64,000 bases of DNA from Lampropedia puyangensis (GTDB lineage Bacteria > Pseudomonadota > Gammaproteobacteria > Burkholderiales > Burkholderiaceae_C), in NCBI RefSeq assembly GCF_004833285.1, contig NZ_STFG01000001.1, forward strand, positions 62,001 through 126,000. The letters are read 5' to 3'. The position numbers were made by a program, and so were the translations under genes. Shown in pieces: positions 1 through 64,000 of the stretch (its first letter is position 1; the number at the start of each line of letters is the position of its first letter). Under the pieces are notes generated by a model. It worked only from the letters and a program-made list of their open reading frames with translations. It ran no database searches and had not been told where the DNA came from.

Positions 1-406
1 CTTCGTCCGGGGTCTGTGGCGAGAGTGTGGGCACTGGTGTGGGTTTGCCGTCATCGCCCATGGCCACCATCGTGAAGAAGCAACTGTTGGTGTGGCGCAC
101 GCTGCGTTCGCGCACGTTTTCGGTCACAACCTTGATGCCGATTTCCATGGATGTCCGTCCTGCGTAGTTGACTGACGCCAGGAATGTCACCAATTCCCCT
201 ACGTGAATAGGCTGGCGAAAGACCACTTGATCAACCGACATGGTCACTGCATAGGTGCCTGCGTATCGGCTGGCGCAGGCGTAGGCGACTTCGTCAAGCA
301 GCTTCAGAATCTGGCCGCCGTGAACATTGCCTGAAAAATTGGCCATATCGGGCATCATCAACACGGTCATGGTGAGCTGATGATTACCGGGCTCCATTGT
401 GGGCAT
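1..406 (-). CDS. Acyl-CoA thioesterase, hotdog fold (3' end cut by window edge)
   Basis: About 135 codons are visible, starting at ATG 404-406 with the reading MPTMEPGNHQLTMTVLM; the C-terminus lies outside the window. The N-terminal stretch NFSGNVHGGQILKLLDEVAY is the hotdog-fold signature of the YciA/BFIT-type acyl-CoA thioesterases, in which the Asp of LLDE is catalytic. Family knowledge: these cytoplasmic enzymes hydrolyse acyl-CoA to free acid and CoA. It is divergent from the S9 peptidase gene, with an 82-base gap that must hold both promoters. The substrate cannot be told from sequence. Confidence 0.85.
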   Translation of the reverse strand, partial: MPTMEPGNHQLTMTVLMMPDMANFSGNVHGGQILKLLDEVAYACASRYAGTYAVTMSVDQVVFRQPIHVGELVTFLASVNYAGRTSMEIGIKVVTENVRERSVRHTNSCFFTMVAMGDDGKPTPVPTLSPQTPDE

Positions 407-488
407 GGATTTTCCTTTATCGTGGTGCGCAAAAGGCGCTATTGTCTGTGCTTTGCATGGTGTGTGCCGTTAACCTCAGGAGAAACCC

Positions 489-2357
489 GTGACCATTGAC
501 AGTGTTGTTCAAGTTGCCCCCCAGTTCCCTTTACGTGATTTTTTTCGCAACCCTGAACAAGCGGCCTTTCGTCTTTCAGACGATGGCAAAACTCTTGGCT
601 TCATGAAGCCTGCCAGCGTGGATGGACAGCCTCCACGAATGAACATTTTTGTGCAGGCTTTGGAGGGCAGCGCCGTGGTGGGGCAACCCCGCCAACTGAC
701 ACAGGAAAGCGCGCGTGATATTGCGGGTTACTTTTTTAAAGGCAGTGATGTGGTGCTCTACCAAAAAGATTTTGGTGGCGATGAGAATTTTCATGTCCTG
801 GCGGTGAATGTGCACACTGGAAAAGTGACCGATCTGACGCCGTTTGCACAAGTGCGTGCAGGTATTGAGGATGACTTGGAAGATGACCCCGATCATGTGC
901 TCATTGGCCACAACCACCGCAATCCTGAAGTGTTTGATGTGTACCGTATCAACATCCATACGGGTGACGCGGTGCGCGTGGCCGAGAATCCCGGCAATAT
1001 TGTGGGCTGGGCAACAGACCATGCAGGGCGCGTGCGCGCTGCGACAACCACCGATGGTTTAAGCACCAGTTTGCTTTACCGTGATCGGGAGGATGAGGAT
1101 TTCCGCCCGCTGATTACGACCGATTACCGCACGAGTGTGAGCCCTGCTTTTTTCAGCTTTGACAACCAGCAGTTGTATTTGATGAGCAACCGCGGTCGCG
1201 ACAAGGTCGCTTTTGTGTGCATTGATCCTGCCCGACCTGATGCTGAGGAATATGTGTTTGGCGTTGATGCCGTGGATTTGGCCAGCGTAGGCTACTCCAG
1301 CAAACGCAAAGTCATGACTGTGGCGGCCTATGAAACCGACAAGGTCCAATTGCATTTCTTTGACGAGGCCAGCCGCACTCTCTACGAAAAACTCAAAGCC
1401 CAATTGCCAGGCTACGAGGTGAGTCTGCAATCGCACAACAAAGACGAGACCTTGTTTGTGGTGGCTGCCCACAATGACCGCACGGCTGGTGCTCGCTATC
1501 TGTACGATGCAGCCGCAGACGTGCTGACCAAGCTGGCAGAAATCAATCCGTTGATTCCTGAGACGGAGATGGCGCACATGCAGTCCATCCAATTCACCAG
1601 TCGCGATGGCTTGACGATTCACGGCTACCTCACCTTGCCTAAAGGTGCAGAAGGCAAGAATCTGCCCATCATCGTCAATCCGCATGGTGGCCCCTGGGCG
1701 CGCGACAGTTGGGGTTACAACCCTGAAGTGCAGTTTCTGGCCAACCGTGGTTATGGCGTATTGCAGATCAACTTCCGCAGCTCCACTGGTTACGGTCGTG
1801 CATTTTGGGAGGCTGGGTTTGGCCAATGGGGCTTGGCCATGCAAGACGACATCACGGATGGCGTGCAGTGGTTGATCGCCCAAGGCATTGCAGACCCTCA
1901 ACGCATTGCCATTTATGGCGCCAGCTATGGTGGGTATGCGACTTTGGCTGGCATTACCTTCACGCCAGACTTGTATGCTGCAGCCGTCGATTACGTGGGC
2001 GTGTCGAATTTGTTCACCTTCATGGGCACCATTCCACCTTATTGGAAGCCGATGCTGACCATGATGCAAGACATGGTCGGTGACCCCGTGAAAGACAAAG
2101 ACCGCTTGACTGCAACATCGCCTGCGCTGCATGTTGACAAGATCAAGACGCCATTGTTCATCGCGCAAGGCGCGCAAGACCCGCGTGTCAACAAAGCTGA
2201 AAGCGATCAGGTAGTGCAAGCACTGCGCGAACGCGGCGTGGAGGTCGAGTACATGGTTAAAGACAACGAAGGCCATGGTTTTCATAACGATGAAAACAAG
2301 TTCGAGTTCTATGAAGCCATGGAGCACTTTTTGGCGCAGCATCTCACTGCCCGTTGA
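489..2357 (+). CDS. S9 family peptidase (prolyl oligopeptidase / acylaminoacyl-peptidase type)
   Basis: A 622-residue protein opening on GTG 489, with AGGAGA directly upstream (478-483). Residues ~1-340 look like the beta-propeller lid (repeated DxxTGxxxxLT-like blades); residues ~370-622 form the alpha/beta-hydrolase domain. The nucleophile elbow GASYGGY places the catalytic Ser at 479, Asp is near 564 (GAQDPRV) and His near 596 (NEGHGF), a complete S9 triad. No signal peptide is seen, so it is probably cytoplasmic and cleaves short peptides or acyl-peptides. Its length fits the S9C group. It is followed by an unrelated flavoprotein gene 133 bases later. Confidence 0.9.
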   Translation: MTIDSVVQVAPQFPLRDFFRNPEQAAFRLSDDGKTLGFMKPASVDGQPPRMNIFVQALEGSAVVGQPRQLTQESARDIAGYFFKGSDVVLYQKDFGGDENFHVLAVNVHTGKVTDLTPFAQVRAGIEDDLEDDPDHVLIGHNHRNPEVFDVYRINIHTGDAVRVAENPGNIVGWATDHAGRVRAATTTDGLSTSLLYRDREDEDFRPLITTDYRTSVSPAFFSFDNQQLYLMSNRGRDKVAFVCIDPARPDAEEYVFGVDAVDLASVGYSSKRKVMTVAAYETDKVQLHFFDEASRTLYEKLKAQLPGYEVSLQSHNKDETLFVVAAHNDRTAGARYLYDAAADVLTKLAEINPLIPETEMAHMQSIQFTSRDGLTIHGYLTLPKGAEGKNLPIIVNPHGGPWARDSWGYNPEVQFLANRGYGVLQINFRSSTGYGRAFWEAGFGQWGLAMQDDITDGVQWLIAQGIADPQRIAIYGASYGGYATLAGITFTPDLYAAAVDYVGVSNLFTFMGTIPPYWKPMLTMMQDMVGDPVKDKDRLTATSPALHVDKIKTPLFIAQGAQDPRVNKAESDQVVQALRERGVEVEYMVKDNEGHGFHNDENKFEFYEAMEHFLAQHLTAR

Positions 2358-2490
2358 TGTTGCCAGGTGCGTGGCCAGATAGTCAGGTTATCGGGGGGGC
2401 ACTGGCGTGGTATTCTGCGCACCCTTTGGCCACGCACGGCTTGGGCTGTGCTGGCAATCCGTAACGGATTTTTGAGCGGACGTTTCTACC

Positions 2491-3810
2491 ATGTGCCCAT
2501 TGCCAACGCCGACCACCTCTTGCGATTCAGTGCCCAGTGCCACTTTGCCGACTTTGGCATGTGATGTGGCCATCATGGGCGGCGGCCCTGCCGGTTTGAT
2601 GGTGGCTGAGCAGTTGGCGCAATCGGGTTTGTCGGTGCATGTGTTCGAGAGCAAACCATCGGTGGCACGCAAGTTCTTGATGGCAGGTAAAGGCGGCTTG
2701 AATCTGACACACTCGGAAGATTTTGAGCATTTTGTCAGCCGTTATGCCGCCCGTAGCAAGCAATTGCAGCCGTGGTTGCAGCAATGGGGCGCTCCGGAAT
2801 TGATGGCATGGGTCAAGGGGTTAGGGTTCGATACCTTTGTCGGTTCGTCAGGGCGCGTGTTCCCTACCGACATGAAGGCGGCCCCCTTGCTGCGGGCTTG
2901 GTTGGCGCGACTGAAAGCGCAGTCTGTCGTTTTCCATATGCGCCACCGCTGGGGTGGCTGGGATGCTGACGGACGCCCTCTCATTGACAATGAGCAAGGT
3001 CGACAGGTTGTGCATTGCCAGGCGCTGGTATTGGCCACTGGCGGTGGCAGTTGGGCCAAACTGGGTTCTGATGGCGCTTGGGTGCCATGGTTGCAAGCAC
3101 GTGGTGTGGAGGTGGCGCCTTTGCAGCCAGCCAATTGCGGCTTTGATCTTGGTTGGCTCGATGGTCGTCAACAGGGCTGGAGTCCTGTGTTTGCCGAGCG
3201 CTTTGCAGGCGGCGCATTCAAGTCGATTGCGCTGACGTATGCGAATGAGCAAGGTGTGTTGTTTTCCCGTCAAGGTGAATTTGTGGCCACGCAAACAGGC
3301 GTTGAAGGTAGCTTGATTTATGCCGTTTCGGCATTGCTGCGCGAACGCATCAACACGCATGGGCATGCACAGTTTTACCTTGATTTGCTGCCACAGTGGA
3401 GTGCCGAGCGTGTGCAGCAGGAATTGTTCAAGCCACGCGGCTCACGCAGTTTGAGTAGCCACCTCAAAGGGCGGCTGGGTCTTGATGGCATCAAAGCCAG
3501 TTTGCTGTATGAGGTGCTGGGCAAGGATGGGGTGAGTGATATGCATGTGCTGGCGAAAACCATCAAAGCTACGCCGCTGAATGTGGTGGCACCCCGGCCG
3601 ATAGATGAGGCCATCAGCACGGCAGGTGGGGTCCGTTTTGAAGCGTTGGATGCACAAGGCATGTGCAACGCCATACCGGGTGTATTTTTTGCCGGCGAGA
3701 TGCTCGATTGGGAAGCCCCAACCGGCGGTTATTTGTTGACCGCCTGCCTCTCATCTGGTGTGCAGGCTGCGCGTGGCGTGCTGAGCTATCTAAGGCGCGT
3801 GCAGCATTAA
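2491..3810 (+). CDS. HI0933-type NAD(P)/FAD-dependent oxidoreductase (TIGR03862-like flavoprotein)
   Basis: A 439-residue flavoprotein. The dinucleotide-binding motif is at residues ~28-35 (MGGGPAGLM), followed by an acidic strand end (HVFESKPS) and the family-typical KFLMAGKGGLNLTHSE. A second glycine motif, ALVLATGGGSWAKLGSDG, is near residue 180, and the C-terminal FAD contact FFAGEMLDWEAPTGGYLL near 400. Family knowledge: HI0933/BaiN-like proteins bind FAD but most have no assigned reaction. The ATG at 2491 has no convincing ribosome site; starting at a later codon such as ATG 2560 would leave almost no sequence before the Rossmann strand, so 2491 is kept with reservation. Confidence 0.8.
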   Translation: MCPLPTPTTSCDSVPSATLPTLACDVAIMGGGPAGLMVAEQLAQSGLSVHVFESKPSVARKFLMAGKGGLNLTHSEDFEHFVSRYAARSKQLQPWLQQWGAPELMAWVKGLGFDTFVGSSGRVFPTDMKAAPLLRAWLARLKAQSVVFHMRHRWGGWDADGRPLIDNEQGRQVVHCQALVLATGGGSWAKLGSDGAWVPWLQARGVEVAPLQPANCGFDLGWLDGRQQGWSPVFAERFAGGAFKSIALTYANEQGVLFSRQGEFVATQTGVEGSLIYAVSALLRERINTHGHAQFYLDLLPQWSAERVQQELFKPRGSRSLSSHLKGRLGLDGIKASLLYEVLGKDGVSDMHVLAKTIKATPLNVVAPRPIDEAISTAGGVRFEALDAQGMCNAIPGVFFAGEMLDWEAPTGGYLLTACLSSGVQAARGVLSYLRRVQH

Positions 3811-3851
3811 AAGCTGGAGCGCTGCGTTGTTTACATGAGCGTACCGATGTT

Positions 3852-4634
3852 TTAGGTCTGGCGTTTGAATAGGGCTGATGCACCGCTGGCGCGGGAAACC
3901 TGCTGCGCAGTCGCTTGAATGACGGGCCCTAAGGTGCGCATGCGCTCAGGTGTCAGTCGTACAGCGGGGCCTGCAATGGTGATGACTCCAAGGGTATGGC
4001 CATCGGTGCCCACAACCGGGGCGGCCATGGCTGTCATGCCGGGGGCAAACACCTCGTCAATCATACTGAACCCCTGCAGGCGTGCTGCTGCGACATAGTC
4101 CATGACTTCTTTGATGCTGGTGGGCGCTCGTGGGCCAAAGCGCTCAGGCGCTCCAAGCCCTTGTTTGGCGATTAGTGACAGAGCTTGGTCTTCCGACAAG
4201 GTTGACAGCCATGCATGGCCTGCAGCACTGCACGAAAGGGTGACCGACAACCCCATGTCGGGGTCGTATCGCAGGCCATGCGTGGCTCCCTGAGATTTGG
4301 CCACGAAGGTCAGGTCATCCCCATCCACGACGGCCAAACGCACCAATTCTCCAGAGGTTTGTGCCAATTCGTCCAGCAGCGGTTGCGCAACATCCACGAT
4401 GCCTGAATTGCTCAGGAAAGTCAGTCCAAGCGATACCAGTTTGATTGTGAGCAGGTAATGCCCGTCACGTTCGTTTTGCCGGACATAGCCGCAGCGCACC
4501 AATTCGCTGAGCAAACGGTGTGAGGCGGATAAAGGTATACCAAGGTCTGCGGCCAAGGCAGACAGGGGGCGCCCATGTGGGTGCGAAACCAGGTGTTCCA
4601 ACACCTGCAAGCTGCGCTCTATAACAGCACTCAT
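3852..4634 (-). CDS. IclR family transcriptional regulator
   Basis: A 260-residue regulator. Residues 1-70 form the IclR winged helix-turn-helix (VIERSLQVLEHLVSHPHGRP, then LGIPLSASHRLLSELVRCGY); residues ~80-250 are the effector-binding domain, with the conserved TLGVITIAGPAVRLT near the end. It is transcribed away from the TRAP operon across a 207-base gap that contains operator-like repeats (4718-4761). This arrangement is typical of a local regulator of the neighbouring transport genes; the effector is probably the transported acid or a metabolite of it. Confidence is high for the family and moderate for the target. Confidence 0.9.
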   Translation of the reverse strand: MSAVIERSLQVLEHLVSHPHGRPLSALAADLGIPLSASHRLLSELVRCGYVRQNERDGHYLLTIKLVSLGLTFLSNSGIVDVAQPLLDELAQTSGELVRLAVVDGDDLTFVAKSQGATHGLRYDPDMGLSVTLSCSAAGHAWLSTLSEDQALSLIAKQGLGAPERFGPRAPTSIKEVMDYVAAARLQGFSMIDEVFAPGMTAMAAPVVGTDGHTLGVITIAGPAVRLTPERMRTLGPVIQATAQQVSRASGASALFKRQT

Positions 4635-4717
4635 AACTTCTCCAACATCTGCAGCGGTGAGCCGTTGTACGGTTTTGTGTGCTGCACGACCATCACTGTA
4701 TCAAACAATAAAATAAA

Positions 4718-4761
4718 TTCCATTTTGAATTAAATTTCCATTTTGGAAAATCTTTCCATTT
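4718..4761. promoter_or_regulatory. Candidate IclR operator: three TTCCATTT half sites at 18-bp spacing
   Basis: TTCCATTT occurs at 4718, 4736 and 4754, exactly 18 bp apart. The middle copy is part of a perfect inverted repeat, TTTCCA-TTT-TGGAAA (4735-4749), close to the TGGAAAT/ATTTCCA form known for IclR-family sites. The first is in an AATTC/GAATT inverted repeat (4716-4731). The array overlaps the predicted -35 element, so binding would compete with RNA polymerase. Confidence 0.6.
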
Positions 4762-4770
4762 GTGTATGAT
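4743..4770 (+). promoter_or_regulatory. Predicted sigma-70 promoter of the TRAP/aroQ operon
   Basis: TTGGAA (4743-4748) and TATGAT (4765-4770) are separated by 16 bp, about 70 bases before the ATG of the binding-protein gene. The -10 is a good match and the -35 is fair. It is embedded in the operator array, which supports repressor-type control. Confidence 0.5.
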
Positions 4771-4841
4771 GCGGCTGTGTCGATGCGCATGCAACCCGGT
4801 GCGAAGGCATCGACCCATTATCAATAACTTGGAGACACCCC

Positions 4842-5846
4842 ATGAATATCTTGCGCACACTCGCAACTGCTGGTATTTGCTTGGCTCTGGCCGTTCCGGC
4901 ATGGGCACAAAAAGAACGCACTATCCGGTTTGGCCATTTGAACAACACCGATCACCCGGTCAGTTTTGGCGTCAAACGTTTTGCTGAAATCCTGTCTGCC
5001 AAGAGCGACGGGAAAATGAAAGTGCAGGAATTCCCTTCCAACCAGTTGGGCAACGAGCAACAGCAGCAATCGGCATTGCAAGGTGGGGTGCAGCAAATGT
5101 ATGCGCCAGCTACCACGTCGCTGGCTGGGATTGTGAAGGAATTCGGTCTGGTTGATTTCCCTTTTGCTGTCAGTAGTTTCGAGCAGGCCGATGCCCTGCT
5201 CGATGGCCCGCTTGGCCAAACGCTGATCAGCAAATTGCCGGAAAAGGGATTGGTCGCTTTGGGGTACTGGGATTTGGGCTTTCGCAACGTGACCAATAGC
5301 CGTCACCCCATCACCAAACCGGAAGATTTGGCCGGCCTGAAAATCCGCGTGATTCCCAACCCTGTTTTCTTGGAGACGTTCCAGTCCTTCAAAGCCAACC
5401 CTGTGCCATTGCCCTTTGCAGAGTTGTACGGCGCTTTGGAGAGCAAAGCTGTGGACGGTCAGGAAAATCCGTTTGCAGTGATCTTGTCTAACAAGTTCTA
5501 TGAAGTGCAAAAGTACGTCAGTGCAACCAACCACGTGTATGCAGCCAATATTGTGTTGGTCAGTAAAAAATTCTGGGATCAGTTGACACCGCAAGAGCAG
5601 CAATGGATGCATGAGGCAGCCGATGAAGCGCGTGCTTACCAGCGCCAAGTCAGCCGTGAGGCCGCGAGTACAGCAGTGCAAGAGCTCAAAAAACGTGGCG
5701 CTGAATTCAATGAAATCAGCGCGCAGGAAGTCTCGCGCATGCGTGAAATCGTCAAGCCGGTGGTGGATAAGTTTGCCAGCCAGTACGACCCAGCTATCGT
5801 GAAGCTATACAACGATGAGTTGCAACGCATTCGCGGCCAACAATAA
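4842..5846 (+). CDS. TRAP transporter periplasmic substrate-binding protein (DctP family)
   Basis: A 334-residue protein with a clear signal peptide (hydrophobic residues 6-20, cleavage likely after PAWA). The body carries the DctP-family pattern: TIRFGHLNNTDHPVSFGVKRFAE at the mature N-terminus, LKIRVIPNPVFLETFQSFKA around residue 170, with the Arg that typically contacts the substrate carboxylate, and ALESKAVDGQENPF near 205. GGAGACACC precedes the ATG. It is the first gene of an operon with aroQ and the two TRAP permease genes. Family knowledge: it captures an organic acid in the periplasm and delivers it to DctQM. With aroQ as neighbour, a quinate/shikimate-type acid is the best guess. 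Confidence 0.9.
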   Translation: MNILRTLATAGICLALAVPAWAQKERTIRFGHLNNTDHPVSFGVKRFAEILSAKSDGKMKVQEFPSNQLGNEQQQQSALQGGVQQMYAPATTSLAGIVKEFGLVDFPFAVSSFEQADALLDGPLGQTLISKLPEKGLVALGYWDLGFRNVTNSRHPITKPEDLAGLKIRVIPNPVFLETFQSFKANPVPLPFAELYGALESKAVDGQENPFAVILSNKFYEVQKYVSATNHVYAANIVLVSKKFWDQLTPQEQQWMHEAADEARAYQRQVSREAASTAVQELKKRGAEFNEISAQEVSRMREIVKPVVDKFASQYDPAIVKLYNDELQRIRGQQ

Positions 5847-5866
5847 CAAAACCAGTGAATCACAAC

Positions 5867-6304
5867 ATGAAAATACTTGTTCTGCATGGCCCCAATTTGA
5901 ATCTGTTTGGGCGTCGGGAGCCGCATATCTACGGCACCACTACGCTCGCAGAAATAGACGCGCGCATTGCCAAGCTGGCCGCTGAATTGAATGTGGAAGT
6001 GGCCAGTATCCAGTCTAACCACGAGGGTGCGTTGATTGATTTTCTGCACCAGAATATTGATTCTGCGCAGGGGGCATTGGTCAACCCTGCTGGTTTGACC
6101 CAGCATGGCGTTCCACTGCATGACGCGATCAAGGCCATGCCTTTTCCGGTGATTGAAGTGCATATGTCCAATATCGCCGCACGCGAGACTTGGCGCGCGC
6201 ATTCCATCATTTCCCCAGCCGTGCGCGGCACTATTCAGGGCTTGGGGCCACAGTCGTACTTAGCCGCATTGCGTGCGGTTACTGAAATGGTGCGGGCTGT
6301 ATAA
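5867..6304 (+). CDS. aroQ: Type II 3-dehydroquinate dehydratase
   Basis: A 145-residue enzyme, the usual length for dodecameric type II dehydroquinases, which interconvert 3-dehydroquinate and 3-dehydroshikimate. The start motif GPNLNLFGRREPHIYG holds the catalytic Arg and Tyr, NHEGALIDFLHQ the active-site loop, NPAGLTQHGVPLHDAI the substrate-binding Asn, and VIEVHMSNI the catalytic His. An in-frame GTG at 5855 could add four residues, but ATG 5867 matches family N-termini. It lies 20 bases after the binding-protein gene, between the TRAP components, which suggests a catabolic (quinate or dehydroquinate use) rather than only biosynthetic role. That role is inferred from context. Confidence 0.92.
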   Translation: MKILVLHGPNLNLFGRREPHIYGTTTLAEIDARIAKLAAELNVEVASIQSNHEGALIDFLHQNIDSAQGALVNPAGLTQHGVPLHDAIKAMPFPVIEVHMSNIAARETWRAHSIISPAVRGTIQGLGPQSYLAALRAVTEMVRAV

Positions 6305-6342
6305 GGCAAGGCTGACGCATCGCGAGAGCTATTTGGGTTTTA

Positions 6343-6374
6343 AGGAGGCATTGTTTTTCAAAGCAGTGCCTCCT
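6343..6374 (+). promoter_or_regulatory. Intra-operon hairpin between aroQ and the TRAP permeases
   Basis: AGGAGGCA (6343-6350) pairs with TGCCTCCT (6367-6374), and wobble pairs can extend the stem inward. It is not followed by a T-run, so it is not a classical terminator. It may stabilise the upstream dctP-aroQ message or reduce permease expression. Just beyond it, TGCAT-N5-ATGCA (6381-6395) resembles the operators at mmsA. Confidence 0.4.
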
Positions 6375-6452
6375 GAGTTGTGCATGGCCTATGCAAAGGA
6401 AAAACCGCGTGGCTGTTTGGCGCCGCAGAGCGCTTGGTAAGGAGACAAACAG

Positions 6453-7034
6453 ATGAATAAATGGATCGACGGGGTCTGTCGAATCATTGATGGACTGATC
6501 GCCCTCATGCTGGCGATTATGGTGGTGTTGGTATTCGGCAATGTGGTGCTGCGCTATGGTTTCAATTCCGGGATCATGATTTCAGAGGAAGTCTCGCGCT
6601 GGCTTTTCATCTGGATTACTTTTTTAGGTGCTGTGGTCGCCTTGCGCGAGAGGGCGCATTTGGGGGTGGACATGCTGGTCGTGCGTTTGCCCTTGGCCGC
6701 GCGAAAACTGTGCCTGCTGCTTAGCTATTCGCTGATGCTCTACATCGTGTGGCTGGTGTTTGAGGGCAGTGTGGTGCAAACACGGATCAACTGGGATGTT
6801 CAGGCCCCTGTGACTGGTGCCTCTTTGGCTATCGTCTATGCGGCAGGTATTGCCTTTGCCGTTGGCGCAGCACTGCTTCTGACGGTTGACTTGCTGCGCT
6901 TGCTGTGTGGAAACATGACAGAAGGCGAGTTGGTCGCGATCCAGGAAACGGAGGATGCCGCCGCGCTTTCGCATGCATTGCATGCACAAGAGCACCCACC
7001 AATCTCAACACAATCTGGGAGCGAGACCAAATGA
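6453..7034 (+). CDS. TRAP transporter small permease (DctQ family)
   Basis: A 193-residue inner-membrane protein with four hydrophobic segments (about residues 10-35, 48-65, 88-108, 128-150). The ISEEVSRWLFIWITFLGA signature of DctQ proteins lies near residue 45. The C-terminal ~40 residues are hydrophilic and unusually long. AAGGAGACAAAC precedes the ATG. Its stop overlaps the ATG of the large permease (ATGA), implying translational coupling. Family knowledge: DctQ and DctM together form the Na+-driven secondary transporter that accepts ligand from the binding protein. Confidence 0.9.
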   Translation: MNKWIDGVCRIIDGLIALMLAIMVVLVFGNVVLRYGFNSGIMISEEVSRWLFIWITFLGAVVALRERAHLGVDMLVVRLPLAARKLCLLLSYSLMLYIVWLVFEGSVVQTRINWDVQAPVTGASLAIVYAAGIAFAVGAALLLTVDLLRLLCGNMTEGELVAIQETEDAAALSHALHAQEHPPISTQSGSETK

Positions 7035-8311
7035 TCATCGCTGTATTTCTGGGCACATTGTTGTTGGCGATGGCCATCGGTATGCCCATTTCATTTGCTT
7101 TGCTGTTAAGTGGCGTGGCGCTGATGTGGCAACTGGACTTGTTTGACGCGCAAATCCTGACTCAAAACTTGATTGGTGGTGCGGACAGTTTCCCATTACT
7201 GGCCATTCCATTTTTCATGCTTGCTGGCGAGATCATGAATGCGGGTGGATTGTCGCGCCGGATAGTCAATTTGGCGCTGACTTTGGTAGGGCATGTGCGT
7301 GGTGGATTGGGTTATGTGACCATTATGGCGGGCTGTCTGCTGGCCGCATTGTCGGGCTCTGCCGTAGCTGATGCGGCTGCGTTATCGGCATTGTTGTTGC
7401 CCATGATGGTTTCGGCGGGGCATGACAAAGCGCGCTCTGGCGGTTTGATTGCAGCAGCAGGCATTATTGCGCCTGTGCTCCCTCCCAGTATTGGCTTGGT
7501 AATCTTTGGGGTTGCTGCGAATGTCTCCATCTCTAAGCTCTTTATGGCTGCCATCGTTCCGGGCATGTTGATTGGTGGCGCACTGTGGGTGACTTGGGCT
7601 TGGTTGGTTCGCCGGGAGACGATTCAGCCACCGCCGCGTAAGTCGAAACGCGAAATCTGGTTGGCTGCGCGTGAAGCGGTTTGGGCCCTGATGTTGCCGG
7701 TCATCATTTTGGTTGGACTGCGCATGGGTGTTTTTACACCGACGGAAGCTGCAGTGGCGGCAGCGGTTTATGCCTTTTGCATTTCGGCATTCGTCTATAA
7801 AGAGCTGAGTGTGCGCCAACTCTATGCAGTGTTTGTTAGCGCAGCCAAGATCAGTGCTGTAGTGATGTTTTTGATTGCAGCAGCGATGGTCAGCGCGTGG
7901 CTCATTACAGTAGCGGGCTTGCCTTCTATGGTCGTGGCCTTGGTGGAGCCATTCATGGGCAACAAGATATTGCTGATGATTGCGCTGATGATGTTGGTAA
8001 TGGCTGTGGGCACCGTGATGGATATGACGCCGACTATTTTGATCCTGACGCCTGTATTGATGCCCGTGGTGTATGCCGCAGGAATTGACCCAGTGTATTT
8101 TGGTGTGATGTTCATCATCAACAACTCCATCGGCCTGATCACTCCGCCAGTTGGCGTGGTACTTAATGTGGTTGCTGGGGTTGGCAAGATGAAGATGGAT
8201 GAAGTCACTCGAGGGGTATTACCCTTCATGCTCGCAGAGTTTGGGGTGATGTTCCTGATGGTGCTGTTTCCGCAATTGGTTACAGTGCCAGCCAAGTGGT
8301 TTGGAGGTTAA
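7031..8311 (+). CDS. TRAP transporter large permease (DctM family)
   Basis: A 426-residue membrane protein of 11-13 helices. ATG 7031 is chosen because it overlaps the upstream stop as ATGA and gives the family-typical start MIIAVFLGTLLLAMAIGMPI; an open frame extends further upstream but lies inside the small-permease gene. Characteristic segments are FPLLAIPFFMLAGEIMNAGG near residue 55, SGSAVADAAALSALLLPMM near 110 and NNSIGLITPPVGVVLNVV near 365. It is the last gene of the operon, followed by a strong terminator at 8344. Confidence 0.92.
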   Translation: MIIAVFLGTLLLAMAIGMPISFALLLSGVALMWQLDLFDAQILTQNLIGGADSFPLLAIPFFMLAGEIMNAGGLSRRIVNLALTLVGHVRGGLGYVTIMAGCLLAALSGSAVADAAALSALLLPMMVSAGHDKARSGGLIAAAGIIAPVLPPSIGLVIFGVAANVSISKLFMAAIVPGMLIGGALWVTWAWLVRRETIQPPPRKSKREIWLAAREAVWALMLPVIILVGLRMGVFTPTEAAVAAAVYAFCISAFVYKELSVRQLYAVFVSAAKISAVVMFLIAAAMVSAWLITVAGLPSMVVALVEPFMGNKILLMIALMMLVMAVGTVMDMTPTILILTPVLMPVVYAAGIDPVYFGVMFIINNSIGLITPPVGVVLNVVAGVGKMKMDEVTRGVLPFMLAEFGVMFLMVLFPQLVTVPAKWFGG

Positions 8312-8343
8312 TGACCGCTGGAGATAACCAGAGAGAAGAACGT

Positions 8344-8383
8344 ATAGCGGCTGCACCTAATTGGGTGCAGCCGCTATATTTTT
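8344..8383 (+). terminator. Rho-independent terminator of the TRAP operon
   Basis: A perfect 14-bp stem, ATAGCGGCTGCACC paired with GGTGCAGCCGCTAT, has a 6-base loop and is followed by ATTTTT. It lies 33 bases after the large-permease stop and between convergent genes. On the opposite strand the stem could also serve mmsA, but without a T-run. Confidence 0.85.
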
Positions 8384-8442
8384 ACTTCACAAATACTGGC
8401 GCTTCAAACGCAAAGACATGGGGTGTAGCGCCAGTAGTCGCA

Positions 8443-9945
8443 CTATTTGGAGTCAAATGCCAGTGACAGGCCGGCTGCTGCTTCATCGGCATCAGGCCAG
8501 CGTTGCGAAACCGTTTTGATTTTGGTGTAAAAACGCGCAGCATCTGGGCCGAACATATGCCCATCGCCAAATTTTGAGCGGCGAAGCCCCCCAAAATTGA
8601 AATAACCAACTGGCAACGGCACAGGAACGTTGATGCCGATCATGCCCGCTTCCACTTGGTTTGAAAAACTGTGCGCGGATTTTCCATCGCGAGTGAACAG
8701 AACTGCGCCATTGCCGTAGTCGTTGGCATTGGTGATGGCAATGGCCTCTTGCAAGCTGCTGGTGCGAATGATGCCCCGCACCGGGCCAAAAATTTCTTCT
8801 TTGTACAACTGCATGTTGGTGGTGACATGGTCAAACAAGGTGGGGCCTAAGTAGAAGCCGTTTTCGTAACCCGCTACCTTGAGGCCGCGACCATCAAGCA
8901 CAAGTTGGCCGCCCTCATCAACGCATCTGGCAATGGCTTGCTCGACAGCTACTTTGGATTGTGCAGACACCACCGGACCAAAATCCACTTGCGCATCGCT
9001 ATAGGGGCCCACTTTCAATGATTGCAGCTTGGGGACGATCAATGCCAGCAATTTCTCAGCAGTCTGTTGCCCCACTGGCAGCAGCAGTGAAACGGCCATG
9101 CAGCGCTGGCTGGCAGAGCCATACCCTGCGGAGACAAACGCTGTGGCTGCGGCTTCCAGATCGGCATCAGGCATGACAACCATGTGGTTTTTGCCGCCCG
9201 TGAAACTGGCTACGCGCTTATTGTGCGCGGTGCCCTTGTGGTAGATGTACTCCCCTACGGCGGTGGAACCCACAAAGTTAATGCCAGCGATACCCGGGTG
9301 TTCGAGCATGTGGTCAACCAGTGCCTTGTCACCATGCAGCACATTGAATACCCCGTCGGGCAGGCCTGCTTGTTTCCATAACTGTGCCAGCATCACCTCA
9401 GCACTTGGCACTTTCTCTGACGGTTTCAGAATCACCGCATTGCCTACCGCAACGGCCATGGTGGTCATCACAACGGGCACCATCACGGGGAAGTTGAAGG
9501 GCGTAATGCAGCCCACAACCCCAATCGGAACGCGCTGCGAATACACATCAATGCCGCCTCCCACATTCGTGGCAAATTCGCCTTTGGTGACATGAGGGGC
9601 ATTGCAGGCGAATTCCACACCTTCAATCGCACGTCCGATCTCACCTTTGGCATCCGGTGCATTTTTGCCATGCTCTTTGCCAATCAGCTCCAGCAAAGCA
9701 TCGGTATGCTGAATCAGGAGTTCACGAAATTTGAACACCACGGCTTGTCGTGCCGCATGTGAGCTTTGGCCCCATGCGTGCCCCGCTTGCGTTGCAATGG
9801 CCACGGTTTTGTTGAGTGTCGCTGCGTCCGCGAATGTCAGGCGTGCGCTTTCTTGCCCGGTGGAGGGGTTCACAATGGGGTGGGTTTGCGCGTGGACGTC
9901 GATTTCAATCTGGCCGTTGATGAAGTGGCCAATCAGGTTGTTCAT
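8443..9945 (-). CDS. mmsA: Methylmalonate-semialdehyde dehydrogenase (CoA-acylating)
   Basis: A 500-residue enzyme of the MmsA branch of the aldehyde dehydrogenase superfamily. It starts at ATG 9943-9945 (MNNLIGHFINGQ); more upstream in-frame starts give an unconserved extension overlapping the operator region. Visible motifs are GCITPFNFPVMVP, the NAD-binding FVGSTAVGEYIY, GGKNHMVVMPDAD and the catalytic Cys in GSASQRCMAVS, all diagnostic of MmsA. Family knowledge: it converts malonate or methylmalonate semialdehyde to acetyl- or propionyl-CoA in valine, myo-inositol and beta-alanine breakdown. It is divergent from a LysR gene with twin operators between them; mmsB is not adjacent. Confidence 0.93.
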   Translation of the reverse strand: MNNLIGHFINGQIEIDVHAQTHPIVNPSTGQESARLTFADAATLNKTVAIATQAGHAWGQSSHAARQAVVFKFRELLIQHTDALLELIGKEHGKNAPDAKGEIGRAIEGVEFACNAPHVTKGEFATNVGGGIDVYSQRVPIGVVGCITPFNFPVMVPVVMTTMAVAVGNAVILKPSEKVPSAEVMLAQLWKQAGLPDGVFNVLHGDKALVDHMLEHPGIAGINFVGSTAVGEYIYHKGTAHNKRVASFTGGKNHMVVMPDADLEAAATAFVSAGYGSASQRCMAVSLLLPVGQQTAEKLLALIVPKLQSLKVGPYSDAQVDFGPVVSAQSKVAVEQAIARCVDEGGQLVLDGRGLKVAGYENGFYLGPTLFDHVTTNMQLYKEEIFGPVRGIIRTSSLQEAIAITNANDYGNGAVLFTRDGKSAHSFSNQVEAGMIGINVPVPLPVGYFNFGGLRRSKFGDGHMFGPDAARFYTKIKTVSQRWPDADEAAAGLSLAFDSK

Positions 9946-10012
9946 AAATACATGTCTCCATGGATGGTGCAAGAGCCTCCGCATCCGTAGATGGGGTGCC
10001 TTGTGTTGTAAT

Positions 10013-10029
10013 TTGCATAGCCAATGCAA
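10013..10029. promoter_or_regulatory. LysR-type operator, mmsA-proximal copy
   Basis: TTGCAT-AGCCA-ATGCAA, a perfect 6-bp inverted repeat around a 5-base spacer, 68 bases upstream of the mmsA start codon. It is nearly identical to the second copy at 10088, which makes it a strong candidate binding site of the divergent LysR protein. Confidence 0.7.
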
Positions 10030-10087
10030 TCCTACAAGGCATAACAAGCCAGCGGTTAGCCTAAAATTGCATTCTTTTCATGTAATT

Positions 10088-10104
10088 TTGCATAGCCGAT
10101 GCAA
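10088..10104. promoter_or_regulatory. LysR-type operator, regulator-proximal copy
   Basis: TTGCAT-AGCCG-ATGCAA, 39 bases upstream of the LysR start codon. It differs from the 10013 copy at one spacer base; the two centres are 75 bp apart, about seven helical turns. One site near each promoter suggests autoregulation plus control of mmsA. Confidence 0.7.
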
Positions 10105-10142
10105 GGCTGGCAGCTTGCTTGGTTGTGCGACCAAAGGTTCGC

Positions 10143-11087
10143 ATGGCGCAATTTGATTGGGATAGTTTGCGATTTTTTTTGGCCGTGGCACGCGAGAAAT
10201 CAGCGCTCAAGGCGTCGCATCGCTTGGACGTGAACCAATCGACGGTGTCGCGCCATGTGCATCGACTGGAGCAAGACATGGGGGCGCAGTTGTTTCAGCG
10301 CCATTCGCAAGGGCATATCCTGACCAGCGTTGGTCAGCGCTTACTGGAGCAAGTAGAAAAAGTCGAGGCCATTCTTAATACCACCCAGCAGGATGTGCGC
10401 GGCGGTATCTCTTCATTGACCGGGGAAATTCGCTTAGGCGCTACTGAAGGGTTTGGCAGCTTCTTTCTGGCACCGCATTTGGCACGGTTTTCTCGCTTGC
10501 ATCCGGGGTTGACAGTAGAGCTGTTGCCTATGCCGCGGCATATCAACCTCTCCAAACGCGAAGCTGATTTTTCCATTAGTTTGGAGCGGCCCTCGATAGA
10601 GAGTCTGATCGTCAGTAAATTGACAGATTACCGATTGATGCCCTATGCCAGCCAAGCCTATTTGGATGAAGTTGGGCCCATCCAGGGGCCTGAAGATCTT
10701 CGGCATTTGCGCTGGATCGATTACGTCGACGACTTGCTGTTTACCAAGGAGCAGTTTTCACTCAAGCAGTGGATGCCATCGCTCACCCCTTTTTTTAAAA
10801 GCACCAGCATCATTGCGCAATACCAAGCCGTATGCTCAGGCTTGGGTATTGCCATCCTTCCTTGTTTTATGGGGCAACTGCATCCCCAGTTGGTTCCCGT
10901 TTTGGCTGAGCAAGTGGACATTCGCCGCAGTTTTTGGCTCACCAGCACCCCCGACCAACGTGACTTGTCCAGAGTCCGTGCGCTGTGGGATTATCTTCGC
11001 CACGTCATGGCGCTGAATGCCGATGTTCTGATGGGCAAGGCCCACCAGATGCAATGGTTGGATGAATGGGGGCCGAATGATCAGTAG
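10143..11087 (+). CDS. LysR family transcriptional regulator, probable regulator of mmsA
   Basis: A 314-residue protein. ATG 10143 gives MAQFDWDSLRFFLAVAREKS, the normal LysR N-terminus, with the recognition helix in LDVNQSTVSRHVHRLEQDMG (residues ~28-47). The remainder is a substrate-binding-like effector domain ending in an LWDYLRHVM-type helix. It is divergent from mmsA over a 197-base region holding two matching inverted repeats. The regulatory link to mmsA is inferred from this arrangement. Confidence 0.9.
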   Translation: MAQFDWDSLRFFLAVAREKSALKASHRLDVNQSTVSRHVHRLEQDMGAQLFQRHSQGHILTSVGQRLLEQVEKVEAILNTTQQDVRGGISSLTGEIRLGATEGFGSFFLAPHLARFSRLHPGLTVELLPMPRHINLSKREADFSISLERPSIESLIVSKLTDYRLMPYASQAYLDEVGPIQGPEDLRHLRWIDYVDDLLFTKEQFSLKQWMPSLTPFFKSTSIIAQYQAVCSGLGIAILPCFMGQLHPQLVPVLAEQVDIRRSFWLTSTPDQRDLSRVRALWDYLRHVMALNADVLMGKAHQMQWLDEWGPNDQ

Positions 11088-11229
11088 GCAAGGGAGCAAT
11101 GCGGCCCTTCCACAGACAGGCCATGGTGCATCGAGGCACCATACATTCCACGCTCTCTGATCGCCGCTGTGAGAATGGCGTTGCATCCAAACAGCGGCAT
11201 CGCTGCGCAGCGCCTTTAATCCTTAGGCA

Positions 11230-12477
11230 TTATTTCTTGAGCAATGGGCAAGTCGATGTTTCAAGTGGCTGGAAAGCATCTTGAGCGGCAATAGTGCTGA
11301 CAAGTTTGTAGTAATCCCATGGCCCTTTGGACTCTTGCGGCGTTTTTACCTCAAACATATACATGTCGTGGATAACGCGCCCGTCATCACGGATGGATGC
11401 ATTGCGCATGATGGGGTCCTCAATCGGCAATTCGCGCATTTTCTCTGCGACGACTTTCCAGTCATCGGTCCCTGCAGCAGCGACTGATTTGAGGTAATGC
11501 AGCGTGCTGGAATACACCCCTGCTTGCACCATAGTGGGTTTGTTGCCGCGGTGCAATTTGGCAAAGCGCTCAGAGAATGCCCGCGTCTGTTCGTCCATGT
11601 CCCAGTAAAAACCTTCCGAGAATTTCAACCCTTTGGCAGTCTCCAGCCCCATGGAGTGCACGTCGGTGAGGAAGACCAGCATCGCCAGAATTTGTTGCTT
11701 GCCGCCACCAATCCCGAATTCTTGCACTGCTTTCATCGCGTTGACGGTGTCTTGTGCGCCGTTGGCCAATGCAATGGCATCAGCGCCAGAGGATTGTGCT
11801 TGCAGCAAGAAGGAAGAGAAGTCACTGGCATTGAGCGGGTGCTTGACTGAACCCACCACTTCACCATGGTTGGCTTTGACCACGGCAGTAGCGTCTTTTT
11901 CGAAAGAGTGGCCAAAAGCGTAATCCACTGTCACAAAAAACCACTTTTTCGCACCCTGTTGTGTCATCGCGGCCACCGGCGAAGCGGCAAGCGAATAGGT
12001 GTCAAACATCCAGTGGAAACCATTGCGTGCGCAATCGTCATTGGTCAAGCGCGTGGTGGCAGGGCCTGAATACATGGCAATACCGCCACGCTCTTTGATG
12101 ATTTGCTGAATCGCCAATGCTCCTGCTGAATTGGTCAGATCCACCAAGGCATCTACTTTCTGCACATCCAACCACTCGCGCGCACGTGAGGCAGCAATAT
12201 CGGCTTTGTTTTGGTTGTCAGCACTGACCAGTTCAATGTTCATGCCTTTGCATTCAGCCTTCAAGCAGTCATCAATTGCCATACGCGCCGCAACGACAGA
12301 GCCTGGCCCACCCATGCCGGAATAGGGGCCCGCCATATCGGTTAACACACCGATTTTGACCAGATCATCAGTCAGGGTGAGGGCTTGTGCAGAAGGCACA
12401 AGCAAAGTTGATAGCGCCCATGCGCTCGCACAGGCGAGCAGCGAACGCGCTGCAAATGTTCGGTTTGGTGTATTCAT
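11230..12477 (-). CDS. ABC transporter substrate-binding protein, LivK / branched-chain amino-acid type
   Basis: A 415-residue protein with an N-terminal signal peptide (hydrophobic residues ~12-30, cleavage near SAQA). The mature part shows the type I periplasmic-binding fold of the Leu/Ile/Val family: VKIGVLTDMAGPYSGMGGPG, IELVSADNQNKADIAASRA and the central VDYAFGHSFEKDA. No permease or ATPase genes are adjacent, so it must work with a transporter elsewhere or is a leftover. The start ATG lies at 12475-12477 with GGAGACAAT upstream. Its ligand is unknown; related proteins in this order bind amino acids, aromatic acids or amides. Confidence 0.88.
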   Translation of the reverse strand: MNTPNRTFAARSLLACASAWALSTLLVPSAQALTLTDDLVKIGVLTDMAGPYSGMGGPGSVVAARMAIDDCLKAECKGMNIELVSADNQNKADIAASRAREWLDVQKVDALVDLTNSAGALAIQQIIKERGGIAMYSGPATTRLTNDDCARNGFHWMFDTYSLAASPVAAMTQQGAKKWFFVTVDYAFGHSFEKDATAVVKANHGEVVGSVKHPLNASDFSSFLLQAQSSGADAIALANGAQDTVNAMKAVQEFGIGGGKQQILAMLVFLTDVHSMGLETAKGLKFSEGFYWDMDEQTRAFSERFAKLHRGNKPTMVQAGVYSSTLHYLKSVAAAGTDDWKVVAEKMRELPIEDPIMRNASIRDDGRVIHDMYMFEVKTPQESKGPWDYYKLVSTIAAQDAFQPLETSTCPLLKK

Positions 12478-12860
12478 GATTGTCTCCTGCTGTTATAGGC
12501 CGCACCTTATTGTCGGTGTCCGATTTTTACTATGCGAGGGCATGAAGGCAAAGCATCGGGTTGATGCTTGAGCAGACTGCAGGCCACTGTATGTGAACGC
12601 AAACGATGGTCATGTGTTCTGGTTCGGCCAGTGCAGTTGCTACTGCTTGCTTTGTACTCATGCCACAACAAGCCCATCTGCCTCATCGCTTATAGAGCAT
12701 AGCGGCTAACAGAGGGGCGAGACAATGGTGAAAAATGCATAGCCCCTATGCAGGAGCACAGGCGGCATGGGGTGAATGCGGCTGCCTCAGTCGAGAACCA
12801 TGTCTGGTGGAGATGACGATCTGTGCGCTTGCACAGCGTGCCAAGTAAACGGGGCTCTTT
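12478..12860. other. Non-coding region upstream of the LivK-type gene
   Basis: About 380 bases with no credible gene. It must contain the promoter of the leftward binding-protein gene. The only structured signal seen is the inverted repeat at 12736-12752. The interspersed repeat copy 1 follows immediately. Confidence 0.6.
12736..12752. promoter_or_regulatory. Inverted repeat TGCATAG-CCC-CTATGCA
   Basis: A perfect 7-bp inverted repeat sharing the nine bases TGCATAGCC with the two mmsA operators. It lies about 260 bases upstream of the LivK-type gene. It could be a further site for the same LysR protein, though its spacer differs. Confidence 0.4.
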
Positions 12861-12987
12861 GAGAGACGAACACAAACCTTGATACGTCGAAAGCAAAACC
12901 TTGTCGTACTACTCGTACTGCCTGCGGTTTTGCGCCTAGTCTCAATCGCAAACCTTCGGTTTGCTGGGGTGTTTTTGCCGCTCTTAA
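12861..12987. repeat. Interspersed palindromic element, copy 1 (~127 bp)
   Basis: First of three copies (others at 20275 and 25943). All share a near-identical core from CCTTGATACGTCGAAAGCAAAAC to TGCGGTTTTGCGCCTAGT, the inner stem GCAAAACC/GGTTTTGC and a small hairpin GCAAACC-TTC-GGTTTGC, flanked by imperfect terminal arms (GAACACAAACC ... GGGGTGTTTTTGCCGCTCTTAA). Copy 1 has the most diverged arms. It starts 33 bases beyond the argA stop, on the argA downstream side. It has no coding capacity. Confidence 0.85.
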
Positions 12988-13019
12988 TGGTGGCGCTTGA
13001 GACGGTCGTGAGTGGTCAC

Positions 13020-14366
13020 TCACAGGTGCTTGACCAGCACTTTACTCTTGCGGCTCCAGTTGTATTTGTCTTTGCGCGCTTGAGGGAGCCACTCTGGGTC
13101 GACCACTTCAAAGCCGCGCTTGATGAACCAGTGCATGGTGCGGGTGGTGAGCACGAAGATGCTGGTCATGCCCATGGCACGAGCGCGTTGTTCGATGCGT
13201 TTGAGCAGCTTTTCGCCATCGCCCTGGCCTTGCGAGTGCGGCGAGACGGTGACTGCGGCCATTTCGCCGGTGCTTTTCTCCAGGTATGGGTACAGCGCGG
13301 CGCAGCCAAAAATAACACCATCATGTTCAACGATGGTGTAGTTGTTGATGTCGCGCTCAATCTCAGTGCGGCTGCGCTTGACCAGTGTGCCGTCATTCTC
13401 GAACGGTTCAATCAACTGCAGGATGCCGCCCACATCATCGGCTGTGGCTTGGCGCACTTCTTCCAGGCGCTCGTCAACCACCATGGTGCCAATGCCATCG
13501 TGAACATAGATTTCTAATAGCAATGAGCCATCAACGGCAAAGGGGATGATGTGGCTGCGTTCAACACCGCCTTCACACGCTTTGATGCAGTACTTGAGGT
13601 AAAAGCCTGTGTCGGTGGGCTCCTCGGCTTCAGGCGCGTTCTTGAAGATGGTCTTGGCGTCGGCCAAGTTCATTTCAGTGATGATCGGGTTGTCTTCGCT
13701 GGCTGGCGCTTCCGAGTTCTTGCGGATGCCGGGGACCTCTCCGACATAGATGAGCTTGTCAGCTTTCAGGGAGATGGCAATGGAGCTGGCGACTTCTTCC
13801 ATAGAGAGGTTAAAGGCTTCTCCCGTTGGCGAGGAACCAAATGGTGAGAGCAAGACGACCGAATCCATCTCTAGGGCATGGCGAATACCATCGGCATCGA
13901 CTTTGCGCACTTTGCCGGTGTGCTGAAAGTCCACGCCATCCAAGATGCCCATAGGCCGTGCTGTGATGAAGTTGCCGGAAATAACGCGAATTTTCGAGCC
14001 AGCCATTGGCGTGTTGGGCAAGCCTTGGCTAAAGCAGGCTTCTATTTCAAAGCGCAGTTGGCCTGCCGCTTCCTGCGCAGCATCCAAAGCGGCAGGGTCG
14101 GTGATGCGATTGCCTTTGTAGTACTGGGGCTGGTGGCCTTTGGCCAGTAGCTGCTCATTGACCTGAGGGCGAAAGCCATGCACCAGAACAATCTTGACGC
14201 CCATGCTGTGCACCAGAGCCAAGTCTTGCACTAAGTTTTCGAGTTTGCCCGCGGCAATGGCTTCGCCACAAATACCCACCACAAAGGTTTGATGCCTGAA
14301 TTTGTGGATGTAAGGCGCAACCGAACGAAACCACGGAACAAAGGTGAAGTTGAAAACGGCAGACAT
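13020..14366 (-). CDS. argA: Amino-acid N-acetyltransferase (N-acetylglutamate synthase)
   Basis: A 448-residue protein, the usual length of the classical ArgA. It starts at ATG 14364-14366 (MSAVFNFTFVPWFRSVAPYI). Residues ~1-290 are an amino-acid-kinase-like domain (VHSMGVKIVLVHGFRPQVNE, where arginine feedback acts in the family); residues ~300-448 are the GNAT acetyltransferase domain (AAVTVSPHSQGQGDGEKLL, then IFVLTTRTMHWFIKRGFEVV). It makes N-acetylglutamate from glutamate and acetyl-CoA, the first step of arginine synthesis. Interspersed repeat copy 1 lies just past its stop codon. The neighbour zapE is on the same strand but separated by 183 bases. Confidence 0.94.
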   Translation of the reverse strand: MSAVFNFTFVPWFRSVAPYIHKFRHQTFVVGICGEAIAAGKLENLVQDLALVHSMGVKIVLVHGFRPQVNEQLLAKGHQPQYYKGNRITDPAALDAAQEAAGQLRFEIEACFSQGLPNTPMAGSKIRVISGNFITARPMGILDGVDFQHTGKVRKVDADGIRHALEMDSVVLLSPFGSSPTGEAFNLSMEEVASSIAISLKADKLIYVGEVPGIRKNSEAPASEDNPIITEMNLADAKTIFKNAPEAEEPTDTGFYLKYCIKACEGGVERSHIIPFAVDGSLLLEIYVHDGIGTMVVDERLEEVRQATADDVGGILQLIEPFENDGTLVKRSRTEIERDINNYTIVEHDGVIFGCAALYPYLEKSTGEMAAVTVSPHSQGQGDGEKLLKRIEQRARAMGMTSIFVLTTRTMHWFIKRGFEVVDPEWLPQARKDKYNWSRKSKVLVKHL

Positions 14367-14519
14367 GGCGGTGAGGTAGGTGTGCAATGCAATCGACTGC
14401 GCAGGCATGCAATGGCGCGCGCAGGTTCGATGCGGATTGTCAGGGATTTAGGGCGCTTTCAACAAGTGCCCATGCAGGGACTCTTTTGAAAACGTTTGTG
14501 TCTTTGTCTGGTTGGGAGC

Positions 14520-14547
14520 GCCTTAGAGCGTCAACACGTTCTAAGGC
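14520..14547 (-). terminator. Hairpin just downstream of zapE
   Basis: GCCTTAGAGCG (14520-14530) pairs with CGTTCTAAGGC (14537-14547), with one wobble and a 6-base loop, two bases after the zapE stop. No T-run follows on the minus strand, so this is a stem-only or factor-dependent terminator candidate. Confidence 0.45.
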
Positions 14548-14549
14548 AT

Positions 14550-15647
14550 TCAGGTCAGACTGGTATCCACTACGCGTTTTTCCAGTGCGAGGTATTCCTG
14601 CGACTGCATTTCATTCAGGCGCGAGACCGTACGCGGAAACTCATGCGCCAATGGGCCTTGCAGATAGAGCTGTTCAGGTGGCACTTGCGCGGAGATGATG
14701 AGCTTGACGCAGCGGTCATACAGCACGTCCACCAACCAGGTAAAGCGTCGCGCTTCTGAGGCGAGATTGACCGACATTTGTGGCACATCAGAAAGCATGA
14801 CGGTGTGAAACTGGTTGGCAATTTCCAGATAGTCGTTCTGTGAGCGAGGACCGCGGCACAGGTCATCGAAACTGAACCAGATCACCCCTCCTGCACGGCG
14901 TTGGGCAGGAATGCGGCGTGATTCGATACGCATCACGGCTTCTTCATCGGCCGCTTCTGCCAAGCTGTTGAAGGCTTCGGTCATGGCCGCATCTGCTTGG
15001 GGGCCGTTGGGGCAATGGTAGAGCTCAACATGGTGCAGGGTGCGGCGGCGGTAGTCAGTGCCATTGTCTACATTGATGACTTCCATGCGCTCGTTGAGCA
15101 GGGCGATGGCTGGCAAGATCCGGTCGCGGTGCAGGCCATTGGGGTAGAGTTCGTCGGGCTTGAAGTTGGAAGTGGTAATAAAACCTACACCGTTATCGAA
15201 CAGTGCCACCAACAAGCGGTAGAGAATCATTGCATCGGTGATGTCGGCCACATGAAACTCATCAAAACAGATGAGCTTGTAGCGTTTAGCAATTTGTGCG
15301 CCCAATTTATCAAGGGGGTCGCGTGTGCCTTGCAAAGCATGCAGTTCGCGGTGCACCTCACGCATGAATTCGTGAAAATGCAGGCGCACTTTTCGCTCAA
15401 TGGGGACTTCTTTGTAGAAGCACTGCATCAAGAAACTCTTACCGCGTCCCACGCCCCCATACATATACACGCCTTTAGGGATGTCGGGGTGGTTGACCAG
15501 TTTTTTCAGGCGGCTGGAGCGTTTGCTTTTGTACACGCTCCATTCGTCAGCACAGCGCTGCAATGCGCTCACAGCACGCAATTGCGCAGGGTCTGCGGTG
15601 TAGCCTTTTTCTGCTAAGACTGCCTGATAGGCGGTTTCCACGCTCAT
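14550..15647 (-). CDS. zapE: Cell division protein ZapE (AFG1-like ATPase)
   Basis: A 365-residue ATPase. ATG 15645-15647 (MSVETAYQAVLAEKG) is chosen; an open frame continues upstream but into unconserved sequence overlapping the next gene. Walker A is YGGVGRGKSFLM near residue 65, Walker B is LICFDEFHV near 125, followed by ITDAMILYRLL and the GVGFITTSNFKPDELYPNGL sensor segment typical of ZapE/AFG1. Family knowledge: ZapE interacts with FtsZ during division, while mitochondrial AFG1 assists protein quality control. It is transcribed in the same direction as argA and the upstream acidic protein gene. Confidence 0.93.
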   Translation of the reverse strand: MSVETAYQAVLAEKGYTADPAQLRAVSALQRCADEWSVYKSKRSSRLKKLVNHPDIPKGVYMYGGVGRGKSFLMQCFYKEVPIERKVRLHFHEFMREVHRELHALQGTRDPLDKLGAQIAKRYKLICFDEFHVADITDAMILYRLLVALFDNGVGFITTSNFKPDELYPNGLHRDRILPAIALLNERMEVINVDNGTDYRRRTLHHVELYHCPNGPQADAAMTEAFNSLAEAADEEAVMRIESRRIPAQRRAGGVIWFSFDDLCRGPRSQNDYLEIANQFHTVMLSDVPQMSVNLASEARRFTWLVDVLYDRCVKLIISAQVPPEQLYLQGPLAHEFPRTVSRLNEMQSQEYLALEKRVVDTSLT

Positions 15648-15747
15648 GCCAAATCTCATTTCTGCCTGGTGGCGTTGATGGTGCGCTGTGCGCATCTTGT
15701 GGGGAAAAGTTGCTGCTCGGGGCAGACGCTGTGTTCGTGAAGGGGGA

Positions 15748-16164
15748 TCAAAAGTCCCAGGCGAAGTGCCAGTGCAAGCGCGCGGCTTGGGCTTTTTCCA
15801 AGACATGAAGAAAGTCGCCCATGTCGCTCAATACGCCTTCAGCGTCGTCCAGTGCGTCTGGATTTTCTTCGATCAGTTCCATCACGCCTTGCAACCAGGC
15901 TACGCCTTCTGCTGCATCCCACCACTGACCACCTGTTGGTGTTTCGTCATCCCAACGGTTGTCGTCCTCCGGATCATCGCTCTCGTGCGCGAAGCCGTCG
16001 AGCTCTTCTTCACTTTGGCCTACGAACGAATCGAGAAGCGGCAAACCAGCCTCTTCACAGAGTGCGTCCACTTCATCGGTAGCACTGGCCAGAGCCTTAC
16101 CATCGACAAAAGTATCAAATCCGGGCTCCGGATCGTTCAGCACGATATACAAAGCCAATGACAT
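15748..16164 (-). CDS. Conserved-looking acidic hypothetical protein
   Basis: A 138-residue protein starting at ATG 16162-16164 (MSLALYIVLNDPEPGFDTFV); GGAGCACCGC lies just upstream. It is very rich in Asp and Glu, with few Lys or Arg, and has clusters such as ESDDPEDDNRWDD in the middle. The C-terminal half carries aromatic residues (GGQWWDAAEGVAWLQGVMEL, LHWHFAWDF). No signal peptide, membrane segment or catalytic motif is seen. It precedes zapE by 100 bases on the same strand, so the two may share a transcript. I do not recognise its function; it could be an acidic cytosolic protein or an immunity-like partner. Confidence 0.7.
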   Translation of the reverse strand: MSLALYIVLNDPEPGFDTFVDGKALASATDEVDALCEEAGLPLLDSFVGQSEEELDGFAHESDDPEDDNRWDDETPTGGQWWDAAEGVAWLQGVMELIEENPDALDDAEGVLSDMGDFLHVLEKAQAARLHWHFAWDF

Positions 16165-16310
16165 GCGCGGTGCTCCTGATGAAATAGATAAAGGCAATGG
16201 GCCAAGAAAGGCTTGGTTTCTGTATGCGGTAAGGGCGCTATTGTCCCATAGCTGCCTAGCCAGTCATGCGGTCAGAAAAGTTGGATGTGTTGAGGCTTAG
16301 GTGTTCAAAA

Positions 16311-17219
16311 TTATTGTCCATCAGCGGACTCTGAGAGATGGCCCAGCTCGGCTTGCAGCGCATGTGTAAAGCTGGCGATCAAGGCATTAGGCGGCCCTTT
16401 GCGCCAAATGGCAAGACTGGTCGAGAGTGGGTGACGCCCCACCAAAGGCCGAAATACGGTGCCAGGCAGGCGGGTGCGGCTCATCGCATGGGGCACCAGC
16501 GCCACTCCAATCCCGCGAGAGACTAGCGCCACCACGGTGAGCCAATGGCGCACCTCATGCACGTGGGCGGGCTCCACGCCGCTGCCGCGCAACAGGCCCA
16601 GTACTTGCTCATGGTACGCCGGGGACGCCTGGCGCGAAAACAAAATCAGCTGCTCACCTGCCAAGTTGGCCAGGTCAATCGATGGATGCTGGCTCAAGGA
16701 ATGGGTGACGGGCAGGCAGCAGACAAAGGATTCTTTTTCCAGCACGCAACTTTGCAAGTTGCTAGGCAGGGGGCTGGCATGGATCAACCCCATGTCCAGG
16801 CGGCCGGCAGACACCGCTGTGACTTGTTCGCTGGTATTGAGCTCGGTGATGTCGAGCTGGACTTTGGGTAAGGATGCTTGAAACCGCAAAATTGCTTGGG
16901 GTAAGCCCCTGTATATGGACGAAGCCACGAACCCTACGCGTAAATGCCCGCCTTGGCCAATGGCCACGTTGTGGACTTGCGCAGCCAATTGGCGCGAATC
17001 TTCAAGCAGTTGACGGGCGCGGGGCAGCAAATGTTCGCCCGCAGGCGTTAAGCGCACTTCCTTGCTGCTGCGCATAAAGAGTTGGGCGTTGAGCGCTTGC
17101 TCAAGTTGGCGAATGGCCACGGACAGCGGTGGTTGCGAAATAGCCAGACGCTGCGCTGCCCGGCCAAAGTGCACCTCTTCTGCCAATGCAATGAAGTAGC
17201 GTAACAGTCTTAAATCCAT
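16311..17219 (-). CDS. LysR family transcriptional regulator of the acyl-CoA operon
   Basis: A 302-residue LysR protein starting at MDLRLLRYFIALAEEVHFGR (ATG 17217-17219). The recognition helix is LAISQPPLSVAIRQLEQALN, and the RSSKEVRLTPAGEHLLPRAR linker is typical of the CatR/BenM-like branch. The effector domain shows GHLRVGFVASSIYRGLPQAI. It is divergent from an acyl-CoA dehydrogenase/CoA-transferase operon; the intergenic 174 bases contain a perfect 9-bp-arm inverted repeat (17267-17287). Regulation of that operon is inferred. Confidence 0.9.
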   Translation of the reverse strand: MDLRLLRYFIALAEEVHFGRAAQRLAISQPPLSVAIRQLEQALNAQLFMRSSKEVRLTPAGEHLLPRARQLLEDSRQLAAQVHNVAIGQGGHLRVGFVASSIYRGLPQAILRFQASLPKVQLDITELNTSEQVTAVSAGRLDMGLIHASPLPSNLQSCVLEKESFVCCLPVTHSLSQHPSIDLANLAGEQLILFSRQASPAYHEQVLGLLRGSGVEPAHVHEVRHWLTVVALVSRGIGVALVPHAMSRTRLPGTVFRPLVGRHPLSTSLAIWRKGPPNALIASFTHALQAELGHLSESADGQ

Positions 17220-17266
17220 GGTCGTGGCTTGGGCGTACGAGGTGGAGATAGGGCTAACCCGGGAAA

Positions 17267-17287
17267 TCAATACTTATTAAGTATTGA
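17267..17287. promoter_or_regulatory. LysR-type operator, 9-bp arms
   Basis: TCAATACTT and AAGTATTGA are perfect inverted arms around ATT. The site is 48 bases upstream of the LysR start and 107 bases upstream of the dehydrogenase start. It contains the T-N11-A core expected of LysR sites. Confidence 0.7.
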
Positions 17288-17393
17288 TGAAGATATAAAC
17301 GATATTGGACATGAATTGCGCGGTGCGCACAATGCCCGTGTAGTGAGGCCACACAGTCGTGGCCACTGCACAAGGACAAGAGGAGTTGCTTGC

Positions 17394-19097
17394 ATGTTGG
17401 ATTCCACCACCCACCCGGTTCCTGATCGCCACGGGCGCAGCCTTTACGCTGACGACTTGCAACTGCAGCGATTGCTGCAGTTGTATTTGCCCAAAACCGT
17501 TTTTGAGCACCTCCAACCGTATTTCCAACGCATGGGCGAACTGGCCGGTGGTCGGTTGGATGAACTGGCAGGCATTGCCGATAAAAACCCGCCAGAGCTC
17601 CAATACCGCAGCCGAGTGGGAGTGGACGAACAGCGCGTGCTCAAGCACCCAGCGTATGTGGAGATGGAGCACATTGCTTGGAATCAGTTTGGTTTGTCGG
17701 TGATTTCACACCGAGACGATGTGCTGGGCTGGCAAGGGCGATTGCCCCCGCTGGTCAAATACGCTTTGACCTATTTGTTCGTGCAGGCGGAATTTGGTTT
17801 GTGCTGCCCCCTGTCGATGACCGACTCGCTTACCCGCACGTTAAAGAAATTTGGTGATGCTGCGTTGATTGAACGCTATTTGCCACGCTTGATTGAAACC
17901 GACGTGGCCGAGATGGCGCAAGGGGCTATGTTCATGACGGAGCAGGCCGCAGGCTCTGACATTGCCAATACCCTCACGTTGGCCAAGCCGGATGCAGAGG
18001 GGGCCTGGCGTTTGTACGGTGATAAGTGGTTTTGCTCGAACCCAGACGCAGAATTTGCCATGGTTCTCGCCCGTATGGATGGTGCTGCGCCTGGTATGAA
18101 AGGGGTTTCGTTGTTTTTGTTGCCGCGCGATCTGGATGATGGCAGCCACAACCATTACCGCATTATTAGGTTGAAAGACAAGTTGGGCACACGCTCCATG
18201 GCTAGCGGGGAAATTCGTCTCGAAGGCGCCGTGGCGTATTTGGTTGGGGAGCCTGGCCGTGGCTTTGTGCAAATGGCAGACATGGTCAACAACTCGCGCT
18301 TATCGAATGGTGTGCGCTCATCGGGCATGATGCGCCGCGCTGTGGCTGAGGCCGAATACATTGCACGTGAGCGCCGCGCTTTTGGCAAAGCCTTGCAAGA
18401 TATGCCCTTGATGCAGCGCCAGCTTGACAAGTTGCGCGTGCCTGCGGAACAGGCGCGCACGATGGTGTTCCAGACGGCGCGGGCTTTGCAACGCTCTGAT
18501 GCAGGGGAAGAGGGCGCTTATGCCTTGCTGCGCATTTTGACGCCGATGATCAAGTTTCGCGCCTGTCGTGATGCGCGCAAAGTCACTGGTGATGCGATGG
18601 AGGTTCGTGGAGGGTGTGGTTACATCGAAGAGTGGAGCGATCCGCGTTTGGTTCGGGATGCGCACCTGGGCTCCATCTGGGAAGGCACCAGCAATATCGT
18701 TGCTTTGGATGTCATGCGGGCGATCAAGCGTGAAAACTCGCTTCCAGTCTTGCTGCAGCACTGTACTGCGTTATTGGACGATACGCCTGCTGCAGCGGCA
18801 TTGAAAGCAGCACTGCAGCAGGCATTGCAAAAAGCAGCCGTTTTTGCAGAAAAAGCAGCACATGACGCCGATGAAAAGCTGGCGCGTCAAGCGGCTTCAG
18901 CCCTCTACCACTGCACCAGCGCGATTGCTATGGCGTGGGAGGGCAGTCAGATGGGCGGGTCCGCCGGACATGAGCGCTTGCGTCTGGCGCAATTGGTGTT
19001 GCTCCATCGGGTGCTGCCGCGAGATCCGCTGTCAGACCCTCTCACTCCGCAAGACTGGTCTATGCCTGTGCCATCCGAAAAGGCTGCAGCGCTGTAA
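17394..19097 (+). CDS. Acyl-CoA dehydrogenase (AidB / isovaleryl-CoA dehydrogenase-like)
   Basis: A 567-residue flavoenzyme. ATG 17394 (MLDSTTHPVPDRHG) follows AAGAGGAG; an earlier in-frame start would overlap the operator region. FAD and substrate motifs are FMTEQAAGSDIANTLTLA near residue 180 and GGCGYIEEWSDPRLVRDA near 405, with LGSIWEGTSNIVALD carrying the catalytic-type Glu. The extra ~100-residue C-terminal helical region is the hallmark of the AidB-like, long acyl-CoA dehydrogenases. It heads an operon with two Bug proteins, two CoA-transferases and a thioesterase. The substrate is likely the CoA ester made by those transferases. Confidence 0.9.
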   Translation: MLDSTTHPVPDRHGRSLYADDLQLQRLLQLYLPKTVFEHLQPYFQRMGELAGGRLDELAGIADKNPPELQYRSRVGVDEQRVLKHPAYVEMEHIAWNQFGLSVISHRDDVLGWQGRLPPLVKYALTYLFVQAEFGLCCPLSMTDSLTRTLKKFGDAALIERYLPRLIETDVAEMAQGAMFMTEQAAGSDIANTLTLAKPDAEGAWRLYGDKWFCSNPDAEFAMVLARMDGAAPGMKGVSLFLLPRDLDDGSHNHYRIIRLKDKLGTRSMASGEIRLEGAVAYLVGEPGRGFVQMADMVNNSRLSNGVRSSGMMRRAVAEAEYIARERRAFGKALQDMPLMQRQLDKLRVPAEQARTMVFQTARALQRSDAGEEGAYALLRILTPMIKFRACRDARKVTGDAMEVRGGCGYIEEWSDPRLVRDAHLGSIWEGTSNIVALDVMRAIKRENSLPVLLQHCTALLDDTPAAAALKAALQQALQKAAVFAEKAAHDADEKLARQAASALYHCTSAIAMAWEGSQMGGSAGHERLRLAQLVLLHRVLPRDPLSDPLTPQDWSMPVPSEKAAAL

Positions 19098-19210
19098 GCG
19101 CTGGCCTGTGCGGATAGAGGAATTTTTCAGGTCTGCGTTTGCATTCCAAAAGTAAGAGTTCATAAGCAAGAGGCTGCTGCAACCAAGCCGCCCATTACAG
19201 GAGACAAAAC

Positions 19211-20227
19211 ATGTTTATTTCTATTTTTAAGACACAGTTTTTAGTGCAGCGCATTGTGGCCTTGGCTTGTGCAGTGGGGGCGGCGACTTGTGTGCCGGTG
19301 GGGACTGCATGGGCTCAAACAGATTCCTTTCCAGACAAAACAATCACTTTTGTCGTGCCGTTTCCGCCCGGAGGCCCGACAGATGCCATGGCCCGTTTGT
19401 TGGCCAGTGAGGTGGGGACTGTGTTGGGGCAAACCGTGGTGGTGGACAACAAGACAGGTGCTGGTGGCAATATTGGCGCTTCGGCCGTGGCACGTTCCGC
19501 CCCGGATGGCTACACCATCATGTTCGGTACATCAGGGCCGCTGGCTATTAACCACAGTTTGTATTCCAAGATCGACTACGACCCTCGCACCAGTTTTGCA
19601 CCTATTTTGTACGTGGGCTACCTGCCTAATGTATTGGTGGTGCGCAAGGATTTGCCAGTTAGCAATGTACAAGAGCTGATTGCGCTGGACAAGAAAGACC
19701 CAGGCAAGCTGAGCTACGCATCTTCAGGCAATGGCGCTTCATCACATCTGGCAGGCGTGTTGTTCAATGGGATGGCAGGAACGAATTTGCTGCATGTGCC
19801 CTACCGTGGCACTGGGCCTGCATTGGCCGATTTATTGGGCAGTCAGGTTGATATGACCTTCACTGATATTTTGACTGCCCTGCCATATATCCAGTCAGAC
19901 AAGGTCAAAGCCTTGGGTGTGGCGACAAAAAACAAGTCGCAAGCAGCACCGACCATCCCGACGATTGCTGAGCAAGGTTTACCAGCCTATGACGTGAGTG
20001 TTTTCTTTGGCGTAGTGGCCCCCAAAGGTGTACCACAAGCGCGCCTTGACAAACTCAATGCGGCTTTCAGTCAAGTGCTCTTCAGCCCCAAGGTGCAGCA
20101 AAGTCTGAGTGCGCAAGGCCTGGAGATTGCGCAAAACCACAGTCCGCAGTACTTGGCAAGCTTCATCGCTTCTGAGCTGGAGAAGTGGCGCGTAGTGGTA
20201 GAGCAAGCCGGTGCCAAGCTCGATTGA
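19211..20227 (+). CDS. Bug family (tripartite tricarboxylate) periplasmic binding protein, first of pair
   Basis: A 338-residue protein with an N-terminal signal peptide (hydrophobic ~14-32, cleavage near AWAQ). The TTT/Bug signature TFVVPFPPGGPTDAMARLLA is near residue 47, VVVDNKTGAGGNIGASAVAR near 78 and GYTIMFGTSGPLAINHSLY near 98. Family knowledge: these two-lobed proteins bind carboxylates or amides and can work with TctAB-type permeases; none is nearby, as is usual for Bug proteins. GGAGACAAAAC precedes its ATG. It is separated from the second Bug gene of this operon by an interspersed palindromic element. Confidence 0.9.
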   Translation: MFISIFKTQFLVQRIVALACAVGAATCVPVGTAWAQTDSFPDKTITFVVPFPPGGPTDAMARLLASEVGTVLGQTVVVDNKTGAGGNIGASAVARSAPDGYTIMFGTSGPLAINHSLYSKIDYDPRTSFAPILYVGYLPNVLVVRKDLPVSNVQELIALDKKDPGKLSYASSGNGASSHLAGVLFNGMAGTNLLHVPYRGTGPALADLLGSQVDMTFTDILTALPYIQSDKVKALGVATKNKSQAAPTIPTIAEQGLPAYDVSVFFGVVAPKGVPQARLDKLNAAFSQVLFSPKVQQSLSAQGLEIAQNHSPQYLASFIASELEKWRVVVEQAGAKLD

Positions 20228-20274
20228 GTTTGGTGTGGCACGGGTGGGAGAGACAACAACAAGCGCCATGAACC

Positions 20275-20404
20275 TTAAGAGCGACTAACACAACCCTTGA
20301 TACGTCGAAAGCAAAACCTTGTCGTACTACTCGTACTGCTTGCGGTTTTGCGCCTAGTCTGAACCGCAAACCTTTGGTTTGCTGGGTTGTGTTAGCCGCT
20401 CTAA
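20275..20404. repeat. Interspersed palindromic element, copy 2 (~130 bp)
   Basis: The best-preserved copy. The outer arms GACTAACACAACCC and GGGTTGTGTTAGCC are inverted, continuing outward as AAGAGC and GCTCT. Inside are GCAAAACC/GGTTTTGC, GTACTACTCGTAC and the hairpin GCAAACC-TTT-GGTTTGC. The element would fold end to end in DNA or RNA. It sits inside a same-strand operon between two Bug genes, 47 bases after the first stop and 43 before the second start. Confidence 0.9.
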
Positions 20405-20447
20405 GTGGTTCTTGAAGGCGCAGGCATGATCAACAACAGGAGACAAC

Positions 20448-21437
20448 ATGAACAATGCATTTGAACGTCTTGGCAAGGCCAAACTGGTAGCTTGGGGCAT
20501 AGGATTGACGCTGGTCGCCATGGGCAGCACTGCGGCATGGGGGCAGAGTTTCCCGAATAAACCCATTCAATTGATCGTGCCTTATGGCGCGGGAGGCCCC
20601 ACCGATACGCATATGCGGGTGGTTGCCGAACGTGCCAGTCAACTGCTGGGCCAGAACATCGTGATTGAAAACAAGCCAGGCGCCAATGGTACTTTTGGTG
20701 CAGCCATGCTTGCGCGCGCTCAACCTGATGGCTATACCTTGTCGATGATTCCTGCCAGCGTATACCGGGAGCCGTTTCTTAATAAGGTGCAGTTCGACCC
20801 GGCCAAATTTTCCTACATCATCAACCTGACTGACTACACCTTCGGACTGGCTGTTCCCGCCAATGCTCCTTGGCAGAATTGGGGCGATTACCTCAAGGAT
20901 GTGAAGGCGCATCCCGGAAAAATTTCGTTGGGTGCAGCCGGGCCATTGGCAACACCTGCGATCGTGGCTTCGGAGATGGCCGATGCACAGGGCATTTCAC
21001 TCAACGTTGTTCCGTACAAAGGGGACGCTGACCAGGCCAATGATCTGCTGGGCGGACACGTGGATTCAGGGGTGCTTTCAGGCGTGGCGTCTCAGCACAT
21101 CAAATCAGGCCGATTACGCTATTTGGCAATGTTCACGGCCGAGCGTGTAGCGCAGTTTCCTGATGTGCCCACCTTGCGTGAGTTGGGGGTGGATGCAGTG
21201 GTTGAATCACCCTATGGTATTGCAGGGCCTGAAGGCATGGACCCCAAAGTGATGGCTGTATTGCATGATGCATTCAAGGCTGCCAATGCCTCAGACGCGT
21301 CGGTCAAGGTGTTGGGTAACTTGAATCAACCGGTCAATTACCGAGACTCCCAAGCATTCAGACAGTACGCTTTGGATGCCTTGCAACGCGAAGAAAAACG
21401 TGTTGCGCAATTGCGTGCCAAAGGCTTGGTCAAATGA
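20448..21437 (+). CDS. Bug family periplasmic binding protein, second of pair
   Basis: A 329-residue protein with a signal peptide (hydrophobic ~12-30, cleavage near AAWG-Q). The family motif is QLIVPYGAGGPTDTHMRVVA, where PYGAGG replaces the commoner PFPPGG, then IVIENKPGANGTFGAAMLAR and DGYTLSMIPASVY. It is only moderately like the Bug protein upstream, so it is a diverged paralogue rather than a recent duplicate and may bind a different ligand. GGAGACAAC precedes the ATG. Its stop overlaps the start of the CoA-transferase gene (ATGA), tying binding protein and transferase translation together. Confidence 0.9.
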   Translation: MNNAFERLGKAKLVAWGIGLTLVAMGSTAAWGQSFPNKPIQLIVPYGAGGPTDTHMRVVAERASQLLGQNIVIENKPGANGTFGAAMLARAQPDGYTLSMIPASVYREPFLNKVQFDPAKFSYIINLTDYTFGLAVPANAPWQNWGDYLKDVKAHPGKISLGAAGPLATPAIVASEMADAQGISLNVVPYKGDADQANDLLGGHVDSGVLSGVASQHIKSGRLRYLAMFTAERVAQFPDVPTLRELGVDAVVESPYGIAGPEGMDPKVMAVLHDAFKAANASDASVKVLGNLNQPVNYRDSQAFRQYALDALQREEKRVAQLRAKGLVK

Positions 21438-22744
21438 TGGCGGCTATTGAAAAAGAGACTCTGGGCACTACGGTTTCTGCTCCTTTGCAGGGTATTAAGG
21501 TGCTCGATCTCAGTCGAGTACTGGCCGGCCCATTTTGTGCACAGCTATTGGGAGATTTAGGGGCTGATGTTGTCAAAGTTGAGGTGCCTGGCACGGGCGA
21601 TGATGCACGGCAACTAGGCTCAGCGGTGGTGTCACCCTCAACGCCTGAAGGGGCAGGGCGGCAATCCAATTTTTTCCTTGCATGTAACCGCAATAAGCGC
21701 TCCGTTGCCGTTGACCTAGCGACGCCAGAAGGCCGTGAACTGGTGATGGCGTTGTTGCAGAAGGCTGATGTCGTGGTTGAGAATTTCAAGGCCGGTGGAA
21801 TGCTGCGCTTGGGCTTGGATCCTCAGGCCATTCATGCGGCCAATCCGCGTTTGATTCATTGCTCTATCACGGGTTTTGGCCATACTGGGCCTTATGCAGC
21901 ACGACCTGCCTATGACTTCATCATGCAGGCGATGACTGGCATGATGAGCACCTGTGGAGTCCCAGAGCAGAGCCCCGGCGCAGGCCCCATGCGAACGGCT
22001 ATTCCAACTACCGATTTGGTCGCGGGCTACCAAGCTTGCGTGGCTATTTTAGGGGCGTTGATTCAACGCAGTATCAGCGGCAAAGGACAGTTCATTGATG
22101 CCGCAATGCTTGATGCTAGCGTGGCGTTCAATGTGCATTTGGCGCAAGGTTTTCTGATGGGGATGGGGGTGCCACAGCGACAAGGCAACAACAACCCGAT
22201 AGCGGCGCCTTCCGGTGTTTATGCCAGTGCTGATGGTTGGCTGGTGGTGGCCGCTGGCAATGACCGGCAATTCGAGCATTTGTGCAGTGCGTTGCAGTTA
22301 GGTCCCTTGCGTGAACAGGAACGCTTTGCCAGCAATGCTGCGCGGGTGGCTAATCGGCAGGCGTTGCATACAGTGATGGAGCCAGTGTTACGCAGCCGCA
22401 CTTCCGCGCAATGGCTGGCGCAGCTTGAAGCTGCCGGTGTGCCGTGCGCTGCCATCCATGACATGCAAGCGGTGTTTGATGACCCCCAAGTGCAGCACCG
22501 CCAAATGGTGGTGCATAGCCAGCGAGCAGATGGAAGCACGGTGCCTTTGCTGCGCAGTGCGCTCAATATGCAAGACCATGCTGTGCGCTATAGCGCACCA
22601 CCTCTGTTGGGTGAGCACACCGAAGAGGTGCTGGTGCAGTGGCTGCAGATGCCTTCTGAGGCCATTGCGCACTTGGCCCACTGCAAAGCGATTGCTACGC
22701 TGGCTGATGCAGGTGCAAGGCCTCTTTCCTGCGGGCAGGACTAA
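21434..22744 (+). CDS. Class III CoA-transferase (CaiB/BaiF family), first of pair
   Basis: A 436-residue enzyme. N-terminal LQGIKVLDLSRVLAGPFCAQ and NRNKRSVAVDL are family signatures; the nucleophilic Asp is at about 194 (IPTTDLVAG), which forms an aspartyl-CoA intermediate in characterised members. ADVVVENFKAGGMLRLGLD is also typical. It moves CoA from a donor such as succinyl-CoA to an organic acid in the cytoplasm. The ATG overlaps the preceding stop codon. The operon holds a second such gene, so two distinct acids, or donor and acceptor subunits, may be involved. Family certain, substrate unknown. Confidence 0.92.
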   Translation: MMAAIEKETLGTTVSAPLQGIKVLDLSRVLAGPFCAQLLGDLGADVVKVEVPGTGDDARQLGSAVVSPSTPEGAGRQSNFFLACNRNKRSVAVDLATPEGRELVMALLQKADVVVENFKAGGMLRLGLDPQAIHAANPRLIHCSITGFGHTGPYAARPAYDFIMQAMTGMMSTCGVPEQSPGAGPMRTAIPTTDLVAGYQACVAILGALIQRSISGKGQFIDAAMLDASVAFNVHLAQGFLMGMGVPQRQGNNNPIAAPSGVYASADGWLVVAAGNDRQFEHLCSALQLGPLREQERFASNAARVANRQALHTVMEPVLRSRTSAQWLAQLEAAGVPCAAIHDMQAVFDDPQVQHRQMVVHSQRADGSTVPLLRSALNMQDHAVRYSAPPLLGEHTEEVLVQWLQMPSEAIAHLAHCKAIATLADAGARPLSCGQD

Positions 22745-22756
22745 AAGGATTTTTTC

Positions 22757-23185
22757 ATGGCTACGGATGTAGACGAGCCTCAAGGGGTGTTGTTTGGTTT
22801 ATCCATGCCGATGGCGGCCACACTGGCTCTGCAGGGGGTAGAGATTGGCCATTTGCATGCCAAAGTGGCTATGCCATACAACGCCGCGTTCACCAACAGC
22901 CGAGGCGATGTGCACGGGGGCGTTTTATCGACGTTGCTCGATTGCACCTTAGCCAGTGCGTGTCGTGCACATGATCCTGCCCGTTATGGCGTCGTGACTC
23001 TGGATTTGACCGTGCACTTTTTAGCCCCGGCTCAAGGAGCTGTGCTCGCATCTGCGGTGTGCGAGCGGCAAGGCCGTGCGATGTGTTTTTCCAGAGGACA
23101 GGTGCATGACGCAAAAGGTCAACTCCTGGCGTTGGCAACAGGCACTTTCAAATTAGTTGAGCGGCTTCAAGAGAGCCATTTTTAG
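22757..23185 (+). CDS. PaaI-type acyl-CoA thioesterase (hotdog fold)
   Basis: A 142-residue protein. AAFTNSRGDVHGGVLSTLLDCTLASACRA (residues ~35-63) is the PaaI/acyl-CoA thioesterase signature, with the catalytic acidic residue in LLDC; VTLDLTVHFLAPAQG follows. Family knowledge: such enzymes hydrolyse aromatic or short-chain acyl-CoA and rescue CoA trapped in catabolic intermediates. It lies 12 bases after one CoA-transferase gene and 49 bases before the next, and so belongs to the same operon. Confidence 0.9.
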   Translation: MATDVDEPQGVLFGLSMPMAATLALQGVEIGHLHAKVAMPYNAAFTNSRGDVHGGVLSTLLDCTLASACRAHDPARYGVVTLDLTVHFLAPAQGAVLASAVCERQGRAMCFSRGQVHDAKGQLLALATGTFKLVERLQESHF

Positions 23186-23234
23186 TTGGCCACTCCGGCT
23201 ATTGTTTCGTTTTTTAAAAGTGCAACTGACATCT

Positions 23235-24389
23235 ATGAGCCAAACCATTCCCAATCCTTCAGCCCTTGCGGGCATTCGTGTGCTGGATGTTTCTCGTATT
23301 CTTGGTGGCCCATTTTGTGGTCAGGTGTTGGGCGACCACGGCGCAGATGTGCTCAAAATTGAGCCGCCTCAAGGAGATGACACACGCACTTGGGGGCCTC
23401 CCTTTCGCGATGCAGTGGCGTCGTACTACTACGGATTAAATCGCAATAAAAGAATTCAGCATCTGGACTTTGCTACGGAAGCTGGGCGAGAGAAGTTGTT
23501 GCAGTTGCTTGAGCAAGCCGATGTACTGATCGAAAATTTCAAAACTGGAACTATGGAGAAGTGGGGCATTGGGTATGCCCAGTTGCAGCAGCGTTTTCCG
23601 CGCTTGATTTGGTGCCGTGTCAGTGGTTTCGGCAGTGATGGCCCTCTAGGTGCGCAACCTGGGTATGACGCAGCGGTTCAGGCCTTGTCTGGTCTGATGA
23701 GTATTAATGGCGAGGCCGATGGTGAGCCTTTGCGCGTAGGTCTGCCAGTGGTGGACATGGTGACCGGGCTCAATGCGGTGATTGGCGTGTTGGTTGCCTT
23801 GCAGGCACGCCAACGTACAGGTCAGGGGCAGTTGGTAGAGGCGGCACTGTATGACAGTGGCTTGTCCCTGTTGCACCCACATGCAGCCAATTGGTTTATG
23901 AGCGGGAAAACACCCCAGCGCACGGGCAATGCCCATCCGAATATTTACCCGTATGACACGGTGGACACGGCCACAGGTCCTGTCTTTCTGGCGATTGGCA
24001 ACGACCGGCAGTTCGCTACGTTTTGCTGTTTGGTGGGGTTGCCTGATTTGCCAGAAGACGCCCGTTTCTCCAGCAACCAAGGGCGCTCCATCCACCGGCA
24101 AGCACTCAAGGCATTGCTGCAATCGCATTTGGCATCGTCAAACGCCCGAGAACTGGCAGATGCCCTGATGGCTGCAGGTGTACCCGCTGCGCCTGTGCTG
24201 GATGTTGCTCAGGCACTCAACCATGCACATACACAGCACCGCGAGATGGTTGTGCGCATAGGCGACTACCAAGGGCTTGGTGCGCCAGTCAAACTCAGCC
24301 AGACCCCTGCAAGCTACCGGTATGCACCGTTGACGCAAGGGGGGCAATTTTTGCCCAGCGAAACGGACGTGTACTCAACGGACGTCTAG
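23235..24389 (+). CDS. Class III CoA-transferase (CaiB/BaiF family), second of pair
   Basis: A 384-residue enzyme starting at ATG 23235 (MSQTIPNPSALAGIRVLD); a longer in-frame start overlaps the thioesterase and adds unconserved residues. Motifs are LDVSRILGGPFCGQVLGDHG, NRNKRIQHLDF, ADVLIENFKTGTMEKWG and the nucleophile Asp at about 174 (PVVDMVTG). It differs clearly from the first CoA-transferase of the operon. It is the last gene of the plus-strand operon and is convergent with the aldehyde dehydrogenase gene 54 bases away. Confidence 0.92.
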   Translation: MSQTIPNPSALAGIRVLDVSRILGGPFCGQVLGDHGADVLKIEPPQGDDTRTWGPPFRDAVASYYYGLNRNKRIQHLDFATEAGREKLLQLLEQADVLIENFKTGTMEKWGIGYAQLQQRFPRLIWCRVSGFGSDGPLGAQPGYDAAVQALSGLMSINGEADGEPLRVGLPVVDMVTGLNAVIGVLVALQARQRTGQGQLVEAALYDSGLSLLHPHAANWFMSGKTPQRTGNAHPNIYPYDTVDTATGPVFLAIGNDRQFATFCCLVGLPDLPEDARFSSNQGRSIHRQALKALLQSHLASSNARELADALMAAGVPAAPVLDVAQALNHAHTQHREMVVRIGDYQGLGAPVKLSQTPASYRYAPLTQGGQFLPSETDVYSTDV

Positions 24390-24443
24390 TCTATTGAAGA
24401 GGCATGGGGTGTCTGTTCTTAACGGTTCCTGATGGGCGCTCTG

Positions 24444-25892
24444 TCAAGCCAATAGGTAAGCGGTTTTGACGGTGGTATAGAACTCTTGTGCGTAGCGACC
24501 TTGCTCGCGAGGGCCGTAGCTGGAGCCCTTGCGGCCACCAAATGGCACGTGGTAATCCACACCAGCGGTAGGCAAGTTCACCATCACCATACCCGCCTGA
24601 CTGTGGCGTTTGAAGTGCGTGGCGTATTTGAGGCTGGTGGTTGCAATACCAGCAGACAAGCCAAACTCCGTGTCATTGGCAATGGCCAGCGCCTCTTCGT
24701 AGTCTTTTGCGCGAATCACACTGGCAACAGGCCCAAAGACCTCCTCACGGTTGATGCGCATAGCGGGCGTGGTGTCGGCAATCAAGGCAGGGGCCATGAA
24801 GAAACCTTCATCACCACTACCTGTATGGCAGGCCACACGTGAGCCACCGGCCAGTACCGCGCCCCCCTGGTCCTTGGCAATAGCCACATAGGCCAGATCC
24901 TGCTCCAGTTGCGATTGACTGACCACAGGACCAATGTCGGTGCCCGATGCCAAGGCTGCCCCTACTTTGATTTTTGCCATGCGCTCTTGCATGGCTTGGA
25001 TGAACGCAGGATAGATTTTGTCGGTCACGATGATGCGACTCGAAGCCGTGCAGCGCTGGCCGGTCGAGTAAAACGCGCTTTGCGTGCACAGCTCTACGGC
25101 CTGGTTCAGATCGGCATCATCGAGCACGACTTGCGGATTTTTCCCACCCATTTCCAGCTGCACTTTTTTGCCTTGTTCAACAGCTTTTTGCGCAATGCCA
25201 CGACCTACACCGACCGAGCCCGTGAAGCTGATGGCGGCGATATCAGGGTGATTCACCAAAGCCTCGCCAATGACACGGCCACGGCCCATCACCAGATTGA
25301 ATACGCCAGCAGGAATACCGCTGCGGTGGATGATTTCGGCCAAAGCCCAGGCAGAGCCGGGCACCAGATCGGCGGGTTTGAGTACAACGCAATTGCCATA
25401 TGCCAGCGCAGGCGCAATCTTCCAGGCAGGAATCGCAATTGGGAAGTTCCATGGAGTGATCAAACCGACAATGCCAATGGGCTCGCGGGTAATCTCCACC
25501 CCAATACCAGGGCGCACAGAAGGCAGGACCTCTCCAGCCAAGCGCAGGCATTCACCGGCAAAGAATTTAAAGATTTGACCAGCGCGGGCCACTTCGCTAA
25601 TCGCTTCGGGGCGGGTCTTTCCCTCTTCGCGGGCCAGTAACTCCCCCAGTTCTTCTTTGCGGGCGAGAATTTCATTGCCGATTTTGTCCAGCGCGTCATG
25701 GCGCACTTGAATGCTGCTGATCGACCAATCACCGAAAGCGGCTTTGGCGGCCGCGACGGCGGCCTCCACATCGCTGGCATCGCCTTGGGCATAGCTGCCG
25801 ATGGTGTCGTCGAGCTTGCTCGGATTGATATTGTTCGTGCTGGTTTGGCCGGTAACCCATTGGCCGTTGATCAGGTTGTGGTGGTGCGTCAT
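24444..25892 (-). CDS. NAD(P)-dependent aldehyde dehydrogenase (2-oxoglutarate / succinate semialdehyde type)
   Basis: A 482-residue enzyme starting at MTHHHNLINGQWVTGQ (ATG 25890-25892). It has IVGLITPWNFPIAIPAWKIA, the cofactor motif SFTGSVGVGRGIA, LEMGGKNPQVVLDDAD and the catalytic Cys in YSTGQRCTASSR. The overall pattern is closest to alpha-ketoglutaric semialdehyde dehydrogenases, which usually also oxidise succinic semialdehyde. It is the last gene of the minus-strand operon containing hpaI, whose family product is succinic semialdehyde, so oxidation to succinate is the logical role. An interspersed repeat separates it from hpaI. Confidence 0.9.
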   Translation of the reverse strand: MTHHHNLINGQWVTGQTSTNNINPSKLDDTIGSYAQGDASDVEAAVAAAKAAFGDWSISSIQVRHDALDKIGNEILARKEELGELLAREEGKTRPEAISEVARAGQIFKFFAGECLRLAGEVLPSVRPGIGVEITREPIGIVGLITPWNFPIAIPAWKIAPALAYGNCVVLKPADLVPGSAWALAEIIHRSGIPAGVFNLVMGRGRVIGEALVNHPDIAAISFTGSVGVGRGIAQKAVEQGKKVQLEMGGKNPQVVLDDADLNQAVELCTQSAFYSTGQRCTASSRIIVTDKIYPAFIQAMQERMAKIKVGAALASGTDIGPVVSQSQLEQDLAYVAIAKDQGGAVLAGGSRVACHTGSGDEGFFMAPALIADTTPAMRINREEVFGPVASVIRAKDYEEALAIANDTEFGLSAGIATTSLKYATHFKRHSQAGMVMVNLPTAGVDYHVPFGGRKGSSYGPREQGRYAQEFYTTVKTAYLLA

Positions 25893-25942
25893 GTGTTGGT
25901 GATGGGCGAGTAGAGGCAATGGGCGGCATGAATGCCAGCGTG

Positions 25943-26073
25943 CTTAGAGCAACTAACACAACCCTTGATACGTCGAAAGCAAAACCGTGTAGGACTACTC
26001 GTACTGCCTGCGGTTTTGCGCCTAGTTTCAACCGCAAACCTTCGACATGCTGGGTTGTGTTAACCGCTCTTAA
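25943..26073. repeat. Interspersed palindromic element, copy 3 (~131 bp)
   Basis: The same core as copies 1 and 2, with arms AACTAACACAACCC and GGGTTGTGTTAACC and outer AGAGC/GCTCT. The inner small hairpin is broken here (CTTCGACATGC). The right end overlaps the stop codon of the aldolase gene (26070-26072 on the minus strand). It lies between two genes of one operon. Confidence 0.9.
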
Positions 26074-26885
26074 TAGCTTGAGCGTTCTGCGGCGGTGTTC
26101 GTTCCCGAGAATTTGGCCGCAATTTGGTCGAGATGTTCGCGCAGAACCACCAAGTCAGCGGCCACTGCAACGAATTGAGCTCCCAATGTAATGCACTCTT
26201 GCGCGCGTTCGTGGTTGACCATCAAAATGCCAGGGGCCTTGCCTTTGGCACGGATGCGCACGATGGCATCGTTGATGGCTTTATCCACTTCAGGGTGGCG
26301 AGGGTTGCCTGCGTAACCCAAGCTGGCGGAGAGGTCGGCGGGGCCAATGAAGATGCCATCGACGCCATCGACATCGGCAATTTCATCGAGATTGGCAAGC
26401 GCTTGAGCCGTTTCGATTTGTACCAGCACACACAACTGCTCATGTGCAGTTTGGATGTAGTTGGAGATACGGCCAAAGTTGCTGGCGCGAACCGAGCCAC
26501 CCATGCCACGCATGCCTTGTGTGGGATACCGAACAGCGGCCACCGCAGCGTGTGCTTCTGTGGCATTTTGAACAAAAGGCAACAGCAAGCTTTGTGCGCC
26601 AATATCCAGATAGCGTTTGATCAGCACCGGGTCATTCCAGGCGGGACGGACTACGGCAGCGCTGGGCGGGCGGTTAGCCATCGGAATGGCGCCTGCAACG
26701 GCTTGCAACTGAGCCATCATTTGCGTCACATCGGTGGGAGTGTGCTCGGTATCCAGCAACAACCAGTCAAACCCGCAGCCTGCAATCAGTTCAGAAATGT
26801 ACGGTGATGGCAGCGTGGACCACAAGCCAATTTGTGTCTTGCCCGCTAGCAGGGATTGCTTAAAGTGGTTGATTGGAAGTGTCAT
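26070..26885 (-). CDS. hpaI: HpaI/HpcH family aldolase (4-hydroxy-2-oxoheptanedioate aldolase type)
   Basis: A 271-residue class II aldolase. ATG at codon MTLPINHFKQSL is used, overlapping nothing essential; a start four codons earlier is possible. Motifs match HpaI closely: GLWSTLPSPYISELIAGCGF, WLLLDTEHTPTDV, RPAWNDPVLIKRYLDIG, VRYPTQGMRGMGG, and the metal ligands in VQIETAQAL (Glu) and GPADLSASLG (Asp). It splits 4-hydroxy-2-oxoheptanedioate to pyruvate and succinic semialdehyde; relatives also act on other 4-hydroxy-2-oxoacids. The stop codon lies in the end of interspersed repeat copy 3. It follows hpaH directly. Confidence 0.88.
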   Translation of the reverse strand: MTLPINHFKQSLLAGKTQIGLWSTLPSPYISELIAGCGFDWLLLDTEHTPTDVTQMMAQLQAVAGAIPMANRPPSAAVVRPAWNDPVLIKRYLDIGAQSLLLPFVQNATEAHAAVAAVRYPTQGMRGMGGSVRASNFGRISNYIQTAHEQLCVLVQIETAQALANLDEIADVDGVDGIFIGPADLSASLGYAGNPRHPEVDKAINDAIVRIRAKGKAPGILMVNHERAQECITLGAQFVAVAADLVVLREHLDQIAAKFSGTNTAAERSSY

Positions 26886-26893
26886 GGGGCATT

Positions 26894-27724
26894 TCACGAA
26901 AAGTAGCAGGACACCGTACCGAAGTCGCCGTAATCGGCCACGATGGTGTCACCAGCTTTGACATCAATAGGGCGGATGAAGGAGCCTGCCAGTACGATCT
27001 CTCCAGCTTGGAGCGTAATGCCATGCTGGTGTAAGCGATTGGCTAGCCACGCAATGCCATTGGCTGGATGGTTCAGAACACCTGCTGCCAAGCCGGTTTC
27101 TTCAACGTCGCCATTCTTGCTCACGATGGCACCGATGCGGCGCATATCAATTTGCAATTGTGCTGGTGTGAAAGGCCGACCACCCAATACCAGCGCGGCA
27201 TTGGCGGCATTGTCTGAAATGGTGTCGAGCACGGTGCGGGGGCGTCCGGTCTCGCTGTCAACGCGTTCGCAGCGGGCATCCAGAATTTCCAGTGCCGGGG
27301 TGATATAGGCCGTGGCATCAAGTACGTCAAAAATCGTGCAGTCTGGCCCTGCCAACGGTTTGGCCAGTACAAAGGCCAATTCTGCTTCCACCCGCAATTG
27401 CAGAAAATCAGCAGTTGCAATGCTGCCACCATCACGGTAGAACATGCTGTCCAACAAAACGCCAAAGTCAGGCTCGCCGATCTGGACTGCGCGCTGCATG
27501 GCTTTGGACGTCAAACCAATTTTGTGACCTTTGATGCGATGGCCATTTTGCGTCTTCAGTGCCATCCATGCTGCTTGAATCGCATAGGCATCGCCCAACG
27601 TCATGCCTGGGTAGGTTTTTGAAATCTGACGTGCAGGTCGCTTGGTTTTTTCGGCTTGTTCGAGGCTATGTGCAGCATCGGTGCATTGCTGCGCGCTCAG
27701 TGTGGTGGTGTGCACGCTGCTCAT
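26894..27724 (-). CDS. hpaH: 2-oxohept-3-enedioate hydratase (HpaH type)
   Basis: A 276-residue hydratase of the 2-keto-4-pentenoate hydratase/FAH superfamily. KTYPGMTLGDAYAIQAAWM, IKGHKIGLTSKAMQRAVQIG, the metal-binding RVEAELAFVLAKPL and DTISDNAANAALVLGGRPF follow the HpaH pattern of homoprotocatechuate degradation, and the C-terminus GDTIVADYGDFGTVSCYF also agrees. It adds water to 2-oxohept-3-enedioate, giving the HpaI substrate. Its start overlaps the stop of the FAH-family gene by four bases (ATGA-type coupling), and hpaI follows nine bases later. No ring-cleaving dioxygenase is in the window. Confidence 0.88.
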   Translation of the reverse strand: MSSVHTTTLSAQQCTDAAHSLEQAEKTKRPARQISKTYPGMTLGDAYAIQAAWMALKTQNGHRIKGHKIGLTSKAMQRAVQIGEPDFGVLLDSMFYRDGGSIATADFLQLRVEAELAFVLAKPLAGPDCTIFDVLDATAYITPALEILDARCERVDSETGRPRTVLDTISDNAANAALVLGGRPFTPAQLQIDMRRIGAIVSKNGDVEETGLAAGVLNHPANGIAWLANRLHQHGITLQAGEIVLAGSFIRPIDVKAGDTIVADYGDFGTVSCYFS

Positions 27725-28602
27725 GATTCTTGCTCCACGCGATTGCTCAAAACCCCAACACCGGTCACCTCAACTTCAACCACATCGCCCGGCTGGAGAA
27801 ATTTGGGTGGATCGAACCGAATGCCAGCCCCAATTGGGGTGCCTGTCACGATGATATCGCCCGGCTCCAGCTCGGTGAATGTGGAGAGGTAATGGATCAA
27901 GTATGCGAAATCGAACATCAAATTAGTGGTGCTGTCGTCTTGGCGCAGTTCACCATTGACGCGGGTTTGAACGCGCAAATCGTCCAAGCCTTTGGTGTAT
28001 TCGTCCACTGTGGTCATCCAGGGGCCGATGGAGCCAGAGGCCGCCCAGTTCTTGCCCTGGGTAACGTTGAATTTGGCATGGTGTACCCAATCGCGGATAG
28101 TGCCTTCGTTCACGCAGGTAATGGCCGCCACATGTGATAGTGCATGGGCTTGTGGGATACGTCGACCACCTTGGCCAATGACCAGCGCAATCTCACCTTC
28201 ATAGTCCAGCTGCTGCGACTCTGGTGGTTGCAGCAACGCTTGACCATGCCCGACAAAAGAGGATGGGAAACGCACAAAAATGCTGGGGTACTTGGGCAGG
28301 TTACTGCCATCTTTGTACTCCGCGTTGCGATGGGCGTAGTTGACGCCAATACAAAAAATCTTGCGTGGCTGTGTGACTGGGATATCAAGCGTCACTTCAT
28401 TCAACTGCCGCACAACAACGGTGCCCGCAGGTTGTAACAGCGCATCTAGGGCGGCTTGGTGCGCTTTCGCGCCGGCTTCTAGCCAAGCCAGCGCAGTCGG
28501 GTACTGCGGCAGCATGGCAGAGAGGTCGGTTACGGATTGACCGTCGGCATTCAAAGCGCCCCAGGCAGGCGTGCCTTGGTATTGGAAACTGAGAATTTTC
28601 AT
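27721..28602 (-). CDS. Fumarylacetoacetate hydrolase family protein (isomerase/decarboxylase-like)
   Basis: A 293-residue protein with an N-terminal ~70-residue cap (MKILSFQYQGTPAWGALNAD) and a C-terminal FAH domain. FCIGVNYAHRNAEYKDG, the metal ligands in LDYEGEIALVIGQGGR (Glu) and the end motif PGDIIVTGTPIGAGI are diagnostic. Family members hydrolyse or tautomerise/decarboxylate 2-oxo-dienoic acids. Upstream of hpaH, it may supply 2-oxohept-3-enedioate, as HpaG does, although HpaG itself is a two-domain protein. Overlapping starts and stops on both sides place it firmly in the operon. Confidence 0.88.
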   Translation of the reverse strand: MKILSFQYQGTPAWGALNADGQSVTDLSAMLPQYPTALAWLEAGAKAHQAALDALLQPAGTVVVRQLNEVTLDIPVTQPRKIFCIGVNYAHRNAEYKDGSNLPKYPSIFVRFPSSFVGHGQALLQPPESQQLDYEGEIALVIGQGGRRIPQAHALSHVAAITCVNEGTIRDWVHHAKFNVTQGKNWAASGSIGPWMTTVDEYTKGLDDLRVQTRVNGELRQDDSTTNLMFDFAYLIHYLSTFTELEPGDIIVTGTPIGAGIRFDPPKFLQPGDVVEVEVTGVGVLSNRVEQES

Positions 28603-29498
28603 GGGGAGACCTTTTGTGTGTCGAAGCCAAAAAAGCGAGCAGGGTTATCAACCAGAATGCGGTGCAAGGTCGCATCATCAGGGGCAAAGCGACGCAGTAA
28701 ATCCAGCAAATCCCCTTCATTGGGGGGCTGTTTGATAGAAATAGGATGGGGCCAATCGCTGCCCCACACGACGCGTTCTGGTGCTTTGGCGATCAGGCTT
28801 TGTGCCAACGGGACCACGTCATCCCAAGGCTGTCCAGTTTTGGAGAGTTTTTCTGACAAGGACAGCATGACCCAGAGGTTGTCCTTCTCCAGCAATTGAT
28901 GCACGGCTTGCCATGTGGCGTCTGAGGGACCTTTGGAGGGATCAATGCGGCCCATGTGGTCCATCAAGATCGGGCCGTCAAAGCTGGAGAAGGTCTGCAT
29001 TTGCTCGGCAATACCAGTGGGTTCAGGCTGCACTTTGATGTACCAACCCAATGCTTTCACTTTGGCAAGGGCTTCGTTCATTTCGGTGGCACTGAAGCTG
29101 ATGCCCAAGCCGCCACGTGTAAAGCGCGCTCCCCGAACACCCGCATCATGCAGGCGTTGCAGGTAGGCATCGTCACGCTCTTTCAGCACCAGTGCGTTCG
29201 CGCAGCCTCGGTATGACGGTGTTGCGCCGGTGTTGAGTGCTTGCAGCGCATCAAGCACCACTTGATGGTCCGCACCATACGTGGTGGCTTGCACGATCAC
29301 GCCGCGCGAAATGCCTAGCGTTTGGTGCAACTTCTGGGCCACTTGCCAGGTTGCCGTTGGCATTTCGTAGGCTGCGCCTTGGCGCACAGGGTATTGTGCA
29401 GGTGAACCAAAGACGTGGAATTGGCTGTCGCAAGCGCCCGCTGGCAGGGCGTAGCTAGGGGCGTGAGGATTGGGGTCGAAAGGGAGGTAGTCAGGCAT
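28599..29498 (-). CDS. Amidohydrolase-family lactonase (2-pyrone-4,6-dicarboxylate hydrolase-like)
   Basis: A 299-residue TIM-barrel hydrolase of the COG3618/LigI group: ACDSQFHVFGSPAQYPVRQG near residue 22, GVIVQATTYGADHQ near 65, GPILMDHMGRIDPSKG near 180 and RVVWGSDWPHPISI near 240. Characterised LigI hydrolyses the lactone 2-pyrone-4,6-dicarboxylate without a metal; others open sugar lactones. Here the usual H-x-H at the first strand is Q-F-H, so one of the paired histidines is replaced. It overlaps the FAH-family gene by four bases. The substrate is probably a lactone formed in the pathway of this operon. Confidence 0.85.
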   Translation of the reverse strand: MPDYLPFDPNPHAPSYALPAGACDSQFHVFGSPAQYPVRQGAAYEMPTATWQVAQKLHQTLGISRGVIVQATTYGADHQVVLDALQALNTGATPSYRGCANALVLKERDDAYLQRLHDAGVRGARFTRGGLGISFSATEMNEALAKVKALGWYIKVQPEPTGIAEQMQTFSSFDGPILMDHMGRIDPSKGPSDATWQAVHQLLEKDNLWVMLSLSEKLSKTGQPWDDVVPLAQSLIAKAPERVVWGSDWPHPISIKQPPNEGDLLDLLRRFAPDDATLHRILVDNPARFFGFDTQKVSP

Positions 29499-29556
29499 GG
29501 TGCAGGAGGCAATAAATCAACAGGCAGAAAACGCGCAATGGCTGCAACTGAGGGCG

Positions 29557-29952
29557 TTATGGGATGTAGGCAGTAAAGACGCATTCGATGAGTTTGCCCA
29601 TGTCCAGCTCGGGCGCATGGATGGCGTGGCGTGCTGGGCGAGACTGTGTGTCAGGGAACATTTCCAGCCATGGCACGTTCAGCGCAGGGCGTTGGCTGCG
29701 GTCTTTCATCCATACGGTGACTTTGACGATATGCGCCACATCACCGCCCGCAGCCTGGACGATTTTTCGCATGTTTTCCAGCATGAAGCGGCACTGCGCT
29801 TCAATGGTTTCGGCCACTTGGCCTGTGGCCGGGTCTACGCCAAGAACGCTGCCACTTTCAAGCAGCGGCCCTAATTTGCAAGCTGCGGGAATGGGGTTTT
29901 TGTGGTTGAAGCCGTCGATATAAATAGATTGGCGTGCGGTCGATGTGGACAT
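29557..29952 (-). CDS. RidA family (YjgF/YER057c/UK114) protein
   Basis: A 131-residue protein starting at ATG 29950-29952 (MSTSTARQSIYIDGFNHKNP); a longer in-frame extension is proline- and arginine-rich and unconserved. GDVAHIVKVTVWMKDRS and SRPARHAIHAPELDMGKLIE are RidA-family segments, including the Arg and Glu of the ligand pocket. Archetypal RidA deaminates reactive enamine/imine intermediates, while pathway-specific members act on aminoacrylates or other enamines. Its place in this catabolic operon suggests handling of an unstable intermediate, possibly nitrogen-bearing. It lies between the Bug gene and the amidohydrolase gene. Confidence 0.88.
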   Translation of the reverse strand: MSTSTARQSIYIDGFNHKNPIPAACKLGPLLESGSVLGVDPATGQVAETIEAQCRFMLENMRKIVQAAGGDVAHIVKVTVWMKDRSQRPALNVPWLEMFPDTQSRPARHAIHAPELDMGKLIECVFTAYIP

Positions 29953-30036
29953 AGGTATTGATGGGCAAGAGCGGCGGCGACCTGGGGTGCCGCCGGGAAT
30001 GGTCAGAATCGCCATCACGAGGCATGCACTGCCGCG

Positions 30037-31008
30037 TTAATTGGCATTGATATTGGCTTCTTTGATCACGGGAATCCAGCGCTGGTCTTCCTTGTTCAAG
30101 AAGGTGTTGAAGTCTTCTGGGGTCATACCTTTGGCTTGAACGCCCAATTCTTCAAAGCGTTTTTGGATGGCCGGTTCGGCCAGGATGGACTGCATTTCGC
30201 TTGAGAGCTTGTGCACAATGTCCGTGGGGGTTTGTTTTGGGGCCATCACACCGGTGAATGTTTCTGCTGTGAAGTCGGTAAAGCCTGCTTCCACCAGGGT
30301 TGGCACGTTGGGCAGTTGCGGCAGCCGTGTGGCTGATGTCACGGCGATAGGACGTGTGCGCCCATCTTTGATGAAGGGTTGCGCCACGGACATTTGGTCA
30401 AAGTTGAAGTCCACTTGCCCGCCAATCAAATCAGTAGTCGCAGGTGCATTGCCGCGGTAATGCACCGTAATCCACTGGCTGCCAGTGCTGCGTTGCAGGT
30501 ATTCGCTAGCCAGGTGGTTTTGCGTACCAGCACCGGGTGATGCCATGGTCAAGGTGTTGCCTGGTTTCTTCGCCTCTGTCAGCAAGTCCTGTACGGTTTG
30601 GTAGGGCGTGGAGGGGTGCACTTGCAGTACCAGTGGCGCAAACGTAATGGTGCTGACTGGAGCAAAGTCGGTTTTCCAGTTGTAAGAGTCTTTTTTGAAG
30701 ATAGTCGGGGAGAACAAAATCGGGCCATTGGCGCCTACGAACAAGGTGTAGCCATCAGGATCGGCCTTTTTCACGAACTCTGCGGCGATCATTCCACCTG
30801 CGCCGGGGCGGTTGTCCACAATAAAGGGCTGTTTGAGGCGCTCTTGCAGTTTGTCCCCAATGATGCGGGCCGCAACGTCCACATTGCCACCCGGTGGGTA
30901 GGGCACTACCAGCTTGATGGGTTTATTGGGCCAGCTCTCTTGCGCTAGTGCGGGGCTGAGCAGGGCCATTGAGAAGAGTGAGGCTGCAATCAAAGACAGC
31001 TTGCGCAT
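30037..31008 (-). CDS. Bug family periplasmic binding protein, first gene of the hpaHI operon
   Basis: A 323-residue protein with signal peptide MRKLSLIAASLFSMALLSPA (cleavage near LAQE). Motifs are KLVVPYPPGGNVDVAARIIG, VDNRPGAGGMIAAEFVKKAD and GYTLFVGANGPILF. GGAGACTTCACC precedes its ATG. It leads the minus-strand catabolic operon and faces a flavin reductase/IclR pair across 157 bases. The binding protein probably captures the acid that this operon degrades; no TctAB permease is present. Confidence 0.9.
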   Translation of the reverse strand: MRKLSLIAASLFSMALLSPALAQESWPNKPIKLVVPYPPGGNVDVAARIIGDKLQERLKQPFIVDNRPGAGGMIAAEFVKKADPDGYTLFVGANGPILFSPTIFKKDSYNWKTDFAPVSTITFAPLVLQVHPSTPYQTVQDLLTEAKKPGNTLTMASPGAGTQNHLASEYLQRSTGSQWITVHYRGNAPATTDLIGGQVDFNFDQMSVAQPFIKDGRTRPIAVTSATRLPQLPNVPTLVEAGFTDFTAETFTGVMAPKQTPTDIVHKLSSEMQSILAEPAIQKRFEELGVQAKGMTPEDFNTFLNKEDQRWIPVIKEANINAN

Positions 31009-31090
31009 GGTGAAGTCTCCTTACTGTTGTAGTGTTGGTGCGCTTGGGTGTACACGCTGAAATTTAGTGTTTGTGCGATGGATGGACAAT

Positions 31091-31128
31091 CTTTAATTGA
31101 AGAAAAAGTCCATAATATGAACTTCAAT
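31091..31128. promoter_or_regulatory. Candidate IclR operator region between Bug gene and flavin reductase gene
   Basis: ATTGAAG (31096-31102) and CTTCAAT (31122-31128) are inverted around the near-palindrome TCCAT-AAT-ATGAA. The region is A+T-rich and central in the divergent spacer. It is a plausible site for the IclR protein encoded at 31785, though less clear than the operators near 4.7 kb. Confidence 0.4.
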
Positions 31129-31165
31129 CTTTCGCGGGAAATGACCCTGACGACACAATCGTCGT

Positions 31166-31801
31166 ATGCAAATCGAACCTAAAGACCTCAATCCAGAAGT
31201 AACCTACCGCTTGCTCAGCGGACTGGTTGTGCCACGTCCCATTGCATGGATCACGTCCCTGTCAGCTGATGGGGTTGTGAATTTGGCCCCTTTTTCTTGT
31301 TTCACTTTTGTCTCGAATAAGCCTCCGATGTTGGGCATCAACATTGGTCGTAAAGCCGGTCGATACAAAGACACAGGGGCCAACATCCATGCCAACGGCG
31401 AATTTGTGGTGCATATTGGTAATGCAGACCAACTCCATGCGATCCATGAGAGCAGTGCGGAATACCCTCCCCACGTCAGTGAGGTGGAGGATTTGGGCCT
31501 CACTACAGCACCATCCTCCACTATTGCGGTGCCGCGCTTAGAGCAGGCGCCGGTGGCCATGGAGTGCAAGCTGCACCAAGTGATCCCATTTGGTGAAACG
31601 GGGGCGGAGTTTTTCGTAGGTGAAATCACACGCTTTCACTTTCGTGATGGATTGGTGCGTGACAACAAGGTTGAGACCATGGAACTCGATCCCGTTTGCC
31701 GCATTGGCGGCCCCAATTACGCAACGCTTGGGCGTATCGTGACGCTGCGCCGTATGCAGCAAACCGACAAGAGTGTGATAGCCGATGGAGCTACTTCCTA
31801 A
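31166..31801 (+). CDS. Flavin reductase-like protein (FMN-binding split barrel)
   Basis: A 211-residue protein: RLLSGLVVPRPIAWITSLSA, VNLAPFSCFTFVSNKPPMLG and KDTGANIHANGEFVVHIGN form the flavin-reductase-like split barrel of the DIM6/NTAB group. Such proteins reduce FMN/FAD for a partner monooxygenase, or bind flavin with unknown roles. No two-component monooxygenase is adjacent. It overlaps the IclR gene by 17 bases and is divergent from the hpaHI operon, so it may belong to the same pathway. Confidence 0.85.
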   Translation: MQIEPKDLNPEVTYRLLSGLVVPRPIAWITSLSADGVVNLAPFSCFTFVSNKPPMLGINIGRKAGRYKDTGANIHANGEFVVHIGNADQLHAIHESSAEYPPHVSEVEDLGLTTAPSSTIAVPRLEQAPVAMECKLHQVIPFGETGAEFFVGEITRFHFRDGLVRDNKVETMELDPVCRIGGPNYATLGRIVTLRRMQQTDKSVIADGATS

Positions 31802-32582
31802 AAAACAAGAGGGTGCGCAATCGGTGCGCCGCGCGCTGGCTGTTTTGCGCGTGCTGGCCGCAGGCCAAGAGCATGGTGTGCGCTTGCTGGATGTGGCCAA
31901 GGCCACTGGATTCAACCGCGCAACGGTGCACCGCTTGCTTCAGGTCATGATGGAAGAAGGTGCCGTTGAACAAGACCCTTCTTCGCGAAAATATTTGATA
32001 GGCAGTGAAGTTTCCTTGATGGGGATGGCTCGCACGGCGCGCTTTCCCATCCGTTCAGTAGCGGTGCCGCAGATGCGCACACTCAGCGAAAAAGAGGGGG
32101 AGACCAGTTTTCTGACGATTCGCAGTGGCGATGATTCCGTGTGTATCGCCCGTGAACTTGGCAGCTTCATGGTCAAAGTGCTTTCGATTGAGGTGGGCGC
32201 GCGCCGACCTTTGGGCGTGGGGGTCAGTGGCTTGGTGTTGTTAGCTGCTTTGGATGATGAGCATGTTGACGACATCATTGAGCGCAATGCCAGCAAACTC
32301 AGCAATATGGGCATCACTGCAGATGCGTTGCGCGAGCGTGTCGTGCAGACAAGGCAAAAAGGTTATGCTTTTGCCCCGATAGGGGTGGTGCCATATACAA
32401 GGGCGCTAGCGGTGCCGGTTTACAGCCCTGCTGCAGAAGTGGTGGCCGGGTTGGCCGTGACCGCTGTGTCTAACCGCCTGCCTGAGCGTCGACTGCCGTC
32501 ATTGGTCAATGCCATGGCCATGCGCGCCCAAGCCATTGGCGAGGCTTGGGCCAGACAAGAAGGCTCGCGTCGCCACGAGTGA
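31785..32582 (+). CDS. IclR family transcriptional regulator
   Basis: A 265-residue regulator: the winged helix-turn-helix is in residues 5-75 (QSVRRALAVLRVLAAGQEHG, then ATGFNRATVHRLLQVMMEEG), and the effector domain follows (ETSFLTIRSGDDSVCIAREL, VEVGARRPLGVGVSGLVLLA). The C-terminal VAGLAVTAVSNRLPERRLP is family-typical. It is co-transcribed with the overlapping flavin reductase gene and opposite the Bug/hpaHI operon, making it the likely regulator of both. The proposed effector, a pathway intermediate, is inference. Confidence 0.9.
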   Translation: MELLPKKQEGAQSVRRALAVLRVLAAGQEHGVRLLDVAKATGFNRATVHRLLQVMMEEGAVEQDPSSRKYLIGSEVSLMGMARTARFPIRSVAVPQMRTLSEKEGETSFLTIRSGDDSVCIARELGSFMVKVLSIEVGARRPLGVGVSGLVLLAALDDEHVDDIIERNASKLSNMGITADALRERVVQTRQKGYAFAPIGVVPYTRALAVPVYSPAAEVVAGLAVTAVSNRLPERRLPSLVNAMAMRAQAIGEAWARQEGSRRHE

Positions 32583-32635
32583 CGGTGGCTGCATCGTGGT
32601 ATTGGGCACTACGTGCCAGCGAACTTCTTGGCCAG

Positions 32636-34738
32636 TCAGGAGTGGGCAGGGCGCTTGCGGTAGAACTGCATGGGCACGCCTTGTGCGATCGATTGACTGA
32701 CCGCTTGGCGTTGTTGCTGCAGTATGCCGGGTTTGATTTTTCCGACCACATGCATCTCGCAAGGTTTGCAATCGAAACGCAAGGTGAGTTTCTCCTTGCC
32801 ATTGATCAGGTGCAGTGGCTCGGCCTTGATGGTGCCTTTGACCCCAATGACTCCTTTGGCTTGCTTGGGGCAAAGGCTCATTGAAAAACGCACGCAATGC
32901 TTTGTGATCATCAGGCTGACTTCGCCCAACTCCTGATCGGCCTCATACGCTGCATCAACCACTTTGACGCCATGCTTGACGTAAAAGTCGTGGGCTTTGT
33001 GGTTCAGTACATTGGCCAAATAGGTCAAGGTTTCCTCGGGGAAGGGCACAGGAGGTTCTACGCGAGGCGCCCGCGCAGGGCGTTCGTAGCTGGCTGCGCG
33101 GTTGGCCTCCAGGTCTGCCAACGCATCACGGCGCAAATGGTTGAGCAAAGAGGCCGGTAAGAACCAAGGCTGCAGGCATTGCACCTGCACATTCAGCGCA
33201 TGGAATAGGGTCGTGCCAAAGCGGTTGAGCTGTGCGCTGATGGTGGCGATTGCTTGTGCCGGTTCGTTGGCCATCTGCTGTGCATGGTCGGCCGCTGCTG
33301 AGCCTGTGAAGCCATCTTCATCGGTGAGTAAGAGCTGCAGCTGGCCTGGTCTGGTTTCGTGCAACTGTGCCCATAAACCGATGCGCCTCTCGCTCGATTG
33401 GCGCTCCATCATGCGCACCCAGTTCATGTCTCGGTTGCGGTTGATCTCCAAATCTTTGCGCAAGTCCTTGAGTGAACTCAGCGGGTCTTTGGGCCAAACA
33501 CGCCACAAGCCAGGCTGACCGCTAGGGGCTGGCTCCGCGCGGTTAATGGCCATGCCCACCAGCTCTTTGTGCAGGTCGTAGTAGCACAGGCCATCGCCAT
33601 TGGAGAGCATTGCTTGCGGATCTTGCAGTTGAATCTCAACCCAGCTGTCGTTCACGCTTGGCGCGTTGGCTACTACGGCTTTATGGGCACTTCGGTGTTT
33701 GTGATTTGGTGGGCTTGCTGAGGCTGCCTTGGCGGCTTTACCCACAGTAGTGACCCAACCGATGGCCGTGCCAGGGTTTTTCGGCGTATCAAAGGCACCA
33801 ATGTCTTGCTTGCGGCCACCAACAAAGTAGTCCGTGAATTCGCGGTTGAAATTTTGGTTTGGGTCAGGCGTAAAGCGGAACGTGGTGGTGCCACTTGATG
33901 CACGCGCCAGGGGGGCATCGCTGTGTTCACGTTCTTGCAAAATCTCATCAAGCAACTTGCGGTAATGGGCGGTGATGTTTTTCACATAACCCATGTCTTT
34001 GTAGCGCCCTTCGATCTTGAAACTGCGCACACCAGCGTCGACCAACGCACGCATGTTGTCAGATTGGTTGTTGTCTTTCATGGACAAGACGTGCTTGTCA
34101 TACGCAATGAAACGGCCTTGGTGATCTTGCACTTGGTAGGGCAGGCGGCACGCTTGCGAGCAGTCACCTCGGTTGGCACTGCGCCCTGTATGGGCATGGC
34201 TGATAAAACATTGTCCGCTGTAAGCCACGCACAGTGCGCCGTGAACAAAAAATTCAATGGTGGTGCGACTGGTGTCTATCGCATCGCGAATCGCCGCAAT
34301 TTGTTTCAGCGTCAACTCGCGTGCAGGCACGATTTGAGAAAAGCCTACGTCTTGCAGAAAACGGGCTTTTTCTGGGGTACGGATGTCGGTTTGTGTGCTG
34401 GCGTGTAATTGAATTGGTGGCAAGTCCAACTCTAGCAATCCCATGTCTTGCACGATCAATGCATCAGCACCAGCCTCATAAATTTGCCAGGCCATGCGCC
34501 GCGCACCTTCGAGTTCATCGTCGCGCAAGATGGTGTTGAGCGTGATGAAAATGCGGGCGTTGTAGCGGTGGGCATGCTTGATCAGTCGCTCAATATCCGC
34601 CAGGTCATTGCCTGCAGTTGCCCGTGCCCCAAAGGCTGGCCCGCCAATATAGACGGCATCGGCGCCGTGGTTAATGGCTTCAATGCCAATGTCAGCTGTG
34701 CGTGCAGGCGCAAGCAGCTCCAGTTCGTGGGCAAGCAT
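32636..34738 (-). CDS. rlhA: U32-family 23S rRNA hydroxylation protein RlhA (YdcP type)
   Basis: A 700-residue protein. The U32 core (LELLAPARTADIGIEAINHG, DAVYIGGPAFGARATAGNDL) is followed by the signature IEFFVHGALCVAYSGQC and the cysteine cluster in SANRGDCSQACRLPY. The long C-terminal part with SMSLCPKQAKGVIGVKG and FDCKPCEMHVVGKIKPG separates it from the ~450-residue TrhP/YegQ proteins and matches E. coli RlhA, which makes 5-hydroxycytidine at C2501 of 23S rRNA. It carries an insertion around residues 340-365 rich in Ala, Lys and His. It is convergent with the IclR gene and not part of the catabolic operons. Confidence 0.9.
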   Translation of the reverse strand: MLAHELELLAPARTADIGIEAINHGADAVYIGGPAFGARATAGNDLADIERLIKHAHRYNARIFITLNTILRDDELEGARRMAWQIYEAGADALIVQDMGLLELDLPPIQLHASTQTDIRTPEKARFLQDVGFSQIVPARELTLKQIAAIRDAIDTSRTTIEFFVHGALCVAYSGQCFISHAHTGRSANRGDCSQACRLPYQVQDHQGRFIAYDKHVLSMKDNNQSDNMRALVDAGVRSFKIEGRYKDMGYVKNITAHYRKLLDEILQEREHSDAPLARASSGTTTFRFTPDPNQNFNREFTDYFVGGRKQDIGAFDTPKNPGTAIGWVTTVGKAAKAASASPPNHKHRSAHKAVVANAPSVNDSWVEIQLQDPQAMLSNGDGLCYYDLHKELVGMAINRAEPAPSGQPGLWRVWPKDPLSSLKDLRKDLEINRNRDMNWVRMMERQSSERRIGLWAQLHETRPGQLQLLLTDEDGFTGSAAADHAQQMANEPAQAIATISAQLNRFGTTLFHALNVQVQCLQPWFLPASLLNHLRRDALADLEANRAASYERPARAPRVEPPVPFPEETLTYLANVLNHKAHDFYVKHGVKVVDAAYEADQELGEVSLMITKHCVRFSMSLCPKQAKGVIGVKGTIKAEPLHLINGKEKLTLRFDCKPCEMHVVGKIKPGILQQQRQAVSQSIAQGVPMQFYRKRPAHS

Positions 34739-34893
34739 GGGACAACTCGTGGGGTTTTATCAATAAGCCCGGCATTATCCCGTAAAGCGTTCTCTGACGC
34801 AGCCTGTAAATGCTTCCTCTGATAACAGCGATCTTGAATACGTATTGAATGCTTGCGGCTGTCGGGGTCTTATATTCAAAAAAATTGAGTGAA

Positions 34894-35796
34894 TTAGAAA
34901 TTGGTATCGCTATTACTCAATGCATGCTGTCGCCCCCATTGGGACCATACGTCAAGCATAGTTTGCATGGCCGCTGAGGTGGGTTGCGCCGCGTGGTAGA
35001 CCAAGCCGACTTCACGATGAAACACTTGGTCTCCCAAGTCAACGGTGACAATGCTGCTGGGCCAGCGTTTGATGGAGAGAGTTTTGGGCACAAGCGCGGC
35101 ACCCACACGGCGTTTGACCAGCTCTGTAATGGCATCGAGTTCGTCGAGTTCACAAACCTCTTTGGGGTGAATTTTGTGTTTTCGCAAGAAGCGGTCAACC
35201 TGTCTGCCACCAAATGAAACACGGTCGTAGCGGATAAATGGTTGCGTGCGCAGTAACGTTTCCCAGTCCTGCTCGGCTATAGATCGCGGTGCAATGAGCT
35301 CGAATGGTTCGTTTGCAAGAGTGATCCAGCGTAATTCAGACGGTAACGAAAAAGGCGGCTTGATGATGGCCGCCATGTCCAATTCACCTGAGTCCACCAT
35401 GTTGTATAAGTCCAGCGAAACACCCGGAACAATGCGACTTTTGCAACCAGGGTGCAGGCGATGGACGTGTGCGAGTATCGCAGGCAAAGTGGTGCGCTGC
35501 AGCGATGCAATAGCGCCCAAGTGAATGGTTTGCTGGGGCACATTCAATGGCGTTTTTTCTGTTCCTAGTTCATGGCACAGGCCAATGATTTCCTTGGCCT
35601 GCATTACAACGGTGTGGCCTGCGGGCGTGAGTTGTGCAGCTCTGCCATGGCGCTCGAACAAGACCAGATTGAGCTCTTGCTCAAGGCGTTTCATCTGGGC
35701 ACTGATCGCCGCTTGGGTCAAGCCGATTTTTTGTCCGGCTGCGGCAAAGGTCCCTTCCTGGGTTACTGCGATCAGGGATTTGAGTTCGTGAATCAT
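34894..35796 (-). CDS. LysR family transcriptional regulator (IKPPF subgroup)
   Basis: A 300-residue LysR protein: MIHELKSLIAVTQEGTFAAA, recognition helix in IGLTQAAISAQMKRLEQELN. The effector domain contains ELDMAAIIKPPFSLPSELRW, closely similar to a segment of the LysR protein encoded at 36673, so the two regulators are paralogues. It is divergent from an FAH-family hydrolase gene over 148 bases; a 10-bp palindrome overlaps its own start codon. It probably controls that hydrolase gene and itself. Confidence 0.9.
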   Translation of the reverse strand: MIHELKSLIAVTQEGTFAAAGQKIGLTQAAISAQMKRLEQELNLVLFERHGRAAQLTPAGHTVVMQAKEIIGLCHELGTEKTPLNVPQQTIHLGAIASLQRTTLPAILAHVHRLHPGCKSRIVPGVSLDLYNMVDSGELDMAAIIKPPFSLPSELRWITLANEPFELIAPRSIAEQDWETLLRTQPFIRYDRVSFGGRQVDRFLRKHKIHPKEVCELDELDAITELVKRRVGAALVPKTLSIKRWPSSIVTVDLGDQVFHREVGLVYHAAQPTSAAMQTMLDVWSQWGRQHALSNSDTNF

Positions 35797-35804
35797 TGAT
35801 CAAT
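35795..35804. promoter_or_regulatory. Palindrome ATTGATCAAT over the LysR start codon
   Basis: A perfect 10-bp palindrome overlaps the last two bases of the start triplet, with A+T-rich sequence beyond. It could mark autoregulation by the LysR protein. It is short, so support is weak. Confidence 0.3.
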
Positions 35805-35944
35805 CATTTTGATGGATTCAAAAAATAATAATTGATTTTCTTTTTGGCGTAATCATTTCAAAATACGCACCTTGCGCATGGTCAGACAACATGCGTGCGG
35901 GCGCGTGGCGCCGATTCCATCAACTTCTCACTTCTTCAAGAACG

Positions 35945-36643
35945 ATGACCAATTACGTGATCCCGCCAGCCGCACAAGCGGCAGTAGCCGTGGCCGACTC
36001 TTCTGCTCAGTTCCCGATTCGTCGCGTATTTTGTGTGGGCCGCAACTATGCCGCACATGCGCGTGAGATGGGTAACGACCCCAATCGTGAGCCACCGTTC
36101 TTTTTCTCCAAACCAGCCGATGCAGTGGTGCCTGCCAGTGGCACAGTGCCTTACCCACCATTGACAGATAACTTGCACCATGAAATTGAAATGGTGGTTG
36201 CTATTGGGGGCGCAGGCCGTAACGTGGCTGCGGCTGATGCATTGGGTTTGGTGTGGGGCTATGGCGTGGGCGTTGACTTGACCCGCCGTGATGTGCAAGA
36301 CGTGGCCAAGAAAATGAGTCGCCCATGGGATTGGGCCAAAGGATTTGACGCGTCAGCACCGTGCGGTCCGTTGCTGCCGGTTGATAAGGTAGGCCATCCC
36401 AGTGAAGGACGTGTTTGGCTCGAAGTCAACGGGCAAGTGCGCCAAGAAGGCGATCTGAATGAAATGATTTGGCCTGTCGCTGACGTGATTGCCTACATTT
36501 CTCAATCGGTTGAGTTGCGCCCTGGTGATTTGATTTACACCGGTACTCCCGCAGGCGTGGGGGCTTTGCAGCCGGGCGATGTGGTCACCGGTGGGGTTGA
36601 GGGTGTTGGTCATTTTGAATTTGTGGTTGACCCTAAACCCTGA
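35945..36643 (+). CDS. FAH-family hydrolase, fumarylpyruvate hydrolase-like
   Basis: A 232-residue single-domain FAH protein starting at ATG 35945 (MTNYVIPPAAQAAVAV). FCVGRNYAAHAREMGND, FFFSKPADAVVPASG and the metal ligands in LHHEIEMVVAIGGAGR and VGVDLTRRDVQD follow the fumarylpyruvate/acylpyruvate hydrolase pattern of gentisate pathways, and RPGDLIYTGTPAGVGALQPG ends the domain. It would cleave fumarylpyruvate or a related 2,4-dioxoacid to pyruvate plus a dicarboxylate. No gentisate dioxygenase is beside it, and the gene stands alone opposite its LysR gene. Confidence 0.87.
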   Translation: MTNYVIPPAAQAAVAVADSSAQFPIRRVFCVGRNYAAHAREMGNDPNREPPFFFSKPADAVVPASGTVPYPPLTDNLHHEIEMVVAIGGAGRNVAAADALGLVWGYGVGVDLTRRDVQDVAKKMSRPWDWAKGFDASAPCGPLLPVDKVGHPSEGRVWLEVNGQVRQEGDLNEMIWPVADVIAYISQSVELRPGDLIYTGTPAGVGALQPGDVVTGGVEGVGHFEFVVDPKP

Positions 36644-36672
36644 TTGTTAATGGGGGGAGGCCGTGCAACCCT

Positions 36673-37560
36673 TCATCGATTAGGCATTGCACCAAGGCGG
36701 CTACTTTCTCTTTCTAATAGGTAGTCAGCCAAGCGGTGACCGCCTGCATAGCCCTGTCGGAACTGCAACCCGACAGGGCGCTCAAATCCATGGCAGGCAA
36801 TGGGCAGCACTTCTACCCCTTGGGGCATACCGCCGACTCGCGCCCAGTTGGGTACTAATGAGACACCCAGCCCTTCGCTGACCAGCAAGGCAATGCCTTC
36901 GAGCGAGTCGAGCTCATAGCGCGCATCGGGCTCAATCCCTTCACTTTGCAAGAATGCGTTGGCGTACGCGCCGCCCCAATTTTGTCGCTCGTAGCGCACC
37001 AAGGGTTTCGTGCGCAGCAAATGCATGGGAGATTCATGGGCCCATGGCGTGGGGGCCAAAACAACCAACGGCTCCAGTCGCAGTTGCCGCCACTCCACCG
37101 ATTTCGGCAACGCAAAAGGGGGTTTGACGATGAGGGCCACATCCAGCTCGTCGCGTAGAACTTGGTGGTAGAGGTTTTGCGAGATACCCAGCACCACATT
37201 GGTTTCCAGCTCAGGATGGCGTGCGCGCAGCTCGGTCAGCATACGAGGAACCAAGCCACTCAAACCGGTGAAGATGGTGCCTAGGCGCAAGGTTTTTCCA
37301 ATGCCATCTGCGGCGGTGGCGGCATACAGATCACGCACCGCACCTTGAAATCGGTACGCTTGTTCAAGCAAACGACGCCCCGATTCAGTCAGGGCGACTG
37401 TGCGGCCTGAGCGGACAAACAGCGTCACACCAAACTCCAACTCCAGCGCACGGATGCGCTGGGCTAGCGCAGGGGCGGTCAGGCCGCTGCGCCGGGATGC
37501 CTCGGCCAACGAACCGCACTCGGCAATCATGACAAAACTATTGATAAAACTGGTGTCCAT
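36673..37560 (-). CDS. LysR family transcriptional regulator (IKPPF subgroup)
   Basis: A 295-residue protein starting at ATG 37558-37560 (MDTSFINSFVMIAECGSLAE); the open frame runs on upstream into sequence with no LysR similarity. The recognition helix is SGLTAPALAQRIRALELEFG. The effector-domain segment ELDVALIVKPPFALPKSVEW and PLVRYERQNWGGAYANAFL parallel the LysR at 34894. It is divergent from a Bug/oxidase/aldolase operon with an inverted repeat at 37627-37640 between them. Confidence 0.9.
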   Translation of the reverse strand: MDTSFINSFVMIAECGSLAEASRRSGLTAPALAQRIRALELEFGVTLFVRSGRTVALTESGRRLLEQAYRFQGAVRDLYAATAADGIGKTLRLGTIFTGLSGLVPRMLTELRARHPELETNVVLGISQNLYHQVLRDELDVALIVKPPFALPKSVEWRQLRLEPLVVLAPTPWAHESPMHLLRTKPLVRYERQNWGGAYANAFLQSEGIEPDARYELDSLEGIALLVSEGLGVSLVPNWARVGGMPQGVEVLPIACHGFERPVGLQFRQGYAGGHRLADYLLERESSRLGAMPNR

Positions 37561-37626
37561 AGGTGTTTTGGCATTTTTATCAACGCATGCGGGTGCAAAT
37601 GAGGCGCTATTTTGAAGACACCAGCA

Positions 37627-37640
37627 TGCATTGCAATGCA
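37627..37640. promoter_or_regulatory. Palindrome TGCATTGCAATGCA upstream of the Bug/oxidase operon
   Basis: A perfect 14-bp palindrome in the 266-base divergent spacer, 67 bases from the LysR start and about 190 from the Bug start. It is a candidate LysR site. The remainder of the spacer shows no other clear signal. Confidence 0.5.
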
Positions 37641-37826
37641 AACAAAAACTTTGCTTCAAAGAAAGAATTGCACCATTGTAGATATTTGTTGACGCAGACA
37701 GAATCGCCCTGTCCTGTGCAAGAAAAGAACCGACCAAGACACCGCGGCGGGGCAGACAAACTGGCTTTGAGTGGTGTGGCAGAGCGCAGTGGCAATCCAT
37801 TATTTGAATGAAGAGGAAGACAAACC

Positions 37827-38825
37827 ATGGCATCACCAATGCATTTCCGTTTCTTGCGCACGGTATTGTGCAGCGCTTTGGCAGGCGCCTGCGTAGCGCT
37901 GGCCGCTCCTGTGCATGCCGCCGCCGATTACCCCAAACAGGCCGTCCGTGTGATGGTGGGTTTTTCTGCTGGTGGAGCCGTCGACAATGTGGCGCGCCAA
38001 ATTGGAGAGGCACTATCCAAGCGTTTGGGGCAAGCATTTGTGATTGAGAACCAAGCGGGCGCAACGGGGACCATCGCAGCGGAAACCGCCGCGCGTGCGC
38101 GCCCTGATGGTTATACCTTGCTGGTGGCAACGCAGTCCACGATGGTGGTCGCACCACGGATGTACCCCAACCTCAAATTGAAGCCCATGCAAGACCTCAA
38201 GCCTATTGCCTTGATCGGTTCTGTGCCTTTGGCTTTGGTGGCGCATCCGTCGCTGCCGGTCAAAACGGTGGGCGATGTGATTGAACTGGCCAAAAAAGAA
38301 AACGGCGAGCTGATCTACGCTTCTTCAGGTGCAGGTGGCCCTCAGCATCTGGCTGCGGAACTGTTTGCCTCCATGGCTGGCGTGAAGATGGTGCATGTGC
38401 CCTACAAAGGGGAGGCCAATGCCATTGCCGACTTGATTGGCAACCATGTTCCGTTGATGTTCAGCAATCTGCCAACGTTGCTGCCCTATATCCAAAGCGG
38501 CCAGTTGCGTGGTATTGCCGTAAGCGGGCACAGCCGTGCGGCCTCTGCGCCTGAGCTGCCAACTGTTGCTGAGGCAGGGCTGCCTGGCTTTGATGCACAG
38601 ACTTGGTTTGCTTTGTTTGCACCAGCCCAAACCCCTGACGACGTGATCGAGAAACTCGGCGCGGCTGTGGACGATGCTTTGCAAGACCGCATTTTGCAAG
38701 GCACTCTTGCCTCACAAGGTTTGACCATCAATGCGCTGCGCGGCCCTGCATTGGTGACTTATATGAAAGACCAGGAAACCCAGTTGGGCAAGGTTGTTGA
38801 GGCGGCCGGCATCAAGGCGGATTAA
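37827..38825 (+). CDS. Bug family periplasmic binding protein
   Basis: A 332-residue protein with a signal peptide (hydrophobic ~8-30, cleavage near VHAAA). The family motif is VRVMVGFSAGGAVDNVARQI, where the usual PxxPGG is replaced by GFSAGG; FVIENQAGATGTIAAETAAR and GYTLLVATQSTMVV follow. It leads an operon with an alpha-hydroxyacid oxidase and a DapA-family enzyme, opposite a LysR gene. The likely ligand is a hydroxy- or keto-acid used by those enzymes (inference). No TctAB permease is adjacent. Confidence 0.9.
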   Translation: MASPMHFRFLRTVLCSALAGACVALAAPVHAAADYPKQAVRVMVGFSAGGAVDNVARQIGEALSKRLGQAFVIENQAGATGTIAAETAARARPDGYTLLVATQSTMVVAPRMYPNLKLKPMQDLKPIALIGSVPLALVAHPSLPVKTVGDVIELAKKENGELIYASSGAGGPQHLAAELFASMAGVKMVHVPYKGEANAIADLIGNHVPLMFSNLPTLLPYIQSGQLRGIAVSGHSRAASAPELPTVAEAGLPGFDAQTWFALFAPAQTPDDVIEKLGAAVDDALQDRILQGTLASQGLTINALRGPALVTYMKDQETQLGKVVEAAGIKAD

Positions 38826-38888
38826 AGGCTGTTGTCCTGCTGGTGCCGACAAGCACGTTTACCGAACAGAGCTTTACATGGTGAGCCT

Positions 38889-40121
38889 ATGAGCAACCCT
38901 CAAACCTTGCTTTCAGCGCCATGCCGGCGCTGGCAAGACATTCTTTCCTTGCAGGACTTGGAGCCATTGGCACGCCAGCATTTGCCTGCACCAGTGTTTG
39001 GCTACATAGCCTCAGCGGCTGACTCAGGCCAGGCCATGCGCAGCAATGCTTTGGCATTTGAGCAGTTTGATTTGCTCACCCGTGTGCTTCGCGATGTCAG
39101 TCAAGTCAGTACAGAAACCCAACTTCTTGGGCAGACCTTCAGGGCCCCAATTGGCATTGCCCCTGTTGGGTTGAGTGCGCTGTCTGCCTATCGGGGTGAT
39201 TTGGTGTTGGCACAAGCTGCCAGTGCACACGGATTGCCCATGATCATGAGTGGTTCCTCATTGATTGCGATGGAAGAGGTGGCCAGGCAGTCTCCGCAAA
39301 CATGGTTTCAGGCATATTTGCCTGGCCAGATGGAGCAAGTGCAGGCTTTGATTGAGCGGGTCAAGCATGCGGGCTTTTCCACGCTGGTCATCACGGTGGA
39401 TACCCAAGCGCAACCCAAGTTGGAATTTGCCCGCCGCAGCGGTTTCAGTGCGCCCTTGCGTCCCAGCGTTGGGCTGGCCATGCAGGGGCTGCTGCACCCG
39501 CGTTGGTTGCTCGGCACGTTTTTGCGCACCATTGTCAAGCATGGCATGCCGCATTTTGAAAACAACTATGCCCACCGTGGCGCTGCGATTGTGGCGAAAA
39601 ACGTCACGCGGGATTTTTCTGAACGCGGGCGCAATGACTGGAAGCGTTTGCAAGCTATCCGTGACATGTGGCCGGGGCGTTTGGTGATTAAAGGCATCCT
39701 GCATCCTGACGATGCGCAACTGGCCTGCGCACATGGAGCCGATGGGCTCATCGTGTCCAACCATGGCGGACGGCAGCTCGACAGTGCCCCTTCACCGCTG
39801 CGCATGTTGCCGCATGTGGTCAAGCAAGCAGGCAAGGTGCCAGTCATGCTTGACGGTGGCATTCGCCGGGGAACCGATGTGGTCAAGGCATTGGCGCTGG
39901 GGGCGCAACTGGTTTTTGTGGGGCGCCCTTGTATTTATGCCGCAGCACTGGGTGGCGCCCCCGCAGTAGCGCTGGCGTTGCAGCTGCTGCGCGATGAAAT
40001 GACCCGCGCCATGGCCATGATGGGCACCAACCATGTTCATGAGATTTCACCCGACTGCCTCTTGCACCCGCACGCAGCGTGGGCGCCCGGTGCTCGCCAT
40101 CCCTTAGCTGCAAATGAATGA
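38889..40121 (+). CDS. FMN-dependent alpha-hydroxyacid oxidase/dehydrogenase
   Basis: A 410-residue enzyme starting at ATG 38889 (MSNPQTLLSAPCRRWQ). It has the family blocks DLEPLARQHLPAPVFGYIAS, FRAPIGIAPVGLSALSAY, MIMSGSSLIAMEEVARQSPQ and the active-site SNHGGRQLDSAPSP with catalytic His at about 292, then VMLDGGIRRGTDVVKALALG. Family members oxidise L-lactate, glycolate, mandelate or other 2-hydroxyacids to 2-oxoacids. In this operon it would convert a hydroxyacid to the oxoacid handled by the DapA-family aldolase downstream, 14 bases away. Confidence 0.9.
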   Translation: MSNPQTLLSAPCRRWQDILSLQDLEPLARQHLPAPVFGYIASAADSGQAMRSNALAFEQFDLLTRVLRDVSQVSTETQLLGQTFRAPIGIAPVGLSALSAYRGDLVLAQAASAHGLPMIMSGSSLIAMEEVARQSPQTWFQAYLPGQMEQVQALIERVKHAGFSTLVITVDTQAQPKLEFARRSGFSAPLRPSVGLAMQGLLHPRWLLGTFLRTIVKHGMPHFENNYAHRGAAIVAKNVTRDFSERGRNDWKRLQAIRDMWPGRLVIKGILHPDDAQLACAHGADGLIVSNHGGRQLDSAPSPLRMLPHVVKQAGKVPVMLDGGIRRGTDVVKALALGAQLVFVGRPCIYAAALGGAPAVALALQLLRDEMTRAMAMMGTNHVHEISPDCLLHPHAAWAPGARHPLAANE

Positions 40122-40135
40122 TTCAAGGAGACACT

Positions 40136-41056
40136 ATGACTACACCACGCATTAAAGGCGTTCTCACGCCCGTTGTGACACCTTTTCACTCAAACGGTGC
40201 CATCAACGTGCCGCTGTTTATTCGCCAGTGCCAATGGCTGCAAGACAACCATATTGGTCTGGCGGTATTTGGCACTAACTCGGAAGCCAATTCTCTTAGC
40301 CCACAAGAGCGCATGGAGATGCTGGATGCATTGATTGAAGCAGGCCTGGCTCCCGCACGCATGATGCCAGGCACAGGGGCCTGCGATTTGCCAACGGCCG
40401 TGCAACTCACCCGCAAAGCTGTGGCGCACCAATGTGGCGGCGTGTTGGCATTGCCACCGTTTTATTACAAAGGGGTCTCAGATGATGGCCTTTTCCGTTT
40501 TTTTGCAGAACTGATTGAACAAGTCGGCGACGATGCGTTGCGCGTCTACCTCTACCATATTCCGCCAGTGGCACAAGTGGGCTTCAGTGTGGAACTGGTG
40601 GAGCGCTTGCTCAAAGCCTATCCCAAAAATATCGCTGGCATGAAAGATTCCACCGGGGACATTGCCCATACCCAAACCATGCTGAAGCATTTTGCGGCAG
40701 ACGGATTTGATGTGTTTGCAGGAACCGAAACCATCTTGCTCGATACCTTGCGTGCTGGCGGCGCAGGCTGCATCAGCGCCACCGCCAACGTGAATGCGCC
40801 TGCCATTCATGACCTATGCCAAACCTGGCAGCAAGACGATGCCCCAGCCAAGCAGCAAGCTATGAACGACTTGCGTGCAATATTTCAGAAGTACCCGATG
40901 ATTCCTGCCCTCAAGGCCGCTGTTGCCCACTGGAGTGGGGAGGATAGTTGGCGCCATGTCCGTGCCCCGCTGGTCGCTTTGGATGACGCTCAGGCACATG
41001 CCTTGATACAGACGCTGGAGGAGGCAGGCTTTTCAATTGAGGGCCTCAAAAGCTAA
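40136..41056 (+). CDS. DapA-family (dihydrodipicolinate synthase-like) aldolase or dehydratase
   Basis: A 306-residue class I aldolase-fold protein starting at ATG 40136 (MTTPRIKGVLTPVVTPF) behind CAAGGAGACAC. The Schiff-base Lys is at about 170 (IAGMKDSTGD) and the Tyr in VYLYHIPPVAQVGF. The usual TTGE loop reads GTNSEANS, which argues against true dihydrodipicolinate synthase and for a catabolic relative such as a 2-keto-3-deoxy acid or 4-hydroxy-2-oxoglutarate enzyme. It is the last gene of the operon and is followed by a terminator at 41111. Confidence 0.88.
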   Translation: MTTPRIKGVLTPVVTPFHSNGAINVPLFIRQCQWLQDNHIGLAVFGTNSEANSLSPQERMEMLDALIEAGLAPARMMPGTGACDLPTAVQLTRKAVAHQCGGVLALPPFYYKGVSDDGLFRFFAELIEQVGDDALRVYLYHIPPVAQVGFSVELVERLLKAYPKNIAGMKDSTGDIAHTQTMLKHFAADGFDVFAGTETILLDTLRAGGAGCISATANVNAPAIHDLCQTWQQDDAPAKQQAMNDLRAIFQKYPMIPALKAAVAHWSGEDSWRHVRAPLVALDDAQAHALIQTLEEAGFSIEGLKS

Positions 41057-41110
41057 TACAGCGTATTGATTGGTGCTGCTTGCTCCACAAGGCAAGTGAT
41101 CTTCATTGAA

Positions 41111-41136
41111 CCAAAGGCCGCAATTGCGGCCTTTGG
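41111..41136 (+). terminator. Terminator of the Bug/oxidase/aldolase operon
   Basis: CCAAAGGCCGC pairs with GCGGCCTTTGG around AATT, a perfect 11-bp stem 54 bases after the last stop. TGTTGGTTTTTG follows, a moderate T-run. Confidence 0.75.
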
Positions 41137-41462
41137 TGTTGGTTTTTGCGCTGTCTCGTAGTGGGTGCATTACATCCTTTTTGGGGTAATCCATGTAATG
41201 GGGTTGCGCCCTTTTCAAGCTCTTGAACTGAGGGGCTTGGTGGCGTGGAGGTTTGCCACCGGCAGGGACGATGCTATTTGTTGTAATTGTTATGAAAATG
41301 TTTCTTTTAATTTAGAATGCTACTTTTTGTTGATCACCTTTTCTAGTTAACGCAGCCGTTGGCACTGAATATCTTGCCGGTCAACGGCTCTAGGATTTGC
41401 ATTGGTATTGTGCCGATACCTGTTCATCGATTTCATTCACTCCTGCTTTGAAAGTACCGTTA
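41137..41462. other. Non-coding region upstream of the large surface protein gene
   Basis: About 325 bases with no credible gene. Around 41281-41345 it becomes A+T-rich (TTAATTTAGAATGC and similar), a likely promoter area for the surface protein. TTAGAAT resembles a -10, but no convincing -35 was identified. Confidence 0.5.
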
Positions 41463-44400
41463 ATGCACGTGCATGCACTGCCCTATTTCTTTGTTTTGAT
41501 TCATCGGTTTGGTTTGCGCGCAGTAGGCGTTTTTTGCGTGTGCCTTGGTTTTTTGGGAGTGACCAACATCCAGGCTCAAGGATTGTCAGCGGGCATTAGT
41601 TCTCAGAGTGGTGTTTCTCTTTCGACTTCGGATGATGGCGATGTTCTGACCATCACCGTGGATCCTGTTGCGCAGGCTCTGATTCGCTGGGACACATTTG
41701 ATATTGGCAACAGCAGCGAGGTTCATGTCGTTTTTTCTCAGGCCGATACCGTACTGAGAAATGAGGTCACGGGCACTACTGGCGGTTTGATTGCAGGGAC
41801 GCTGACCTCTGTTGGCGGTGGCACCGTGCACATTGAACATGCGGCAGGGGTGCAGTTTGGTTCAAGCGCACGGCTGACGCTGACGGGGGGCGATTTCTCG
41901 GTCAGTAGCCAGGGCGACATCGTGCTTGGTGGGAACTGGGATGGCCGCAACTTGACTGTGCAGGCCGGTGGCTCCTTGACTCAGAGCGGTGCGATCTCCG
42001 TCAACGGTACCAGCAGCTTCACCGCCACCAGCGACATCGCCCTCGACCAGTCCGGCAACGTGTTCGAGGATGTCGTCTCGCTCAACGGTAACGCGTCCCA
42101 GGTCACGGCCAGCGGCGGCCTGCGCTTTGGCATCCTCAACGTGATTTCGCTGATGGCCAGCGCCGATACGCTCTATCTGCCCCGGTCCCTGACCACGCTG
42201 GGGGGGCAGTCCTACCGCGGCAGGCTGGTGCTGGAAGGCGACACCTCGCTCACCAGCACCCTGGGAGCACTCGCCTTCACCAGTACGCTGGAAGGCCCGC
42301 ACGCACTGTCGCTGCATGCCAGCGGCACGGTCTACCTGGATGCCATGGCGAACATCGCCTCGCTGGACGCCACGGCCACCGAAACCCAGCTTGTCTCGGA
42401 CATCACCACCCTGGGCGACATCGCGCTGACCAACACCCGCGTGATCGGCGACGTAGCACTGACCAGCACGGGCGGCTCGGTGCAGATCAACGGCTCGCTC
42501 AACGGGCTGCAGGATGATACGGATGTGCTGTCCATCACCGCCGATGGACAGATCGCTCTGCAGAACGCGGTCGGCAATGACGTGCGGCTGCACGATCTTT
42601 CACTGTCCGCCGGCACGGTGTCGACCTTCGTGGTGGACGTAGGCAACCGCCTTGCCATCGACAGCATCGCCAGCATCACCCAGAACGGCGCCTACAACGT
42701 CGGCGGCACGTCACGGTTCGCATCGGACGGAAGCATCACGCTGCTCAATATCGGCAATATCTTCGGTGGCGATGTCGAGCTCAACGGCAGCAATGTACAG
42801 ATCGCAGCGCAGGGGCCGCTGACGCTGTCGGGTGTCGATGCGAACCTGCTGCACGCCACGGCCACCGACCTGCTGACCGTACGCAATGCCGACGTCGCCA
42901 CGTCGAGCACGTTGACCGGCGATGCGGTGGCACTGGACGGCGTTGCACTGGGCCAGACGGCCGAGGTCACTGCGCTGGACGGGAACATCACCCAGCAGGG
43001 CAGCGTCCGCGTGGATGGGCCGAGCCGCTGGACGGCTGCAGGCGATGTGCTGCTGGACAACGACAGCAACCAGCTTAATGGGCCCGTCACCGCCGTCGGC
43101 GGGGCGATCACACTGGCCACCGCTGGCGCACTGGACGTCGCCAATGTACAGGCGTCGGGACAGGCCACGCTGCGCGGCAATGGCGTGTACCTGGGCTCCG
43201 CGCAGGCCACGGGCCTGCAGGTGGACAGCAGCGCCGGCATCACCCAGGGCAGCGCATTGAACCTGGCCTCCGGATCGCGGTTCACTGCCGTCGACGACGT
43301 GCTGCTGGACAACGCCGGCAATACGTTCGGCGGCGGCATACAGGTGATGGGCCGCAACATCGACATCCACAGTGCCGGTGGGCTGCTGCTGAACGGCGTG
43401 GAGGCCACCGGCAACCTGCGCGCCGCTGCAGCAGGCGGCAGCCTGCTGCAGAGCGGCGATGTACGCGTGCAGGGCCGCAGCGATCTGCTGGCCGGCGGCA
43501 GCGTGCAGCTCGACCGTGCGGGCAACCAGTTCGGCGGGCCCGTGGTTGTGGAAGGCCGGTCCATCCTGCTGCGGGCAGGCAGTGGTCTGGATATGGAGAG
43601 CGTCCGCAACGGCAGCAACAGCGCCGTGCAGCTGCTGGCGACGGGCGACATTGATGTGGCTGGCGATGCCATCGATACCGGCAACAGCCTGCTGAGCCTG
43701 TTGTCCTCCGCCGGTCAGGTCCGCACCGCCACCACCCTGCGCGGCAGTCAGGTCAGCATCGGCGGCGTGGAAGGCATCCGCATCGGTGGAGAAATCACGG
43801 CTTCCAGGCTGTCCCTGACCGCGACCCGCGGCGATGTGCTGCAGCAGTCGGGTCGCATCCAGTCCGGCGATGCCTTGCTGAGCGCGGGGCAGGGCGATCT
43901 GCGGCTGACCAGTGCCGACAACCGCTTCAACGGCGTGACCACCCTCTACGGCCGCGACGTAGACATGGCCGCGGGTGGACTTCTGCTGGGCGACGTCGCC
44001 GTCAGCCGCAACCTGAAGCTGGACAGCAGCGGCAGCATCACCCAGCAGGCGCAGATGCGTGTCACGGGGGACGCCGAGCTGCGGGCCGCCGGGGACATCA
44101 CCCTGCTGCATGCCGGTAACCGCTTCGGCTCATCGCTCAGCCTTAGCGGTGTGAATATGCAATTGCATAGTGACGAAAACGTCACTCTCTTGAGGGCAGA
44201 TGGGCAACATCTGAGCTTGAATGGGGATGGGGTGTTTCTGATCCCCGATGGAACAACGATCAGCACCGGGTCTGTTGATTTGAGAGGCGGCAACTTGCAG
44301 GTGCGTGGTGCGCTTACAAATGCGTTGACGGTGGAGTCCGGGGCCACGATCAGTGGCGATGGGACGGTGGGGACGTTGGTGGTTAAGCCGCAGGCGCAAG

Positions 44401-45473
44401 TGCAACCTGGTGTCGACGCAAGCAGCGCTGCGGTGTTGACGGTTCGGTCGTTCCAAGCGGAGCCGGGTGCGATGCTGCGCATTCATGTGCAAGACGCAGG
44501 AGTGGCGAGCAGACTGCAAGTCAATGGCCTTGCGCAGTTGAATGGGCATGTGCAGTTGGTATCGCTAGGTACTATGCCTAGCGGGCGCTTTCATATTCTT
44601 GATAGTACGCAACCCATTCAAGGGGCATTTGCAGACATGGTTTTTGTGCCCGCACTGGCTGCAGAGACCATTTCGCAGTTCAGCCATGAAGAGCAAGCCG
44701 TTGTAGCTTGGGTAGTTGCAACGCCTGCTTTGGAAACTGAAGGCACAGATCAAACGGCGGTTATTCATAAAGCGTTTGCTGATCCATTGCTTGTGCGGTT
44801 GCTCGATGACGATGGTGCACCGGTAGAGGGGATTTCTGTTGAGTTCTCCACTCCTGCCACGGGGGCTGGCGCTGTGTTGAGTCAGACATTGGTGCTCACC
44901 AATGCAAATGGAGAGGCCAGCGTGACGGCAACAGCTAATGCTGAAGCGGGACAGTACTTAGTGACCGCTCGTGTTCAGGGGCTGGCTGAGAGTGTTAATT
45001 TCGCGCTGGAAAATACCTTGCACGAAGTGGCATTTACGCTGACGACCACACCCGCACAGCCGCTGGAGGGGGAGGAATTCACCATTGAGGTGCAAATGCA
45101 GTCCGATGCAGATACAGCGCCAACGGGAACATTGAATGTGCTGGTTGCAGGGCAAGTTGTCTGCCCTGACGTTGCGTTGGCGCAGTCCACTGCGCAGTGT
45201 GTGTTGCCCAAGGGCGTGTCTTTGGCGAAATCAACGCACGCCCAAGATGGAGCAAAGGCTGCGACGGTGGTGGTTGCAGGGCAGACATTGGATATTGAGG
45301 TGCAGTATTCAGGCGATGCCTTGCACCAGTCTGCCACGTGGACAACGCAATTGGCGCTGATGCGCCAGATTGTTTCCACGCCGGTGCCATGGAATGCCCC
45401 TTGGGCTTTGTTGTGCATGGGTCTGATGCTGGCCTTGAGCGCACGCCTGGTGTGGCGCCGTCGAGCAGGCTAA
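41463..45473 (+). CDS. Large mosaic surface protein: haemagglutinin-like N-terminus, Ig-like domains, C-terminal sorting-like tail
   Basis: A 1336-residue protein from ATG 41463; a TTG at 41397 would bury the signal peptide behind 22 residues. Residues 1-40 are a signal peptide (cleavage near IQAQG). Residues ~45-150 resemble the two-partner-secretion haemagglutination domain (ALIRWDTFDIGNSSEVHVVF, HIEHAAGVQFGSSARL). Residues ~170-900 hold GN-x-F-G-G-like repeats. Residues ~945-1060 look like an autotransporter-type beta-helix end, ~1085-1180 a Big_1-like Ig domain and ~1183-1300 a second Ig-like domain. The end TPVPWNAPWALL, hydrophobic helix and WRRRAG resemble IPTL/PEP-CTERM signals. Bases ~41985-44140 are much richer in G+C than both flanks. 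It is probably an adhesin or matrix protein; no TpsB partner is nearby. Confidence 0.8.
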   Translation: MHVHALPYFFVLIHRFGLRAVGVFCVCLGFLGVTNIQAQGLSAGISSQSGVSLSTSDDGDVLTITVDPVAQALIRWDTFDIGNSSEVHVVFSQADTVLRNEVTGTTGGLIAGTLTSVGGGTVHIEHAAGVQFGSSARLTLTGGDFSVSSQGDIVLGGNWDGRNLTVQAGGSLTQSGAISVNGTSSFTATSDIALDQSGNVFEDVVSLNGNASQVTASGGLRFGILNVISLMASADTLYLPRSLTTLGGQSYRGRLVLEGDTSLTSTLGALAFTSTLEGPHALSLHASGTVYLDAMANIASLDATATETQLVSDITTLGDIALTNTRVIGDVALTSTGGSVQINGSLNGLQDDTDVLSITADGQIALQNAVGNDVRLHDLSLSAGTVSTFVVDVGNRLAIDSIASITQNGAYNVGGTSRFASDGSITLLNIGNIFGGDVELNGSNVQIAAQGPLTLSGVDANLLHATATDLLTVRNADVATSSTLTGDAVALDGVALGQTAEVTALDGNITQQGSVRVDGPSRWTAAGDVLLDNDSNQLNGPVTAVGGAITLATAGALDVANVQASGQATLRGNGVYLGSAQATGLQVDSSAGITQGSALNLASGSRFTAVDDVLLDNAGNTFGGGIQVMGRNIDIHSAGGLLLNGVEATGNLRAAAAGGSLLQSGDVRVQGRSDLLAGGSVQLDRAGNQFGGPVVVEGRSILLRAGSGLDMESVRNGSNSAVQLLATGDIDVAGDAIDTGNSLLSLLSSAGQVRTATTLRGSQVSIGGVEGIRIGGEITASRLSLTATRGDVLQQSGRIQSGDALLSAGQGDLRLTSADNRFNGVTTLYGRDVDMAAGGLLLGDVAVSRNLKLDSSGSITQQAQMRVTGDAELRAAGDITLLHAGNRFGSSLSLSGVNMQLHSDENVTLLRADGQHLSLNGDGVFLIPDGTTISTGSVDLRGGNLQVRGALTNALTVESGATISGDGTVGTLVVKPQAQVQPGVDASSAAVLTVRSFQAEPGAMLRIHVQDAGVASRLQVNGLAQLNGHVQLVSLGTMPSGRFHILDSTQPIQGAFADMVFVPALAAETISQFSHEEQAVVAWVVATPALETEGTDQTAVIHKAFADPLLVRLLDDDGAPVEGISVEFSTPATGAGAVLSQTLVLTNANGEASVTATANAEAGQYLVTARVQGLAESVNFALENTLHEVAFTLTTTPAQPLEGEEFTIEVQMQSDADTAPTGTLNVLVAGQVVCPDVALAQSTAQCVLPKGVSLAKSTHAQDGAKAATVVVAGQTLDIEVQYSGDALHQSATWTTQLALMRQIVSTPVPWNAPWALLCMGLMLALSARLVWRRRAG

Positions 45474-45484
45474 CTGCCTACAAC

Positions 45485-45522
45485 AAAAACAAAAAGGCCG
45501 TGACAGCGGTCTTTTTGTTTTT
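45485..45522 (+). terminator. Rho-independent terminator after the surface protein gene
   Basis: AAAAACAAAAAGGCCG (45485-45500) pairs with CGGTCTTTTTGTTTTT (45507-45522) with one wobble. The T-rich arm supplies the terminator tail. It lies 12 bases after the stop. Confidence 0.85.
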
Positions 45523-45586
45523 CTGCTCCAATCAAGCGCATCGCCAGAGGGCTTTCCCACCAGATGTTCAGGAGCTTTGACGCCGT

Positions 45587-46600
45587 ATGCCACAACCTAC
45601 CGTAAAACCCCAACTCTCAATGCTCGACTTGGTCACCGTACGCCAAGGGCAGTCGGTTGCGGGGGCTATTGAAACGGCCGTGCGCACGGCGCAGCATGTA
45701 GAGCAGTTGGGCTTTACCCGCTATTGGATGGCAGAGCACCACAATATGCCGGGCATTGCCAGCTCTTCTACCGCGGTGTTGATAGGCCATGTGGCCGGGC
45801 AAACCCAACGTATTCGCGTGGGCGCTGGGGGCATCATGCTCCCCAACCATGCCCCCCTTGTGGTGGCAGAAGCATTTGGCACATTAGAGGCGATTTACCC
45901 CGGCCGCATTGATTTGGGTTTGGGGCGTGCGCCGGGCACAGACCAGCCGACTATGCGTGCATTGCGGCGTGGCCGCATGGAGACTGAAGACGACTTTCCC
46001 CGTGAAGTGCAGCAACTGCAGTTGCTGCTCGGTGATGCCAAGCCAGGCCAGCCGTTGGTTGCCACACCCGGTGCAGGCAGCCATGTTCCGATTTGGCTTT
46101 TGGGTTCAAGCCTGTTTTCAGCGCAATTGGCGGCGCATTTGGGCTTGCCGTATGCCTTTGCGTCGCACTTCGCCCCGCGTTTTTTGCAGCAAGCCATTCA
46201 CATGTACCGCGACTTGTTCCAACCATCCAAAGTGCTGGATAAGCCACACGTCATGGTAGGCGTGCCGATTGTGGCTGCGGCAACTGATGAAGAGGCGGAG
46301 TTTTTAGCCAGTAGCACTTACCAGCGCATACTGGGCATTTTGACCAACCAGCGCGGTTTGATGCAGCCGCCAGTAGAGGGCTTTATGCAATCGTTGGATG
46401 CGTCTTCGCATCGGGCTATTTTGGACTTTCTGGCCGCAGGTGTGATTGGCGGGCCTGACACCTTGCAGCAGGGCATACAGCGCGTGATCGAAACCACCCA
46501 AGCCGATGAATTCATGGTGGTGACGGACTTGTTCGATGTGGATGCCCGTCTGCAGTCGCTGACGTTGACCGCGCAGGCATTGGCTGCATTGAACGCATAA
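45587..46600 (+). CDS. LLM-class flavin-dependent oxidoreductase (luciferase-like)
   Basis: A 337-residue protein. [61 protein letters not shown] and [19 protein letters not shown] are the hallmarks of the MsnO8/YhbW-like branch of bacterial luciferase-like monooxygenases, which use reduced FMN and oxygen. No flavin reductase is next to it; one is encoded at 31166. It follows the surface-protein terminator and is convergent with a broken LysR gene. The substrate is unknown. Confidence 0.9.
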
Positions 46601-46622
46601 CGCGGCCTTGCTGCGGGGCGAT

Positions 46623-47548
46623 TCAACGTCGATGGCGTGCCTTGGGCGCGGTTGCTTGCGTGAAAGACAAATCAGCTCGGTGTTCTTCGAACAATTGGAT
46701 CAGGTGATCAGCAACTGCGCGAACGCGCCTGGAGTGCGCTAAGTTGGAATGGATGGCTAGCCAGATGGGCTGATCTGCCCCCAGTTCGGGGAGTAGGCAA
46801 ACAAGCCCCGCCTGCCGGGCCAGAAAGTGCGGGAGCACCGCCAATCCAATGCAGCTGTTGCGGCTGCCATCTGTGCTGACAGCGTATTGGCTTCGAGTTG
46901 GCATGGCCGTCCTCGCAACATGCGAGCGATCCATTTGGCTGCCGGCAGATGGTGATGGGACTCTGGCCAGCCAATGAAGGTATCGCCATCGAAGGTGGCG
47001 GCATTAGCTCCGGCGCGGCGCGCATCGACGTATCCACGCGCACCGTACAGGCCAAATCCCAAAGTGCCCAGACGCTTGATTGTGACGTTACCAGCTTCTG
47101 GTTTGACCATCCGCACCGCCAGATCGGCATCACGCCGGTGCAGGTTTACGGTCTGTACACCGCTGACGATCTCCACGCGCAGCTCAGGATGGATGGCAAA
47201 CAGTGTCGGCAGCGAGGGGACGATCAACGCGTTGGCCAAATTCTCTGCGGTTGCAAGGCGCACGCATCCCGCCACTTGCCCTTGCTGCTGTGCGGCTTCT
47301 CCGAAAGCCTGCCCGGCATGTTCCAGTGCTTCAGCCTGCTCCAGCAGGGCTTCACCATCATCCGTGAGGCTGTAGCCACTTTGATGTCGGCTGAACAATG
47401 CTATGCCGAGTGCCGCTTCCAGGCGATCCAGTCGCCGTGACACGGTCGCGATGCCCATCTCAAGCGCGGTGGCTGCACCGCTCAAGGTGCCAGCGCGCGC
47501 AATGGCCAAAAAAATACGGGCGTCATCCCATTGGATTTGAGTATTCAT
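46623..47548 (-). pseudogene. LysR family regulator with a single-base frameshift
   Basis: It starts at ATG 47546-47548 (MNTQIQWDDARIFLAIARAG) with recognition helix LEMGIATVSRRLDRLEAALG. The frame is intact to QMAAATA, then is lost at about 46851: the minus strand reads GCTGCATTGG where GCTGGCATTGG would continue as AGIGLAVLPHFLARQAG, the expected LysR C-terminal strand. The correct second frame runs to 46623. Restoring one G would give 308 residues, a normal LysR length. It is either a true pseudogene with a 5' part able to bind DNA, or a sequencing error. It is divergent from an aldo/keto reductase gene with a strong palindrome between. Confidence 0.85.
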
Positions 47549-47552
47549 TTTG

Positions 47553-47570
47553 TTTTCCAAATATGGAAAA
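47553..47570. promoter_or_regulatory. Operator-like inverted repeat TTTTCCA-N4-TGGAAAA
   Basis: Perfect 7-bp arms lie immediately upstream of the broken LysR gene in the 97-base divergent spacer. It is the probable binding site of the intact form of that regulator, controlling the aldo/keto reductase and itself. Confidence 0.6.
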
Positions 47571-47645
47571 TTGGATTTTAATTTTATCTATTTGATAATC
47601 ATTTTTGAAAGGCCATACTTTCCCTATCTTGTAAGGGGAAGTGCA

Positions 47646-48629
47646 ATGCAAAGACGAAAGCTTGGACACGATCTGGAGGTTTCTGCCCTCGGCCTTGGCT
47701 GCATGGGCATGAGCGAGTTCTATGGCCCGCGCGACGATGCGCAGGCGCACCATCTGCTGGATCAGGCGATTGGCATGGGGGTGGACTTTCTCGATACCGC
47801 CGACATGTATGGCCCACATCACAATGAGGAGTTGATAGGCCGCTTCCTCGCGACACGCAAACCGAAGGTGCAGATTGCAACCAAGTTCGGCATTGTGCGC
47901 AGGCCTGGCGAATACCGGCGCAGCATCAACAACAGCCCGGATTACGCACGGGCATGTTGCGAAGCCTCGTTGCGGCGGCTTGGTGTTGAGCAGATCGACC
48001 TGTACTACGTCCATCGCATAGATCCAACGCATCCTATTGAAGCAACGATGGAGGGCCTGAGCCGACTGGTAGAGCAGGGTAAGGTCGCGCGTATCGGCCT
48101 GTGTGAAGTCAGTGCGGCCACCCTGCGGCGTGCGCATGCCGTGCATCCGGTGGCTGCCGTCCAGACCGAATATTCGTTGTGGACACGGGATGTGGAAACC
48201 GAGGTACTCCCGACTTGCCGCGAACTGGGGGTCGGTTTGGTGGCTTATTCACCATTGGGGCGTGGCTTTCTGACCGGGCGGTTTCAGCACGATGCGACCT
48301 TCGAGGACGGTGACTTCCGCGCCAGCCTGCCGCGTTTTCAGCCAGAGAACATCGCCACCAACCGTTCCCTGGTCGATGTTATTTCATCTATCGCCGTGCG
48401 CAAGACGTGCACGACGGCACAAATCGCTTTGGCATGGCTATTGGCGCAAGGCGATGACATCGTGCCCATTCCTGGTACGCGGCGCCTCTCGCATCTGCAA
48501 GACAACCTGGGCGCGTTATCGGTGCACCTGGAGCCAGAAGATATGGCTGAACTGGGGCGTGCGCTTGACGCAGTGCCAGTCGCAGGAGAGCGCTACACCG
48601 AAGAAGGGATGAAAGGGGTCAACGCATGA
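47646..48629 (+). CDS. Aldo/keto reductase
   Basis: A 327-residue TIM-barrel NADPH reductase starting at ATG 47646 (MQRRKLGHDLEVSALGLGCM) after AAGGGGAAG. The catalytic tetrad is visible: Asp in VDFLDTADMYGPHH, Tyr in the same segment, Lys in VQIATKFGIVRRPG and His in DLYYVHRIDPTHP. C-terminal IPIPGTRR-type cofactor loop: IVPIPGTRRLSHLQDNLGAL. It reduces an aldehyde or ketone to an alcohol. It is translationally coupled to the next gene (ATGA) and richer in G+C than most of the window: a sample at 47701-47760 counts 40 of 60. Confidence 0.92.
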   Translation: MQRRKLGHDLEVSALGLGCMGMSEFYGPRDDAQAHHLLDQAIGMGVDFLDTADMYGPHHNEELIGRFLATRKPKVQIATKFGIVRRPGEYRRSINNSPDYARACCEASLRRLGVEQIDLYYVHRIDPTHPIEATMEGLSRLVEQGKVARIGLCEVSAATLRRAHAVHPVAAVQTEYSLWTRDVETEVLPTCRELGVGLVAYSPLGRGFLTGRFQHDATFEDGDFRASLPRFQPENIATNRSLVDVISSIAVRKTCTTAQIALAWLLAQGDDIVPIPGTRRLSHLQDNLGALSVHLEPEDMAELGRALDAVPVAGERYTEEGMKGVNA

Positions 48630-49027
48630 GCAGCCCTAGTTCTGAACGGCGTGAGCGGGCTTTTGCGCTGCTGGCCCAACTGGATCCACAGGCACCCGAG
48701 AAGGTCGCCAAAAATCTCGACGAACTGTCTGACGATTTTGCCGAATTGGTGCTGGGGTTTGCCTTTGCTTATGTGGTGTCGCACCCAGGCATCGATTTGC
48801 GCACCCGCGAAATGCTCAGGGTCGCTGCACTGATGGCGATGGGCAACGCACCGGGGCAACTCGAATTCCATATCCGGGCCGCACTGCAGGTCGGTGTCAG
48901 CAGGAGTGAAATCGTGGAAATCCTGCTGCAGATGGCCGTCTACGCAGGTGTGCCTGCATGCATGAATGGCATCAGTGCAGCAAGAAAAGCATTTGCCTCA
49001 CATGGTCGGGGCGATCAGGGTTCATGA
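48626..49027 (+). CDS. Carboxymuconolactone decarboxylase (CMD) family protein
   Basis: A 133-residue all-helical protein. TREMLRVAALMAMGNAPGQL, FHIRAALQVGVSRSEIVEIL and MAVYAGVPACMNGISAARKA are the CMD/PcaC-type core. True PcaC decarboxylates 4-carboxymuconolactone; many small CMD proteins are instead peroxidase-like or uncharacterised. The AhpD-type C-x-x-C is absent and only a single Cys is present near the C-terminus. It overlaps the aldo/keto reductase stop by four bases and forms a two-gene operon with it. Confidence 0.88.
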   Translation: MSSPSSERRERAFALLAQLDPQAPEKVAKNLDELSDDFAELVLGFAFAYVVSHPGIDLRTREMLRVAALMAMGNAPGQLEFHIRAALQVGVSRSEIVEILLQMAVYAGVPACMNGISAARKAFASHGRGDQGS

Positions 49028-49057
49028 TCGCGGGCATTAGTAGTTGCTCTTAAAGCG

Positions 49058-49867
49058 CTATTCATGAGGGATGCAGAGCCATGCAAACCACAGCTTTTGC
49101 GCTTGTTCTTGGTAGGCCGAGGTCAGTTGAAAGAGTCGTTCACGCGCTTGGACGGGCATCAATTGGGCTGGCAAGACGGGGTCTCGAACCAGATGGGCAA
49201 TGGCCGCGCGGCCAAGCAGCATGGTCTCTCTGACTGCGAGATCCAAGGGCATGTTAAAGAGCTGTGCCTGACTTTGCTCCAGCGCGTCCAGATACTGCTG
49301 GTCGACGGTCGCCATGGCATCCACATTCCAAAGCCGCCGTGCTTGTTCTTCAAATGCGGTTTCCAATTGCGTGAGCCGGAAGGGTACAGCGTCAGGTGCC
49401 ATACCCAATTGCCTGAGTCGACGTACCTGAGCGCTTATTCCGCCGCGCAAATTATTGGGGCGAATGAATAAATGAGGACGCAGCTCTGCAAATCCACATA
49501 GGGAAAGCGCCAGAAGGTGGTGCCGCCACTGGGTGCGGTCTTCTTTGGTGACGAGACCGTTGTGAACAGCCAGCCAATCCCCGTTGCGCCATGGTCGAGC
49601 ATTCAGGTGCTTGTGCTTCCATTGGTCTACGGTTTGCGGCAGTGGCCGGTTCTTGCGAACGAGGCTGTATTGGCCCCGCTCGCCACGGTGGATTTTTCCT
49701 TGGCTGCTCAGTCGTGTCAGGCTCACGCGCATGGCTGTCTCAGAGATGTCCATAAGCGTGCCTGCGCGGCAGATGTCGTAGGAGCTCAAGGGCTTGTCGA
49801 TTGCGCTGAGCATGTCCAGGATCAACACAGGGGCTCGCGGAGTGCGCAGCGGAATATTACATGCCAT
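49058..49867 (-). CDS. PaaX-family transcriptional repressor
   Basis: A 269-residue protein. The N-terminal winged helix (VLILDMLSAIDKPLSSYDIC, ETAMRVSLTRLSSQGKIHRG) and the central WRNGDWLAVHNGL followed by RRHHLL-like helices match the PaaX family, whose founder represses phenylacetate degradation and is released by phenylacetyl-CoA. The C-terminal half carries TMLLGRAAIAHLVRDPVLPA, typical of PaaX ends. It is divergent from a crotonase/acyl-CoA ligase pair over only 69 bases, so an aryl- or acyl-CoA made by that ligase is its likely effector. Confidence 0.88.
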   Translation of the reverse strand: MACNIPLRTPRAPVLILDMLSAIDKPLSSYDICRAGTLMDISETAMRVSLTRLSSQGKIHRGERGQYSLVRKNRPLPQTVDQWKHKHLNARPWRNGDWLAVHNGLVTKEDRTQWRHHLLALSLCGFAELRPHLFIRPNNLRGGISAQVRRLRQLGMAPDAVPFRLTQLETAFEEQARRLWNVDAMATVDQQYLDALEQSQAQLFNMPLDLAVRETMLLGRAAIAHLVRDPVLPAQLMPVQARERLFQLTSAYQEQAQKLWFAWLCIPHE

Positions 49868-49936
49868 TGTGATGTTTGCGAAATATTGAAATGTTTCCTA
49901 GTATGGGCGAAACAAGCTACAGGAGCAATATTCGGT

Positions 49937-50722
49937 ATGACGCAAGAACACTTTATTCGTTACGAGAAGCTGGACGACATTTGCGTGATCACGCTGGACA
50001 AGCCGGCAAAGCGCAACGCGGTCGATGGTCCGATGGCTATGGCGTTACGCCATGCATTTGAGCGCTTTTATCGTGATCCGGAGATTCGGGTTGGTGTTTT
50101 GACTGGCGCGAACGGCACATTCTGCGCTGGCGCTGACCTGTCCTCGGTGGGCGATCCAGAACGACAGACTGAGGTTGACCCTGAAGGCGGTGGAACAGGC
50201 CCGATGGGGCCCACACGGATGCCAACCCAGAAACCCTTGATTGCGGCAGTGAGTGGATACGCGGTGGCTGGAGGGCTTGAGCTTGCGCTGATGGCTGACA
50301 TGCGTGTGGCCCAGGAAGATGCGGTTTTTGGTGTGTTTTGCCGGCGCTGGGGTGTTCCATTGATTGACGGGGGAACGGTGCGTTTGCCCAGAGTGATAGG
50401 CATGGGCCGTGCGATGGACATGATTTTGACGGGGCGCCCTGTTGGTGCTGCCGAAGCCATGGCTATGGGGCTAGTCAATCGTGTCACGCCAGTGGGCAAA
50501 GCGCTCGAAGAGGCCATGAAGCTGGCCCGCGAGATCGCCTCATTTCCGCAGCAATGCATGCTTGCTGACCGCCAATCTGCGTATGAGCAGTGGGATATGA
50601 GCTATGTCGATGCAATCCGCAACGAAGGGCGCTGCGGTGCACCTATTGTGGCTGCTGAAGGCGTGCGGGGCGCATCGCGTTTTGTGCAGGGCGCTGGACG
50701 CCACGGTGCATTCAAGTCATGA
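49937..50722 (+). CDS. Enoyl-CoA hydratase/crotonase family protein with atypical active site
   Basis: A 261-residue protein starting at ATG 49937 (MTQEHFIRYEKLDDICVITL) after ACAGGAG. The oxyanion-hole segments are present: GTFCAGADLSSVGDPER and AVAGGLELALMADMRVA. The second acid site, normally PE-x-x-x-G, reads VFCRRWGVPLIDGGTVRLPR, so the usual catalytic Glu is replaced by Arg/Cys. It may therefore be a hydrolase, isomerase or other crotonase rather than a classical hydratase. It is co-transcribed with an acyl-CoA ligase 94 bases downstream and faces a PaaX-type repressor gene. Confidence 0.88.
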   Translation: MTQEHFIRYEKLDDICVITLDKPAKRNAVDGPMAMALRHAFERFYRDPEIRVGVLTGANGTFCAGADLSSVGDPERQTEVDPEGGGTGPMGPTRMPTQKPLIAAVSGYAVAGGLELALMADMRVAQEDAVFGVFCRRWGVPLIDGGTVRLPRVIGMGRAMDMILTGRPVGAAEAMAMGLVNRVTPVGKALEEAMKLAREIASFPQQCMLADRQSAYEQWDMSYVDAIRNEGRCGAPIVAAEGVRGASRFVQGAGRHGAFKS

Positions 50723-50816
50723 ACTTTTGGCGCTTGAAGCGCTTTGCCAAGTGCCTTGATTCAAACCATTAGAAAAACCAACCTTTGCATTTTTTGCTAT
50801 CTAGGAGACAACAGAC

Positions 50817-52370
50817 ATGACCTCAACATCCAGTCCTATGACCAATCGACGCGGCCCAACCTATAGAGAGCTGATTCGTCGCGGTGCGAGGCAGCATGGC
50901 TCGCGCATTGCCATTGAGTTTGGCCGTGAATCGATGACATTCACACAAGTTGATCAGCTCAGCGCCCAATTGGCCAGCGCCATGTTGGCCAATGGGATGG
51001 TGCCGCACCAGCGCGTCGGAATTTTGCTGAACAACGGCCTCTATAGCGTGCCTCTGGATTTTGCATGCGTGAAGGCGGGTGTAAACCGTGTCCCTTTGAA
51101 TGCTCGCCTCTCTGTTCAAGAGCATGCGCGCATGCTGACCAGTACAGGCTGCCAATTTCTGTTGTTTGGTGATGGCTTGAGCCAGCGCGCCCAAGAACTG
51201 GCGCAAGCCGTTCCAGGCATCGTGTGCTTTGGCGTTGGCGCAAGCCTTTCTGGGGTCAAGGACTTGGTGACTGAGGCACACCACCAACCGCTCACTGACC
51301 CTGACGTCACGGTTGATCCCGACGATGTGGTGTTGACGCTGTTTACCTCGGGCACAACGGGAACGCTGAAAGCAGCGCAGCATACCCAGTCCTCCTATGC
51401 AGCTATTTGCCGCAATATTCTTCTCAATTTGATTGCAGTGCAGCGCGACGATGCCATGTTGCATGCCGCATCGCTGATTCACGCCAGTGGCACGTTTGTG
51501 CTGCCGTTTTGGATACGTGGCGCGCGCACCGTCATTCTTTCCGGGTTTGAACCACAGGGCTTTCTGGATGCGATTGCGCACCATCGTGTTACGGCGATCA
51601 ATCTGGTTCCAACCATGCTGCAGATGCTGCTGGAGTGTGAAGGATTTGAGCGTACAGATATTGCATGCTTGAAGTCGGTGGTTTATGGCGCTTCGCCTAT
51701 GCCAAGAAGCACCATACAGAGGGCGATGGCAGCATGGGGGCGCCACAGGTTTTGGCAATACTATGGACAGACAGAGGTTCCGCTGTGCATCGCAGTGCTA
51801 CGCCCGGAAGACCACGAAGAAAACCTGCTTGCCTCCTGCGGTCAACCTGCATTGGATGTTGAGATCCGTTTGGTGGATGCTGATGGTGGTGATGTGGCCG
51901 TGGGTGAACCCGGAGAGATTCTGGTTCGCTCTGCCTCAGCCATTGCACAGTACCACGACGCACCAGACTTGAACCAGCAAACGTTTGATAGCGAAGGTTG
52001 GGTGCATACACGCGATATCGGACAGTTTGATGCGCAGGGCTTTTTGCACCTTAAAGATCGCACCTCTGACATGATCATCACAGGTGGCTATAACGTCTAC
52101 CCGCGCGAAGTGGAAGATGTGCTGCTGTCACACCCTGAAGTGCTTGAGTGTGGTGTTTTTGGCAAGCCCGATGCCAAATGGGTTGAAGCTGTATGCGCTG
52201 CTGTTGTGTTGCGAAGCGGTGCCAGCGTGACTGAAAGCGATTTGATTCAATGGGTGTCCAAACAGCTGGCTTCTTACAAGAAGCCAACCTCTATCGTATT
52301 TGCGTCAGCGATCCCTAAAACGGCCGTTGGAAAACTCAATCGACGTGAGCTGAAAAGGCTGTTTGCCTGA
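50817..52370 (+). CDS. AMP-dependent acyl/aryl-CoA ligase
   Basis: A 517-residue adenylate-forming enzyme preceded by AGGAGACAAC. The phosphate loop is LTLFTSGTTGTLKAAQHTQS near residue 180; WQYYGQTEVPLCIAVL near 315, VHTRDIGQFDAQGFLHLKDR and MIITGGYNVYPREVEDVLL near 415-430 are the A5, A7 and A8 core motifs. The C-terminal catalytic Lys is in KTAVGKLNRREL. It activates a carboxylic acid with ATP and CoA, supplying the substrate of the neighbouring crotonase. The specific acid is unknown; PaaX-type control hints at an aromatic or aryl-acetic acid. Confidence 0.92.
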   Translation: MTSTSSPMTNRRGPTYRELIRRGARQHGSRIAIEFGRESMTFTQVDQLSAQLASAMLANGMVPHQRVGILLNNGLYSVPLDFACVKAGVNRVPLNARLSVQEHARMLTSTGCQFLLFGDGLSQRAQELAQAVPGIVCFGVGASLSGVKDLVTEAHHQPLTDPDVTVDPDDVVLTLFTSGTTGTLKAAQHTQSSYAAICRNILLNLIAVQRDDAMLHAASLIHASGTFVLPFWIRGARTVILSGFEPQGFLDAIAHHRVTAINLVPTMLQMLLECEGFERTDIACLKSVVYGASPMPRSTIQRAMAAWGRHRFWQYYGQTEVPLCIAVLRPEDHEENLLASCGQPALDVEIRLVDADGGDVAVGEPGEILVRSASAIAQYHDAPDLNQQTFDSEGWVHTRDIGQFDAQGFLHLKDRTSDMIITGGYNVYPREVEDVLLSHPEVLECGVFGKPDAKWVEAVCAAVVLRSGASVTESDLIQWVSKQLASYKKPTSIVFASAIPKTAVGKLNRRELKRLFA

Positions 52371-52383
52371 TTTTTTGGGAAGT

Positions 52384-52420
52384 GGCCTATACAAAGCGGC
52401 TTTCAGCTTTTGTTTAGGCC
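52384..52420. terminator. Candidate bidirectional terminator between ligase and copper ATPase genes
   Basis: GGCCTATACAAAGC (52384-52397) pairs with GCTTTTGTTTAGGCC (52406-52420) with one mismatch and one bulge. It lies between convergent genes, 13 bases after the ligase stop and 30 before the ATPase stop. Confidence 0.55.
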
Positions 52421-52449
52421 GCCAGTTGTGTGTCAATCGATGTAGTCAG

Positions 52450-54801
52450 TCAGATGGATGTGCCTCTTAACCGCAAGGCATTGCCAATGACACTGATGGA
52501 TGAGAGCGCCATGGCCGCTGCTGCGATGATGGGCGAGAGCAATAAACCGAAAAACGGATAAAGCAAGCCTGCGGCAACGGGTACACCAGCGGCGTTGTAC
52601 ATGAAGGCAAAAGCCAGGTTTTGGCGAATGTTGGACATGGTCGCTTGCGACAGTTGGCGGGCACGCACAATGCCGGTGAGATCGCCTTTGAGCAGGGTGA
52701 CTGCGGCGCTTTCAATGGCCACATCGGTGCCTGAACCCATGGCAATGCCCACATCTGCTGCCGCGAGGGCCGGGGCGTCGTTGACCCCATCGCCCGCCAT
52801 GGCGACCACTTTGCCTTGAGATTTGAGCTTGTGTACCACGGCCGCTTTTTGGTCAGGTAGTACGTCTGCTTCAACCTCATCAATCCCCAGTTTGCGGGCA
52901 ACGGCCAGTGCGGTGGTGCGGTTGTCTCCCGTCAGCATGACGATGCGGATGCCTTCGGCATGCAGTGCATGGAGGGCCGCTTGCGTTGTGGGTTTGATCG
53001 GGTCTGCAATGGCAAAAATGCCTGCTGCTTGCGCATCTACGCCGATGTAGATGGCGGTGGCACCATCTTCGCGCAGTGCGTCTGCCTGCTTTGCAAGCGC
53101 AGCAGTATTGATGCCGTATTCAGCCAGGAAGGCGGCATTGCCCAGCACAATACGCCGCTCTTGCACTATGCCGAGTGCGCCTTTTCCTGTTGGAGAATCA
53201 AAGTGCGATACCGTAGGAATTTCCAGTCCTTGGGCTTGCGCAGCCGCCACGATGGCTAAGGCCAGTGGGTGTTCTGAGGCTTTTTCGACTGCAGCGGCCC
53301 AGCGCAGGATAGCGTCTTGCGTAAAACCTTCTGCCGCATCAATGTGGGTGACCGCAGGTTTGCCTTCGGTCAGGGTGCCTGTCTTGTCGACCACCAGCGT
53401 ATCGACCTTTTCCATGCGCTCAAGCGCTTCAGCATTCTTGATCAGCACGCCTGCGCTGGCGCCTTTGCCAACACCGACCATGATGGACATGGGCGTGGCC
53501 AGACCCAAGGCGCAGGGGCAGGCAATGATGAGCACGGAAACCGCAGCAATCAAGCCATGTGCAAGCCGTGGCTCAGGCCCCCAAATGCCCCAGATGGCAA
53601 AGGCGAGCAGGGCGATGCCTATGACCACGGGAACAAACCAGGCGGCAACCTGGTCTGCTGTGCGTTGAATGGGCGCGCGTGAGCGCTGCGCGTCGGCCAC
53701 CATGTGCACAATCCGGGCGAGCATCGTGTCACGGCCAATTTTTTCAGCTTCAATCACCAAGGCACCCGTCTGGTTGAGTGTGCCGCCAACTACGCGTTCG
53801 CCACTGCTGCGGGTGACAGGCATGGATTCGCCTGTGATCATCGATTCATCCAACGAGGAGCGGCCTTCTCGTACCACTCCATCCACGGGTACTGTTTCGC
53901 CAGGGCGTACACGCAAGCGGTCGCCCAAGGTTACCTCTTCAACAGGAATGTCGTGCTCAGTGCCATCTGCGTTGATGCGCCGTGCGGTTTTGGGCGCCAG
54001 GTTCAGCAGTGCCTTGATGGCCCCCGAGGTTTGCTCGCGGGCGCGCAACTCCAACACTTGACCGAGTAGCACCAGCACTGTGATGACGGCAGCTGCTTCG
54101 AAATACACGGCCACGGTACCGTCTTCAGCGCGAAACGCGGCGGGGAAAATGCCTGGCAGCAGTGCCGCGACCATGCTATAGCCCCAGGCCACGCCAGTGC
54201 CCATGGCAATCAATGTGAACATGTTCAGGTTGCGGTTGACCAGTGATGCCCAGCCACGCTGGAAGAAGGGCCAACCTGCCCACAGCACCACTGGTGTGGC
54301 TAGCAGCATTTGTATCCATACGGAGATATGCATGGGCACCCAATGGTGCAGGCTGGGGAAAATGTGTGCGCCCATTTCCAACACGAACACGGGGGCAGCC
54401 AGCACCAAGGCGACCCAGAAACGGCGTGTCATATCCGTGAGTTCTTCGCTGGGGCCACTGTCTACGGTAGCGACCAAGGGTTCGAGCGCCATGCCGCAAA
54501 TGGGGCAACTGCCTGGTTTGTCTTGGCGTATTTGCGGGTGCATCGGACAGGTCCAGATGGAGCCAGCAGAAGTGGGCGCAGCGGGTGTTTGCGAGGTTAT
54601 GTGCTGGTGGGACGGTTGCGATGCATAACGCTCTGGCTCTTGTATGAAGCGGCTCTGGCACTTGTCTGAACAGAACCAGAATGTCTGCCCATGCCAGTCT
54701 TGATGGCGGTTTTCTGGCTTTTGCGCGACGTGCATGCCGCAAACCGGGTCGGTAGCCGTTGTTTCGTTTGCTGGCGCGTGGTGGTGGTGGGTGTGGTCCA
54801 T
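52450..54801 (-). CDS. copA: Copper-exporting P1B-type ATPase with N-terminal YHS and metal-binding domains
   Basis: A 782-residue pump starting at ATG 54799-54801 ([20 protein letters not shown]). The N-terminus has a His cluster, a YHS domain ([17 protein letters not shown] ... FWFCSDKC) and the heavy-metal-binding motif [20 protein letters not shown] instead of a classic HMA domain. Core motifs are the CPC transport site ([11 protein letters not shown]), the phosphorylation Asp ([12 protein letters not shown]), SEHPLA and [21 protein letters not shown] and MALSSIS give the YN and MxxSS Cu(I) ligands of P1B-1 pumps. It exports Cu(I) to the periplasm, where the multicopper oxidase encoded upstream would act. 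Confidence 0.93.
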
Positions 54802-54862
54802 AAACGGCCTTGAAGGAATGTCGATGAAAGGCTTTTTGGGGAGCAAAAGCGGTGTTGATGAA

Positions 54863-54880
54863 ACGGTTTGAACGGTTTGA
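54863..54880. repeat. Short tandem repeat, two units of ACGGTTTGA
   Basis: Two exact 9-bp units lie between the multicopper oxidase and copA genes, just beyond the terminator hairpin. A slipped-strand duplication is likely; no function is suggested. Confidence 0.5.
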
Positions 54881-54921
54881 ACAAGGGCCGGAGGTCACAA
54901 TCGAAGCCTCCGGCTTGTTTC
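54880..54921 (-). terminator. Hairpin after the multicopper oxidase gene
   Basis: CCTCCGGC paired with GCCGGAGG forms the core, extended outward by TTGTT/AACAA with a two-base bulge. It lies 13 bases after the oxidase stop on the minus strand. A long T-run is lacking, so it may only partly separate the oxidase from copA. Confidence 0.5.
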
Positions 54922-54933
54922 AAGAGAGCATGC

Positions 54934-56421
54934 TTATGAAACAGCAAACTCCGTCATCATTCCGGTTTCCAGATGAGGCATGTGGTGGCAGTGCAGCATC
55001 CAGCGAGCGGCTTCTCCAGCATCCAATGCAATGGTGACGGTAGCCATCGGGGGCACATGCACGGTGTCGCGACGCGCGCCACGCATGCGTTTGCCATTGA
55101 TTTCTACAACCTGAAAAGAGTGGCCGTGTAAGTGCATTGGATGCGCCATCATCGACATATTGTGGAACATGATCTCTACCCGTTCGCCGGAACGGGCCGT
55201 GACGGGTGCGTGCTCGCCCCAAATGCGGTTGTTGATGGTCCAGCGGTAGGGTTGCATGGTGCCGCCCAGCATCAGCATGGGGCTGCGATCGGCCGTGCGT
55301 TGCGGCAAAGGATTGAGCGCAACGAGACGTGATTCCTGTGCGAGGTCGGTGTCAAATGCTGGCGCTTTGTGTTCACTGAGTGGGGACAGTTTCGGTATCT
55401 TTGCGCCTTGTGTGGCCAGGATCAGACCTGTGCGTTCTTGCGCACCTTCGCGCAAGGCCAGAATAGGCCAGGCTCCGCTGCCTGACAGCTGCAGTTCCAC
55501 ATCCAGTCGCTGACCCATGCTGATGCCAAAACGTGTGCCAGCGAGTGGTTGCACGGCTTCGCCATCCACCGCAACCAGGCGTGCGCTTGCCGTGCCCGTA
55601 TCAATCCAGAATACGGTGGCTGAGGCCGCATTGATGATGCGCAGGCGAATGCGCGTATTGCGCTCAATGCGTACCACTTCTGGGTCGGTCAAGGTGCGGT
55701 CATTGGTCAGATAGGCATCCCAGTCGTAGTCGTTGAGGTCCATCTCCATACCGCCCATGCCGCTCATGCCGCTCATCATGGTGCTGTGGTTCATGCCTGC
55801 CATGGAGTGGACGGGCTCGGAGTTTTCTTTGGGCATGGCGCCATGGTTCATACCTGAATGGCCAGCGGACGTGTGGCCACCGGCAATGCGTTGTATGACT
55901 TCCTGTGGTGGATCAAAGGCAAAGTCGTGCAGCATCATCACCACTTCTTGCTGATCTGCTTTCACATCGGCCTGCGTGCGCACAATCAACGGGGCGGCCA
56001 ATAAGCGCATTTCCTGCATGGGAATATGGGCGTGCATCCAGTGGGTGCCCGCGCGTGCGGCAAAGTCATACTGGCGCGTTTCGCCCGGTTTGAGCATGGG
56101 CATCGGCAAGTCTGGCACACCATCTTGTGCGTTGGGTGGAATCTGCCCGTGCCAGTGGATCAAGGTGGGCTCAGGCATCGCATTGGCCAGCTCCACGCGA
56201 AAACGCTGCTCAGGCTCTAACACCAAGCCTTGCTGTGTTGCGCTTTGCAGACTCCATACGGTGGCTGCGCGGCCGTTCACATCCAAAGTGCGGCTGGAGG
56301 CTGTCAAACGCATGGTCGAAGCAGGCGTCTGCCCGCTGGCATGGGCCAAGCGAGGAAATTGTGTAGCTACCGATGCGGCCATGCTTGCGGCCAAAAAATC
56401 GCGACGAGAAAAAGAAACCAT
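54934..56421 (-). CDS. Periplasmic multicopper oxidase (CopA/PcoA-like copper resistance protein)
   Basis: A 495-residue protein from ATG 56419-56421 (MVSFSRRDFLAASMAAS), with GGAG upstream; the SRRDFLA motif is a Tat signal, so the folded enzyme is exported. Copper ligands are present: HWHGQIPPNAQDG, GTHWMHAHIPMQE, HPMHLHGHSFQVVEI and HCHHMPHLETGMM. A Met/His-rich loop near residues 190-230 (GMNHSTMMSGMSGMGGMEM) is like the Cu(I)-binding inserts of PcoA/CopA. It oxidises Cu(I) to less toxic Cu(II). The ~495-residue length is shorter than PcoA but fits small cuproxidases. Confidence 0.93.
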   Translation of the reverse strand: MVSFSRRDFLAASMAASVATQFPRLAHASGQTPASTMRLTASSRTLDVNGRAATVWSLQSATQQGLVLEPEQRFRVELANAMPEPTLIHWHGQIPPNAQDGVPDLPMPMLKPGETRQYDFAARAGTHWMHAHIPMQEMRLLAAPLIVRTQADVKADQQEVVMMLHDFAFDPPQEVIQRIAGGHTSAGHSGMNHGAMPKENSEPVHSMAGMNHSTMMSGMSGMGGMEMDLNDYDWDAYLTNDRTLTDPEVVRIERNTRIRLRIINAASATVFWIDTGTASARLVAVDGEAVQPLAGTRFGISMGQRLDVELQLSGSGAWPILALREGAQERTGLILATQGAKIPKLSPLSEHKAPAFDTDLAQESRLVALNPLPQRTADRSPMLMLGGTMQPYRWTINNRIWGEHAPVTARSGERVEIMFHNMSMMAHPMHLHGHSFQVVEINGKRMRGARRDTVHVPPMATVTIALDAGEAARWMLHCHHMPHLETGMMTEFAVS

Positions 56422-56571
56422 AAGAATCTCCATTGGAATGCAAGGCATTCCATGGGCAGCACCGTGTGGCGACAGACTGCATGCAATAGGCATGGGTGTC
56501 CCTGTGTCCACAAGCTGGTGTGGCCCTTGATTGGTGAGACTGCGCCAGCCATAGGCGCAATACGAACTCAG

Positions 56572-56991
56572 TCAGAGGAGGGCGGTGTTAGGTGGGCGAT
56601 CATGCGGTTGCTGCGTAATGCCCTTACGCAGCAGCTGGGCAACAGGTGAAGGGTGTGCCACTACAGAAGGCACCCATTGCGCGGGGGCTGCCCACAACGC
56701 TACGGTGCTAATACCAGCACAAATCCAGCTGCAGGTGGTCATGTCCATACCGCAGGAGGGGGGCGTTGTGCATGCGCTGCTTGTCGCTCCCATGTGGTGG
56801 TGTTGTGCACTGGCTTGGTCCGTCTGTGCGGAGTCAAGGGAATGGAGCTTTGAGTGTCCACTAGCGATGGCAGACACGATTGCTGTTGTGGGCGCCATAG
56901 TCGCAGACATGGTTGCGCTGTGCAGTGAAGCCAGCAATGGCCCGAAGCACAACGAAACAGCAGCAAGCAATAGCCAAACAGCGCGAAACAT
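56572..56991 (-). CDS. Small exported Met/His/Cys-containing protein of the copper cluster
   Basis: A 139-residue protein with a signal peptide (MFRAVWLLLAAVSLCFGPLL). The mature part contains potential metal ligands: QHHHMGATSSACTTPPSCGM and DMTTCSWICAG, then a short hydrophobic stretch and a proline-rich tail. It lies 150 bases before the multicopper oxidase gene on the same strand and directly behind two inverted repeats. It resembles the small CopL/DUF2946-type proteins found ahead of copper-resistance operons, but I cannot confirm the family. A role in periplasmic copper binding or leader-type regulation is possible. Confidence 0.65.
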   Translation of the reverse strand: MFRAVWLLLAAVSLCFGPLLASLHSATMSATMAPTTAIVSAIASGHSKLHSLDSAQTDQASAQHHHMGATSSACTTPPSCGMDMTTCSWICAGISTVALWAAPAQWVPSVVAHPSPVAQLLRKGITQQPHDRPPNTALL

Positions 56992-57021
56992 ACCAACGTG
57001 GCAATCAAAACATCAAAGACA

Positions 57022-57048
57022 GTACAAACATTGTACGTCTGTGCAGAC
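57022..57048. promoter_or_regulatory. Paired inverted repeats upstream of the copper cluster
   Basis: GTACAA-ACA-TTGTAC (57022-57036) and GTCTG-TG-CAGAC (57037-57048) abut each other, 31-57 bases upstream of the small copper-cluster gene. They occupy the promoter position and are likely sites for a metal-responsive regulator. The first resembles TACA/TGTA copper-box forms in outline only. Confidence 0.55.
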
Positions 57049-57070
57049 AGGCCTGACGGGCCAATGCGCT

Positions 57071-57490
57071 TTACGATGGCAAGTGGCCGGGGGCGCAGGT
57101 TTGGCAGTTGGCCTCCAGCGTGACGCCGTAGCCTTGCAGTGCATAGCCTTTGTCTTGGCAGACTTGTTCCAGCAGTAGGGCGATGCGTGGGTCGTTCACC
57201 CAAAGCAGCTGGCCACATTGCTTGCACACCAGGCGCACTGGACTGGCATCTGTGGAGACGCAATACAAGCTTTTGCTGTCGTTATCAAGCCGAATGCGGT
57301 GGATGATGCCTGTGTCTTCCAGTCGCTTGAGGTTGACGTAGATGGTAGACAGCGGCACGTCGTGTCCGGCATCGAGATGGCAGCGGTAGATTTGGTGCGC
57401 GGTCAGTGCTTTACCTGCTTCTTGCAATACACGCAGTAGTTCCAGGCGCGGCAGCGTAATGGAAATACCTGCTTGGCGCAGCAGGTGCAT
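57071..57490 (-). CDS. Fur-family regulator lacking the canonical histidine cluster
   Basis: A 139-residue protein from ATG 57488-57490 (MHLLRQAGISITLPRLELLR). The DNA-binding half (GKALTAHQIYRCHLDAGHDV, PLSTIYVNLKRLEDTGIIHR) follows Fur. The structural-zinc cysteines are kept (LVCKQCG, ANCQTCA), but the usual His-rich HHDH just before the first CxxC is SPVR. The regulatory metal site may therefore be altered or lost. An alternative upstream start adds a Pro/Thr-rich 24-residue extension. It lies between the copper genes and macB on the same strand and could regulate either. Confidence 0.87.
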   Translation of the reverse strand: MHLLRQAGISITLPRLELLRVLQEAGKALTAHQIYRCHLDAGHDVPLSTIYVNLKRLEDTGIIHRIRLDNDSKSLYCVSTDASPVRLVCKQCGQLLWVNDPRIALLLEQVCQDKGYALQGYGVTLEANCQTCAPGHLPS

Positions 57491-57659
57491 ATTGGCCTCT
57501 TGGGCATGGGGGGGGTGGGTAGTGGTGCTCACTGTGGATGTCGTTGTAGGGGCAGGGTGCACTGCTTGCAGCGGCTAGGCTTTGGAGCAGTGCGTCGTGG
57601 GATTCGTTCCATGGTTGGAGCTGAGATGGGACTATTTTTATAGTGATAGTGGGTGCTGA

Positions 57660-59705
57660 CTATGGCGTGGCGCCGGTCAGTGCCTCCACAGGGTTCAGGC
57701 GTGCAGCGGTGCGCGCGGGCATCCAGCCAAAGAGCAAGCCAGTCACCACCGCGCAGGCAAATGAGCCCACAATCGCACGAACGGAAAAAACGATAGGCAC
57801 TTGCATAGCCAGCAGCACACCACCCATGGCCAAGCCCAGCGCAACGCCCGTGATCCCTCCGGTGACGGTGACCAGGACGGACTCGGTCACAAACTGGCGC
57901 TGAATATCGCGCTGGCGTGCACCGGTGGCCATGCGAATGCCAATCTCGCGTGTGCGCTCCTTCACGGTCATCAGCATCACGTTCATGACCCCAATCCCGC
58001 CCACCAGCAAGGAAACGGCGGCAATCAGGCTCAGGAGCATGGTCATGGTGTTGCGGGTGGCCGCTTCCGCTTGTAGGCGGGCCGCTGCGTTGGATATGCC
58101 GTAGTCCTCGCGGCCATGGCGCTGTTGCATCAATTGCTCCACTGCGGCCTGTGTTTGCTGCACGCGGGCACTGTCGGCCACTTCAATGACACCGTAGCTT
58201 TCATTGCGTTGGGCAGGAAAGACCCGCACCATGCCTGTGCGGTGCGGCAGCAGTACTTGTTTGTCGGGAAAGTTGCCGCCCGCTTCTGAGCCTTTGATAC
58301 TCATCACGCCCACGACCTCGAACGGGTTGTTATTGACCAGAACACGTTGGCCTAGCGGGTTGCCACCATCGGGAAACAAGCTGGTATAGACCTCATGGCC
58401 CAGCACAACCACAGGGGCAATTTGTAGGTTTTCTCGCTCAGTGAAATAACGCCCTTGCGCTACAGGCCAGCGGTGGATTTGTGGCAGTAAGGCCCCTGTC
58501 CCTAGTGCTTCGGTCGCCATGCTGTGGGCTCCAAAGCGCATGAGCACAGGATCGCGCAACACGGGCATGACGTGTGTGATGCCGTCCACGGCTTCCAAGG
58601 CTTCAAAGTCCTCGGGTGTCAACACCCCTACTGGGCCACCGCCTGGTGGTGTGCGGCTGCCGATGTACATCATGTTGGTGCCCATCACGCCCATTTCCTG
58701 CACCACTTTTTGCTTGGCCCCTTCGCCAATGCCCAGCATCACAATGACGGAGGCCACTCCAATCACAATCCCCAGCAAGGTGAGCATGGTGCGTGAGCGA
58801 TTGAGCTTCATTCCGCGCCAAGCGGTACGGGCTGCTTCATGCAAACTGGTGAGCCATGAGGCGTTATGCCCCTGTAGCGCTTGCCTTGCAATCGTGTTGC
58901 CCATCGCATGGGCAAGGGGTTGGTGCTGCGCTGCTGGTTCTGGTGCGTGCAGATAGTCCGAGGCGTTAGCTGCACTGTCTGATGTGATTTGCCCATCGTG
59001 AATTTCAATCACTCGTCTGGCTTGTGCGGCCACGCCTTTGTCGTGTGTGATCAAGATGATGGTGTGCCCCGCATCGGCTAACTCATGGAGCAAGGCCATG
59101 ACTTCTTTGCCGCTTTGGCTATCCAGTGCGCCGGTGGGTTCATCGGCCAGGACGATGCGCCCGCCATTCATCAATGCACGGGCGATTGAGACCCGTTGCT
59201 GTTGCCCACCTGAGAGTTGGTTGGGGCGGTTGTGTTGCTTGCCCAGCAAGCCCAAGCGCAAAAGAAGCGCATCGGCTTTGGCTTGCCGCTGGGTTTCCGG
59301 CAGGCCTGCGTACATGGCCGGGATTTGGACGTTCTCACTGGCCGTTTCTGTGGGAATGAGGTGGTAGCCTTGGAACACGAAACCAAAGGCCTCACGGCGC
59401 AGCCAAGCCAAGCTGTCCGCGTTCAGGTGGGCCACATTTTCACCTTGGAAGAGGTATTGGCCAGAACTGGGCTGGTCCAGGCACCCCAGAATATTCATCA
59501 GCGTGGACTTGCCTGATCCCGATGCTCCCACAATGGCGACAAATTCGCCCGAATAGATGTGCAGGTCAATACCGTGCAGCACCTCCACGGTCGGACTGCC
59601 ATTCAGGCCCCCGTACTGTTTGCGAATGCTGCGCAGCTCAATCAGTGGCAAGGTTTTGCGCTCGGGCGATGTGTTGGATTGCTGCATGGTGGTCGTCCCT
59701 ACCAT
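57660..59705 (-). CDS. macB: MacB-type ABC transporter, fused ATPase and permease
   Basis: A 681-residue protein. The N-terminal ATPase has Walker A GASGSGKSTLMNILGC, signature LSGGQQQRVSIARAL and Walker B IVLADEPTGALD (residues ~50-190). A transmembrane helix follows near residue 300 (TMLLTLLGIVIGVASVIVML type), then the periplasmic core and three C-terminal FtsX helices (LIAAVSLLVGGIGVMNVMLM). MacB works with MacA and a TolC-like outer membrane channel to export macrolides, peptides or siderophores such as pyoverdine (PvdT). Its start overlaps the macA stop by seven bases. Confidence 0.93.
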   Translation of the reverse strand: MVGTTTMQQSNTSPERKTLPLIELRSIRKQYGGLNGSPTVEVLHGIDLHIYSGEFVAIVGASGSGKSTLMNILGCLDQPSSGQYLFQGENVAHLNADSLAWLRREAFGFVFQGYHLIPTETASENVQIPAMYAGLPETQRQAKADALLLRLGLLGKQHNRPNQLSGGQQQRVSIARALMNGGRIVLADEPTGALDSQSGKEVMALLHELADAGHTIILITHDKGVAAQARRVIEIHDGQITSDSAANASDYLHAPEPAAQHQPLAHAMGNTIARQALQGHNASWLTSLHEAARTAWRGMKLNRSRTMLTLLGIVIGVASVIVMLGIGEGAKQKVVQEMGVMGTNMMYIGSRTPPGGGPVGVLTPEDFEALEAVDGITHVMPVLRDPVLMRFGAHSMATEALGTGALLPQIHRWPVAQGRYFTERENLQIAPVVVLGHEVYTSLFPDGGNPLGQRVLVNNNPFEVVGVMSIKGSEAGGNFPDKQVLLPHRTGMVRVFPAQRNESYGVIEVADSARVQQTQAAVEQLMQQRHGREDYGISNAAARLQAEAATRNTMTMLLSLIAAVSLLVGGIGVMNVMLMTVKERTREIGIRMATGARQRDIQRQFVTESVLVTVTGGITGVALGLAMGGVLLAMQVPIVFSVRAIVGSFACAVVTGLLFGWMPARTAARLNPVEALTGATP

Positions 59706-60931
59706 TGCAGCCAGCCTGTTGGCGGTGGTGCAGGTACCTCACCAGTGATGAGGTTTTCCCCCTCGCGCAAGCCGTCGAGCACTTCAGCGGCCAGACGGTC
59801 TTGTTTTCCGATGCGTACTGTGCGCGTTTGCACTTGTTGGTTGGAATCGAGCACACGGGCCTCATACCGCTGGGACTGGCCTGCCGCGGTCTGCAAACCG
59901 CCAAGTGGTGCCAACAAAACGTCTTGCGCTGATGCTGTCACAAACACCACTTGCGCCGTCATTTGCGGCATGAGTGCGCCGTCGTCGTTAGCGACATCGA
60001 ACAACACGGTGTATTGCACCGCCTGGGTGTTGGCTGCCGCCGCTGCATCTTCTTGGCCTGCTTTGACGGGGGGCGCAGGCAACACTTGCTTGACGCGGCC
60101 ATGCCATTGGCGCGGTGCTGCTTCGCCCATGCTGCCAAGGGTGGTGAACCAGGCGGTTTGGCCTGATCGCACTCGGCCAATATCGGCTTCTGAGACTTGT
60201 GTCCACACCTGCATACGCGAGAGGTCTGCCAAACGCAGCACGGTAGGCGTTTGGTAAGTGGCATTCAAGGTTTGGCCTAACTTGGCATCGACGCTGGTTA
60301 CCGTTCCGGCGATGGGGGCGACGATGCGGGTGTAGCCCAGTTGGGCTTCATCGGCACGCAAACGTGCCTTGAGCTGCTGAATCTGTGCTTGCAACTGGTC
60401 GATTTTTGCTACCGCAGAAGCGTGGTTGGCTGTGGCTTCTTCCATAGCTTCGCGTGGCGTAGCCTGGCTGTTATGGAGCAGTTGCTGGCGTTCGAGTTTG
60501 CTCTGTGTAAGCAGGCGCTGCGCTCTGGCATCGGCCAGTTGTGCCTGCAGTGCTTTGATTTCGGCGCGCCCGGCCTCTACTGTGGCTTCAATCACGCTGG
60601 CGTCAATTTCAGCCAGCAGTTGTCCTTGCTCCACGGTATCGCCTGCAGATACCAGTAAACGCATGATCTGGCCTGAAACCTGAGCGCCCACTTCCACTGA
60701 CTGCAAAGGCTGCAGGGTTCCCACGGCAGCAACAGTGGCTTCGATATTGCCGCGAACAACGGGGGCACTCAACCAAGTTGGGCTGGGCGGATTTTTCTGT
60801 TGCCATAAAAAGCTTGCAGCGCCCACAGCCAACCCGATTGCAGGAGCCAGCCACCATAAGGATAGACCGCCCATGCTGGCATTGGCAGGATATTGGGGCG
60901 CAGCCTGTTGCTTGCGAAAGCCGCATCTCAT
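59699..60931 (-). CDS. macA: MacA-type periplasmic adaptor (membrane fusion protein)
   Basis: A 410-residue adaptor with an N-terminal membrane anchor (GGLSLWWLAPAIGLAVGAAS). The lipoyl half-motifs are VEVGAQVSGQIMRLLVSAGD and IVAPIAGTVTSVDAKLGQTL, flanking a ~100-residue alpha-hairpin with many Gln/Ala heptads; a beta-barrel and membrane-proximal domain follow. It bridges MacB to the outer-membrane channel, which is not encoded here. It overlaps the DUF4198-like gene by four bases and macB by seven, so the three are translationally coupled. Confidence 0.92.
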   Translation of the reverse strand: MRCGFRKQQAAPQYPANASMGGLSLWWLAPAIGLAVGAASFLWQQKNPPSPTWLSAPVVRGNIEATVAAVGTLQPLQSVEVGAQVSGQIMRLLVSAGDTVEQGQLLAEIDASVIEATVEAGRAEIKALQAQLADARAQRLLTQSKLERQQLLHNSQATPREAMEEATANHASAVAKIDQLQAQIQQLKARLRADEAQLGYTRIVAPIAGTVTSVDAKLGQTLNATYQTPTVLRLADLSRMQVWTQVSEADIGRVRSGQTAWFTTLGSMGEAAPRQWHGRVKQVLPAPPVKAGQEDAAAAANTQAVQYTVLFDVANDDGALMPQMTAQVVFVTASAQDVLLAPLGGLQTAAGQSQRYEARVLDSNQQVQTRTVRIGKQDRLAAEVLDGLREGENLITGEVPAPPPTGWLQW

Positions 60932-61584
60932 GGTGCGGGCACCTCAAAGGCCAATGTCGCGTTGTGACGCACATCGGTGTATTTTTTCCCGTCGATGGTG
61001 ACGCTGCCATCGTCAATGCGAACCGTCACTTCTAATACATACAACCCTGCAAATGGAGTGGGCAGCGTGATGCTGCCATCGGCATTGGCTTTCAACTGCC
61101 TGCGCCAACCCTCGCTGGTATCGACGTTGACCAAACTGGCCGCGACCGGGCGCCCTTTCCAGACCAGTTTGAAGGTGTTGCCTTGTGCTGCAGTGGGAAC
61201 CAACTCCAGATCGTTGATAGCTTCTGTCTCGCTGCGGCCCCATTTGCTGTGGTGGTAGTACACCACCCCATCGGCCAAAGGTTCGATGGCGCTAAAACGC
61301 ACATCGCCTTGTGCAGGAATGTCGTTGATGGTGAATGCATCGCTGCCTTTACTCAGGGCCAACGCTTGCTTGGCGGCACCAAAGGCTTTGGTTTCCTGCA
61401 ATGTGGGCATTGTGGTCAGCGGCTTATGCAGCTCGCCAGCCTTCACAGTGGCGCTGTGCGCGCTGCCAGGCTCTAGCCACAGATACTGTGCCTGCAATGC
61501 GCTTGCGCTGAAGATGAAGGCCAGTGAAAACAAGACGCGACGCGTCATCAACGAAAGTGGCATGGACTGAAAATTCCTAATCAA
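60928..61584 (-). CDS. DUF4198-like exported protein
   Basis: A 218-residue protein (211 from ATG 61561-61563, MPLSLMTRRVLFSLAFIFSA). A signal peptide ends near LQAQYLW. The segment YLWLEPGSAHSATVKAGELH at the mature N-terminus and the C-terminal GLYVLEVTVRIDDGSVTIDG fit the DUF4198/NikM-like periplasmic domain associated with metal uptake; the mature protein begins close to residues His/Trp that could bind metal. It overlaps macA. Function unknown; in such clusters DUF4198 proteins accompany TonB receptors for metal complexes. Confidence 0.75.
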   Translation of the reverse strand: MIRNFQSMPLSLMTRRVLFSLAFIFSASALQAQYLWLEPGSAHSATVKAGELHKPLTTMPTLQETKAFGAAKQALALSKGSDAFTINDIPAQGDVRFSAIEPLADGVVYYHHSKWGRSETEAINDLELVPTAAQGNTFKLVWKGRPVAASLVNVDTSEGWRRQLKANADGSITLPTPFAGLYVLEVTVRIDDGSVTIDGKKYTDVRHNATLAFEVPAP

Positions 61585-61865
61585 GTGGTGGCGTTGCCCA
61601 AAGGTTTATGGCCAGTCGGGTCGATAAACGGGCTGTCCGATCGTAAAAAAGGCCCTTTGCAGCCCCGCTGCATCGGGCCCAGTTGCTTTGCGAGAACAAC
61701 GAAATCGGTCTGTCGGGGTGAAGGCACCTGCGCGGGCAATAAAGCGATCGCGAAGGCACTCTTACTGTTATGACGAACGAGTGAGATAAAACCTCAGTTT
61801 TTTCGCCATGTGTTTTGTAATGGATTGTGTTGCGCTGCCTTAGCGCATGTTCTTAGAACACATGC

Positions 61866-63050
61866 TCAGGGCTGCAAATCAATGCGAACAACGCTTTCTT
61901 TGCTGTCTTTGCGCCATGCGGTGTGTTTGTCACCGTGCGGATTTTTGACTGTCACATACAAGGTTTTCCCATTGGTTGAGACGGACAAGGTGTTGGGATG
62001 GACTGGCAGATCGATGGTGCGCTTGATGGCAAAGCTGGTGCCATCAATCACGCTGACCGAGCCGGTGCCGTTGGGCGCCTCGCGTGAAACCCCGCGTGTG
62101 CTGGCATAAATTTCGTTGCGTGCAGGGTTGTACGCGACGTCGAGCAGCCCCAGTCCAGGCACTTTGATCTGTTGGGTGAATTGCCCGCTAGCGATATCGG
62201 CCACGTAGATTTGGTTGGTGTTGCCATCGGCGCCAAACAGGCGCTGGCCTTTGGTGTCAATGGCCAGGTTCACGAAGAAGTGTTTGGAGTCATCAGCCTG
62301 GTTGCTGACGCTGTCGCCAGTGCTGAAGCGGCGTAGTACTTGACCTGCCTCAGGGTCAATGGCCAGAATTTCATCTTTGCCGCCTTGGCTGACGTACAAC
62401 ACATTGGCAGCTTCATCGAAAGCGGCGCCAGCAGTCCAGATGCCTTCACTGGTGATGGTGTGTGCCACGGTATTCGTTGTGCCGTCAACAATCCACACTT
62501 TGCCTGGCTGGCCTGGGCTGGTGACGAATACGCGGTTGCGCGTGGAATCCACCACCACTTTGCGCGTGTGGTCGTAGTAGGGCTCGCCCTTGTCGTTTTT
62601 CTTCTCTTCGCCCAGTTGAATCAGACCTTTGACCATGCCGCTGTTGGCATCCACTACGCTGAGCGAGCCATCCAAAGTGTTGCCGGCATACAGGGTGTTG
62701 GTGGCATTGTTCAATCCGAGTGCAAATGCACGGCGTGGGATTTGGATGGCTTGAACCACCTCCAGCGTGCGCGCATCTAGTCGGTAGATAAAGCCTGCAC
62801 TCTTGGGAGAGAAATCGCCTGCACTGGCAACGAAAACGGAATCGCCTTGGCGTGTAGTGGTGATTTCGTAGATGCCATCAAGACTGTCTTGGCGCAGAAC
62901 GGGGGCTGCGGCCAGGCTCTGCGATGCTGTCGCAGGAGCAACTGCTGAGGAGGAAGTTGGGGTGGATTGACAGGCTACCATCAGCAGCGCGGTGCAAGCT
63001 AAGGCGCTGATTTTGAATGTGGCGGAAGAGCGTGTGGACAAGTGTTTCAT
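61866..63050 (-). CDS. YVTN/YncE-like beta-propeller lipoprotein
   Basis: A 394-residue protein from ATG 63048-63050 (MKHLSTRSSATFKISALACT). The lipobox LMVAC ends the signal, so it should be a lipoprotein. The rest is a seven-bladed propeller of repeated ~40-residue units such as TNTLYAGNTLDGSLSVVDAN, NVLYVSQGGKDEILAIDPEA and KTLYVTVKNPHGDKHTAWRK. E. coli YncE is periplasmic and iron-regulated with unclear function. It lies between the TonB-dependent receptor gene and the DUF4198/MacAB genes, all on one strand, suggesting a shared metal-related role. Confidence 0.87.
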   Translation of the reverse strand: MKHLSTRSSATFKISALACTALLMVACQSTPTSSSAVAPATASQSLAAAPVLRQDSLDGIYEITTTRQGDSVFVASAGDFSPKSAGFIYRLDARTLEVVQAIQIPRRAFALGLNNATNTLYAGNTLDGSLSVVDANSGMVKGLIQLGEEKKNDKGEPYYDHTRKVVVDSTRNRVFVTSPGQPGKVWIVDGTTNTVAHTITSEGIWTAGAAFDEAANVLYVSQGGKDEILAIDPEAGQVLRRFSTGDSVSNQADDSKHFFVNLAIDTKGQRLFGADGNTNQIYVADIASGQFTQQIKVPGLGLLDVAYNPARNEIYASTRGVSREAPNGTGSVSVIDGTSFAIKRTIDLPVHPNTLSVSTNGKTLYVTVKNPHGDKHTAWRKDSKESVVRIDLQP

Positions 63051-63475
63051 AAGTGAATAAGCAAAGTGGCAAGAAGAAAATCGACTCAAAGGCAATGCAA
63101 AGCAAGCGCTGCGGCCATGCATTTTTTGCCATTGGCCTTCGGCGTGGCATCCGAGAGGGTGTGTTGCGTTGTCCTGGAACTTTGCCTGGCAGATAGCCAG
63201 GTAGTTGTTTGGGGTGCACAGCACATTCATCCTGTCGGCGCCAATGGGGTGGCGAGAAGATCGGCAACGGCTCTTTGATGGCCCTTTCTATGTAAGACGA
63301 ATGAGCCATGGGAAAACACCGTTTTGTTTCAAATGATTACATATCCGTGGCTCTGCATATCGTCAGAACCGACCGCAGATGCGGCACCTGAGCGAACGCC
63401 AGCCGATGAAACAAGTGCTGTGATTGACCTGTCTCATCGTGCATGTGCCGTTGCGCTACCAAAGCCGGGCCGCTC
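63051..63475. other. Non-coding region between TonB receptor and propeller lipoprotein genes
   Basis: About 425 bases without a credible gene. It presumably holds the propeller-gene promoter. I looked for a Fur box and found only weak A+T-rich similarity near 63330-63355. The first bases downstream of the receptor stop share an 11-mer with the interspersed element. Confidence 0.5.
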
Positions 63476-64000
63476 TTAATCAGGCAATTGGTACTTGATG
63501 GTCAGCATCACACTTCTGGGTTTGCCGTAGGTGATGTAGCCGCCAGCAAAGCTGGTATAGGTTTTATCGAATAGGTTGTCGATATTGAGCTGTGCATTCC
63601 AGTCACGCGCGATCTGATAGGACAGCATCAAGTCGGCGACGACGAATGAGCCTTGGTCACGTCTTGCCCATCCTGATGGCAATTGTGCGCCGTGGTAGAT
63701 GGCGCTTTGCCAGCGTGCGCCTGCACCGACTTTGAGTTGTCGCAGCGCCCCCGGTAATTGGTAAGCGCTGAACAAATGCAGTTGGTTGACAGGGCGTGCC
63801 CCATTCAAGCGAGCTCCGTCGGCACTGTGGGCCAATGTGCGTGAGAAGCCGGTCATCCAATTCCAGGAGGGATGCAGTTGACCCGAGAGTTCTGCCTCAA
63901 ACCCTTTGCTGGAAACGCCTCGCTCGCCCCGGTAGGCGTTGTCCGTGGTTCCTGGAATGAGTGCGTCACCATCGAGTACGGCGACGTTGTCTTGGTTGAT
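63476..64000 (-). CDS. TonB-dependent (siderophore) receptor, C-terminal part only
   Basis: The last 174 residues of an outer-membrane receptor; the gene enters from the right edge. YRGERGVSSKGFEAELSGQL, WNWMTGFSRTLAHSADG and the terminal strands DWNAQLNIDNLFDKTYTSFA and SVMLTIKYQLPD are the barrel end of TonB-dependent siderophore receptors (FhuE/PupB-like). It imports a ferric complex using TonB energy. With the downstream propeller lipoprotein, DUF4198 protein and MacAB pump on the same strand it suggests a metal-ligand traffic cluster. Its stop codon sits in a sequence shared with the ends of the interspersed repeats. Confidence 0.9.
   Translation of the reverse strand: MNQDNVAVLDGDALIPGTTDNAYRGERGVSSKGFEAELSGQLHPSWNWMTGFSRTLAHSADGARLNGARPVNQLHLFSAYQLPGALRQLKVGAGARWQSAIYHGAQLPSGWARRDQGSFVVADLMLSYQIARDWNAQLNIDNLFDKTYTSFAGGYITYGKPRSVMLTIKYQLPD

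Follow-up and report, generated by a model that had tools for sequence, protein, structure and literature searches.

Does the G+C-rich interior of a giant surface-protein gene in Lampropedia puyangensis have a different origin from its two ends, and how might such a gene have been assembled? The gene lies in a window of 64,000 nucleotides (the whole stretch of DNA analysed; contig NZ_STFG01000001.1, positions 62,001 to 126,000). As a sequence-only reading of the window had it, the frame is open across both junctions without a stop.

41463..45473, + strand: composite surface-protein gene, 1336 aa in one uninterrupted frame, in which seven DUF5649 stretches and a single Big_1 domain exceed their Pfam cut-offs

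The G+C step inside this gene is real and is located at the level of synonymous codons. GC3 in 50-codon windows is 0.46–0.56 at window starts 41463–41703, climbs through 0.64–0.80 at starts 41763–41883, stays at 0.78–0.92 in every window starting at 41943–43983, and is 0.38–0.72 from start 44103 onward. The best two-change-point fit (gain of 71.5 log units) placed the edges at 41871 (41862–41880) and 44142 (44097–44154) and yielded three segments with GC3 values of 0.493, 0.844, and 0.563. On a coarser grid the gain was 70.1, whereas 200 permutations that shuffled synonymous codons within each amino acid reached at most 16.6. The abrupt change described from the sequence is therefore confirmed, and its proposed right edge (44140) agrees with ours; the left edge, put at 41985, actually lies about 115 bases upstream. 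When codon usage was tested with the amino acid held fixed, a foreign-like segment emerged at 41871–44147. The change concerns the choice among synonymous codons: Gln is coded as CAG at 1.00 in the interior and 0.52 in the C part, Ile as ATC at 0.91 and 0.25, and Leu as CTG at 0.75 and 0.28. Long antisense ORFs occur in the interior and are taken as by-products of its high GC3. A promoter scan found no promoter.

41463..41870, + strand: 5' host-style part, encoding the signal peptide and the first portion of a TPS domain; GC3 0.493, codon score -0.371 per codon
41871..44141, + strand: high-GC3 interior, residues 137–893, DUF5649 array; GC3 0.844, codon score +0.213
44142..45470, + strand: 3' host-style part; GC3 0.563, codon score -0.330

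Host codon usage was sampled from 127 ORFs in 179 kb, which have a GC3 of 0.583 (sd 0.067, maximum 0.745) and a mean codon score of -0.279 per codon (sd 0.103). The interior exceeds all 127 of these ORFs on this score, in which the high-G+C model consists of three genes picked after their closeness in codon use to the interior was known. Both ends fall inside the host range, as had been proposed, with 107 and 90 of the 127 host ORFs scoring above the N and C parts, respectively. Only 2 of 3113 overlapping 150-codon host windows reach a GC3 of 0.80, and the lowest interior window has 0.79. The codon distance from the interior to the host bulk is 0.165, to 13 compared DUF5649 genes with GC3 of 0.83–0.96 it is 0.061–0.117, and to seven with GC3 of 0.54–0.75 it is 0.106–0.202. 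The composition of the interior is outside the host range, as would be expected of a horizontally acquired segment.

The codon-usage step coincides with homology edges on both sides. PF18886 (DUF5649) matches the protein at E 3.9e-61 in seven stretches (173 bits for the whole protein, cut-off 25), giving the tandem units over cut-off that define a DUF5649 repeat protein; we take this kind of repeat to be of the beta-helix type. The final strong unit ends at residue 893, and codon usage breaks at 892–895. Residues 208–390 match DUF5649 poorly and have a GC3 of 0.851, and GC3 is alike (0.83–0.85) in repeat and non-repeat stretches of the interior. Repeat families reach at most 47 nt, at 68–72%, and only short stretches (≤34 nt) are at 86–95%. 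The units are diverged at the DNA level. An expansion of the repeats, whether tandem or recent, was considered and discarded.

At the left edge, TPS homology and codon usage both break at residues 137–138. A signal peptide was judged by eye at about residues 1–40. The TPS domain match (PF05860) covers residues 71–138, corresponding to profile positions 36–104 of 252, and at 22.6 bits is under the cut-off of 33.5. In all eight scanned homologues, TPS homology runs on to profile position 175–250 with 98–121 bits (a ninth, L236, was left out of the profile scan). Judged by these profile matches, the TPS domain is truncated, and the suggestion that the secretion end had been kept does not hold. 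In an alignment with L232, IEHAAGV stands where L232 has LQNPSGI, presumably the site of the NPNG-type core motif of TpsA proteins. The protein has neither the complete TPS domain nor the NPNG-type motif of a two-partner-secretion TpsA, and no TpsB transporter gene was seen among 13 neighbouring ORFs (32.6–54.8 kb), both immediate neighbours included.

The 3' part includes a passenger-end-like stretch at about residues 917–1073, a Big_1 domain over cut-off at residues 1109–1177, and a weak Big_3_5 match below cut-off. Matches to other proteins are at 28–38%; three of these proteins were scanned, of which two have PATR over cut-off and one of the two also has an autotransporter barrel. The Big_1 domain matches a protein of another genus at 52%, compared to 49% for a copy in its own genome. 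The gene ends in a short tail, and a further segment follows directly after the stop codon.

45366..45470, + strand: XrtH/IPTL-like C-terminal tail, TPVPWNAPWALL..., hydrophobic stretch, RRR; NF033207 below cut-off
45475..45532, + strand: segment directly after the stop codon, 94.8% over 58 bp to genus relative G006; terminator-like by eye

To judge by its sequence, the C-terminus resembles sorting tails of the XrtH type. It passes none of the curated C-terminal signal models: NF033207 (midcut_by_XrtH) gave E 0.002 and 18.2 bits, under the cut-off of 45, and TIGR04174 was not reported in the profile search. The motif TPVP-x-NAPWA is common to this tail and the tail of L222, a protein of the same genome that is over the TIGR04174 cut-off (21.3 bits), with a shorter piece of L222 falling just under it. 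IPTL-type tails were found repeatedly in the host genome, which also encodes XrtH (TIGR04177, 225.4 bits, cut-off 86). A tail rule devised in this analysis (hydropathy >1.8 over the final 45 residues, with two or more R/K among the last 12) was passed narrowly here (hydropathy of 1.89, next-highest 1.48) and by none of 23 other DUF5649 proteins, 19 of which have a complete C end.

Other DUF5649 genes were compared for a similar step. PF18886 was found in 24 other genomes of 299; stretches were taken from 21 (G113, G216, and G205 were left out), with not every PF18886 gene in those 21 sampled. The 25 stretches gave 23 ORFs after those with a best unit <25 bits were dropped. L053 and L057 were missed by the local repeat model; in 200-codon blocks, L053 has a GC3 of 0.84–0.94 with 0.76 in the last block, and L057 was excluded for masked bases. 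The GC3 difference between the first 136 codons and the next 757 is 0.35 here and ≤0.15 in the 23 other ORFs, and that between the last 443 codons and the preceding 757 is 0.28 here and ≤0.08 in the others. A comparable step at either end is absent from 23 of 23, most of which are high-GC genes with little headroom for a rise in GC3. Some control ORFs have a mild GC3 fall at the first codons (up to 0.15). The next-largest change-point gain among controls is 35.9 (L064_25), compared to 71.1 here, and reflects a drop near the C-terminus (GC3 of 0.95/0.68/0.85). Five further control ORFs have gains between 18 and 27; for two of these, L052_22 (0.75/0.91/0.80) and L055_42 (0.63/0.90/0.80), the segments are off their arrays.

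The best reading, which we consider likely, is that host-style ends and a DUF5649 array of about 2.27 kb, which originated in a high-G+C source, have been fused in one reading frame. A relative whose coding DNA is G+C-rich would have supplied the array-coding segment, which now lies between upstream DNA for the signal peptide and the first TPS portion and downstream DNA for the Ig-like domains and the exosortase-H-type tail. The recombination probably used illegitimate joins or short stretches of similarity that repeat genes share. The predicted product would be exported via Sec, undergo sorting or processing by XrtH, and be presented as a beta-helix stalk or adhesin; it would not be a normal two-partner-secretion substrate.

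Homology searches of the interior, proposed earlier as a check on exchange, returned no close donor among 399 family genomes (E 1e-12) or 369 class genomes (E 1e-10), the own genome included in each, and the listed interior matches are 32–36% identical. This protein search is less sensitive than the family model, with matches in 2 other genomes of 399 compared to 24 of 299 for PF18886. Pattern scans of viral contigs and genome contigs confirmed no donor, plasmid DNA gave no donor match, and the whole protein had nothing close among plasmid proteins (matches at 31.8% and 32.9%). No strain or relative with the same ends and a different middle was found. With neither a donor nor such a relative, we infer the horizontal origin of the interior, and its recombination into the gene, from composition and domain edges. 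The window yielded no tRNA, the scanned ORFs included no mobile-element gene, and no pair of repeats was found to span precisely the two junctions. Single-sequence structure models of the junctions (mean pLDDT of 40.6 and 42.5) were set aside.

It is rather unlikely, although far from negligible, that the host received the gene complete and in its present mosaic form from a relative of medium G+C, in which case the join was made elsewhere and the ends match the host by chance. Among nine other genomes of the genus, two of which are 77–80% complete, only the Big_1 part of the gene matches, in two of the nine, and the dapA-like upstream neighbour has no match at E 1e-60 in the same genomes. The segment shared with G006, which is not listed by the scan that found no promoter, starts right after the stop codon, and in G006 (L097) it is preceded by a different ORF. 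These observations favour acquisition of the whole gene, but both ends are within the host codon-usage distribution, which a donor of similar composition would also fit, and the tail resembles a class that recurs in the host genome. This alternative is compatible with the preferred reading, as the interior is foreign in both, and the confidence we place in the two overlaps. The same genus comparison does not demonstrate the repeat swap within a resident gene that had been proposed, and the altered surface specificity suggested to follow from such a swap would be hypothetical. Because the whole gene seems, from these comparisons, to be accessory in the genus, its ends are described here as host-like in composition rather than native.

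Enrichment in place, with repeats turned GC-rich by GC-biased gene conversion or recombination among units, would explain why the GC3-rich part matches the extent of the array. We consider it improbable, as the units are diverged, residues 208–390 are equally GC3-rich without strong units, and in none of the seven DUF5649 genes whose overall GC3 is 0.54–0.75 does GC3 rise comparably over the array (at most from 0.54 to 0.60, in L066_0, whose C part has 0.63). Selection of codons for translation speed or repeat-domain expression agrees with a step carried by synonymous sites, but is very improbable: the host ribosomal-protein genes L2, L3, L4, and L23 are not GC3-rich (0.49–0.60), the interior is farther from these four in codon distance (0.192) than from the host bulk, and the largest change-point gain among the listed own-genome surface-type ORFs is 13.6. 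A chimera of two organisms wrongly joined in the contig is scarcely credible, even in a draft assembly of 76 contigs, given two in-frame joins at homology edges without a stop inside one 4-kb frame and the position of the gene inside a 705-kb contig.

A further reading, held only tentatively, is that a foreign repeat stalk of the FHA type lost most of its TPS domain and was re-anchored via the host exosortase-H route, as a cross-pathway fusion. If true, a captured stalk would be displayed through a different export and anchoring pathway. The meeting of a composition step with domain edges offers a testable example of how bacteria may put together new giant surface proteins using components of more than one secretion system. 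Should the connection to XrtH prove correct, the sorting route acting on this protein would be one on which little literature was found: searches on XrtH, IPTL-CTERM, and exosortase returned no relevant XrtH paper, and IPTL-CTERM never occurred.

In Chan et al. 2009 (PMC2639706), the unit of lateral transfer may be a gene fragment, and domains are not necessarily respected. The left join here, inside the TPS domain, is similar, although that work presents statistics over 1,462 ortholog sets from 144 genomes and ours concerns one gene with no donor found. The tail shares with those of XrtH substrates (IPTL-CTERM, TIGR04174; midcut-by-XrtH, NF033207) the TPVP-x-NAPWA motif, a hydrophobic stretch, and basic residues at the end, but it is below their cut-offs and belongs to a protein with an FHA-type array. 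Modular exchange within large surface-protein genes is documented by relatives for CdiA/TpsA and Neisseria surface proteins; the gene here is also a large surface-protein gene, for which composition and domain edges are the support. Filamentous-haemagglutinin-like DUF5649 (PF18886) proteins likewise carry an array of DUF5649 units behind an N-terminal segment of the TPS type. PMC8286594 counts DUF5649 as a stalk domain and reports that it did not occur together with any known adhesive domain. Unlike those proteins, the one described here has a TPS domain cut short, a codon step around its array, a Big_1 domain, and an XrtH-like tail.

The mosaic surface-protein gene lies on a 705-kb contig in a 3.97-Mb draft assembly. 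As the sequence-only reading had stated, one frame runs through both composition junctions. The product contains a partial TPS domain (PF05860), seven DUF5649 stretches (PF18886), and one Big_1 domain, and it ends in a C-terminus that is hydrophobic and rich in arginine. The features are:

41463-45473, +, mosaic surface-protein gene, 1336 aa, single frame
N-terminus of the mosaic protein, signal peptide, recognized by eye
45475-45532 (L097:8659-8716 in the genus relative G006), conserved segment directly after the mosaic stop codon, 58 bp, 94.8% to G006, next to an oxidoreductase gene

A two-change-point fit placed the best GC3 edges at 41871 and 44142 (gain 71.5 log units). On a coarser grid the gain was 70.1, and 200 permutations preserving the protein sequence and the codon set of each amino acid reached no more than 16.6, which confirms the abrupt change proposed within this gene. 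A codon-usage test between the host and DUF5649 genes of relatives identified a foreign-like segment at 41871-44147; its high-G+C side was three relatives' genes picked after they were seen to be close to the interior. Interior GC3 is uniform (0.83-0.85), including the stretch without strong repeat matches. Long antisense ORFs cross the interior (42711-44111, 42692-43684, and 41862-42593, all -) and probably reflect the sense strand's high GC3.

Nine host stretches (179 kb) yielded 127 non-overlapping ORFs with a GC3 of 0.583 (sd 0.067, maximum 0.745). Only 2 of 3113 overlapping 150-codon host windows reach at least 0.80, and the lowest interior window has 0.79; remaining ORFs of at least 120 aa in the window range from 0.53 to 0.69. 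The codon score of the interior exceeds those of all 127 host ORFs, so its composition is unlike the host, as claimed. Host ribosomal proteins L2, L3, L4, and L23 have GC3 values of 0.49-0.60, and their four genes are at a codon distance of 0.192 from the interior, versus 0.165 for the host bulk. Scores of the N and C parts are exceeded by 107 and 90 of the 127 ORFs, respectively.

Among 24 DUF5649 ORFs scanned, the mosaic gene has the largest change-point gain (71.1); the second largest (35.9) is a GC3 fall near the C-terminus of a different gene. GC3 rises by 0.35 at the left edge and falls by 0.28 at the right. With the same segment lengths applied to the other 23 ORFs, left steps are at most 0.15 and right steps at most 0.08, so a mild dip at the gene start is not unusual and neither mosaic edge is matched. 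Seven controls have room to rise (overall GC3 0.54-0.75) and the rest are high-GC throughout, making this control good but not large. One additional DUF5649 gene is nearly flat by blocks.

Homology edges coincide with the codon edges. The PF05860 match (under cut-off) covers residues 71-138, profile positions 36-104 of 252, and in 8/8 homologues scanned it extends to profile 175-250. The TPS domain is therefore interrupted where codon usage changes, and the N-terminal domain was not kept whole, contrary to what had been supposed. EHAAG stands where an aligned TPS homologue (L232) has the core NPSG-type motif. On the right, the final strong DUF5649 unit ends at residue 893 and codon usage breaks at 892-895.

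Searching the whole protein against 60 genomes, including its own, gave matches beyond the mosaic gene only at residues 1084-1193, the stretch around Big_1. For the interior, matches at 32-36% identity came from 2 further genomes among 399 of the family (E 1e-12) and from 3 further ones among 369 of the class (E 1e-10). With the N part as query, 85 other genomes of the family gave matches at E 1e-4 or better; with the C part it was 23, mostly via Big_1 and some via a passenger-end-like stretch. Three such loci were scanned; PATR is over cut-off in two, one of which has an autotransporter barrel.

The downstream oxidoreductase is present in 6/9 other genus genomes; among named relatives its closest is Comamonas sp. 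JUb58 (72%), though nearer records may be absent, which places the host probably in the Comamonadaceae. None of those nine genomes yielded an E 1e-60 match to the dapA-like gene upstream. Because the 58-bp segment is conserved in G006 behind an entirely different ORF (gamma-glutamyltransferase-like, as named from reading it), the mosaic stop codon seems to mark the end of the accessory block, and the whole gene looks accessory. The proposed native composition of the ends holds: they are host-like, not proven native. Further upstream, predicted TctC-type receptor (37827-38825, +) and LysR regulator (36673-38157, -) ORFs show a head-to-head overlap that is probably due to start-codon choice.

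The host genome encodes exosortase H (XrtH, 225.4 bits) and has 14 IPTL_CTERM matches over cut-off; the same search found none over cut-off in 14 control genomes. A single XrtH match accompanies the 14 IPTL-type tails, and tails occur at contig starts, or close to them, in C2, C25, and C30. The mosaic tail is under every cut-off (midcut_by_XrtH E 0.002) and shares TPVP-x-NAPWA with a host protein carrying an IPTL-type tail (L222). By a simple hydropathy-plus-basic rule devised here, the mosaic protein passes narrowly, and none of 23 further DUF5649 proteins does, 19 of which have an intact C-terminal end. Among the papers searched, DUF5649 appeared in one (PMC8286594), and the only hit for XrtH was an unrelated paper. 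Elsewhere in the host (contig C19, L077:3012-8513, -), an 1834-aa surface protein combines an IPTL-like tail with five Big_1 stretches and with DUF11, SdrD_B-like and choice-of-anchor U domains; one of its Big_1 stretches is 49% identical to that of the mosaic gene.

A TpsB partner is unlikely to export the mosaic protein, because the TPS domain is truncated and the 13 neighboring ORFs, to which the scan was confined, include no TpsB-like gene. The best account is that a high-G+C DUF5649 array was captured in frame between host-style ends, which would give a putative Sec-exported stalk protein, probably sorted by XrtH. Chan et al. 2009 (PMC2639706) report that domains are not necessarily kept whole in transferred units.
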